The position numbers were made by a program, and so were the translations under genes. A stretch of 42,401 bases of DNA from Desulfurellaceae bacterium (GTDB lineage: Bacteria; Campylobacterota_A; Desulfurellia; Desulfurellales; Hippeaceae). Location: positions 1 to 42,401 of the forward strand of contig WGCD01000110.1 of assembly GCA_015493995.1 (NCBI GenBank), written 5' to 3'. The notes under the pieces were generated by a model, which saw nothing but the letters and a program-made list of their open reading frames with translations, did no database searches and was not told the origin of the DNA. This document shows positions 1-42,401 of the stretch, piece by piece (position 1 is the first letter of the stretch; the number at the start of each line of letters is the position of its first letter).

Positions 1-423
1 ATAATCCATTTGTCAGATTTAAGTTGCACTATTTCCGTTTCTGAAGGGAATTACGACTTATCTGTTCATTAAAAAACGTTACGGAGGATAAGATTTTGTT
101 GCACTATTTCCGTTTCTGAAGGGAATTACGACCCATTTCTCCACTTCTTCTGGATCTACATCTGGATCTACATCAGTTGCACTATTTCCGTTTCTGAAGG
201 GAATTACGACAAATCATCTAAATATTTCCCAAATGACCCTTCAAATTTATCCGGTTGCACTATTTCCGTTTCTGAAGGGAATTACGACAGGGCGGATCCC
301 CCAAATCCGCCTCTGGTTTTTTAACATGATTCGTTGCACTATTTCCGTTTCTGAAGGGAATTACGACAAAAACCTTTTTCAAACCTCATCTCACACCTCC
401 ATTTTGTTGCACTATTTCCGTTT
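1..423 (+). CRISPR. CRISPR array, right-hand (probably trailer) end
   Basis: Five identical 35-bp repeats lie at 23-57, 98-132, 176-210, 254-288 and 333-367. Each begins GTTGCACTATTTCCG and ends GGGAATTACGAC. A sixth begins at 406 but only its first 18 bases continue. Spacers are 58-97 (40 bp), 133-175 (43), 211-253 (43), 289-332 (44) and 368-405 (38). Bases 1-22 are the end of another spacer, so the array continues off the left edge. The repeat can fold weakly by pairing ATTTCC with GGGAAT. Repeat degeneration on the right suggests that this is the leader-distal end, with leader and cas genes to the left; no cas gene is in the window. Strand is inferred from that polarity. The subtype cannot be told from the repeat alone. 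Confidence 0.95.
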
Positions 424-527
424 TTATCGAGCCGTTAGCTCTGTAAGAACAACACGTTCGATTTGCTCCGCCTTGTTTTTATTATTGAAAACTTAATGAA
501 ACGGCTTCGGTTGAAGGGAATTACCAA
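406..527 (+). repeat. CRISPR repeat 6, split by an 87-bp hairpin insert
   Basis: The first 18 bases of the CRISPR repeat (406-423) are perfect. Sequence then departs until 511-527, where the remaining 17 bases of the repeat reappear with 14 of 17 matches (core TGAAGGGAATTAC at 512-524). The intervening 424-510 holds an inverted repeat near its ends: AGCCGTT at 430-436 and AACGGCT at 500-506, in the wider frame TCGAGCC...GGCTTCGG. This looks like a small MITE-like or hairpin element inserted into one repeat. The split is seen directly; insertion as the cause is inferred. Confidence 0.7.
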
Positions 528-575
528 GCCTTTTACAAGTAAGATATACTTCGTAAGATAAAAGGCTTAAACAGG
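528..575. repeat. Spacer-sized segment with a 10-bp hairpin
   Basis: This 48-bp stretch between two split repeats is only slightly longer than the true spacers. It contains AAGCCTTTTA (526-535, its first bases overlapping the preceding repeat half) and the exact inverse TAAAAGGCTT (559-568). It may be an old spacer, a remnant of another hairpin element, or both. Confidence 0.45.
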
Positions 576-665
576 CTATCCTTTTTTCCTTTTCGGTTCG
601 AGCCATATTAAGTCTTCTTTGAATTTCTTTTTTAGAGCAATATGGCTTGGGAATGGAATTACGAG
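576..665 (+). repeat. Degenerate CRISPR repeat 7, apparently split at the same site
   Basis: Bases 649-665 match the last 17 bases of the CRISPR repeat at 13 positions (GGAATTACGA at 655-664 is exact). Bases 585-593 match repeat positions 10-18 at 8 of 9 (TTTCCTTTT against TTTCCGTTT); the nine bases before that are poorly conserved. Between the halves (594-648) is another hairpin, AGCCATATT 601-609 with AATATGGCT 639-647, in a frame TTCGAGCC...GGCTTGG very like the insert in repeat 6. The 3' half is convincing; the 5' half is weak. Confidence 0.5.
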
Positions 666-914
666 AATAAATTATAAATTTTAGATTTTAGATGTTGGAT
701 TAAAGGCAATTAAGCGGCTTTATTGTAAAGGGATGAAACAATTTAAAATCCATAATTCAAAATCCAAAATCCAGAATCCGAAAGAGAGTTTCTGTCCGAT
801 TTTTCTTTGAAACTGATAAATTCAATTCCGCTTTTTTATCAAACCGTATTAAGTATTCTTCGGTTCTTTCTTTATGAGAACAAGACACAAGAAAATAATT
901 GAAAGATTTGCGTT
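666..914. other. Non-coding, repeat-rich remnant sequence
   Basis: No gene is visible. An imperfect inverted repeat (679-701 against 747-769, 18 of 23 paired) is built from degenerate AAATCC units. Bases 702-715 (AAAGGCAATTAAGC) faintly resemble the end of the CRISPR repeat. TATTAAGT plus following bases at 847-861 repeats the loop of the hairpin at 606-620. A small AACCG/CGGTT hairpin lies around 842-865. Confidence 0.5.
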
Positions 915-1230
915 ATGGGGATTACTTGTGGCACATTCCTGAATTATATAGTTGGAGAACTAATAACTAATGCCGTTGACCATTTGGATAGCATCAGCGA
1001 AACCGTATGCACCGGGCAGCTTTTTTCGTTTGGCAATTATAGCGAAATAGTCGTGATAGATGCCGGTGTGGGTTTTTAAAAATAATCTCAGGAAAAGGTG
1101 CCTTAACCCAATTGGAGATAAAATATATAAAGACTGCAGAAAAAACAAAATCTTGAACGGCAGCATAGTAATAGTAAGGCTTTACCATAAAAACTTTTCT
1201 ATCCTTAGCTTGGAAGAATTTCTAAAATAA
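915..1230 (+). pseudogene. Frameshifted C-terminal remnant of a GHKL/HATPase-type ATP-binding protein
   Basis: From ATG 915 the reading frame gives 54 residues and ends at TAA 1077-1079. It contains GELITNAVDH, which fits the N-box of GHKL ATPases, and VVIDAGVGF, which fits the G1 box (DxGxG). Dropping one T in the run at 1073-1077 restores a frame that continues for 50 codons (FKNNLRKR... to EEFLK) and stops at 1228-1230. The two pieces together look like the last ~105 residues of a histidine-kinase-like or anti-sigma-like ATPase whose N-terminal part is missing. A sequencing error in the homopolymer could mimic the frameshift, but the missing N-terminus and the absence of a ribosome-binding site argue for decay. 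A 20-codon frame starting at 1231 immediately after it may be debris of a neighbour. Confidence 0.6.
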
Positions 1231-1427
1231 ATGAGGAGTGAGGATAAAGAAAAGGATATTTTCCAGGCTTTTAATTTTTTGAGAGGCACCTGATTTCAAC
1301 GTATTTTTTGTTTTTTATCCTTTTAAAGAGAGAACTGCTTGCTGTTACTTGAGCCATACATTTTTATTTAACTTTAAAAACGTCACAAATGCTCATTACG
1401 CAAACATACATTCAAACTAAATAATCC
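1231..1427. other. Intergenic region upstream of icd
   Basis: AT-rich sequence with no convincing gene. Only a 20-codon open frame (1231-1293) directly follows the pseudogene stop. Confidence 0.5.
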
Positions 1428-1456
1428 TTGACATACAAGGCTATTTTATATATACC
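1428..1456 (+). promoter_or_regulatory. Sigma-70 promoter of icd
   Basis: Perfect -35 TTGACA at 1428-1433, then 17 bp to TATACC at 1451-1456 (TATATA at 1449-1454 overlaps it with 15 bp spacing). It would give a leader of about 130 nt before the icd start at 1595. A small AGTTC/GAACT hairpin at 1493-1509 lies in that leader. Confidence 0.65.
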
Positions 1457-1594
1457 TGCTCAAGGAATATATGTTTAAAGGATTTAGGAATTAGTTCTTA
1501 ATGTGAACTTAAAAAGTTAATTGTAGGTTGGCGAAATAGAACAATGCAGGAAATTTTGCCAGCAAAAATAAAATTTTTTATTGAGAGGTGTTGT

Positions 1595-3835
1595 ATGGAT
1601 AAATTTGCTAAAATTGTTTGGACAAAGACAGACGAAGCACCGATGCTTGCCACGCACTCTTTGCTTCCGGTTGTAAAATCTTTCTTAAAACACGGAGATA
1701 TAGAGATTGAAACAAAGGATATTTCGCTTGCCGGAAGGATTTTGGCTCTGTTTCCGGAAAGATTGAAAGAAGAAGAGAGAGTGCCGGATGATTTGGCTTA
1801 TCTCGGAGAGCTTGTTAATAAGCCCGAGGCAAATATAATTAAACTGCCCAACATCAGCGCTTCTGTTCCTCAGCTACAGGCAGCGATTAAAGAGCTTCAA
1901 GAGAAGGGATATGACATTCCAGATTACCCTGAAAATCCTCAAACGGAAGAAGAAAAAGCCTTAAAAGAAAAATACTCGAAAGTTTTGGGAAGTGCTGTTA
2001 ATCCGGTATTAAGACAGGGAAATGCAGACAGAAGAGCTCCGGCAGCCGTTAAAAAAATTGCAAAAAAATATCCGACATCTATGGGACTGCCTCTAAAACC
2101 GTGGAACCCGGACTCAAAAACAAGGGTTTCTCATATGACGGCAAATGATTTTTACGGCAACGAGCAGTCTGTTATAATGGACAAAGAAACCGACGTTAAG
2201 TTTGAGTTTGTTGATAAAAACGGCAATATAACAGTATTAAAAGAGAAACTGCATCTATTGAAGGATGAGGTGTTCGATACAACATTTATGAGCGTAAAGG
2301 CTTTAAGAAATTTTTTTGAAGAGCAGATTGAGGAGACCAAAAAAGATGACGATGTTTTGCTGTCTCTTCACTTAAAGGCAACGATGATGAAGGTTTCCGA
2401 CCCGCCAATATTCGGACACGCCGTCAGGGTTTATTTTAAAGATGTTTTTGATAAATACGGAGATTTGTTCGACGAAATAGGTGTTAATACCAACAACGGT
2501 TTGAGTGATGTCTATGCCAAAATAAAAAAGCTGCCTGAGGATAAGCAGAAGGAGATTAAAGACGCAATCAACGCCGTGTATGAAAAAAATCCTAAACTCG
2601 CTATGGTTAACTCCGCTAAGGGAATAACAAACTTGCATATGCCAAACGACATTATTATAGATGCATCAATGCCTGTTGTCATAAGGGACGGAGGTAAGAT
2701 GTGGGGTCCTGACAACGAACTTCACGATACAAATGCTATGATTCCTGATAGATGTTATTCGACTATGTATCAGGTGGTTATAGAAGACTGCAAAATAAAC
2801 GGCGCTTTCGACCGCTCAACTATGGGCAGCGTATCAAACGTAGGACTTATGGCTATGAAAGCCGAAGAGTACGGCTCTCACGATAAGACATTTTTAGCTC
2901 CCGATGACGGAACCATAAGGGTTGTGGATGCTGACGGTAACGTTTTGATGGAACACAATGTTGAAAAAGGCGACATATGGAGAGGTACTCAGGCAAAAGA
3001 TATTGCTATCAAAGATTGGGTTAAGCTTGCTGTCAACAGAGCAAGAGCAACCGGAGACCCCGCTGTATTCTGGTTGGATAAAAACAGGGCTCACGATGCA
3101 AATGTGATTAAAAAGGTTGAAAAATATCTGAAAGAGTTCGATACGGAAGGATTGGAATTTCACATAATGGCGCCTCCTGAGGCTATGAAGTTTTCTATTG
3201 ACAGAATCAGGAAAGGACTGGATACGATATCGGTTTCTGGAAATGCAATCAGGGATTATTTAACTGATTTGTTCCCGATTATGGAGATTGGAACAAGTGC
3301 CAAAATGTTGTCAATTGTTCCTCTTTTAGCCGGCGGCGGACTCTTCGAGACAGGTGCAGGCGGTTCAGCTCCGAAGCATATTCAACAGCTTTTGGAAGAA
3401 GGTCATTTAAGGTGGGATTCTCTGGGCGAATTTACGGCTCTTTGGGCATCTTTGGAGCACATTTACTCCAAAAATGGCAATAAAAAAGTTAAGGTTTTTG
3501 CAGATGCTTTGGATAAAGCCGTAGAGGAGCTTTTGGAAAACAGAAAGTGGCCATCAAGAAAGGTCGGAGAGTTGGATAACAGGGGAAGCCATTTCTATCT
3601 TGCTATGTATTGGGCAAAAGCCTTGGCAAATCAGAATGAGGATAAAGAGATTAAAGATATGTTTGCGGATGTTGCCAAAAAACTTGAAGAAAACGAGGAT
3701 AAAATAAACAAAGAGTTGCTTGCTACACAGGGTTCACCTGTTGATATAGGCGGATATTACAAACCTGATGAGGATAAAACAACAAAGGCTATGAGAGCAA
3801 GCGGGACATTTAACGAAATAATCGATTCTTTGTAA
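1595..3835 (+). CDS. icd: Isocitrate dehydrogenase (NADP+), monomeric type
   Basis: Oxidative decarboxylation of isocitrate to 2-oxoglutarate in the cytoplasm, feeding the KorDABC enzyme encoded next. The 746-residue length fits the monomeric IDH family (about 740), which is unrelated in fold layout to the usual dimeric 400-residue enzyme. Family signatures include EYGSHDKTF around residue 430 and [12 protein letters not shown] around residue 590. The ATG at 1595 is preferred over the in-frame ATG at 1544, because GAGAGGTG (1583-1590) sits at ribosome-binding distance and [16 protein letters not shown] is the normal family N-terminus. It has its own promoter. A weak hairpin separates it from korD, so co-transcription with the kor genes is possible. 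Confidence 0.95.
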
Positions 3836-3850
3836 AATGTTGATAAACGG

Positions 3851-3869
3851 GGGGCTTTTTTAAAGCCCC
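3851..3869 (+). terminator. Short hairpin after icd, possible terminator or attenuator
   Basis: GGGGCTTT (3851-3858) pairs exactly with AAAGCCCC (3862-3869) across a 3-nt loop. Only AAATTTTA follows rather than a clean T-run, so termination may be partial and the kor genes may receive read-through. Confidence 0.5.
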
Positions 3870-3896
3870 TAAATTTTATGTAAAAGGAGTAGGTAT

Positions 3897-4169
3897 ATGG
3901 CAGTTGAACAAGCTCCGGTTGTAGTAAACGAGGATTTGTGTACAGCCTGCGGCATATGTATAAAGGTATGCCCGAAAAATGTTTTGGAATTGGTTGAGGC
4001 TTTGCATGTGTGGACGGGCTCTATGTGTAAAGTCCAAAGGCCAGAGGATTGTATCAGGTGTAAGCTGTGTGAAGTTGCATGCCCTCATTTTGCTATTGAT
4101 GTAGTGGATGTAGGCGTAGAATTAACCTTTACGGATAGTAAAGGTAATCAAGTTACAAAGTCTAAATAG
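3897..4169 (+). CDS. korD: 2-oxoglutarate:ferredoxin oxidoreductase, ferredoxin-like delta subunit
   Basis: A 90-residue polyferredoxin carrying two 4Fe-4S motifs: CTACGICIKVCP near residues 15-26 and CIRCKLCEVACP near residues 45-56. It would pass electrons from the KorAB catalytic core to ferredoxin. The start follows AAAAGGAG. korA begins 9 bp after its stop. The order delta-alpha-beta-gamma is common for KOR enzymes. The substrate (2-oxoglutarate rather than another 2-oxoacid) is inferred from the subunit sequences and the adjacent icd. Confidence 0.9.
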   Translation: MAVEQAPVVVNEDLCTACGICIKVCPKNVLELVEALHVWTGSMCKVQRPEDCIRCKLCEVACPHFAIDVVDVGVELTFTDSKGNQVTKSK

Positions 4170-4178
4170 GAGGGATTG

Positions 4179-5318
4179 ATGTCTAAAGCTCAAATAATGA
4201 ATGGAAACGAGTTGGTTAGCGAAGCTGCTATAGCTGCAGGATGCAGATTTTACGCAGGCTACCCTATAACGCCGTCTTCCGAAATCCCGGAGCATTTATC
4301 AAAAAGAATGCCCGAGGTAGGCGGAGTCTTTGTGCAGTTTGAAGACGAGATAGCTTCGTGTATGGCTGCTGTCGGAGCAAGCTATGCCGGATATAAGTCT
4401 ATGACTGCTTCAAGCGGACCGGGAATTTCCCTGAAACAGGAAGCCATAGGATTGGCTTGTATGATGGAGTTGCCCTTAGTTGTTGTTAACGTTATGAGGG
4501 GCGGTCCTTCTACAGGTTTGCCGACAAGGGTATCACAGGCAGATTTGATGCAGGCAAGGTGGGGAACGCACGGAGACCATATGATTATAGCCGTTGCACC
4601 CGAAACACTGCTTGAAACATATACCGAGACAATCAGGGCGTTTAATATGGCGGAGAAATACAGAACACCGGTTTATATTCTAACAGATGCGGTTTTGGCT
4701 CACTTAAACGGTAGAGTTGAGCTTCCCGACCCGTCAACACTTGAAATTATAGACAGAACTCAGCCGAGCGTTCCGCCTGAGGAGTACAATCCTTACGATG
4801 TGGAAAGATTCGGAGAGGTTCCGCCTTTGCCGAACAAAGAGAATTTTCACGACTACAGATTCCATATGACGGGATTAAATAAGGATAAAACAGGTTTTCC
4901 GACGGTTAACAAAGAAGCCGTTGAAGCTGACGAAGAAAGAATGATTACAAAGATTACAGGCAACATAAAAGACATCGAGAGTTTTGAATATTACAAGATG
5001 GACGATGCACAGCTTGTAATATTTGCATACGGAACAAATGCAGCAGCCGCGAGGGTTGCGGTTGACGAAGCAAGAGAGGCTGGAATTAAAGCCGGTATGT
5101 TCAGACCTATAACGGTTTGGCCCTTCCCTGAAAAGCAGGTAGCCGAAATTGGAAAGAATTTTGATAAGATGATAGTAAGCGAAATCAACTTAGGTCAGAT
5201 GCTTTATGAGGTTGAGAGAGCAACTAAGGGCAATATTGAGATTTCAACCGTACTTCAGGCAGCCGGTGTTCCGATTAGACCTCAGCAGATATTAGACAAA
5301 ATGAAGGAGGTACTGTAA
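4179..5318 (+). CDS. korA: 2-oxoglutarate:ferredoxin oxidoreductase, alpha subunit
   Basis: Catalytic alpha subunit of the CoA-acylating 2-oxoacid:ferredoxin oxidoreductase that interconverts 2-oxoglutarate and succinyl-CoA. 379 residues, with the conserved AGYPITPSSE pyrimidine-binding-domain motif near residue 25, FEDEIA near residue 53 and SSGPGISL near residue 75. ATG 4179 is chosen over the in-frame TTG at 4176 because GGAGG (4169-4173) then has normal spacing. The gamma domain is not fused, since korC is a separate gene. It overlaps korB by one base (TAATG). Confidence 0.92.
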   Translation: MSKAQIMNGNELVSEAAIAAGCRFYAGYPITPSSEIPEHLSKRMPEVGGVFVQFEDEIASCMAAVGASYAGYKSMTASSGPGISLKQEAIGLACMMELPLVVVNVMRGGPSTGLPTRVSQADLMQARWGTHGDHMIIAVAPETLLETYTETIRAFNMAEKYRTPVYILTDAVLAHLNGRVELPDPSTLEIIDRTQPSVPPEEYNPYDVERFGEVPPLPNKENFHDYRFHMTGLNKDKTGFPTVNKEAVEADEERMITKITGNIKDIESFEYYKMDDAQLVIFAYGTNAAAARVAVDEAREAGIKAGMFRPITVWPFPEKQVAEIGKNFDKMIVSEINLGQMLYEVERATKGNIEISTVLQAAGVPIRPQQILDKMKEVL

Positions 5319-6136
5319 TGGCTACCGATTATTCCAAGTATTTAAGAATGGAAAAATTGCCTTTATATTGGTGTCCGGGTTGCGGAAACGGAACAATATT
5401 AAAGGCTATGATAACTGCTATTGATGAGCTTGGCTGGCAAAACGACGATATAATGATGGTTTCTGGAATAGGATGTTCTTCACGTGCAACGGGTTATGTT
5501 GATTTTCACACCATACATACGCTTCACGGAAGAGCTGTTCCTGTAGCAACTGCCATTAAAATGTGTCATCCCGATATGCACGTTATTGTTTTTTCCGGCG
5601 ACGGAGACTCAACGGCTATCGGCGGAAACCACTTCATTCACGCTTGCAGGAGAAACATAGACTTAACTGTTATTATCGTTGATAACTGGATTTACGGAAT
5701 GACAGGCGGACAGTATTCTCCTTTAACACCTACGGGAACAAAAGCATCTACTATGCCAAGAGGAAACATTGACCCGAATTTCGATATAGCGGAATTGGCA
5801 AAGGGTGCCGGTGCAACGTTCGTGGCAAGAAGTTCTGTTGCAGACCCGATGATTCTTAAAAACTACATTAAAAAAGGACTCTCCCACAAGGGTATGAGTG
5901 TTATTGACGCACTCAGCAACTGCCATATCCAGTGGGGAAGAAGGAATAAATACGGAGACCCGGTTAAGCTCGTTGATTTGATAAAGGAAAGAACGGTAAC
6001 TAAGGCTAAAGCTGCAAAGATGAGCGAAGAGGAGTTAAAGGGCAAGTATGTAACAGGTATTCTTTATGAAGACACCGCAAAGAAAGAGTACACCCAGGCA
6101 TATAAAGAATTAGTTGAAAAAGCACAAAACGAGTAA
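5318..6136 (+). CDS. korB: 2-oxoglutarate:ferredoxin oxidoreductase, beta subunit (TPP-binding)
   Basis: Thiamine-diphosphate-binding beta subunit of KOR, 272 residues. The N-terminal WCPGCGNG supplies Cys for the proximal Fe-S cluster. GDGDSTAIGGNH near residues 93-104 through DNWIYGMTGGQYSPLTP is the TPP/Mg motif typical of OFOR beta subunits. AAGGAGG (5304-5310) sits upstream inside korA, and the genes overlap by one base, indicating translational coupling. Confidence 0.92.
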   Translation: MATDYSKYLRMEKLPLYWCPGCGNGTILKAMITAIDELGWQNDDIMMVSGIGCSSRATGYVDFHTIHTLHGRAVPVATAIKMCHPDMHVIVFSGDGDSTAIGGNHFIHACRRNIDLTVIIVDNWIYGMTGGQYSPLTPTGTKASTMPRGNIDPNFDIAELAKGAGATFVARSSVADPMILKNYIKKGLSHKGMSVIDALSNCHIQWGRRNKYGDPVKLVDLIKERTVTKAKAAKMSEEELKGKYVTGILYEDTAKKEYTQAYKELVEKAQNE

Positions 6137-6147
6137 GGAGAGCGGTT

Positions 6148-6714
6148 ATGGCATTTCACTATGAATTGAGATTCGCAGGGATTGGTGGCCAAGGTAATAT
6201 GTTGGCAGGAGCCATTATAGCCGAAGCCGCTATATTTTTTGAAAATAAATATGCAACACAGGTGCCTACATACACATCTCAGGTGCGCGGAGGTCCGACA
6301 AAGGCGGATATTATTATATCCGACGAACCCATATATTTTGCAGAATCAACGCATATCAATTTCTTCCTTGCCTTAGACCAAAGGACATACAACCTATACA
6401 AAGGAGATACGCTTGACGGAGCCATAGTTCTTGTTGACAGCGGGCTTGTAGAGGTACCGGATGAGGATAGGGCAAAATGGGATGTATATGAATACCCAAT
6501 AATCAGGACTGCAAAATATGAGGTCGGCAATGTTATTACGGCAAACATCCTTTCTGTCGGAATGACAGGTGAGTTAACTCAGATTATGTCTTTGGACAAT
6601 ATATTTAAAGCCGTTGAGAAAAGAGTGCCGCCGGCATTTTTGGAATTAAATGAAAAAGCGTTTAAAATGGGTGTTGATATAGCCAAAAAGCTCAAGGCGG
6701 AAAAAGGCAAGTAA
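6148..6714 (+). CDS. korC: 2-oxoglutarate:ferredoxin oxidoreductase, gamma subunit
   Basis: Gamma subunit, 188 residues, containing the family motif GIGGQGNMLAGAIIAEAA near residues 11-28 and QVRGGPTKADIIIS near residues 45-58. It completes the korDABC set. An AAGGAGAG ribosome-binding site precedes the ATG. A strong terminator hairpin follows 27 bp after the stop, making this the last gene of the kor transcript unless there is read-through into speE. Confidence 0.92.
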   Translation: MAFHYELRFAGIGGQGNMLAGAIIAEAAIFFENKYATQVPTYTSQVRGGPTKADIIISDEPIYFAESTHINFFLALDQRTYNLYKGDTLDGAIVLVDSGLVEVPDEDRAKWDVYEYPIIRTAKYEVGNVITANILSVGMTGELTQIMSLDNIFKAVEKRVPPAFLELNEKAFKMGVDIAKKLKAEKGK

Positions 6715-6741
6715 CACCGTAAAAAGCTCTCACCCATTGCG

Positions 6742-6779
6742 GCACACAAAGGTGTTAATTTCCTTTGTGTGCTTTTTTT
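6742..6779 (+). terminator. Strong intrinsic terminator directly upstream of speE
   Basis: An 11-bp perfect stem, GCACACAAAGG (6742-6752) with CCTTTGTGTGC (6762-6772), has a 9-nt loop and then seven T residues (6773-6779). The speE ribosome-binding site GGAGGTG begins three bases later, so no promoter can fit between. It either ends the kor transcript or acts as an attenuator for speE. Confidence 0.9.
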
Positions 6780-6790
6780 ATGGAGGTGTA

Positions 6791-7636
6791 ATGAATCCTG
6801 AATTTTGGTTTACGGAAAAGTACAGTGAAAATTGCGGTTTTACATTTAAAGTTAAAGAGGTACTGGAAACAAACTTCAGTAAATTTCAAAGGCTTGATGT
6901 GTTGGATACGTATGATTTCGGAAAAGTTATGCTGCTTGACGGACTTGTGATGCTGACCCAGAGAGACGAGTTTGTTTATCATGAGATGATAACAAACGTG
7001 CCCCTGTTTGCCCACAAAGACCCGAAGGATGTGCTGGTTATAGGCGGGGGAGACGGAGGAACGGTTAGAGAACTTGCAAAGCACACCTACTTAAATTCCA
7101 TCACCGAGGTTGAGATAGACGAAATGGTTGTGGATGCCGCAAAGAAACATATGCCATTTGTCGGGTGCGGATATGACAGCGAAAAGGTTAATCTGATTAT
7201 AGGTGACGGAATAGAGTTTGTTAAGGGCAAAAAAGAGGCATACGACATAGTCATAATAGATTCTACAGACCCGTTCGGACCTGCAGAAGGGCTTTTTAGC
7301 GGTGAATTTTATGCTAATGTAAGAAATGCGTTGAGAGAAGGCGGTTTTGTTGTAGCTCAAGCTGAGAATCCCTATTATGACACGAAATGGATGATGCGTT
7401 CAATAAACAATATGAGAAAGGCGTTCGGTGATAAGGTGGAGTGCTACCTTGCGTATATACCGACCTATCCCTCGGGAATGTGGAATTTTGCCTTGGGATA
7501 CAAAAACGAGGCGGCGTCCGGTATGTTTGACAAACAAAGATATGAAAAATTGAATTTAAAGTTGAGATACTACAACAGCGAAATACATAAGGCTTGTTTT
7601 GCTCTGCCGGAATTTGTAAAAGATATGTTGAAGTAA
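6791..7636 (+). CDS. speE: Polyamine aminopropyltransferase (spermidine synthase)
   Basis: Transfers an aminopropyl group from decarboxylated S-adenosylmethionine to putrescine or a related amine. The 281 residues match the usual length. Seen motifs are [11 protein letters not shown] (nucleotide-binding, near residue 80), EVEIDEMVV, and [13 protein letters not shown] (near residues 155-167), which holds the catalytic Asp of the family. ATG 6791 is chosen because GGAGGTG lies just upstream; the frame is open to 6737, but that extension runs through the terminator hairpin and would be implausible. hisIE follows after 32 bp. Confidence 0.9.
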
Positions 7637-7668
7637 CGGCTTGTTTTAGTTTTAAACAAGGAGATGCT

Positions 7669-8385
7669 ATGGAGAATTTGCTGGGTATTCTGCAATTTGA
7701 CGAAAAAGGGTTGATACCCGTTGTTGTCCAGGATTTTTACAATAACCAAGTGCTTATGGTTGCGTATGCCGATAAAGAAGCCGTTAAAAAAACGCTTGAA
7801 AGCGGGTATGCCCATTACTACTCAAGAAGCAGAAAACAATTATGGAAAAAGGGCGAAACGAGCGGTCATACACAGAAGGTAAAACAGATTTTTTATGACT
7901 GCGACGAAGATACCCTGCTTATTAAGGTTGAGCAAAAGGGAGCAGCTTGCCACACCAACCACAGAAGTTGTTTTTACAGGGAGTTTTACAGAGGGCAAAC
8001 AAGAGAGGTGCAGCCTGTAATTGATGATAATTTTAACGGTGTCATTTATGATTTCGGTGTAAAAGATGAGGATATACTATCGCAACTTTATGCTTTGTTA
8101 AAAACGAGAAAGAGAGATTTGCCCGAAGCCTCTTATACGGCAAAACTATTTAAAAGCGGCATAAACGTCATAGCTAAAAAAATAGCCGAAGAAGCCGGCG
8201 AAACCATTATCGCGATGAAAGACGGCGACGAAAGTGAGATAATATACGAATCGTCCGATTTAGTTTTTCATCTTTTGGTGGGTTTGGTCTATTTTGACAT
8301 ACCTCATACAAGCCTTTTGAAGGAGCTTTCGAGGCGTTTTGGAATTTCCGGTGAGCTCGAGAAAAAAACAAGGAAAAAAGATTAG
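7669..8385 (+). CDS. hisIE: Bifunctional phosphoribosyl-AMP cyclohydrolase / phosphoribosyl-ATP pyrophosphatase
   Basis: Performs the second and third steps of histidine synthesis. The HisI part (residues 1-~115) has [10 protein letters not shown] and the zinc/Mg residues DCDEDTLL and [12 protein letters not shown]. The HisE part (~125-210) has the MazG-like helix [10 protein letters not shown] and DLVFHLLV. 238 residues. ATG 7669 follows AAGGAG; an upstream in-frame extension to 7594 lies inside speE and is rejected. hisG and hisF are elsewhere in the window, so the pathway genes are scattered. Its TAG overlaps the GTG of the next gene by one base. Confidence 0.93.
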
Positions 8386-9431
8386 TGAATATAGCTTTTG
8401 TGTTGGATGAGGAGTGGGACAGCGCCCTAACCCACTACGCATACGGAGCATACAAAGCACTTGCCAAAAAACACACCGTCAAGCTGTTTTGCCTGAAAGA
8501 TAGCCATATAGACAAAAAGCACAACGGTGAGAAAATATACATAGAGCGTTTGAGAAATAAAAATTTCCTAAAAAGTTTCATAGGATTTAAAAGCCTTTCT
8601 GCCACTTTTAAATTGTTTAAACCCGATATTGTTATAACAATCAGAGGAGATGCAGCTTTTTTTTCCTGCCTGTTAAAAAAGAGCTTTAATTTTAAGCTTG
8701 TCAGGATATTCGGAGAAAATAAAAGACTAAAGACTCCGAGAAATTGTGTGGATACGATTATTCTGCCGGCTGATTTTTTACGCAATAATATTGATGAGAG
8801 AAAAGTTGGGCGCTTGTATGTTATAAAAGGTTTTGCAGATGAGTCGATTTTTAAGTTCAGCAAGACCGGAAGAGACAGAATCAGAGAGTATTACAAAATA
8901 AAAGAAGGCGAGATTCTGTTTGGCAGCGTAGGGAGGCTGGATGAAGTTAAAGGATACGGCGTGCTTATCAAGGCTTTTTCAAAAATCAAAAACAGTTCAA
9001 AACTGATGATTGTCGGTGAGGAAAAAGCTCAAAAAGCCGATGAGCTTATGAAATTAGCCTACTTGCTCGGTATAGACGAAAGGGTTATAATAATCAACGA
9101 AAGGCGCAAAGATATTGTTGATATTATGAGCGCTTTTGATATCGGCGTTATATCGAGTATCTCAAGTGAGACGATTGCTCGGGTTATGTTTGAATTTATG
9201 TCTGTTGGCTTGCCTGTAGTGACTACCGATGTCGGTATGCTTAAAGAGACTGCTCAAGATGAGTTTTGCACACTTGCAAAGGCAAATGATGAGCAATCCC
9301 TATTTGAGGCTATGGAAAAAATGTCGCAAAAAGATATAAAAAAAGCAAAAAACCTTGCCTTAACTGCCGCTAAAGAGTATTCTTTTGAGAAGTTTTGCTC
9401 TCAAATAACAGATGCAATAAACTCCGTTTAA
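8385..9431 (+). CDS. GT-B glycosyltransferase (family 4-like)
   Basis: 348 residues with the GT-B two-domain layout. The C-terminal Glycos_transf_1 domain begins near residue 175 with GSVGRLDEVKGYGVLIKAF. The retaining-transferase E-x7-E motif (ETIARVMFE) is near residues 265-273, followed by GLPVVTTDVGM. No signal peptide or membrane segment is seen, so it is probably cytosolic, acting on lipid-linked or LPS/cell-surface sugars. Donor and acceptor are unknown. GTG start, overlapping hisIE by one base. It converges on the chemoreceptor gene with a 4-bp gap and no visible terminator. Confidence 0.8.
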   Translation: MNIAFVLDEEWDSALTHYAYGAYKALAKKHTVKLFCLKDSHIDKKHNGEKIYIERLRNKNFLKSFIGFKSLSATFKLFKPDIVITIRGDAAFFSCLLKKSFNFKLVRIFGENKRLKTPRNCVDTIILPADFLRNNIDERKVGRLYVIKGFADESIFKFSKTGRDRIREYYKIKEGEILFGSVGRLDEVKGYGVLIKAFSKIKNSSKLMIVGEEKAQKADELMKLAYLLGIDERVIIINERRKDIVDIMSAFDIGVISSISSETIARVMFEFMSVGLPVVTTDVGMLKETAQDEFCTLAKANDEQSLFEAMEKMSQKDIKKAKNLALTAAKEYSFEKFCSQITDAINSV

Positions 9432-9435
9432 CGCT

Positions 9436-11043
9436 CTAAATCTTAAACACCGCTACCAATTTTTTAACGTTATCCGACATCTCTTTGACCTCATCGGATG
9501 TTTTGGCTATATCTTCGATGGCTTTGGCATTTTCTTTGGCGGCTTCGACCACCTCTTTAACCTGCATATCAATCTCGGCAACAGTTGAGGATAGCTCTTC
9601 GGTTGCAGCGCTTGTGGAGTTTAACTCGTCAATTACCCTCGATGCCTTTTCAACAACGGATTCTATATGTTCTTTATCTTCTTTGGCTTTGGTTTCCTCA
9701 TCGAGAATCATATCGCCGGCTTTTTGAGTTTTATCAACGGCAACCTGAGTGTCATTTTGCATTTTTGTTATCATATTCTTAATATCTTCTGTGGCGTGCT
9801 GAGTTTTTTCAGCCAGTTTTCTAACCTCATCTGCAACAACGGCAAAGCCACGTCCTGCTTCTCCTGCTCTTGCTGCCTCTATTGCAGCATTTAGAGCAAG
9901 CAGGTTTGTCTGGTCTGCTATCTCGTTTATAACGCCTACTATCTGACCTATCTGTTTGGATGCATCGCCAACTTCGCTTATCTGTTCTATTGCTTCTTTT
10001 GCGAGCTTCGCATTCTCTCTCATTCTAATCAGCCTTTTTTCTATATCTTCAATCATTACCTGATTGACCTCTCCTACCTCGGAAGCAAGGGCATTAACGT
10101 TTTCGGAAGAACGGGCTATTCCGTCAATTGCTTCAACGGTGTCACTTACCGCATTTGCCATCTCTTCCATATTTCTTGTCGTTTCTTCTGTTGTGGATGA
10201 GATTTCAACGGCAGTGGCGGATAGGGTTGTTGCCTCTTTTGCCAACTGTTCAGAATTTGAAATCAGTTGTGTTATTATGTTTCTAATACCGTCTATCACT
10301 TTATTAATACCGCTTTTTAAGATTCCTATTTCATTGCCGGTTATAACATCAAACTTTTTGGTTAAGTCTCCTTGAGCAAGGTATTCCGTTTTTTTCACGG
10401 CATTTATAAGAGGTGTTATAATGTATGCAGAAACAACAAAGTATAAGCCTATTATCAATAATAAAATAATCAACTGGAAAAATGTTGAAATATAAAGCAC
10501 GCTTTTGCTGTTTTTGGATATGGCTGTATGCAGGTTTTCTATTATCTTTTGTTGATAAGCTACCAAATTTTCTATTGAATTCGATGCTTTGGAAACGGCT
10601 TTATCTGACTTATCAATAAGGTTTTGCAGTGTTTTGTCGTTTTGAGAGTTTATATAGGCTTCTGCAACCTTTTTGCCTGAATTATAAAGTGTTTGTACTT
10701 GGCGTTCTATTGCGGCTGCTTTTTCTTTAATTTGTGGATTTTTTGTTGTGGATTCAACAAATGATATATCTTTTTTTACAGAACGCAGATATTTATCTGC
10801 AATCGAGATTTCTCTTTTATCCCTCAATAAGGCGGCACTTTTTAGATATGAGCTTATGAGTGCCATTTTTAATTGAATATCTTTTAGAGAAATCAATACC
10901 GGTGTTTTAATATTTGCAGAAACCTCCGAATCCTTTGCGTTTCTTATCGAATAAACATAATTTACTGACAGTCCCAAAACAGAAAGAACGGCAACAATCA
11001 GTACCGAAAACAGGAACAACTTCTTTAAAGACATATTTTTCAT
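9436..11043 (-). CDS. Methyl-accepting chemotaxis protein
   Basis: 535-residue transmembrane chemoreceptor. TM1 lies at about residues 8-30, a helical periplasmic sensor of ~150 residues follows, then TM2 at about 183-208, HAMP at about 208-262 and the cytoplasmic coiled coil to the end. The signalling tip, [20 protein letters not shown] running to VRKLAEKTQ, is at residues 374-415 and is where CheA/CheW dock. The C-terminus (KLVAVFKI) lacks a CheR/CheB-tethering pentapeptide. The sensor looks like a four-helix bundle; its ligand cannot be told. A GGGGAGG ribosome-binding site precedes the ATG. Confidence 0.93.
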
Positions 11044-11130
11044 AGCAAAATATCCTCCCCTTCAAAAATAATAACCATTAAAAAAACTTCCAATAGATTA
11101 TTTTCTTAATGGATAGCTATAAAAAAGATT

Positions 11131-11146
11131 GAATATTAACATATTC
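11131..11146. promoter_or_regulatory. Palindrome upstream of the chemoreceptor gene
   Basis: GAATAT and its exact inverse ATATTC flank a 4-bp centre, about 90 bp upstream of the chemoreceptor start. It could be a dimeric regulator site. No clear sigma-70 or sigma-28 promoter was recognised in this 216-bp gap (11044-11259). Confidence 0.3.
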
Positions 11147-11220
11147 GACCTTTTAGGTAATAATTATCACAAACTGTATAAAACTTCAAGATTTTCTAAC
11201 AATTTGGACATAGAGAAAGC

Positions 11221-11252
11221 AACAGGCTTGGATTATAAAACCCAAGCCTGTT
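11221..11252 (-). terminator. Terminator of glnK-amtB
   Basis: An 11-bp perfect inverted repeat, AACAGGCTTGG (11221-11231) and CCAAGCCTGTT (11242-11252), lies 8 bp beyond the amtB stop. On the minus transcript the stem is followed by a pyrimidine-rich but not pure T tract. Confidence 0.65.
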
Positions 11253-11259
11253 TTGTAAG

Positions 11260-12955
<1,696 letters not shown>

Positions 12956-13042
12956 CTATAGTTTTATCATACAGTTAATATTTACAATTATGTTAAATAA
13001 ATTACATTATTGTGATAAATGTATATGGCTTAAAAAGACAGC

Positions 13043-13072
13043 ATTACAAATACAGCAAGCTGTTGTTGTAAT
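13043..13072. repeat. Imperfect 14-bp inverted repeat in the glnK-lipoprotein gap
   Basis: ATTACAAATACAGC (13043-13056) and GCTGTTGTTGTAAT (13059-13072) pair at 12 of 14 positions around a 2-bp centre. It lies ~170 bp upstream of glnK and ~75 bp before the promoter at 13148. It could be an operator or enhancer site for either direction. Confidence 0.4.
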
Positions 13073-13147
13073 CGGATAAATATATATCGAATTGACATTA
13101 TTGGCAATCAAATAAACCTGAAGTTCCACGTTTCTTTAAGTATTATC

Positions 13148-13176
13148 TTGACAAAGAAAATAGGCGGGTTTATAAT
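13148..13176 (+). promoter_or_regulatory. Consensus sigma-70 promoter
   Basis: TTGACA (13148-13153), 17 bp, TATAAT (13171-13176): a perfect match in both hexamers and spacing. Transcription would begin near 13183 and run rightward through the palindrome at 13190, the 53-codon ORF and possibly the lipoprotein gene at 13469. Confidence 0.7.
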
Positions 13177-13189
13177 CCCGGCAGTTTGG

Positions 13190-13205
13190 ATAAATTCGAA
13201 TTTAT
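13190..13205. promoter_or_regulatory. Perfect 16-bp palindrome just after the promoter
   Basis: ATAAATTCGAATTTAT is fully self-complementary and starts about 7 bp after the predicted transcription start. Its position fits an operator for a dimeric repressor, but a start-site hairpin is also possible. Confidence 0.45.
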
Positions 13206-13217
13206 GGATGCAGATAG

Positions 13218-13379
13218 ATGAATCGAAAGGATAAGGGGCATTTTATAGAAAAGATAAAAAAGTTAAATAAACAGGGTACGGGTTTGTATTCATTCGTATA
13301 TGATTTGCTTTTTGTATATCGAAACGTGCGGAATTTTAAGCTGAAACCCTTATTTTGGAGTATGCGTTTTTATGTTTAA
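13218..13379 (+). CDS. Hypothetical 53-residue basic protein
   Basis: ATG 13218 opens a 53-codon frame beginning MNRKDKGHFIEKIKKLNK and ending with FWSMRFYV before TAA 13377-13379. The protein is Lys/Arg-rich at the N-terminus and aromatic towards the C-terminus; no family is recognised. A five-codon frame (ATG 13204) ends in a TGA that overlaps its start codon (ATGA). No strong ribosome-binding site is seen. The case for it is its place directly behind a consensus promoter. It could instead be part of an untranslated or small-RNA region, or a gene fragment. Confidence 0.35.
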   Translation: MNRKDKGHFIEKIKKLNKQGTGLYSFVYDLLFVYRNVRNFKLKPLFWSMRFYV

Positions 13380-13468
13380 ATCATTATACGCAAACAAAAA
13401 GAAGTTTCTAATATCTGCAAAGGATGCGGAAGTTTTGCGTGTATATGATATATGAAACGGAGAAGAAA

Positions 13469-14044
13469 ATGAAAAAAGTATTTGCTATTGCCATTTTAAT
13501 GATGTTTTTAACGAGCTGCTCTATGCTGCACAGCTTGGGTTTTAGAAGCTATAAAAACAGTTTTACCGAAAATTTAGCCGAGCATACAAAAAAGACTATT
13601 CTCTACAGAGACTTCACTACTATTGCTATTGTAAAGGTTACGCATTTTAATAAAAATCTTATGGAGCAGTACATAGAATATACTCAAAACGCCGGCAGTG
13701 TTCAAAAAAAAGATGAGAAATATTCAAAAGTGTTAAAAGAATACGACAAATACGACATATTTTGGGTGGCGTTTTATACCGACGATGACGATATAAACAA
13801 TCTTGCAGACAAAAATTCTTTTTGGAATGTATATCTTGTAAGAAATTCGCACACCTTTATGCCTGTATCAGTAAAAGAGGTTGATTTGAATAGTTTTAGA
13901 AAACAGTGGCTCTATCTTATAAAATCTCACAGGTGGGCAAGGGAGTATATAATAAAATTTAAAAAATCAGATGTGCCTGCAAAGCAGGAAAGTCTTGTGA
14001 TTGCTTCATATTTGGGCACTATGGACTTTAAATTTGACAATTAA
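13469..14044 (+). CDS. Hypothetical lipoprotein
   Basis: 191 residues. The N-terminus MKKVFAIAILMMFLTSC is a type II signal peptide with lipobox LTSC, so Cys17 would be lipidated after cleavage. The mature part is charged and soluble, with motifs KYDIFWVAFYTDDDD and SFWNVYLVRN that I do not recognise. ATG 13469 is chosen over the in-frame codon at 13424 because GGAG lies 7 bp upstream and the signal peptide then begins normally. Probably anchored in the outer or inner membrane; function unknown. It may be transcribed from the promoter at 13148. Confidence 0.75.
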   Translation: MKKVFAIAILMMFLTSCSMLHSLGFRSYKNSFTENLAEHTKKTILYRDFTTIAIVKVTHFNKNLMEQYIEYTQNAGSVQKKDEKYSKVLKEYDKYDIFWVAFYTDDDDINNLADKNSFWNVYLVRNSHTFMPVSVKEVDLNSFRKQWLYLIKSHRWAREYIIKFKKSDVPAKQESLVIASYLGTMDFKFDN

Positions 14045-14119
14045 TTGAGGGGCGTTTTGCATTTTGAAGAACACCAAAAAATCTGTTGAAAATTGTTTTG
14101 TAATTATAAAAGATTTATA

Positions 14120-14152
14120 CGGCTCGGAATTTTGTAAATTTAAACCGAGCTG
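14120..14152 (+). other. Stem-loop in the nfnA leader
   Basis: CGGCTCGG (14120-14127) pairs with CCGAGCTG (14145-14152), eight pairs including one G-T, around an AT-rich 17-nt loop. It lies 42 bp upstream of the nfnA ATG. No T-run follows, so it is a weak terminator candidate for the lipoprotein gene or a leader structure for nfnA. Confidence 0.4.
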
Positions 14153-14194
14153 TCGCTATATAAAAACAAAATTTAATATTTAAAGGGGGATTTG

Positions 14195-15052
14195 ATGTAC
14201 AAAATTTTGGAGAAGGAACGGTGGAGTGAGAGCGTCTTTTCTTACATTATAGATGCTCCGTATGTTGCCAAAGCGGCACAACCCGGCCAGTTTATCGTAT
14301 TAATTACACAACCCGCAGGCGAAAGGATTCCGCTAACGATTGCAGACTCGTCTGCTGAAGAAGGCTGGGTGCAGATAGTATTTCAGGTTGTCGGGAAAAG
14401 CACCCTGGAGTTGTCATTAATGGAAAAGAACGACGAGCTTTACTCGTTTGCCGGTCCGTTAGGCACAGCTTCCGAACTGGAAAACTTTGGAGGAAAGGTT
14501 GTTATCATAGGAGGAGGAATAGGTATAGCTCCGATTCATCCGATAGCCAGAAAATTGAAAGAGATGGGCAACTATGTTGTCTCCGTTATCGGAGCAAGAA
14601 CAAAAGAGCTTTTGATAATGGAAGATAAACTTAGAGAGGCTTCCAACGAATTGATAGTGGTTACAGACGACGGAAGCTACGGAAGAAAGGCGCTTGTGAC
14701 AGAACCTTTGGACGAAATGCTCAAAACAGAGGGTGAAAACATTAAAAAGATTTGGGCAATAGGTCCTCCGATAATGATGAAATTCTGCACAAAAACGGCT
14801 GTAGCAAATGGAAGGGGCAACGATATAATAGTGTCTTTGAACCCTATAATGGTTGATGGAACGGGAATGTGCGGAGCTTGCAGAGTGACGGTAGGCGGTA
14901 AAACCAAGTTTGCCTGTGTTGACGGTCCTGAGTTTGTAGGGGGTCTTGTTGATTTTGACGAGTTTATGGGAAGACAAAGACAGTACGTTGAGAAAGAAAA
15001 AGACGCCTTGGAATCGTACAAAGCAAAACTGCAAAAGGAGGGTAGAGTATAA
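14195..15052 (+). CDS. nfnA: NADH-dependent ferredoxin:NADP+ oxidoreductase, subunit A
   Basis: 285-residue ferredoxin reductase-like protein with an N-terminal FAD-binding barrel (RIPLTIAD near residue 47), an NAD-binding domain (GGGIGIAPIHPIA near residue 107) and a C-terminal 2Fe-2S site (GTGMCGACRVTVGG...FACVDGPEF, near residues 222-247). With NfnB it forms the flavin-based electron-bifurcating transhydrogenase coupling NADH and ferredoxin to NADP. ATG 14195 is preferred over the TTG at 14192. A GGGGG tract precedes it. It overlaps nfnB by one base. A sulfide dehydrogenase-like or glutamate synthase-associated role is the alternative reading. Confidence 0.85.
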   Translation: MYKILEKERWSESVFSYIIDAPYVAKAAQPGQFIVLITQPAGERIPLTIADSSAEEGWVQIVFQVVGKSTLELSLMEKNDELYSFAGPLGTASELENFGGKVVIIGGGIGIAPIHPIARKLKEMGNYVVSVIGARTKELLIMEDKLREASNELIVVTDDGSYGRKALVTEPLDEMLKTEGENIKKIWAIGPPIMMKFCTKTAVANGRGNDIIVSLNPIMVDGTGMCGACRVTVGGKTKFACVDGPEFVGGLVDFDEFMGRQRQYVEKEKDALESYKAKLQKEGRV

Positions 15053-16467
15053 TGGCCGAGAGAATAAAAGCAGCGGAAAAATTTAAGAGAAACAGAGTTC
15101 CTATGCCAGAACAGCCCCCTGAAAAGAGAGTAAAAAATTTCGATGAAGTACCTTTGGGATATACGCTTAAAGACGCCATAGAAGAGGCTCAAAGATGTTT
15201 GCAGTGCAAACCGGCTGCTTGTATAGAGGGTTGTCCGGCTGATGTTCACATACCTCAGTTTATAGACAAAGTTATAGATGAGGATTTGGAAGGTGCATTT
15301 AAAGAGATAAAGATAACAAACGGGTTGCCTGCGGTATGCGGAAGAGTTTGTCCGCAGGAGGAACAGTGTGAAGAAAGATGCGTAATGAATAAAAAAGGTA
15401 AGCCGATAGCCATAGGAAGACTTGAAAGATACGTTGCGGACTGGGCAAGGGAACACAAAGTCGGGGACGAAAAACCGCAAAAATCCTCACAGCCTAAAAA
15501 GATTGCAATAGTAGGTTCAGGACCTGCAGGATTGGCTTGTGCTACGGACTTGGCGAAGCTCGGTTATGATGTGACCATATACGAAGCCCTTCATAAGCCG
15601 GGAGGAGTGTTGATTTACGGAATTCCTGAGTTCAGGCTGCCGAAAGCCATAGTTGATTACGAAATTAATAAAATAAAAGAGCTTGGTGTAAAAATAGTAA
15701 CAAATTACATTATAGGTTTGACGGAAAGTGTCGATTCTCTAATTGACAAGTATGATGCAGTATTTTTAGGAAACGGCGCCGGTGCACCGAGATTTATGGG
15801 CATACCGGGTGAAAATTTAAACGGAGTTTACTCCGCAAGTGAGTTTTTGACCAGGTCAAATCTAATGAGAGCGTTCGATTTTCCAAAGTATGACACACCT
15901 ATAAACGTTGGAAAAAGGGTTGCTGTTATAGGCGGCGGCAATGTTGCTATGGACGCTGTCAGAACGGCAAAGAGATTGGGCGCAGAGGATGCCATTATTG
16001 TTTATAGAAGAAGCAGAACTGAAATTCCGGCAAGGGCAGAAGAGATAGAACACGCAGAAGCCGAAGGAATACAGTTTGAACTCTTGACAAACCCAGTAAG
16101 GGTCATTGGAGATGAAAACGGCAATGTAAAGGGGCTGGAATGTCTGAGAATGGAGTTGGGAGAACCCGATGAATCCGGCAGAAGAAGACCCATACCGATA
16201 GAAGGCTCAAACTTTGTGTTGGATGTTGATAATGTCATTATAGCGATAGGACAGAGCGCAAACCCGATAGTTGCAAGGAGTGCAACAGGTGTTGAAACAA
16301 ATAAATGGGGCTATTTTGTAGCGGATGAAGAAACGGGACATACAACCCATCCTAAAGTATGGGCAGGCGGAGATATAGTTACTGGAGCTGCAACGGTTAT
16401 ACTTGCCGTAGGTGCCGGTAAGAAAGCGGCTGAATCAATCGGTAAATACTTGGAAGAACAAGGATAG
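15052..16467 (+). CDS. nfnB: NADH-dependent ferredoxin:NADP+ oxidoreductase, subunit B (GltD-like)
   Basis: 471-residue flavoprotein of the glutamate-synthase small-subunit family. The N-terminal Fe-S domain has CLQCKPAACIEGCPADVHIP near residue 45 and CGRVCPQEEQCEERC near residue 98. The FAD site is IVGSGPAGLACA near residue 150, the NADPH site is VIGGGNVAMDAVRTAKR near residue 290, and GGDIVTGAATVI near residue 440 is the second FAD motif. No glutamate synthase large subunit is nearby, and the partner is nfnA, so a bifurcating transhydrogenase is favoured over GltD. Sometimes annotated gltA. Confidence 0.85.
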   Translation: MAERIKAAEKFKRNRVPMPEQPPEKRVKNFDEVPLGYTLKDAIEEAQRCLQCKPAACIEGCPADVHIPQFIDKVIDEDLEGAFKEIKITNGLPAVCGRVCPQEEQCEERCVMNKKGKPIAIGRLERYVADWAREHKVGDEKPQKSSQPKKIAIVGSGPAGLACATDLAKLGYDVTIYEALHKPGGVLIYGIPEFRLPKAIVDYEINKIKELGVKIVTNYIIGLTESVDSLIDKYDAVFLGNGAGAPRFMGIPGENLNGVYSASEFLTRSNLMRAFDFPKYDTPINVGKRVAVIGGGNVAMDAVRTAKRLGAEDAIIVYRRSRTEIPARAEEIEHAEAEGIQFELLTNPVRVIGDENGNVKGLECLRMELGEPDESGRRRPIPIEGSNFVLDVDNVIIAIGQSANPIVARSATGVETNKWGYFVADEETGHTTHPKVWAGGDIVTGAATVILAVGAGKKAAESIGKYLEEQG

Positions 16468-16473
16468 TTTTTA

Positions 16474-16513
16474 AAAGCCCTCTTCAATCTCAAGAAGAGG
16501 GCTTTCTCTTTTT
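16474..16513 (+). terminator. Terminator of nfnAB
   Basis: A 12-bp perfect stem, AAAGCCCTCTTC (16474-16485) with GAAGAGGGCTTT (16494-16505), has an 8-nt loop and is followed by CTCTTTTT. The remaining gap to 16661 is AT-rich and holds no other feature that I can identify. Confidence 0.9.
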
Positions 16514-16661
16514 GAGCCTTTAAGTAGGATTCGAGCGTCAATAAAGCAGTTTATAGACCTGCAGATTTGTAATTTTTTCTATTCTTTATATAATACACGC
16601 AAAACGATAACTTTTTAAATGATTAAATCTTATACGATTTTTATATATCAACCTCTTTTTA

Positions 16662-17453
16662 TTATTTTTCAGTTTTTGCGTTTTGCAGTCTCGTTAGGGC
16701 TTCTTGAACTTCCATATTGTCAGGCTCTTTCTCAAGTAATTTTTTATAAACCTCTATGGCATCATCAATGTAGCCCTGTTTTTCATATAACCTTGCCAAT
16801 GTTACGCTTGCCGGTTCTTCCTCTTGCTCGGAGTTTGCAGAAGATTCGTCTTCTAAATCTATTTCGGGTATATTCTCTATATTTACCTCTTGTGCGGCGT
16901 TATTTTTCAATAAATCGTCCGGGTCGGACATTTTTTCTTCAATTAAAGATTCACTGCCGTTTGAGGATTTTTCATCCGCTTCAAGGTTCTTTTCCGTCTC
17001 CTCAATCAAGCTGTCTATATTGTCAACGTCCGGCTTAACCATAGGAGCAAGTTCGACAATTTTCGACTTGGCATTTTCGTCGTTGTAATCTATTGAAAGT
17101 ATTTTTTTATAAACCTCAAGGGCATCTTCGTATCTTGAGAGTTTTTCATAAGTAAGCGCAAGGTATCTCAAAGCCTTCGTATTATATTTTTGTATGCTGG
17201 TTGCCGTTTCCAGATATGCCAAAGCTGCTTCGTATTTGTTGTCTTCAATGAGAATTTCGGCTATCTTTACAAGCGCAAGAACGTATCTCGGGTAGTGCTG
17301 CAGCCCTTCCAATAAAATCTGATAAGCTTTATCTTTTTCGTTTTGTTTATAATACAAAACCGCCAAAGGGTAGAAATATAAGCTTCTGCCGATATTTTCT
17401 TTGTAATACTTTTCTATTTTTCTAATCAATGCTTCATTTTTCTTTGATTTCAT
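16662..17453 (-). CDS. TPR-repeat protein
   Basis: 263 residues, with at least four tetratricopeptide-like helices. Clear ones are around KALRYLALTYEKLSRYEDALEVYKKIL and, near the C-terminus, VTLARLYEKQGYIDDAIEVYKKLLEKEPDN. An acidic, low-complexity linker (about residues 150-215) separates two TPR blocks. No signal peptide. A scaffold protein of unknown partner. It is last in the ten-gene minus run, starting at ATG 17453 within the last 20 bp of aroB; an in-frame GTG at 17462 is a possible alternative start. Confidence 0.75.
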   Translation of the reverse strand: MKSKKNEALIRKIEKYYKENIGRSLYFYPLAVLYYKQNEKDKAYQILLEGLQHYPRYVLALVKIAEILIEDNKYEAALAYLETATSIQKYNTKALRYLALTYEKLSRYEDALEVYKKILSIDYNDENAKSKIVELAPMVKPDVDNIDSLIEETEKNLEADEKSSNGSESLIEEKMSDPDDLLKNNAAQEVNIENIPEIDLEDESSANSEQEEEPASVTLARLYEKQGYIDDAIEVYKKLLEKEPDNMEVQEALTRLQNAKTEK

Positions 17454-18516
17454 CAATTGCACCCGTTATTTGAGATTTGTTTAAATCCTCCGCGATTATA
17501 GACGAGCCTATACCCTTTGTCAAAATAAAGCGCAGCCTGCCGCTTCTGTTTTTTTTGTCTTTTTCGATAATTTTATACAAAAAGTCTGTTTCAATATCAT
17601 CTTTTAATAATACGGGCAGCTCAAAAAACGATAGTATGTCTATTATGCGATTGAGAGTCTCTTTCTGCGTCAAGCCAAGTTTAAAAGATAGGTTTACCGC
17701 AAAAACCTCTCCTATACTTACGGCTTCGCCGTGAAGGTATTTTTTGTACTCTGTGGCACTTTCTACGGCGTGCGCAAGTGTATGTCCGAAGTTCAATAAA
17801 GCCCTGTTTCCCTTTTCTTTTTCGTCTTCTTCAACTATCTCAACTTTGTTTTGTATGCTTTTTAAAACAAGCTCAATAAGTGTGTCTTCATCTCTGTTTT
17901 TTATCTTTTCCTTGTTTGTTTCCATAAATGAAAACAGGGATTTATCTCTAATTATTCCGTATTTAACTACTTCAGCCAGAGCCGAATTAAACTCCCGCCT
18001 ATTCAGTGTGTTTAAAAACCGTACATCACACAAAACAAGCTCCGGCTGGTAAAAACTGCCGACAATATTTTTAAACCCGCCGTAATTTATGGCTGTTTTG
18101 CCTCCGATTGAACTATCCGTCATTGCCAGAAGTGAAGTCGGTATATGTATAAGAGGAATGCCGCGCATATAGGTGCTTGCTGCATAAGCGCCAACGTCTC
18201 CGACCACCCCTCCGCCAAAAGCCAACAGATATGTGTATCTGTCTGCCCTTTTATCAATTAAAAAGTCGTATATGGAGTGCAGCGTTTTGTAATTTTTACT
18301 CTCCTCACCGGCTTTGAAGCTAAAAAGGTTGTCCGGTTCAGTTAAAATTTCTTTTATCAATTCTCCGTATAGAGCATAAACATTGCTGTCTGTCACGGCA
18401 ACAGTCTGTTTTAAATCAACAAACTCTTTAAGCTTGTCTGTTATGTCTTTGCCTACAATCACCGTATAATTTTTTTGCAGGTGGACGTCTATCTGTTTAA
18501 AATCACCGCTTTGCAT
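17434..18516 (-). CDS. aroB: 3-dehydroquinate synthase
   Basis: Second step of the shikimate pathway (DAHP to 3-dehydroquinate), NAD- and metal-dependent. 360 residues. Family motifs are GGGVVGDVGAYAAS near residue 100, PTSLLAMTDSSIGGKTAIN near residues 126-144, and NFGHTLAHAVE near residue 240, which carries a metal-ligand His. ATG 18514-18516 follows GAGGAT and overlaps the preceding gene by 28 bp. Confidence 0.94.
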   Translation of the reverse strand: MQSGDFKQIDVHLQKNYTVIVGKDITDKLKEFVDLKQTVAVTDSNVYALYGELIKEILTEPDNLFSFKAGEESKNYKTLHSIYDFLIDKRADRYTYLLAFGGGVVGDVGAYAASTYMRGIPLIHIPTSLLAMTDSSIGGKTAINYGGFKNIVGSFYQPELVLCDVRFLNTLNRREFNSALAEVVKYGIIRDKSLFSFMETNKEKIKNRDEDTLIELVLKSIQNKVEIVEEDEKEKGNRALLNFGHTLAHAVESATEYKKYLHGEAVSIGEVFAVNLSFKLGLTQKETLNRIIDILSFFELPVLLKDDIETDFLYKIIEKDKKNRSGRLRFILTKGIGSSIIAEDLNKSQITGAIDEIKEK

Positions 18517-19583
18517 TTTTTTATATCCTCATAATTTAAAAGTTTGTAGTTTATAAATCCGTTTCCGTTATCGTCAAAAAACAGCAACGTGCCGATTAAT
18601 CCGTCAAAATCGGCTGTTTCCTTTAGTTTTGATTGCACCGATACCCTGTTGGCACCTCTCAACAGCCTTCCTATGTCGTATCCCAGAGCCGACATAAAGT
18701 TGGGGTCTTTCTGATATTCTATGTCGTACTGTTTAACAAAATCGGTGTTTGCACCATCTTCCGAGCATAAATAGTAGGGCGTGATAAATCTTAACCTCTT
18801 TAATATTATTTTACTTAGAGACAGCAAGTTGTCATTTATCACAATATCAGTTGAATATATCGCTTTGACCAATATTCCGTAGTAATCGAGAAGGTTGGCT
18901 ATATTAACAAAATCACTTTGCGGTGCAAATATAACAATCGTGTCTATTTTTAAGGTGTGCTTGTAAACGGGTTGATTTGTCAACGAACTTCTATGTTTAA
19001 TTTTCCAAACACCGAAAAGGGACTTTATATACTCATCGTAGGAGTTTGATTTTTGAAATCCTTTAACCTCAATTTGAGCATTACCGGGCTGCAGTCCTTC
19101 CAAGAAGGCGTCCTTTTTTGCTATATCGAGGTTATCGTAAGCATAAAGAACAAGGGTTTTACCCAAATTGTCGGATGATAAAAACTTCGCAAGTTCCAAT
19201 GCCGCAGATATCGGATTGTAGGTATAGCTAAACAGATTCGGGCAGGAGTAATCCGCTTTGGCAAAGGGAAGTATGGTCACTATCCCGCTTGAGCAAATCT
19301 TAGTTTGGGCTATTTTGACTGAAGCTGCCTCAAATGGTCCTATCACAACGTCGGCGCCCATAAGGTACAAATTTTCCAAAGCTTTATTCACACCTTGAGA
19401 GCTATCCTGAATAACAACCGTTTCATCTTTTGATAATCCCAAATACAGTCCGTTTAAAAAAGAGCTGCTAAATGTTTCAAAAGCGGAGCTTGAAGGCGAT
19501 AAATACCCAACTCTCAAAGCGGCAAATGAGTTGAAAACCCATACAAACAAAAAAAACAAGCTAAAAATTGCAATTTTCTTCAT
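18489..19583 (-). CDS. Periplasmic binding-fold protein, LpoA/amino-acid-receptor-like
   Basis: 364 residues, with a cleavable signal peptide (MKKIAIFSLFFLF... to FAALRV, about residue 22). The mature protein opens with LRVGYLSPSSSAFETFSSSFLNG and ADVVIGPFEA, which is the type I periplasmic-binding fold of branched-chain amino-acid receptors and penicillin-binding-protein activators. There are no permease genes nearby, so a cell-envelope role (the run also has murA) is as likely as transport. ATG 19583 overlaps the udg stop by one base. Confidence 0.65.
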   Translation of the reverse strand: MKKIAIFSLFFLFVWVFNSFAALRVGYLSPSSSAFETFSSSFLNGLYLGLSKDETVVIQDSSQGVNKALENLYLMGADVVIGPFEAASVKIAQTKICSSGIVTILPFAKADYSCPNLFSYTYNPISAALELAKFLSSDNLGKTLVLYAYDNLDIAKKDAFLEGLQPGNAQIEVKGFQKSNSYDEYIKSLFGVWKIKHRSSLTNQPVYKHTLKIDTIVIFAPQSDFVNIANLLDYYGILVKAIYSTDIVINDNLLSLSKIILKRLRFITPYYLCSEDGANTDFVKQYDIEYQKDPNFMSALGYDIGRLLRGANRVSVQSKLKETADFDGLIGTLLFFDDNGNGFINYKLLNYEDIKKCKAVILNR

Positions 19584-20215
19584 CACTTTTCTGCAAGCTC
19601 TTTAATCATTTTTAAATCGTTTGTGAAAATATCTATGGCGTTCGGGTTTCTCAACAGGTATGCCGGGTGGTAGAGAGGAACAACCTTAATACTACCGTAT
19701 GAAAAGACTCTTCCTCTAAGTGTGCCTAAGGCTCCTTTTTGAGATGTCAATTGATAGGTGGAGTACCTGCCGAGAGTTCCTATAACCTTCGGCTTTATAA
19801 TTTTTATCTGTTCTTTCAGATAGTCAAAGCAGGCAATAAGTTCCTCGGGCTTTGGGTCTCTATTTGCGGGAGGTCTGCACTTTAAGCAGTTTGCTATATA
19901 GACATCCTCTCTCTTTAAGCCTATATCTTTAAGGATTTCGTTAAACAGCTTCCCGGCTCGCCCGACAAACGGCTTGCCCTGCAAATCCTCGTCTTTACCT
20001 GGCGCCTCTCCGACAAACATAACCTCGGCACTTATGTTGCCGTCTCCGAAAACAGGATTTGTGCGTGTTTTGCTCAGTTCGCACCTCTTACATAAAGCCA
20101 CTCTGTTCGACATTTCGTCCAACAAACTTTTTTTATCGGTTATGTTTAATTTTCTAACGTACTCAACGCCTATTTCTTTGTAAAATTCAAGTATGTCTAT
20201 AATTTTTTCTTTCAT
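19583..20215 (-). CDS. udg: Uracil-DNA glycosylase, type 4 (Fe-S)
   Basis: Removes uracil from DNA. 210 residues. Signature motifs are GEAPGKDED near residues 69-77 and YHPAYLLRNP near residue 185. Candidate 4Fe-4S ligands are C42, C45, C113 and C129, in the C-x2-C...C-x15-C pattern of the family. Type 4 enzymes are frequent in thermophiles and in deep-branching bacteria. It overlaps hisG by four bases (ATGA). Confidence 0.9.
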   Translation of the reverse strand: MKEKIIDILEFYKEIGVEYVRKLNITDKKSLLDEMSNRVALCKRCELSKTRTNPVFGDGNISAEVMFVGEAPGKDEDLQGKPFVGRAGKLFNEILKDIGLKREDVYIANCLKCRPPANRDPKPEELIACFDYLKEQIKIIKPKVIGTLGRYSTYQLTSQKGALGTLRGRVFSYGSIKVVPLYHPAYLLRNPNAIDIFTNDLKMIKELAEK

Positions 20216-20820
20216 CCCACGGTTTCCAACAACTTCTTTATATCCGTATTGTTTGTGTAAAAAGATGTTTTATTGGCAATCAACATTGCCGTAGATTCGA
20301 AAATTTCTTCAATTACGGCAAGTCCGTTTTCTTTAAGCGTTCGTCCGGTTGAAACTATATCTACAATGCAGTCCGCAATGCCTAAAATAGGGGCAAGCTC
20401 AATCGAGCCGTATAACTTTATAACCTCGGCGTTTATATCCTTGCTCAAAAAATAGTCTTTGGCTATGTTGACAAACTTTGTAGCCACCCTAACACCGCCG
20501 TTTTTTTTGCCGAAACAATTTTTATCGTTTCCCGCAACAACCATTTTGCAGTAACCTATATTTAAATCCATAAGCTCAAATACGTCATTTTTATGCTCTT
20601 TTAAAACATCCAAGCCCGCAATACCCAAATCCGCTGCGTTATGCTCAACGTATGTTGCAACATCCTGTGCTCTGACTATCAAAAATCTGTATTTGTTATC
20701 GTTATCATAAAAAAACAGTTTCCTCGTATTTTTCGGAATTTCTATGTTAAGCCCTTTTGAGTTAAAAAGATTAATTGTTTCTTCCATCAATCTGCCCTTC
20801 GGCAAAGCTATTGTTATCAT
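20212..20820 (-). CDS. hisG: ATP phosphoribosyltransferase, short form
   Basis: First step of histidine synthesis: ATP plus PRPP gives phosphoribosyl-ATP. 202 residues, the short form, which lacks the C-terminal regulatory domain. Short HisG proteins normally need the HisZ partner for activity; none is in this window. The PRPP-binding loop is DIVSTGRTLKENGL near residues 150-163. ATGA overlaps join it to murA upstream and udg downstream. Confidence 0.93.
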   Translation of the reverse strand: MITIALPKGRLMEETINLFNSKGLNIEIPKNTRKLFFYDNDNKYRFLIVRAQDVATYVEHNAADLGIAGLDVLKEHKNDVFELMDLNIGYCKMVVAGNDKNCFGKKNGGVRVATKFVNIAKDYFLSKDINAEVIKLYGSIELAPILGIADCIVDIVSTGRTLKENGLAVIEEIFESTAMLIANKTSFYTNNTDIKKLLETVG

Positions 20821-22070
20821 GCCTTTTCTCTCCTTATATTTGCTCCGAGACTTGAAAGTTTTTGTTCCAGCTTCTCATATCCCCTGTCTAAATGGTATAT
20901 TCTTAAAATCTCGGTTGAGCCTGCTGCCGCAAGAGCAGCTATAACGAGGCTCGCACTGGCTCTTAAATCCGTTGCCATAACCCTTGCTCCTTTTAGCTGC
21001 TTGACGCCGTTTATAACGGCTTGATTGTTTGAGACCACTATATCGGCATTCATCCTGTTTAATTCCGCAACGTGTTGAAATCTGTTTTCAAAAATTGTTT
21101 CTTTCACAATGCTGACGCCGTCTGCAAGCGTTAAAACGCTTATAAATTGAGCCTGCATATCTGTGGGAAAACCCGGATACACCGACGTTTTTATATTTAC
21201 GGGCTTTATTGTTTCTCCCCCTACAATCACGGCAGAATCGTCTTCTACATCAACAACACCGCCCATTTCCTTAAATTTGTCGAATATAGCATCCATAGCA
21301 TATACGGGCGTGTTGACCATTTTGATAAAAGACGATGTAATCAACGCTGCACACATAAACGTTCCCGCCTCTATTCTGTCGTTCATAACCGTATATTCAA
21401 CGCCGCTTAATCTGTCAACGCCCTCAACCGTAATCGTGCTTGTCCCTGAGCCCTCTATTTTTGCCCCCATCTTATTCAGCATATTTGCCAAATCAACGAT
21501 TTCGGGCTCCTTTGCGGCATTTTTAATAACGGTTTTACCGCTTGCCAGCGTTGCAGCCATAATAACATTTTCCGTTCCTGTTACGGTAGGTATGTCAAAA
21601 TATATGTCGCTGCCTTTAAATTTGTTTGTCTTTGCAACTATATACCCTTCATCTATACTTATTGAAGCATCCATTGACTCAAACGCTTTAAGGTGCAGAT
21701 TAACCGGTCTGACACCGATAGCGCACCCTCCCGGCATCGAAACTTTTGCGCTGTTTAAACGTGCAAGAAGAGGTCCGAGTACAAGTATGGACGCCCTCAT
21801 TGTTTTTACAAGCTCGTAAGGCGCTTCAGGCGAGTTGATACTTGAGCAGTTGATTGTTACAACATCGTTCTCTTTTTTAATCTTGCATCCGAGATGTTTT
21901 AAAAGGTTAATCATTGTGTTTATATCTTTTAAATCCGGGATGTTTTTTAAGATTACATCCTCTTTTGTAAGCAGTGCTGCTGACATAATAGGCAGGGATG
22001 CGTTTTTTGAGCCGCTGATTTTTACTGCCCCGGAGAGTTTTTTTGAGCCTTCTATGATAAATTTATCCAT
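20817..22070 (-). CDS. murA: UDP-N-acetylglucosamine 1-carboxyvinyltransferase
   Basis: First committed step of peptidoglycan synthesis, transferring enolpyruvate from PEP. 417 residues, the usual length. The catalytic Cys of the fosfomycin-sensitive type is present as C116 in PGGCAIGVRPVNLH, and K22 is in SGSKNASLP. It lies 5 bp downstream of the CoA-binding protein gene. Confidence 0.95.
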   Translation of the reverse strand: MDKFIIEGSKKLSGAVKISGSKNASLPIMSAALLTKEDVILKNIPDLKDINTMINLLKHLGCKIKKENDVVTINCSSINSPEAPYELVKTMRASILVLGPLLARLNSAKVSMPGGCAIGVRPVNLHLKAFESMDASISIDEGYIVAKTNKFKGSDIYFDIPTVTGTENVIMAATLASGKTVIKNAAKEPEIVDLANMLNKMGAKIEGSGTSTITVEGVDRLSGVEYTVMNDRIEAGTFMCAALITSSFIKMVNTPVYAMDAIFDKFKEMGGVVDVEDDSAVIVGGETIKPVNIKTSVYPGFPTDMQAQFISVLTLADGVSIVKETIFENRFQHVAELNRMNADIVVSNNQAVINGVKQLKGARVMATDLRASASLVIAALAAAGSTEILRIYHLDRGYEKLEQKLSSLGANIRREKA

Positions 22071-22075
22071 ATATT

Positions 22076-22537
22076 TTACCTGCTGTTTTCTATGTATTTG
22101 TAGTGTGCTTTTTCAAGACACAAGTCCATAATGACCAAAAGACCTGCGGATTCCGCTATTTGCTTCGCTTCTTGTGAGTAAACACCCTCTTGCAGCCATA
22201 AAGCTTTTGCGCCTATTTTAACAGCTTTTTTTGCTATTTCAGGGCAATATTCGCTTCGTCTGAATACATTAACAACATCAACCGCCATATCCAACTCTTC
22301 CAAATCTTTATAGCATTTTATACCCAATATCTCTTTTGTTCCTGGTCTAACAGGTATAATTTTATAGCCTTTTTCCATCATATATTGCGGTACATAGTTA
22401 CTCGGTCTGTCTTTTTTGGGACTCATACCGACCACGGCTATGGTTTTCATTGATAGAATTTTTAAGATTTTCTCCTCATCGTTTTCAGCAACGTTTCCAA
22501 ACCCTATCCTGCAAGCATTAACACTTAACTTATCCAC
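22076..22537 (-). CDS. CoA-binding domain protein
   Basis: 153 residues with a Rossmann-type CoA-binding domain of the YccU kind: TIAVVGMSPKKDRPSNYVPQYM near residues 32-53, KIIPVRP, and AKALWLQEGV-like KALWLQEGVYS near residue 112. Binding is probably CoA or acyl-CoA; no enzymatic role is established for the family. GTG start inside the last 8 bp of fliY. Confidence 0.8.
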   Translation of the reverse strand: MDKLSVNACRIGFGNVAENDEEKILKILSMKTIAVVGMSPKKDRPSNYVPQYMMEKGYKIIPVRPGTKEILGIKCYKDLEELDMAVDVVNVFRRSEYCPEIAKKAVKIGAKALWLQEGVYSQEAKQIAESAGLLVIMDLCLEKAHYKYIENSR

Positions 22538-23513
22538 CTAACGATTTTATCCTTTCTTCTTTGGTATCGATATTTGTTATTTTCACGCCGAAGCGCCCCC
22601 CTACAACCACAACAACACCTCTGGCAACAACCTTGTCGTTTATCAGAATTTCCATAGGCTCTTCTATATTTTTTTCAAGCTCTATTATGGAGCCCTCTTT
22701 AAGTTTGAGTATATCTTTAATCAGCATATTTTTTTCGCCTATTCTTATTTTAACATCCAAGTCAACATCCATTATCAAGTCGAGATTTCCGGAGGGAGTT
22801 TGGCTTTGAGGGTGGCTCGGAGGTGTTTCTGTTGTTTCTCTGTCTGTTTCAACATTTTCAAACGGCACACTCTCCGGTTCGGTCTCAGCTTCGTCTTCTT
22901 GTTCTTCCTCTTTTTCTATCTGTTTAAACAGAGCGTCAGCCTTCTCTTTCTCTATATACAGTGAAACGGAGTCACTTTTTATGTTCGGTACGGCTATATC
23001 AAACTCCATATCGTAAAAAGACTCCCCCTCAACGTCTCTATTTTCTTGTGTTACATCGCTTATTTCCATTGAGAGCTCTTGCTGATTGTTTTCCTTAAAT
23101 GCAGTCTGGAGATTGCCGAATACCTGAGAAAACAGCTCTTTGATAGCATCAAGGTCGTCCGGTTCGAGATTATCTTTGGGCTCACCCGGACCCATAAGCA
23201 TCAAATCCGATAAAATGGATGCAAACTCTTTTTTTATATAAATAAAACAGGGGGCTTTTTCCGATTCAATGCCGATATTTAAAAACAGAAAAACGCCTTC
23301 CTCAAAGGTCAGCTCTTCCTTTTTCTTAACGTTTAAATCTATGAATTTGGAAACAACCTCCAAAGAAAAGGCGGTTTTTAAAACCTCTTCTATTGAGGTA
23401 TTTAAAAGATTGGAAAACTCCTTTACCACAGGATTAACACTATCTTCCTCTTTTGAATCACCACCGGAAAACAGGCTATCAATCTCGTCTTGAGACAGCT
23501 CTTCACTGACCAT
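22530..23513 (-). CDS. fliY: Flagellar motor switch protein FliN/FliY
   Basis: 327 residues, too long for a plain FliN and organised as FliY. An N-terminal LSQDEIDSLF peptide (residues 6-15) resembles the CheY-P-binding end of FliM, a CheC-like domain spans about 25-200, an acidic linker about 200-245, and the SpoA/FliN domain about 245-327 (RIGEKNMLIKDIL...ELEK). The CheC phosphatase motif looks eroded: around 122-129 the pattern is D-x3-E-x2-S instead of D/S-x3-E-x2-N, while around 28-35 E32 and N35 remain but residue 28 is Pro. It would sit in the C-ring with FliM. Confidence 0.87.
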   Translation of the reverse strand: MVSEELSQDEIDSLFSGGDSKEEDSVNPVVKEFSNLLNTSIEEVLKTAFSLEVVSKFIDLNVKKKEELTFEEGVFLFLNIGIESEKAPCFIYIKKEFASILSDLMLMGPGEPKDNLEPDDLDAIKELFSQVFGNLQTAFKENNQQELSMEISDVTQENRDVEGESFYDMEFDIAVPNIKSDSVSLYIEKEKADALFKQIEKEEEQEDEAETEPESVPFENVETDRETTETPPSHPQSQTPSGNLDLIMDVDLDVKIRIGEKNMLIKDILKLKEGSIIELEKNIEEPMEILINDKVVARGVVVVVGGRFGVKITNIDTKEERIKSLGG

Positions 23514-23523
23514 TATAAACCCC

Positions 23524-24507
23524 TTAACTTATGATATTATACAATTTCACAGCCTTATTATCTCCCTTTTTACCCAGTTTAAAGAGGCACTTTCTAATGT
23601 TGTTTATGTAACAGTTCAATAAATCGTCTGTTTTAGTATCAAGAGTAAGAATATCATTTTCTTTTAGCTGAAGAAAATCCTTTACCCTCATTTTTGTATG
23701 CCCAAGCTCGAAATCCATAACAACCGGAACCTCTTTTAAAACTCTTATTATATCGTCCGTCCTGTCTTCCGTTACCCTTTTTGTTCTGGAAAGTACATCG
23801 TGAGTGCCTATTTTATTTAAGACAGGCTCAAGGACTATGACAGGCATACACCAGTTTATTATTCCGCTTGTTTCACCGAGCTTCACCTCAAAGACAACAA
23901 GAACAACAATCTCAGAGGGTGCCACTATTTGAACGACGTTGGGGCTTGATTCTTGTCCTACTATGCTAAAAGATGCATTCATTATGGGTTCCCAAGAGCT
24001 GTTCATCTCGTCCATAGCCTGTTTGACCACATCCATTAAAATGCTTTGTTCTATGTCAGTAAAGGGTCTGTTGATGTTGATTGATTCACCGAAACCCCCA
24101 AGCAGTCTGTCAACGAGGGCAAATCCGATTTCAGGCTCCAAGGAAAAGACAGCGTTTCCCTCAAGAGGCGCAAGATTTATAACGTTAAAACTGACATTGT
24201 TAGACAAAGAAAGTACAAACTCGGCGTATGTCATCTGGTCAACACTTACAACGTCTATCTCAACGATTGAGCGTAAAAAAGCCGACAATTTGGATGAAAA
24301 GTTCCTTGCAAACTTGTCGTGCAGATTTTTTATCGCCCTTATCTGCTCTTTTGAGACCTTATCCGGTCTTCTGAAGTCATACAAAGAAACCTTTTGAGTG
24401 TCTATGGCTTCGGGTGCTTCTTCAACCGTTTGTTGTTCGGTCTCTTCGTCTTTGTCTATATTATTCAGTAGAGCATCAATCTCTTCTTGAGATAAAATTT
24501 CAGGCAT
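23524..24507 (-). CDS. fliM: Flagellar motor switch protein FliM
   Basis: 327-residue C-ring protein. It begins with LSQEEIDALL (residues 5-14), which binds phosphorylated CheY, followed by the CheC-like middle domain and a C-terminal SpoA domain (about 250-327, VKDFLQLKENDIL). It controls rotation direction together with FliY. It overlaps cheB by one base and lies 10 bp before fliY. FliG and other flagellar genes are not in the window. Confidence 0.94.
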   Translation of the reverse strand: MPEILSQEEIDALLNNIDKDEETEQQTVEEAPEAIDTQKVSLYDFRRPDKVSKEQIRAIKNLHDKFARNFSSKLSAFLRSIVEIDVVSVDQMTYAEFVLSLSNNVSFNVINLAPLEGNAVFSLEPEIGFALVDRLLGGFGESININRPFTDIEQSILMDVVKQAMDEMNSSWEPIMNASFSIVGQESSPNVVQIVAPSEIVVLVVFEVKLGETSGIINWCMPVIVLEPVLNKIGTHDVLSRTKRVTEDRTDDIIRVLKEVPVVMDFELGHTKMRVKDFLQLKENDILTLDTKTDDLLNCYINNIRKCLFKLGKKGDNKAVKLYNIIS

Positions 24508-25619
24508 TATCTACCCAACACTATCTTTGATATGTAGCTCGGTATCTCTTCAAGCGGAACCACAAAATCTGCAATACCGCTTTGTGTTGGTTTTCTCGGC
24601 ATTCCCCAAACCACACAAGAGTCTTTATCCTGGGCTATTATGACCCCTCTGTTTTTATAAACCTCTTCCAATCCTTTAAAACCGTCATCTCCCATGCCGG
24701 TCATTATAACACATAGTGCTTTACTTCCAAGTGTTTTGGCAACCGACTCAAACATAAAGTCGGCATTTGGCGTATATATTGTTTTAGGTTCTTTGGTTAT
24801 ATTCACATAGTAGCCCTGAGCCTTCTTTGCAACGCTCATCTGCATACCGCCCGGCGCCAGATATCCTACATTCGGCTTTAATACCTCGCCGTTTTCAGCC
24901 TCTTTTATTGTTAGAGTAGAAACCCTGTCAAGGGATTTTGCAAATACACCGGTAAAGGTTTTTGGCATATGCTGGACTATCAACACAGGAACACCCAAAA
25001 GGGGCAGTTTTGAGAAAACCTTCTCCAAAGCTACAGGTCCGCCTGTTGATGCGGCTATAGCCACGAGTTTTATATCCATCTTTTCAAGTTTGCGCGTTCT
25101 TTTTGGAATTGTGGGTTCGGGTTTTTGGGTTTTTTCTTTAATTCCTTGTGGTGCAAAGGGTATTCTTTCTTCTTTTTTCGCTGTTGTCTGCGATGCAACC
25201 CTCTTTCTGGATACACGAGCATCTTTTGCGGATAAAATCTTATCGATAAGCAGCTGCCTGGATTCCCTCGCCGTTGTTTTGAAAGACAGAACATCGTCTT
25301 TTGCAATGTAGTCGATAGCTCCGAGCCTTAAAGCTTCAAGCGTCTCCTTTGCCCCGTCGGTTGTTAGAGTGCTTATCATAATAACAGGGGTCGGATTTTC
25401 TTTCATTACTATCTTTAACGCCTCAAGACCGTTCATCTTGGGCATTTCAATATCCATAGTAACTGCATCGGGTTTGAGGCTTTTGATTTTCTCTACAGCC
25501 TCCTCACCGTTGTTGGCTGTACCTATTACCTCTATCTTTCCGGATTCTTCCAAAATTCTCGAAAGATACTTTCTTGCTATCAAAGAGTCATCTACAACTA
25601 AAACCTTCATTTTATCCAT
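24507..25619 (-). CDS. cheB: Chemotaxis response regulator protein-glutamate methylesterase
   Basis: Demethylates or deamidates chemoreceptors. 370 residues. The receiver domain (1-~125) has D10/D11 and phospho-acceptor D56 (VTMDIEMPKMNG). The methylesterase domain (about 182-370) has the catalytic triad S191 (AASTGG), H217 (VQHMP) and D311 (MTGMGDDG). First gene of the minus run; GAGGTG precedes the ATG. Its adaptation target could include the chemoreceptor at 9436-11043. Confidence 0.95.
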   Translation of the reverse strand: MDKMKVLVVDDSLIARKYLSRILEESGKIEVIGTANNGEEAVEKIKSLKPDAVTMDIEMPKMNGLEALKIVMKENPTPVIMISTLTTDGAKETLEALRLGAIDYIAKDDVLSFKTTARESRQLLIDKILSAKDARVSRKRVASQTTAKKEERIPFAPQGIKEKTQKPEPTIPKRTRKLEKMDIKLVAIAASTGGPVALEKVFSKLPLLGVPVLIVQHMPKTFTGVFAKSLDRVSTLTIKEAENGEVLKPNVGYLAPGGMQMSVAKKAQGYYVNITKEPKTIYTPNADFMFESVAKTLGSKALCVIMTGMGDDGFKGLEEVYKNRGVIIAQDKDSCVVWGMPRKPTQSGIADFVVPLEEIPSYISKIVLGR

Positions 25620-25638
25620 ATCAACACCTCAAAAAACT

Positions 25639-25667
25639 TTGCTTTTTACCTGCCAAAATGATATAAA
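25639..25667 (+). promoter_or_regulatory. Putative promoter of the aconitase gene
   Basis: TTGCTT (25639-25644), 17 bp, TATAAA (25662-25667). The -10 is good and the -35 weak. An inverted repeat overlaps it: TTTGCTTTTTAC at 25638-25649 and GTAAAAAAGCAAA at 25675-25687, one base apart from a perfect match. This places a possible operator around the -10 in the cheB-acn divergent gap. Confidence 0.4.
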
Positions 25668-25711
25668 CTCTACCGTAAAAAAGCAAATAAAATTTATTGA
25701 GGAGGTTCCAG

Positions 25712-27703
25712 ATGGGTTTAACGGTTGCGCAGAAGATTTTAAAGGAACACCTTGTAGATGGCGATTTGTTCTCGGGCGATGAGATTGGTATAAGAATAGA
25801 CCAAACTCTCACGCAAGATGCAACGGGAACAATGGCAGACCTACAATTCGAACAGATGGGTGTTCCGAGGGTGAAGACAGAGGTTTCTGTCAGCTACATA
25901 GACCACAAAACAATCCAGATGGGCTTTGAGGATGCAGACGACCACACATATCTTCAGACTTTTGCAAAGAAATACGGTTTGTTCCTCTCAAAAGCCGGAA
26001 ACGGTATCTGTCATCAGGTACACATCGAAAGGGTAGGCAGACCGGGTAAGACACTGCTTGGTTCTGACTCGCATACGCCTACAGGCGGCGGTATAGGTAT
26101 GATAGCCATAGGTGCAGGAGGATTGGATGTTGCTGCTGCTATGGCGGGAATGCCGTTTTATCTTCCGAGACCCAAGATAGTGGGTATTCATTTAACCGGA
26201 AAACTTAATCCGTGGGTTGCTGCAAAGGACGTTATTTTGCAGGTGTTGCAGATTCTAAAGACAAAGGGCAATGTAGGATGGATTGCCGAGTACTTTGGAG
26301 ATGGCGTAAAAACACTGACGGTTCCCGAAAGAGGCACAATTACAAATATGGGAGCGGAACTCGGTGTTACAACAAGCGTATTCCCGTCTGACGAAGAGAC
26401 AAAGAGATTTCTCGAGGCTCAAGGAAGAGGTGAGCAGTGGGTTGAATTGAAGGCTGATAAGGATGCCGAGTATGACAAAATAATAGAGATAAATCTAAGC
26501 GAGCTTGAGCCTATGATAGCCCAGCCGCACAACCCGGACAACGTGGTGAAGATAAGAGAGATAGAAGGGACACCGGTTGACCAGGTTATGATAGGAAGCT
26601 GCACCAACTCATCATACAAAGACGGAAAAACTGTAGCAAAATTACTTAAAGGAAGGACAGTTAACCCCAATGTCAGTTTCGGATATGCTCCCGGCTCAAA
26701 GCAGGTTTTGAGAATGCTTGCCGATGAGGGAGATTTGTCAAGCATAGTTGCCTCGGGCGCAAGAATTATGGAATCTGCTTGCGGATTCTGTATAGGTGCC
26801 GGACAGGCGCCGAGAAACAACGCAATCTCAATCAGAACCAACAACAGAAACTTTTACGGAAGAAGCGGAACGGTTACGGCAAAGATTTACCTTGTAAGTC
26901 CTGAAACTGCTGTTGCTTGTGCCTTGACGGGCGTTATAACAGACCCGAGAGATTTGCAGGAGAAGTTCAACATAGAGTACCCCAAAGTTGATATACCTGA
27001 AAAATTCACTATTGACGATAGTATGCTGCTGCCACCGGCGAGTGAGAGTGAAGCGGCTGATATTGAACTATATAAGGGTCCGAACATAGTTGACCCGCCG
27101 GGCGGTGAGCCTATGCCATCCGATTTGTCAGGTGAGGTTGCCGGTAAATTCGGTGATAAAATTACAACGGACGATATTATGCCGGCAGGAGATTTGTTGA
27201 AATACAGGTCAAACGTTCCCAAATATTCCGAGTATGTATTTATAAAAAGAGACCCGACATTTGCTTCTCGCTGTCTTGAAAATAAAAAGATGGGAATCTA
27301 CAACATAATTGTCGGTGGGGATAACTACGGGCAGGGTTCTTCGAGAGAGCACGCCGCACTTTGTCCTATGTATCTCGGTGTTAAGGCTGTTATAGCAAAA
27401 GCCATTGAGAGAATTCACAGAGCGAACCTGATTAACTTCGGCATTATTCCTTTGACATTTGAAAATCCTGATGATTACGACAAGATTGACCAACACGACA
27501 GGATTAATATTCCCAACTTAAGAAAGGCTTTGATAGAGGATGCCGGAAAGGTTATGCTCTATAATGAAACAAAAGGAATAAGCATTCCTCTCACCTATCA
27601 TCTAACCGAAAGAGAAAGAAAAACGATACTTGGCGGCGGAAAGATGAGACTTGCAAAAGACTTCCCGGGCAAAGGATTTAAAGAAATAGAGTTTAAAGAA
27701 TAA
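25712..27703 (+). CDS. acn: Aconitate hydratase
   Basis: Isomerises citrate and isocitrate with a 4Fe-4S cluster. 663 residues, nearer the mitochondrial-like group than the ~890-residue AcnA. Cluster ligands appear as GSCTNSSYKD near residue 295 and ESACGFCIGAGQAP near residues 353-366. The swivel domain contains DDIMPAGDLLKYRSN and DNYGQGSSREHAAL near residues 535-548. ATG 25712 follows GAGGAGG; an in-frame upstream extension to 25697 is rejected. It supplies isocitrate for the icd product. A DsrE-like gene follows after 15 bp. Confidence 0.93.
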   Translation: MGLTVAQKILKEHLVDGDLFSGDEIGIRIDQTLTQDATGTMADLQFEQMGVPRVKTEVSVSYIDHKTIQMGFEDADDHTYLQTFAKKYGLFLSKAGNGICHQVHIERVGRPGKTLLGSDSHTPTGGGIGMIAIGAGGLDVAAAMAGMPFYLPRPKIVGIHLTGKLNPWVAAKDVILQVLQILKTKGNVGWIAEYFGDGVKTLTVPERGTITNMGAELGVTTSVFPSDEETKRFLEAQGRGEQWVELKADKDAEYDKIIEINLSELEPMIAQPHNPDNVVKIREIEGTPVDQVMIGSCTNSSYKDGKTVAKLLKGRTVNPNVSFGYAPGSKQVLRMLADEGDLSSIVASGARIMESACGFCIGAGQAPRNNAISIRTNNRNFYGRSGTVTAKIYLVSPETAVACALTGVITDPRDLQEKFNIEYPKVDIPEKFTIDDSMLLPPASESEAADIELYKGPNIVDPPGGEPMPSDLSGEVAGKFGDKITTDDIMPAGDLLKYRSNVPKYSEYVFIKRDPTFASRCLENKKMGIYNIIVGGDNYGQGSSREHAALCPMYLGVKAVIAKAIERIHRANLINFGIIPLTFENPDDYDKIDQHDRINIPNLRKALIEDAGKVMLYNETKGISIPLTYHLTERERKTILGGGKMRLAKDFPGKGFKEIEFKE

Positions 27704-27718
27704 AGTTGGAGGGAAAAG

Positions 27719-28066
27719 ATGAGTAAGGTGTTGTTCTACGTTTTGACTGACCCGTCAAATTCTATGGTTACATACCATTTTTTGCTAAATGCTCAGGATT
27801 TGAAAAGAAAAGGCATTGATGTAAAAATCATACTTGAGGGAGATGCTACCAAGTATGTGACAAAGCTCGGAGATACTAATCACCCGCTTAACGCTATGTA
27901 TCAGAACATAAAAAGCTCCATAACAGCGGTATGCAAAGGTTGTGCCATTGCTACAAGAACGCTGGAAGCAGCTGAAGAGCAGGGACTGCCGATTATAAGC
28001 AACCTTGAAAACCACGTGGCTTTGGAGCCCTATGTGAAAGACGGATATCAGATAATTTTCGTGTAG
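27719..28066 (+). CDS. DsrE-like small protein
   Basis: 115 residues that fit the DsrE/DsrF-like Rossmann-type fold: KVLFYVLTDP at the start, KRKGIDVKIILEGDAT in the middle, and a Cys pair in VCKGCAIATRTLE near residues 76-88, where DsrE proteins carry their reactive Cys. A sulfur- or redox-related role is possible but not shown. GGAGGG precedes the start, and it is probably co-transcribed with aconitase and ended by the terminator at 28082. Confidence 0.7.
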   Translation: MSKVLFYVLTDPSNSMVTYHFLLNAQDLKRKGIDVKIILEGDATKYVTKLGDTNHPLNAMYQNIKSSITAVCKGCAIATRTLEAAEEQGLPIISNLENHVALEPYVKDGYQIIFV

Positions 28067-28081
28067 TCTGGAATTATTAAC

Positions 28082-28117
28082 AAAAAAGCCCGAACTTCTA
28101 AAGTTCGGGCTTTTTTT
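28082..28117. terminator. Bidirectional terminator between the DsrE-like gene and gdh
   Basis: A 16-bp stem, AAAAAAGCCCGAACTT (28082-28097) with AAGTTCGGGCTTTTTT (28101-28116), has a 3-nt loop. A-run and T-run flank the GC core, so it can work for both converging genes. Confidence 0.93.
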
Positions 28118-28132
28118 ATTCTTGGTTTCGAT

Positions 28133-31100
28133 TTAGCGTATTATTTTTTGAAGCTTGTCGTAAAGCAGCATAGCCGGGTGAAGGTTTGTGGATTTAATAC
28201 CCATTATCGTATCAAGTTCCGTCGCGTATGTTTCGTAATCGCTCTTCTTGCTTGCTATAAGCGCACCAATATCGCCGTTAAACTCCTTCATTAGCTTTGT
28301 TGCCAAAATAACAGAAGTTAGCGTGTAATTTTTAATCATAGAGAATTGTGCCATTCTATCCCACTCGTTTGATATATGGATTTCGCTTATATAGTCCATT
28401 ATTTTTCTTATACCGAAGTACTTGTTAACCGTTTCAACGGCTTCAACCGTATCTTTCAAATCCTTATTAAGCAATCCGGCTATATTGAATGCAGGTATGA
28501 AGTCGTTTAGGAAGTAGAGCTTTGCAATTTTTCTTGCCGTTTCTTCTTTTACAATGCCTTTTAGTTCTTCCACTTTACTCAAGTACTCTTCCTTGAATAC
28601 GCCGTTTTCAACGCAGCAATTGACGTAGTCTTTTAACCATTTTTTGACCTCGTTCTCTTTTTTCATATCTAAAGAGACCGACTTGCCGAACAGATACAAT
28701 TGGTTGGTTGTCAATATATTTATTGCATCGAACATATCAAGCGAAAGCCTGTAGATATCTTGCTGCGGTATTTTGTTCTCATATCCGAAAAGCTCTTCTC
28801 TTAACGATAAAATATCCAAAACATCGTATGCGAATATCATGGTTTTCATTATCGTAGGATAGTCCTGCCCCGTAAGCATATTGATTTTCAATAGGCTGAT
28901 GGCACCGTTGTTGTTTATGATTAAGTTTACCATAAATGTGAAGGCTATCTCGTTTCTTAGTCTGTGTTCGGGTATGAATTTTGAGTAGTTCTTTCTTATT
29001 GTGGGCGGGAAGTACATAGTTGCATACTGCTCAATCGTATCCTCGCTGAACACGTCGCTTTTGAGCAGGGAGTCGTATATAAACATCTTATTTAAAGCCA
29101 GCATAACCGACAGCTCAGGTCTCGTATATCCCAGATTTTTGGATATTCTTAATGAGAGCTCTTTTCTGTCGGGGAACGGGTAATCCTCTTTGTGCAGCAA
29201 TCCTTTCTTCCTCAAAAATATGTTAAGTTCAAAGAACAAGTCGGGTTCGTGTTTCGACCTGTATTCATCCAAACTGACGGCAAAACTCTGCATATAATTA
29301 TGGGTTAGGACCCTGTCCGTTACCTCATCTGTCAGTTTTTTAAGCATCACATTGCGTTCTTTAAAATCCTTCAAAACGCTTTCTTTGACAAGATGGTTAA
29401 GTAAAATCTTTAAGTTGACCTCGTGGTCGGACATATCAACACCGGCAGAGTTATCTAAAGCGTCGTTGTTTATCTTGCCGCCGTTTAAAGCATACTCTAT
29501 CCTTGCTTTTTGCGTTAAACCGAGATTACCGCCTTCTCCCACAACCTTGGCTCTCAGTTGGTCTGAATTTATTCTCACAGCATCGTTTAGCCTGTCTCCT
29601 ACATCTTCATTGGTTTCTGTGGGAGATTTAACATACGTTCCTATTCCTCCGTTCCACAGAAGGTCAACATCGGCTTGAAGTATGAGTTTTATCAGCTCTT
29701 CGCCTGAAACTTCATCTTTGTCTGTCTGCAAAAACTCTTTTGCCTGTTTGGTAAGCTCTATGGATTTTGAGTTTCTGTCAGCAACAAATCCACCCTCAGA
29801 CAGCAGCTCTTTGTTGTATGATTTCCAGGTCAATCCGTTTTCAAAAAGCCTTCTTCTTTCTTTGTAGGATGCTTTGGGGTCGGGGTTGGGGTCTATGAAT
29901 ATTTCAATGTGATTGAATGCGGCTTTCAGCAGAATTGTATTTGTGTATAGCAGACCGTTACCGAAAACATCGCCGCTCATATCCCCTATACCTGCAACTG
30001 TGAATGTCTCTTTGTGCACATTCTTACCGAGTTCTCTGAAATGTCTTTCAACGCACTGCCAGGCTCCCCTTGCCGTAATTCCTATTTCTTTGTGGTCATA
30101 TCCGTGTTTTCCGCCTGATGCAAATGCGTCTTTAAGCCAGAATCCATACTCTTTTTCGCTTATTTCGTTAGCGATGTCTGAAAACGTAGCCGTTCCTTTA
30201 TCTGCAGCCACAACGAGGTATGGGTCAAATCCGTCGTAATGCAGTACGTTTTTAGGGAATACCTCATTATTTTTATCATCGAAATTGTCGGTTATATCCA
30301 ATATTCCTCTCATAAGGGTTCTGTATGATTTTTTTGCCCATTCAACGGCTTTTTCTCTGTCTTTAGTTATAACTTTGACTATAAAGCCGCCTTTTGAGCC
30401 AACTGGAACTATAACGGCATTTTTTACCATTTGAGTTTTCATCAGTCCCAGAATCTCAAGTCTGAAGTCGTCTTTTCTGTCACTCCACCTGATTCCGCCT
30501 CTTGCGACTCTACCGCCTCTTAAATGACATCCCTCCATAAAAGCCGAATGAACATAGATTTCAAACATAGGTCTCGGAAGAGGCATGGTGAGTATATCGG
30601 ATGATTTTATCTTAAACGAAATGTAGTGATACTTTCGTTCTTTATAGAAGTTGGTTCTTAACATACTCTCCATAACATTGAGCATAGAGTGCATAATTCT
30701 GTATTCGTGTATGTCGTTTATTGCCTCCAGAGAGTATTTAATCTCCCTGAGCAAATTTTCAATCTCTGCCGGCCTTCCGGATACAGGTGAAAATTTAGCC
30801 TCAAAATAATCGATAAGCATTGCCGATATGTGGTGATATTTGTTTAAAACAGCTATTAGAGAGGCTTTCTTTATCTGAAAGTTAACCTGCATCAAGTAGT
30901 TTCCAACAGCCCTTAAAACATCTATATATTCCCAATGAAGAGCCATAGATGTTGTGAGTTTATTGAGCCCGTCGTCCTCTACCAATCCCTCCCAAACAGC
31001 TTCAAAATTGTCTTTTATTGCCTTAAAAAGCTTATCTTTGTTGTCGAGGCTGAGTTTTGCTTGATCAATGGAAAACCTCTGGATATATGCATCTTTACCA

Positions 31101-32905
31101 CCGATTTTGATGTTTGTGAAATCTTCGTATAAAACGTTAAGCCCCATATTGTTTAACTTTGGCAGTATCTCATAAAGGGGTGATTTACCCGATGAGTATA
31201 TATTGAAGAATATACTGTCTGCCTGCATAGATATCGCAACCTGCTGTTTGCCCTTTTTTTCTAATTTTTCTAAGTAATTTAGGTCGAATATAGCCCATTG
31301 AGGAGAAGTTTTAGACATATATTCATCGTCGAAGCATTTTAGGTATTTGTTTGCAAGATAGCTTGCGTCCTTATAACCGAACTTCTCTGTCAGCATATTT
31401 TTGAAATCGTCTTTCCAGCTTGACACTATCTTTATGAAGTCGGATTCTATAGCTTTTATATCTACAGACCTCTTCCTCTCTCTCTCAAAAATCAAATAGT
31501 AGTGAATTCTAATGATTCTTGAGCTTTGTGTTATGATTTTATATTCTATATCATTTGCCTTAAGCTTGTTTTTCAGGTAGTCTGTGAATGCCTCAAGATT
31601 TTTTTGAGAGTAAAATTGAACCGGCAAAACAACCATTAGGTACAAACCGTGAACAAGGCTCGTCTGCCTTGTCAAAACCTTGATTCTTTCGGTTGTCTCA
31701 CAGGTTAGAAGCTCCTCAAGAAGAATCTTCAAATCCTCCGTTTTTGATATGAACAAATCGTCTTTCGGCAGTGTATTGAATATATCAATGATGTGTTTGA
31801 ATTCAAAAGAATCTTCTACGATATTTTCTTCAAACAGTATTCTATCCAGTTTGGACTTTAAAAACGGGATATTGGATGCCTGCTCTTTTAATGCCTTGGG
31901 CGTAAATAAGCCGATAATGATATTTCTTCTTACAGGTCTTAAATTTTCGTCAAATTCCGAAATGGCTATGTAATCCATTCTGCGTGTATCATATACGTTA
32001 CTTTTTGCATTGGTCTTATCTATCACCATAACGCTGCCGTGTTTCAAAGTTTCCTTTGCAATTTCAGGCAACTCGTCCATAGACTTCTTATCGACAAAAC
32101 CGGATTGTTCTGTTTTTTTCAATATACCAAGGCAGCTGTCTTTATCCATCTGAACGTATGTTTCGTTTTCTTCGTAGATTACGTCGTAGCTCCTTGCTCC
32201 GAGAAATATGAAATTATCGTCCAAAAGCCACATAAGAAATTCTTTTATGTCTTCTGTCTCTTTTTCTGTAATTTTTTTGAGATATTTGGGGTCGTTGAGC
32301 TTTCTTGCCATAGCTTTGGTGAATTTTACCATCTCTTCTTCGTCTTCAACTGCAAGATTACTCTCTTCAATGGAGTTTATAATGTCGTTTTGAAGTTTCT
32401 TTTTTGAAGAAGGGCTAATGGCATCGATTAAAAAATACATAAAGAGCTCTTTTTTGCCCGAATCCTGGGGGTACTTTATATTTAACAGCTTTCCGGTATC
32501 GTCCCTTTTTGTCGTTAAAATCGGCTGGATGCTGAATTCTATAAAGAAGTCGTTTAGGTTATTGATTATGGATGTCGTACTGTCAACGACGAAAGGGTTG
32601 TTGTTTGTTAAGAGTTTGATTTGCGTATATTTCTTATCTTTAATAGAGATGTCGGACAGCTCGATTTTGATTTTTTCATTAAACTCTTTCACAAAGCCTA
32701 TGCTCTCGAGCATAATTTTTTTTATGTACTCTTGAGGAAAGTTCTCCAAGAAGTTTTCAATTTTTGAATAGTTAAGAGACGTTTCTATAAATGTATCAAC
32801 TGCTTTTTTATCAAAACCACTCTCCTTTTGAACGTACTGTTTAATCTCGTCGGTTATCTCGGTGTAGTTATCCCGGTTGAGCTTTTTCAAGCTACTGTCA
32901 GCCAT
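28133..32905 (-). CDS. gdhB: NAD-specific glutamate dehydrogenase, large (GDH-180) type
   Basis: Oxidative deamination of glutamate to 2-oxoglutarate and ammonia. 1590 residues, matching the ~180-kDa class rather than the 450-residue enzyme. The long N-terminal part (1-~720) is ACT-like and regulatory. The catalytic region includes RGGRVARGGIRWSDRKDDFR and VPVGSKGGFIVK around residues 795-840, and GDMSGDVFGNGLL near residue 975. The ATG follows AGAGGGGG. It has its own promoter upstream and shares the terminator at 28082. Its products feed KorDABC and the GlnK/AmtB-sensed nitrogen pool. Confidence 0.95.
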   Translation of the reverse strand: MADSSLKKLNRDNYTEITDEIKQYVQKESGFDKKAVDTFIETSLNYSKIENFLENFPQEYIKKIMLESIGFVKEFNEKIKIELSDISIKDKKYTQIKLLTNNNPFVVDSTTSIINNLNDFFIEFSIQPILTTKRDDTGKLLNIKYPQDSGKKELFMYFLIDAISPSSKKKLQNDIINSIEESNLAVEDEEEMVKFTKAMARKLNDPKYLKKITEKETEDIKEFLMWLLDDNFIFLGARSYDVIYEENETYVQMDKDSCLGILKKTEQSGFVDKKSMDELPEIAKETLKHGSVMVIDKTNAKSNVYDTRRMDYIAISEFDENLRPVRRNIIIGLFTPKALKEQASNIPFLKSKLDRILFEENIVEDSFEFKHIIDIFNTLPKDDLFISKTEDLKILLEELLTCETTERIKVLTRQTSLVHGLYLMVVLPVQFYSQKNLEAFTDYLKNKLKANDIEYKIITQSSRIIRIHYYLIFERERKRSVDIKAIESDFIKIVSSWKDDFKNMLTEKFGYKDASYLANKYLKCFDDEYMSKTSPQWAIFDLNYLEKLEKKGKQQVAISMQADSIFFNIYSSGKSPLYEILPKLNNMGLNVLYEDFTNIKIGGKDAYIQRFSIDQAKLSLDNKDKLFKAIKDNFEAVWEGLVEDDGLNKLTTSMALHWEYIDVLRAVGNYLMQVNFQIKKASLIAVLNKYHHISAMLIDYFEAKFSPVSGRPAEIENLLREIKYSLEAINDIHEYRIMHSMLNVMESMLRTNFYKERKYHYISFKIKSSDILTMPLPRPMFEIYVHSAFMEGCHLRGGRVARGGIRWSDRKDDFRLEILGLMKTQMVKNAVIVPVGSKGGFIVKVITKDREKAVEWAKKSYRTLMRGILDITDNFDDKNNEVFPKNVLHYDGFDPYLVVAADKGTATFSDIANEISEKEYGFWLKDAFASGGKHGYDHKEIGITARGAWQCVERHFRELGKNVHKETFTVAGIGDMSGDVFGNGLLYTNTILLKAAFNHIEIFIDPNPDPKASYKERRRLFENGLTWKSYNKELLSEGGFVADRNSKSIELTKQAKEFLQTDKDEVSGEELIKLILQADVDLLWNGGIGTYVKSPTETNEDVGDRLNDAVRINSDQLRAKVVGEGGNLGLTQKARIEYALNGGKINNDALDNSAGVDMSDHEVNLKILLNHLVKESVLKDFKERNVMLKKLTDEVTDRVLTHNYMQSFAVSLDEYRSKHEPDLFFELNIFLRKKGLLHKEDYPFPDRKELSLRISKNLGYTRPELSVMLALNKMFIYDSLLKSDVFSEDTIEQYATMYFPPTIRKNYSKFIPEHRLRNEIAFTFMVNLIINNNGAISLLKINMLTGQDYPTIMKTMIFAYDVLDILSLREELFGYENKIPQQDIYRLSLDMFDAINILTTNQLYLFGKSVSLDMKKENEVKKWLKDYVNCCVENGVFKEEYLSKVEELKGIVKEETARKIAKLYFLNDFIPAFNIAGLLNKDLKDTVEAVETVNKYFGIRKIMDYISEIHISNEWDRMAQFSMIKNYTLTSVILATKLMKEFNGDIGALIASKKSDYETYATELDTIMGIKSTNLHPAMLLYDKLQKIIR

Positions 32906-32938
32906 AAAATCCCCCTCTTTAAATTAAAAATTAAGCCA

Positions 32939-32966
32939 ATTTTAACCCTATCGGCGCAAAAGTCAA
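32939..32966 (-). promoter_or_regulatory. Promoter of the glutamate dehydrogenase gene
   Basis: On the minus strand TTGACT (32966-32961), 16 bp, TAAAAT (32944-32939). Both hexamers are 5 of 6 to consensus. It lies between the mogA stop and the gdh ATG. Confidence 0.6.
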
Positions 32967-32968
32967 CT

Positions 32969-33463
32969 TTAACCGCCGCAAGGCGTGGTGTCTCCGTTTA
33001 ACTTTTCCAATGCGTGAGGCAGTACCTCTACGATATATCCCAAATCCTCTCTAACAGCCTTGGGAGAGCCTGGTAAATTTATTATAAGTTTTTTGTTTCT
33101 GACGCCTGCCAGCATCCTTGAGAGCATAGCTCTTTTTGTAGTTTTCAGCGCATTGTATAAAATTGCCTGGGTTATAGCCGGTATTTCATACTCAAGCACC
33201 TCTTTTGTAGCTTGCGGTGTAACGTCTCTTTCGTATAGACCAGTGCCCCCGCTTGTAAGTATGGCATATATCTCTTTCTTATCTGCAAACTCTATTAACT
33301 TCTGTTTTATCAGGTCGTATTCGTCCGGTATTATGTCATAAACTTCAATCTTGGAATCTATGGTCTTTAAAATCTCCTCAACTATCGGCTTAATCTTGTC
33401 TTCTTTGGGATTCTTTGAGCGTGAATCACTCAAGACAAGCAGAGCAAAGTTATAACCTGACAT
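32969..33463 (-). CDS. mogA: Molybdopterin adenylyltransferase, MogA/MoaB family
   Basis: Adenylylates molybdopterin during molybdenum cofactor synthesis. 164 residues. Motifs are [22 protein letters not shown] near residues 88-109 (nucleotide/MPT binding) and [12 protein letters not shown] near residue 135. ATG 33463 gives a 14-bp overlap with hisF; an in-frame GTG at 33469 is an alternative start. Presence implies molybdoenzymes in the organism; no other moa/moe gene is in the window. Confidence 0.88.
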
Positions 33464-34202
33464 CAACACCTTCCCTTCTTAAATATTCTTTTGTTTGTCG
33501 AATGGTATATTCTCCGAAATGAAAGATAGAGGCAGCCAAAGCCGCTGTTGCACCGGCATTAAACGCCTCTTTCATATGAGCCGGATTTCCCGCACCGCCT
33601 GAAGCTATAACAGGTATCTGCACGTTTTCTGCTATTGATTTAGTCAGTTTAATATCATATCCGTTCTTTGTGCCGTCGGTATCCATACTTGTCAACAGTA
33701 TCTCGCCAGCACCTCTTCCTTCAACCTCTTTAGCCCAAGCTATGGCTTCTATTCCCGTGGCAATCCTCCCACCTTTTACAAACACCTCAAAGCCGATTTC
33801 AGTCCTTTTTACATCTATGGCAACAATTATGCACTGACTACCGAAAATGGAGGCTGCTTCGTTGATAATATCGGGATTTTTTACAGCCGCAGAGTTTATT
33901 GAAACCTTATCCGCTCCGGCTTTAAGCAGGCTTCTTATGTCCTTTATGCTGTTTATCCCGCCTCCTACACTTAAAGGCATAAATACGTTCGCGGCGGTTT
34001 TTTCCACGACGTCTATAATTGTTTTTCTGTTTTCGTAACTTGCGGTTATATCCAAGAAAACAAGTTCGTCAGCCTCTTGCTTGTCGTAAATTATAGCCTG
34101 CTCAACAGGGTCTCCGGCATCCTGAAGATTAACGAAATTTATACCTTTAACAACGCGCCCGTCTTTAACATCAAGACAGGGTATAATCCTTTTAGTTAAC
34201 AC
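33450..34202 (-). CDS. hisF: Imidazole glycerol phosphate synthase, cyclase subunit
   Basis: Cyclase half of the HisFH complex in histidine synthesis. 250-residue TIM barrel with [17 protein letters not shown] (catalytic Asp11 region), VGGGINS, AIDVKR near residue 130 and [10 protein letters not shown] near residue 225. GTG start. It is separate from the hisIE and hisG genes in this window, and hisH is not seen. Confidence 0.94.
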
Positions 34203-34306
34203 TTAAACCTACCGCCTTTTAAAAATGGTGTAAATTCTCAATATATGCTTATTTGTCGTATTCGGTAATTTCAACCCGACAAACCCCGCCTAAGAAATTA
34301 AAAGCT

Positions 34307-35362
34307 CTACATTATTTCCATAAAAGGAGTAAATGCTATAACCTCCGTATCGTTTTCTTTGGCAAGTACCATATGTTCAAGTCTTATTCCGAGTTCGCCG
34401 GGTATGTAAATTCCCGGTTCAATCGTAAAAACCATACCCGGCTGAATGACCATATCGTTTTTTAGGTTAATGTAGGGAAATTCATGAACATCAAGCCCGA
34501 CACCGTGACCCAAAGAGTGTATGAAATATTTATCTAAGTTATACTTTCCAAGTTCACTTCTCGCTCTTTTTTCAACATCGCTTGCTTTTGTTCTTCCGGG
34601 TGCTATCATCTCCGTGGCAAACAGTTGGGCGTAAAATACGGCGTTGAACAGCTTCTTTTTTTCATCATCTTTCTCGCCGATAAGAAATGTCAGGGTGTTG
34701 TCTGAGTTGTATCCGTCTTTGTTAGCTCCAAAGTCTATAACCAAAAACTCACCGTCTTCTATCTTTTTATCTGTGGGCGTATGGTGGGGAATGGCTGCAT
34801 TTGCCCCGCTTGCCACAATTGTTTCAAAAGACTCTTTTTGAGCACCTGCTTTTCTGATTTGATATGTGAGTTCGTCGGCTATCTCCTTTTCGGTTATTCC
34901 TGCCTTAATATACGGATAGACCTTTAAAAATGCGTTTCTTGCGAAGATGGCAGACCTCTTTATGCTGTTAATTTCCTCTTTTTCTTTAATCATACGTATC
35001 ATTTTTGTTTGGTTTGTAAAGTCGATGATTTCAAAACCGGCAAACTCGTTTGATATGTTCATTTTTGTTTCCAAAAAATCCAGTCCTATTTTGTGAATTC
35101 CCTCTTGCTTGAGATAGTCAGTCACGTCTTTTATGCCGTTTATTGAAACCTCTAACTCGTTTTTTGGTAACTCTGAGGCTGCGGTTTCATAAAGAGGGCT
35201 TACAAACAACTTTCTTTCGTTTTTTGCGCTGACAACGAGCACTCCCTCAATATCTCCCACTCCCGTGAAATATCCTATGTCCGAAGCTGAAAAGATAATG
35301 ACTGCTTCGGCTTTTGTCTCTTCTATCTTGTTTTGCAACTTTTTTATCCTTCTTTCTATCAT
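34307..35362 (-). CDS. pepQ: M24 family aminopeptidase (Xaa-Pro type)
   Basis: Metallopeptidase of the creatinase/prolidase fold, 351 residues. The N-terminal domain spans about 1-125. Metal ligands can be placed as DFGANKDGYNSDNT near residues 208-221, HSLGHGVGLDVHE near residues 283-295, EPGIY near residue 315 and a C-terminal RLEHM region. Whether it acts as Xaa-Pro aminopeptidase or dipeptidase cannot be told. The start overlaps the diguanylate cyclase gene by four bases (ATGA). A 104-bp gap to hisF holds only a weak TTTGTCG/CGACAAA hairpin. Confidence 0.87.
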   Translation of the reverse strand: MIERRIKKLQNKIEETKAEAVIIFSASDIGYFTGVGDIEGVLVVSAKNERKLFVSPLYETAASELPKNELEVSINGIKDVTDYLKQEGIHKIGLDFLETKMNISNEFAGFEIIDFTNQTKMIRMIKEKEEINSIKRSAIFARNAFLKVYPYIKAGITEKEIADELTYQIRKAGAQKESFETIVASGANAAIPHHTPTDKKIEDGEFLVIDFGANKDGYNSDNTLTFLIGEKDDEKKKLFNAVFYAQLFATEMIAPGRTKASDVEKRARSELGKYNLDKYFIHSLGHGVGLDVHEFPYINLKNDMVIQPGMVFTIEPGIYIPGELGIRLEHMVLAKENDTEVIAFTPFMEIM

Positions 35363-36810
35363 AAATCACTCCCCTTAACCGTGCAATTTCTCTTTTCCTT
35401 TGCTTTATACAAGGCTGCGTCCGCCCTTTTAATCAGAGATTCCACCGAATCTCCGTATTTAAATTGGGCAACACCGAAGCTTGATGTTATGCTGAATACG
35501 CTCTCTTTATACTGAAACTTCAGCTTAGCTATAGACTCTCTGATTTTTTCTGCGACAACATAAGCGCTGTTTATGTCTGAATTGGGCAGAATTATAATAA
35601 ACTCCTCACCGCCGTATCTTGTCAGTACGTCAACGCTTCTTATTATGGATTGAGCGGTGGAACAGAATTTCTTTAAAACTATATCTCCGGCTAAATGTCC
35701 GTATGTGTTGTTCACTTTACTGAAATGGTCCAAATCTGCCATTATTATTGAAAACGGCTGTTGATATCTTATAGCTCTTTCCGATTCCAACTTCATAAAG
35801 TGGAAAAGCCCCCTCCTGTTGAAGGCTCCGGTTAGCGGGTCTGTTATCATATTTTGCTTTGCCTCATCCAATTTATTCTTCAACTCGTCTATCGTTTCTT
35901 TTGCCTCTTTCATCTTTTTGGAGTATTCTTCTATCTCGTTTTTCATATTTATGGTTGTATCTTTTATTTTTATGGCTATGCCCATAAGCCTTTTGCTCAA
36001 CTCGTCAACATCAACGTTTTTGCCGGACATAGCGTTGTTTATCTCGTCTATATGCCCCTGGAATGTGTCAACATAGTTATTCGAAGAGGAGCTGAATGTC
36101 GTTATGGTATATATAAGAGCTTTAAGCGCTTTGTTGAGTTTTTCGTTTAAAGATTGGATATACTCCTCTTCTAATTTCTCTTTGCGCTCTATCAACTCCT
36201 TAATTTTTGCTCTGAATTCCGATGAATCCAAGCTGTAGGGGTTTGCAGAGAGTTTTTCCTGAAGAGATTTTACCTCTTCAAGATAGCTTTTAGCCTCTTT
36301 TGAGTCTGATTCCAAATCAAGCAGGGAAAATATCATAGATATAATATCCCTATAAACAACATCTTTGGTATCTTTGCTTGAATATCCGAGATTAAAAAGC
36401 ATCTCTTTTGCTTTCGACAGAGAGTCCGTATCAAGATTCGTTTTTAACAGTTGTTTGACGCCATCAAGCGTGGTTGTCCATTTTTTTGAGCCTTCGGCAC
36501 TTTTTGCCAAATTTATCAGTATATTTATATTGCCTATGATAAGCCTGTCTCTCTCTTTCTTTTTGTTTGTAATGTAGTTGTCATACTCAACGACAAACTC
36601 CGTTATTATGTTTCTCAAGCTTATCAGTTTATCCGTGTTTTCCTCATATTTTATACTTTTTGCGAGTTTTTTATACTTCTCTATCTTTTCGTCAATAACG
36701 CTGTCTGAAGTTTTAAGGAGGTTTAGAGTGTAAACAATAACCGCAACGAGGTTTTCTATGTATGTGGAGCAGGTTACTCTGCCTGTCGATTTCTTAGACA
36801 TCTTAAACAT
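35359..36810 (-). CDS. Diguanylate cyclase with long N-terminal helical region
   Basis: 483 residues. Residues 1-~310 are mostly helical and charged, with a coiled coil (about 190-320, e.g. EEYSKKMKEAKETIDELKNKL) and no membrane segment. The C-terminal GGDEF domain starts at ITDPLTGAFNRRGL. The active site is GGEEF at 400-404, and an I-site RSVD (391-394) lies exactly five residues before it, so c-di-GMP product inhibition is expected. GGAGG precedes the ATG. It is divergent from the histidine kinase gene and overlaps the peptidase gene by four bases. Confidence 0.9.
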   Translation of the reverse strand: MFKMSKKSTGRVTCSTYIENLVAVIVYTLNLLKTSDSVIDEKIEKYKKLAKSIKYEENTDKLISLRNIITEFVVEYDNYITNKKKERDRLIIGNINILINLAKSAEGSKKWTTTLDGVKQLLKTNLDTDSLSKAKEMLFNLGYSSKDTKDVVYRDIISMIFSLLDLESDSKEAKSYLEEVKSLQEKLSANPYSLDSSEFRAKIKELIERKEKLEEEYIQSLNEKLNKALKALIYTITTFSSSSNNYVDTFQGHIDEINNAMSGKNVDVDELSKRLMGIAIKIKDTTINMKNEIEEYSKKMKEAKETIDELKNKLDEAKQNMITDPLTGAFNRRGLFHFMKLESERAIRYQQPFSIIMADLDHFSKVNNTYGHLAGDIVLKKFCSTAQSIIRSVDVLTRYGGEEFIIILPNSDINSAYVVAEKIRESIAKLKFQYKESVFSITSSFGVAQFKYGDSVESLIKRADAALYKAKEKRNCTVKGSDL

Positions 36811-36854
36811 AGCGCCTCCGAGATAAAAGAAAAACTGTTTGACAAAAACAAGTC

Positions 36855-36886
36855 CAACAATTACCCTATACTACAATAAATTGTTG
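36855..36886. promoter_or_regulatory. Inverted repeat in the divergent regulator gap
   Basis: CAACAATT (36855-36862) and AATTGTTG (36879-36886) are exact inverses 16 bp apart, between the diguanylate cyclase and histidine kinase genes. TTGACA occurs at 36839-36844, but no -10 lies at normal spacing. A shared operator is possible. Confidence 0.4.
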
Positions 36887-36920
36887 ATGTTTGTCCAATC
36901 TTTAACAAAAGGAAGAGTTT

Positions 36921-38216
36921 GTGAAAACTGAGCGTTTCATATCAATAGAACAAACCAATCTGCTGATTCTCGTAGTCAGGCTGATTTCCGTCTCGGGCGC
37001 CATAATATGGGCAATCATACCGCAGCTGTTTGTAATAAATTGCAACAAGATACACCTTGTATTCACATACAATCTTATAATAGCCGCATACACGCTTTTT
37101 TTCATTGTCAGGTTTTTTATACCGGAGGGTGAAAATAGAGCCTGCAACTTTTGTTTGGCATCATTCTTGTTTGACGATTTGGTCGTTTCGTATTTTATAT
37201 ACAACACCGGAGGCAGCACCAGCCCTTTCTATTCGGGATATTTTGTCGTAATCACAATAACGGCATTTGTTTTAGGGACAAAACCTGCCGTTATAACCGC
37301 TGTCTTTGGAGCAATCTCCTTTACTGTCGTTCAGACATACTACGGTTTGGGGCTTTACAATGCCATTGAGATTTTTTACAGGATTATACCTTTTGTCATA
37401 ATAGCCTTTCCTACAGGCATTCTGAGTAATGCACTGTCAAAGCATATGGATAAGGTTAATCAGCTTAACGAAACACTTAAAGATAAAAACCTTGAGCTTG
37501 AGGAGTCATTGAACACCATAGAGAATATGCAAAAGCAGCTGCTTGAGCGCGAGAAGGAGAAAGCGGTTTTGGAGTTGACCGAAAATATAGCCCACAGATT
37601 GAGAAATCCCATAATGAGCATTGGCGGAATGGCTGAAATTTTGGATAAAAAGATAGATAAAATAGAGAGTGCAAGGGATTTAAAAAAATATGCGGATTAC
37701 ATAAAGATAGAAAGCAGAAAATTGTCATCCTTGTCGGACAATCTGCTTCAAATGAGCGATACGAACATAGATATGAAGTTTGTATCCATACCGCAAACGA
37801 TAAACAGAATTCTAAGCCGCTACACAGAGCTTATCAAAAGATACAACATAAAGCTGAACATTGATATGGATTTCAATATGCCGCCTGTTAGAATAGATGA
37901 GAAAAAACTGATGCTCGTCATCAGAAACATAGTTGAAAACAGCATAGAGAATATGAAAACGGGGGGAGTTCTGTCTATATCTATAAAACACCTGATAAAA
38001 GACAGGATTGTGGAAATAGACATATCCGATACGGGTATGGGAATGACAAAGGCTATGTTAAAAAACCTGTTTAAGCCTTTTGAGTCTGGGGGAGACGTGA
38101 AAAAGGGCATAGGCATTCCCATAGCAAAACACACCGTTGAGATGATGGGCGGCAGTTTGGAGGTTAAAAGCGAAGTCGGGAAAGGAACAAGTTTTAAAAT
38201 AATTTTACCCGTTTAA
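36921..38216 (+). CDS. Membrane-bound sensor histidine kinase
   Basis: 431 residues. About five or six membrane helices fill residues 15-170, with little periplasmic loop, followed by a coiled coil (175-215). HisKA has the phospho-acceptor H225 (ENIAHRLRNP). The ATPase part has the N-box IRNIVENSIENM (N336/N340), DTGMGM at 370-375, and a G2-like GIGIPIAK at 396-403. GTG start after AAAGGAAG. No response regulator gene is adjacent, so it is an orphan here. An in-membrane or small-molecule signal is likely but unknown. Confidence 0.88.
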   Translation: MKTERFISIEQTNLLILVVRLISVSGAIIWAIIPQLFVINCNKIHLVFTYNLIIAAYTLFFIVRFFIPEGENRACNFCLASFLFDDLVVSYFIYNTGGSTSPFYSGYFVVITITAFVLGTKPAVITAVFGAISFTVVQTYYGLGLYNAIEIFYRIIPFVIIAFPTGILSNALSKHMDKVNQLNETLKDKNLELEESLNTIENMQKQLLEREKEKAVLELTENIAHRLRNPIMSIGGMAEILDKKIDKIESARDLKKYADYIKIESRKLSSLSDNLLQMSDTNIDMKFVSIPQTINRILSRYTELIKRYNIKLNIDMDFNMPPVRIDEKKLMLVIRNIVENSIENMKTGGVLSISIKHLIKDRIVEIDISDTGMGMTKAMLKNLFKPFESGGDVKKGIGIPIAKHTVEMMGGSLEVKSEVGKGTSFKIILPV

Positions 38217-38227
38217 GGAGTTTGTTT

Positions 38228-39244
38228 ATGAAAGAAGCGTATCTGTACAAAAAATTGGAAGATAAAAGGGTTAGGTGTGATTTATGCAGCTTCAGGTGTG
38301 TTGTGCAGGATGGTGAAAAAGGCAAATGCGGCGTCAGGGAAAATATAGACGGTGTGCTCTATTCTTTGGTTTATGAAAAAGCCGTGGCAAAATCAATTGA
38401 TCCTATAGAAAAAAAACCGTTGTTCCATTTTTTGCCCGGTACCAAATCGTTCTCAATAGCAACAGTCGGCTGCAACTTCAACTGCCTTTATTGTCAGAAT
38501 CACGATATAAGCCAATATCCGTTTGAGCATAACGGTAAGATTATAGGTGAGGATTATCCCCCGCATAAGGTTGTTGAGGATGCCGTTGAAAGCGGATGTG
38601 ACTCAATTGCATACACCTACACCGAGCCAACGATATTTTTTGAATATGCCGTTGATACGGCAAAAATAGCAAAAAAGAGGGGTTTAAAAAATGTGTTTGT
38701 AACAAACGGATATATGACGAAAGAGACTATTGATATGATGGACGGTTTGATAGATGCCGTAAATATGGACATTAAATCCTTTTCCGATGCTTATTATATT
38801 CAGATAGCCGGGAATGCACGTTTGAAGCCTGTGTTAAACTCGCTTGAATATATGAAGAAAAAAGGCATATGGGTTGAGGCAACAACGCTTATTATACCCG
38901 GTGTAAACGAAGAGCCCGTCGAAATTATGGCGCTTGTTGAACATATTTACGAAATAGACCCGGCAATCCCTTGGCACGTTAGCAGATTTTTCCCGGCATA
39001 CAAAATGGACGAAGTACCGCCCACAGATGTTAGAATAATAAAAAACCTTGCTGAAATAGGAAAGTCACTCGGACTCAAATATGTTTATACCGGCAATATT
39101 CCAGGAGATGAGGGTGAAAACACCTATTGTCCTGCTTGCGGTGAATTGTTGATAAATCGCTACGGCTTTGATATACTCTCAAACCGCATTGTTGACGGCA
39201 AATGTCCGAAATGCGGTGAAAAAATAGATATTGTGGAGAGTTAG
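38228..39244 (+). CDS. amrS: AmmeMemoRadiSam-type radical SAM enzyme
   Basis: 338-residue radical SAM protein related to pyruvate formate-lyase activating enzymes. The 4Fe-4S motif is CNFNCLYCQNH (C-x3-C-x2-C) near residues 80-90. An N-terminal zinc-like motif CDLCSFRC and a C-terminal pair CPACGE...CPKCGE are also present. The family is named for its usual co-occurrence with Memo and AMMECR1 proteins, which are not in the window. ATG 38228 follows AAGGAG; an in-frame TTG at 38222 is rejected. Substrate unknown. Confidence 0.82.
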   Translation: MKEAYLYKKLEDKRVRCDLCSFRCVVQDGEKGKCGVRENIDGVLYSLVYEKAVAKSIDPIEKKPLFHFLPGTKSFSIATVGCNFNCLYCQNHDISQYPFEHNGKIIGEDYPPHKVVEDAVESGCDSIAYTYTEPTIFFEYAVDTAKIAKKRGLKNVFVTNGYMTKETIDMMDGLIDAVNMDIKSFSDAYYIQIAGNARLKPVLNSLEYMKKKGIWVEATTLIIPGVNEEPVEIMALVEHIYEIDPAIPWHVSRFFPAYKMDEVPPTDVRIIKNLAEIGKSLGLKYVYTGNIPGDEGENTYCPACGELLINRYGFDILSNRIVDGKCPKCGEKIDIVES

Positions 39245-39249
39245 TTAAA

Positions 39250-39753
39250 GTGAGGTTACTTTTTGATGCTGACGAGATAGAAAAAAGAGTGGAGAAGCTC
39301 GCCAAAGTTTTAAACAGAGAGTATAAAGGCAAGGACGTTGCTATAATTTATATAGAAAAAGGCGGTAAGCCGTTTTTTGAAAAACTGACGGACAAACTCG
39401 ACATAAATCCTACAAAGGACAGCATCAGGGTTAAAAGTTACGAAGGAACGCAAAGCACCGGGAGTTTGACCTGGATAAAAAAGCCGTCGATAGACTTAAA
39501 AGGTAAAATGTGCATTATTGTTGACGATATATTGGATACCGGGCAAACAATGAAGAGAGTCAGGGATTTTTTTATCTTATCGGGAGCTAAGGATTGCAAG
39601 ATTTGCGTAGCGGTCAACAAACACGAAAGAAGAAGCGAAGATATAGACGCAGACTACTATCTTTTTGATTTGGACAGAGGTTTTATAGTAGGTTTCGGTA
39701 TGGATTATAACGAAAATTACAGAGATTTACCTGCAATATACTCTATGGAATAG
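39250..39753 (+). CDS. hpt: Purine phosphoribosyltransferase (hypoxanthine type)
   Basis: 167 residues with the type I PRPP-binding motif IIVDDILDTGQTMKRV near residues 89-104 and the hydrophobic YIEKGG loop near residue 34 that binds pyrophosphate. Salvages hypoxanthine or guanine to the nucleotide; the base specificity is inferred from overall similarity to HPRT. GTG start 6 bp after the amrS stop. Confidence 0.8.
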   Translation: MRLLFDADEIEKRVEKLAKVLNREYKGKDVAIIYIEKGGKPFFEKLTDKLDINPTKDSIRVKSYEGTQSTGSLTWIKKPSIDLKGKMCIIVDDILDTGQTMKRVRDFFILSGAKDCKICVAVNKHERRSEDIDADYYLFDLDRGFIVGFGMDYNENYRDLPAIYSME

Positions 39754-39758
39754 GTTTT

Positions 39759-40757
39759 TTGCATACGGCGCTTGATTGTATGGAGAAGTTGTGCAGAAGG
39801 TGCGTTGTTTTGTACTCAGGAGGTCTGGACAGCCTGCTTGCGGTTCATATAATGTTGTCTTTGAATTTCGAGGTGTATCCGCTATTTGTAAAAACACCGT
39901 TTTACAATAAAGATGAAAAGCAATTGGAAAAAGGGCTTTCCGGTTTGCCCGTCAAATTGCATACGGCAAAGGACGATAAAGAGTATCTGAAAATTGTTAA
40001 GCATCCGATGTTTGGATATGGAAAAAACTTAAATCCCTGCGTGGACTGCAAGATATTTTTTTTCAAACAGGCAAAGAGGTTTATGGATGAAATCGGAGCC
40101 TGTTTTGTGGTTACGGGTGAGGTTTTAGGTCAGCGCCCTATGAGCCAAAGGTCGTATTCCGTTATGAGAGCAATAGAAAAAAGGGCTGGTTTGAGCAACC
40201 TGGTGTTGAGACCCCTATCTGCAAAATGCCTGCCTCAAACCGATATGGAAAAAGAGGGCATTGTTGATAAAGAAAAACTTTTTTGTATAACCGGTCGCTC
40301 AAGGAAAGAACAGCTTGAGCTTGCAAAGCGCTTCGGTATAGAAGATTTTGAATCACCTGCAGGGGGGTGTCTTTTGACCGACGCATCAATATCAAAAAGG
40401 GTTAAAGAGATGCTTGAATATGGATATGCTGATGAGCATGAATTGGAACTTTTAACACTCGGAAGGCATTTTAGAATAAATTCCAAAAGGTTTGTTGTCT
40501 CAAGAAGAAAGGATGAAACATACCTGATGCTTAAAAAATTCGGCACTGTGCTGCCCTTATTGAAGTGTTACAATGCACCCGGAGCCATCGGTGTGTTTAC
40601 CGCTAAGCCAGACAACAGGGATATTGAAATAGCTGCTGCCGTATTAAAAAAATATTCTAAAAAAGCCGAACTGTTTGAATATAGCTATGAAAATCAGGTT
40701 AAAATAGTGCAGCCCGATGATCTTAAAGAAGATGAGTTGGAGTTGTTAAAGATTTGA
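39759..40757 (+). CDS. PP-loop ATPase, tRNA-thiolation-like (ThiI/MnmA superfamily)
   Basis: 332 residues if it starts at the TTG at 39759; ATG 39780 gives 325. Neither has a clear ribosome-binding site. The N-terminal PP-loop is LYSGGLDSLLAVH, which binds ATP for tRNA adenylation. A Cys pair PCVDCK near residue 100 and a Cys in PAGGCLLT near residue 205 are candidate sulfur-transfer residues. The C-terminal ~110 residues (HFRINSKRFVVSRRKDE...) form a separate domain that I cannot name with certainty, possibly DUF814/NFACT-like. The modified nucleoside is unknown. Confidence 0.7.
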   Translation: MHTALDCMEKLCRRCVVLYSGGLDSLLAVHIMLSLNFEVYPLFVKTPFYNKDEKQLEKGLSGLPVKLHTAKDDKEYLKIVKHPMFGYGKNLNPCVDCKIFFFKQAKRFMDEIGACFVVTGEVLGQRPMSQRSYSVMRAIEKRAGLSNLVLRPLSAKCLPQTDMEKEGIVDKEKLFCITGRSRKEQLELAKRFGIEDFESPAGGCLLTDASISKRVKEMLEYGYADEHELELLTLGRHFRINSKRFVVSRRKDETYLMLKKFGTVLPLLKCYNAPGAIGVFTAKPDNRDIEIAAAVLKKYSKKAELFEYSYENQVKIVQPDDLKEDELELLKI

Positions 40758-40772
40758 TGTCGGGAGTTTATT

Positions 40773-41834
40773 ATGATTGATAAAATAAGTAGCATAAAAG
40801 AAAGATATGAGGAACTGCAAAACGAGCTGAGCAAGCCGGATGTCGTCAATGATATGGAGAGATACAAATCATTAAGCGAAGAGATGAAAAAGCTATCCCC
40901 CATATACGAAAAAGCCGCTGAATACGAAAAGACCTTAAAGGATATAGAAGAAGCTAAAGAACTTTTAAAAGACGAAGAGTTAAAAGAGCTTGCAAAAGAT
41001 GAACTAAAAAGTGCAACTGAAAAAAAATCAAAAATAGAAGGTGAGTTGAAACTCTTGCTCATACCCAAAGACCCTTCCGATGAAAAGGATGTAATTTTGG
41101 AAATAAGAGCGGGAACCGGCGGTGAGGAAGCCGCCCTTTTTGCAGCTGATTTATTTAGAATGTACAGCAAATATGCGGAAAATAAGGGTTTTAAGGTTGA
41201 GGTTATGGACAGCAGCGTTTCAGATTCAGGCGGCATTAAAGAGATAATAGCAAATATAAAGGGCAAGGGTGCCTACTCAAAGTTTAAATATGAAAGCGGA
41301 ACGCACAGGGTGCAGCGTGTTCCAACGACGGAGTCTCAAGGCAGAATCCACACATCGGCAGCAACGGTGGCGGTTTTACCCGAAGCTGAAGATGTTGATG
41401 TAGAGATTAAAAACGAGGATTTGAGGATTGATGTTTTTAGGGCAACAGGACACGGAGGACAGTGTGTTAATACGACCGATTCGGCTGTTAGAATCACACA
41501 TTTGCCGACAAACATAGTGGTGACCTGTCAGGATGAAAAATCCCAGTTAAAAAACAAAAACAAAGCCATGACCGTTTTGAGGGCAAGGCTTTACGATATG
41601 TACAGGCAAAAAGCCGAAGCTGAAAGGGCAAGCAAAAGAAAGGAGCAGATAGGCTCAGGCGACAGGTCACAGCGCATAAGAACATATAACTTCCCTCAAG
41701 GCAGAGTGACAGACCACAGAATAAATTTAACGCTCTATAAGCTCGACTCTATAATGGAGGGAGAGTTGGACGAGCTTATAGATGCCTTAACCATAGACGA
41801 ACAGACAAGGAAGCTAAAAGAAGAGGGTTTTTAG
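40773..41834 (+). CDS. prfA: Peptide chain release factor 1
   Basis: Terminates translation at UAA and UAG. 353 residues. The GGQ loop is [14 protein letters not shown] near residues 228-241, where Gln reaches the peptidyl-transferase centre. The codon-recognition region includes [19 protein letters not shown] near residues 186-204, RF1-like rather than RF2-like. The usual downstream prmC is absent, and yggS converges with a 4-bp overlap of stops. Confidence 0.95.
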
Positions 41835-42401
41835 TGTTTTGCATCTAATCTGCAAGCCCTCTCTCCGAAAATTTTTGTTCCTATTCTAACTATATTTGCC
41901 CCCTCTTGAATTGCTACTTTGTATGAGTTTGTCATACCCATAGACAGGTATTTCATTGTTAGATTCGGTATTTTGAGTGACTTGATTTCCTCAAACAGCT
42001 CTTTTGTAATCCTGAAATAGGGGCGTGAATCTTCCGGGTTTCCAAACCTCGGACCCATAGTCATCAAACCTACAACTCTTATATTTTTTAAAGTTGACAG
42101 TTTTACGGCAAGTTCTTTTGTATCTTCGGGCATAACACCCGATTTTTGAGGCTCTTTGGCGCTGTTTACTTCAATTAAGACATCCATAATCTTAGGTATG
42201 GATGCACACTTTTTGTCCAACTCGCACGCTATCTCAAAAGAGTCAAGTGTTTCAATCATATCGAAAATTTTAAGGTATTTTTTTCTTAGCAGGTCGTGTT
42301 TTTGTGTTTTCAGTGTGCCGATAAAGTGCCATCTTACAGGTGTTTTAATATCGTCATATACTTTTTTTATGTCTTTTATATAGTTTTCACCTATGATTTT
42401 C
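41831..42401 (-). CDS. yggS: Pyridoxal phosphate homeostasis protein YggS, partial
   Basis: The 5' end lies beyond the window. The visible 189 codons, read from 42400, begin [19 protein letters not shown] and then [13 protein letters not shown], the YggS/PROSC signature GENY...WHFIG. Later parts are [16 protein letters not shown] and [30 protein letters not shown], the phosphate-binding end of the PLP barrel. It binds PLP on a Lys that lies off the window. Its apparent start at 42259 is an internal Met. Converges on prfA. Confidence 0.92.

Follow-up and report, generated by a model that had tools for sequence, protein, structure and literature searches.

CRISPR loci have been called relatively intractable to transposition; a review of Sulfolobales and other archaea records one insertion sequence and one 132-bp MITE in euryarchaeal loci (PMC4390879). 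Split repeats are unusual because CRISPR arrays are normally almost without such elements. Elsewhere, mobile DNA that chooses a short palindrome as its target is known: the insertion sequences IS1397, ISKpn1, IS621 and others target REP/PU palindromes (PMC1525189). The inserts that we describe here would resemble them in this respect. However, those insertion sequences are autonomous, carry a transposase and enter dispersed REPs, whereas the present inserts are non-coding, 50-110 bp long, and have a CRISPR repeat as their target.

MITEs are likewise short and non-coding, with terminal inverted repeats. Unlike MITEs, the inserts were found without target duplications or a partner, and several families occupy one exact intra-repeat point in several genera. 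REP/BIME sequences with RAYT (TnpA_REP) also form mosaic chains of palindromes joined by linkers (PMC2817692, PMC8266576), but the inserts are low-copy and array-restricted, and two of the genomes that carry them, G001 and G010, have no Y1 transposase. The mobile hairpins of mitochondria (double-hairpin elements, RHE; PMC2800124) are short tandem hairpins, seen as invasive, whose stems are conserved; ours lie in a bacterial chromosome, target a CRISPR repeat and, in the case of insert A, conserve the loop too. Degenerate leader-distal repeats mark the end of an array where repeats normally decay, and the inserts lie at that end, but decay by point mutation adds no conserved 87-bp hairpins at one site. 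In the open-access literature, we found no account of hairpins that recur at the dyad centre of CRISPR repeats, and the pattern seems new.

Two split repeats at the distal end of an array

The window, meaning the whole stretch of 42,401 nucleotides analysed, is the left end of contig C110 in the 1.79-Mb genome of an uncultured Desulfurellales bacterium, G000. Another contig, C141, ends in 12 more exact repeats and one truncated by the contig end, and C110 starts inside C141's last spacer and repeat. Hence, the two contigs form a single array. Its leader sits on C141, so the split repeats lie at the leader-distal, old end. The locus has regular direct repeats, unique spacers and a leader, with cas genes in the same genome: csm1-csm5, csx20 and a gene for a Card1-like CARF nuclease lie on C141, about 10 kb from the leader, and this type III-A (Csm) system probably serves the array. 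The cas1 gene of G000 is on C94 beside a different repeat type; there (L172) it adjoins a leader with one diverged repeat of that other type (GTTGAATTAATCCCGCTAACGAAGGGAATTACTAC). A lone repeat of the array folds into a weak stem (ATTTCC/GGGAAT) whose tip is positions 15-23.

Table 1. Features of the array end in the window
Feature	Position	Strand	Remarks
Five intact 35-nt CRISPR repeats (GTTGCACTATTTCCGTTTCTGAAGGGAATTACGAC) with ordinary spacers	23..367 (starts 23, 98, 176, 254, 333)	+	
Split repeat 6, 5' half	406..424	+	First 18 bases kept at 406-423
Insert A, 87 bp (TATCGAGCCGTT...AACGGCTTCGGT), at repeat-palindrome apex	425..511	+	Homologues in G001, G003, G009, G014
Split repeat 6, 3' half (TGAAGGGAATTA, degenerate beyond)	512..523	+	
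Hairpin C, in spacer position (CCAAGCCTTTTAC...ATAAAAGGCTT)	524..568	+	G001 copies read TATCAAGCC...GGCTCGATA
Split repeat 7, degenerate 5' half (TTTTTTCCTTTTC)	582..594	+	G001 version TTTTTTCCGTTTT
Insert B, ~57 bp (GGTTCGAGCCATATT...AATATGGCTTGGG), at repeat apex	595..651	+	Copies in G001: C38 (two), C70 (one)
Split repeat 7, 3' half (AATGGAATTACGAG)	652..665	+	
F', AT-rich imperfect palindromic block at array end	664..827	+	Common to G001:C70

The last two repeats of the window are split at the apex of their own palindrome by inserts A and B (Table 1). The initial annotation had described both splits from the letters of the window. For repeat 6 it proved right: the repeat restarts at 511/512 with 14/17 matches, and we refined the insert boundary to 425-511, using the repeat of the congener G001 as reference, as we did for B (595-651). 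Repeat 7 restarts at 649-665 (13/17 matches) after a weak 5' remnant at 585-593. Could this second split be a chance resemblance? The 5' half had been called weak, and taken alone it is, since a 9-mer with at least 8/9 matches arises in 9% of dinucleotide shuffles of 528-700. A 3' half with at least 13/17 matches arises in 0.2% of them, and both halves, in order and 30-80 bp apart, in 0/5000. The G001 homologue, which reads TTTTTTCCGTTTT-B-AAGGGAATTACG, has an undamaged 5' half and confirms the identity of the remnant. An ordinary decayed trailer with accidental hairpins, or an assembly artefact, is suggested by that weak half and by MAG contigs that end within the array. Yet independently assembled genomes, one of them in a single contig (G009), have the same inserts in the same places, and those of G000 and G001 are 92-97% identical. 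These independent copies refute a chance or artefactual origin, to which we give almost no credence.

Between the two split repeats, the initial annotation had seen a 48-bp segment of spacer size. It is not an ordinary spacer: it corresponds to hairpin C (524-568), which is repeated in G001. When G000 and G001 sequences are folded, the half-repeats stay paired outside the insert stem. The arms of A, B, C, of a fourth hairpin D from G001 and of the other hairpins examined score above shuffled sequences (P 0.018 to 0.001; 0.018 for the arm alignment of A). For A, a bulge limits a simple outer-stem score to P = 0.1. The inserts have terminal inverted repeats, and their size leaves no room for a transposase gene. 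Different cores share ends: TATCRAGCC...GGCTYGATA bounds A, B, C and one hairpin of G010, and TCCnGCAC ends are common to hairpins of G001, G003 and G010. No target-site duplication was seen at A, B, C or D, and positions 1-5000 of the window gave no Rfam match up to E = 1.

Copies and occupied sites in related genomes

The initial annotation had proposed a search of the genome for further insert copies. There are none elsewhere in G000, and the relatives supply them, among them JALVUQ01 and JAMOPP01, which carry the same inserts. The congener G001 has several copies of A, B and C, placed as in G000, together with D (TCCTGCACCATT...AATGGTGCAGGA), which is in spacer position. Writing R[x] for a repeat split by x and F' for the AT-rich palindromic block, its array runs from the leader through three whole repeats to R[A] D R[A] C R[B] D R[A] C F' R[A] C R[B]; contigs C16 and C38, whose ends overlap, were treated as one array. 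AT-rich palindromes also occur at other trailers. At L175 (G015) and L132 (G006), shortened repeats (GTTGCTCCCGCTTCTGAAGGGAA) alternate with AT-rich AATCCAAAATCC palindromes of ~150 bp.

Among 46 genomes searched with a covariance model, A occurs only in G000, G001, G003, G009 and G014 (E 5e-33 to 2e-6). It always adjoins repeat halves and has the same orientation relative to the repeat (5/5). The CRISPR-type repeats that contain it belong to three genera, and in one of the genomes no cas1 was detected. Neither A nor the G010 hairpins had a copy outside a CRISPR-type context. We counted 14 split repeats in G000, G001, G003, G009, G010 and G014 (one G001 copy, at the contig overlap, perhaps twice), and every one of them breaks near the apex or dyad. 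Split repeats were absent from the sampled intact-repeat arrays of G004, G006, G011, G013 and G016.

G009, of 1,694,430 bp, we take to be Hippea maritima. In it, A lies between the halves of a diverged CRISPR-type repeat, a second split repeat follows, and there are no intact repeats. A search for cas1 in G009 found none. The H. maritima genome paper lists 0 CRISPR repeats (PMC3156395).

The relatives also yielded several observations on cas1 and on single repeats. G006 has cas1 loci at C1:481570-482271 and 1159475-1160233, and a further one lies at G011:C132; one G006 cas1 has an internal TAG, and the open frames that contain the others, 704 and 870 aa long, may be fusions. At L136 and L138 (G016, G017) and L129 (G010), CRISPR leaders with a single repeat are found upstream of genes with similar N-termini (LDPGG motif), which possibly encode a metallo-beta-lactamase-fold protein. 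In G016 and G017, a spacer-like unit, GGGCGTYTT...GCAAGCTAG, recurs 3' of the repeat.

One G001 array contains four identical copies of A. This would fit an origin without any transposition, in which stem-loops of repeat halves provoke template switching during replication and so create new, perfect palindromes at the apex, which then spread to other repeats and arrays through homologous recombination or gene conversion, as well as through the horizontal exchange of arrays. Such an origin also accommodates arms that differ among hairpins with their pairing retained, the missing target duplications, and half-repeats that match each host's own repeat type. However, template switching does not predict the common ends (TATCRAGCC; TCCnGCAC) on cores with unrelated loops, nor the keeping of A's 87-bp length and loop sequence across genera. 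We consider it possible but doubtful.

Perhaps the inserts are instead a selected structure, an extended leader-distal hairpin that terminates, stabilises or insulates the transcript or blocks recombination? The divergence of A bears on this. Identity is 83/87 (4 differences) between G000 and G001 and 74/88 (84%) between G000 and G009, while the corresponding values for fourfold sites of the isocitrate dehydrogenase gene in the window are 67% and 38%. Had a neutral insert been inherited from before the genera separated, it would by now have approached saturation, so A is either constrained or was exchanged more recently. DNA near A is also 87-88% identical between G000 and G001, so only the intergeneric comparison is strong. 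On these sequence comparisons, we conclude that A is not a neutral vertical relic but has been either constrained or moved. Selection would agree with conservation far above fourfold sites, with a length constant in three genomes, with a TATC-to-TACC change in G009 that converts an outer-stem G-U to a G-C pair, with the leader-distal position of the inserts in G000, and with the presence of an A-like insert (A') in the last repeat of G014. Against it, the inserts are absent from most of the relatives' arrays that were sampled, the inner fold varies among copies, Rfam offers no match, A persists in G009 with neither cas1 nor intact repeats, and four tandem copies are not expected of a functional terminator. 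We think selected structure quite improbable as the explanation.

The initial annotation had also called for a comparison with empty sites, and this yielded one orthologous pair. G014:C104 (filled) and G015:C163 (empty) represent one locus, immediately ahead of a tRNA-Ser-like gene, with alignable flanks. G015 reads GTTGCTCCCGCTTC^TGAAGGGAA, and G014 reads TTGTTCCCTCTTTT, the A-like insert of ~88 bp, then TGAAGGGAA, with no visible target duplication. The difference came about by exact insertion or by exact loss.

One B of G001, on C70, stands outside an array. The sequence to its right and an isocitrate dehydrogenase gene 3 kb on match the window. We rejected this solo copy as proof of transposition, as it marks the orthologous array end at the isocitrate dehydrogenase locus; most simply, it would be the end unit of a lost array and not the product of a jump. 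The suggestion that an element or hairpin family prefers the middle of the repeat is thus upheld in part. Apex copies in four other genomes, the filled and empty pair and the parallel in G010 speak for it; the host genome has no further copies, and the only one outside an array is this array remnant. Recombination between arrays, instead of true transposition, may have spread the inserts.

A parallel case with another repeat

G010 has a different repeat (GTTGCACTATTCCCGCTCCTGAAGGGAATTACGAC), and at two loci another hairpin (CTGTCTGACTATCATG...TTGATGGTCAGAC) interrupts it after position 16. Related hairpins occur in spacer and leader positions. Those with the ends TCCGAGCCCC and TCCGACCACC stand behind repeats, in spacer position. 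Leader stretches that keep their ordinary sequence in locus C1 are replaced elsewhere by hairpins with arms CCAGCACTTACTT. The second leader hairpin (107 bp) is found in both orientations, one at L126 and L129 and the other at L127 and L128, and the two are identical at 106/107 positions when inverted, as by recombination between the arms or by insertion in either orientation. About eight dispersed loci (L124-L130, L177, L178), beside unrelated genes, carry a leader or hairpin chain. BLAST with the whole chain found nothing beyond them, and no cas1 was detected in G010.

By eye, one of these loci adjoins a CARF-like gene, and several G010 contigs end within leader hairpin chains. At L126:1817-1926 (also L127, L129, L177 and L178), the stretch replaced by a leader hairpin holds a promoter-like TTGACA in locus C1; the loop of that hairpin contains TTGAGT-17-TATAAT.

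That hairpins in spacer and leader positions replace sequence and are not simply inserted counts against reading them as insertions, and is a further point for template switching.

Origin of the inserts

We considered what might have moved the inserts. A Y1 (HUH) transposase is present in G000, G003, G009 and G014, but G001 and G010, where inserts are most numerous, lack one. RAYT/Y1 was therefore rejected as the mover; its absence from G001 and G010 again fits template switching. As for an autonomous partner, the left 16 bases of A (at most 2 mismatches) occurred in five genomes only in copies of A and in one chance-level match. No copies of the inserts were found in viral, plasmid or phage collections. 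A lone viral contig that matches the repeat's first 18 bases was dismissed, as there is no array there. Exact-pattern matches to the junction of A and repeat in other phyla are about as numerous as chance predicts, and five that we inspected (Holophagaceae, Desulfosporosinus and others) had no hairpin or repeat.

Taking as the observations to be explained the position of the inserts, their palindromy, their recurrence across genera, the parallel in G010 and the one filled and empty pair, we give about an even chance to the following account: short palindromic MITE-like elements colonise CRISPR arrays at the apices of stems and were then multiplied by array recombination. The original step, as we infer it, would be the insertion of a mobile, MITE-like, non-coding hairpin at the leader-distal end of the array, presumably by a trans-acting enzyme that targets hairpin tips. 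A and B would enter at the dyad centre of the repeat; C and D would enter between two neighbouring repeats, flanked by the 3' half of the first and the 5' half of the second, and these halves also pair as a stem. Entry at the tip would leave the half-repeats paired and the hairpin longer. Recombination through repeat halves would then duplicate and shuffle the units, as in the tandem A-C-B-D arrangement of G001, while the array decays around them. The uniform orientation of A (5/5) argues against this colonisation by MITE-like elements, since a palindrome-targeting transposase need not produce it. The absence of target duplications, of an autonomous partner with A's left end, of Y1 from G001 and G010, and of copies of A or the G010 hairpins beyond CRISPR-type contexts likewise counts against it.

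A narrower possibility, which we regard as unlikely, is a family of small hairpins that home to the dyad of CRISPR repeats and pass from species to species via arrays, possibly moved by the array's integration or repair enzymes.

Since standard CRISPR finders would probably miss split repeats, other cases may have escaped notice. Hairpin inserts that recur at one exact site in the repeats of several genera would mean that the palindrome of the repeat can itself be targeted. They would offer a route to the decay or silencing of an array with its stems intact, and would be a natural system in which to study the growth and spread of palindromes in bacterial chromosomes.
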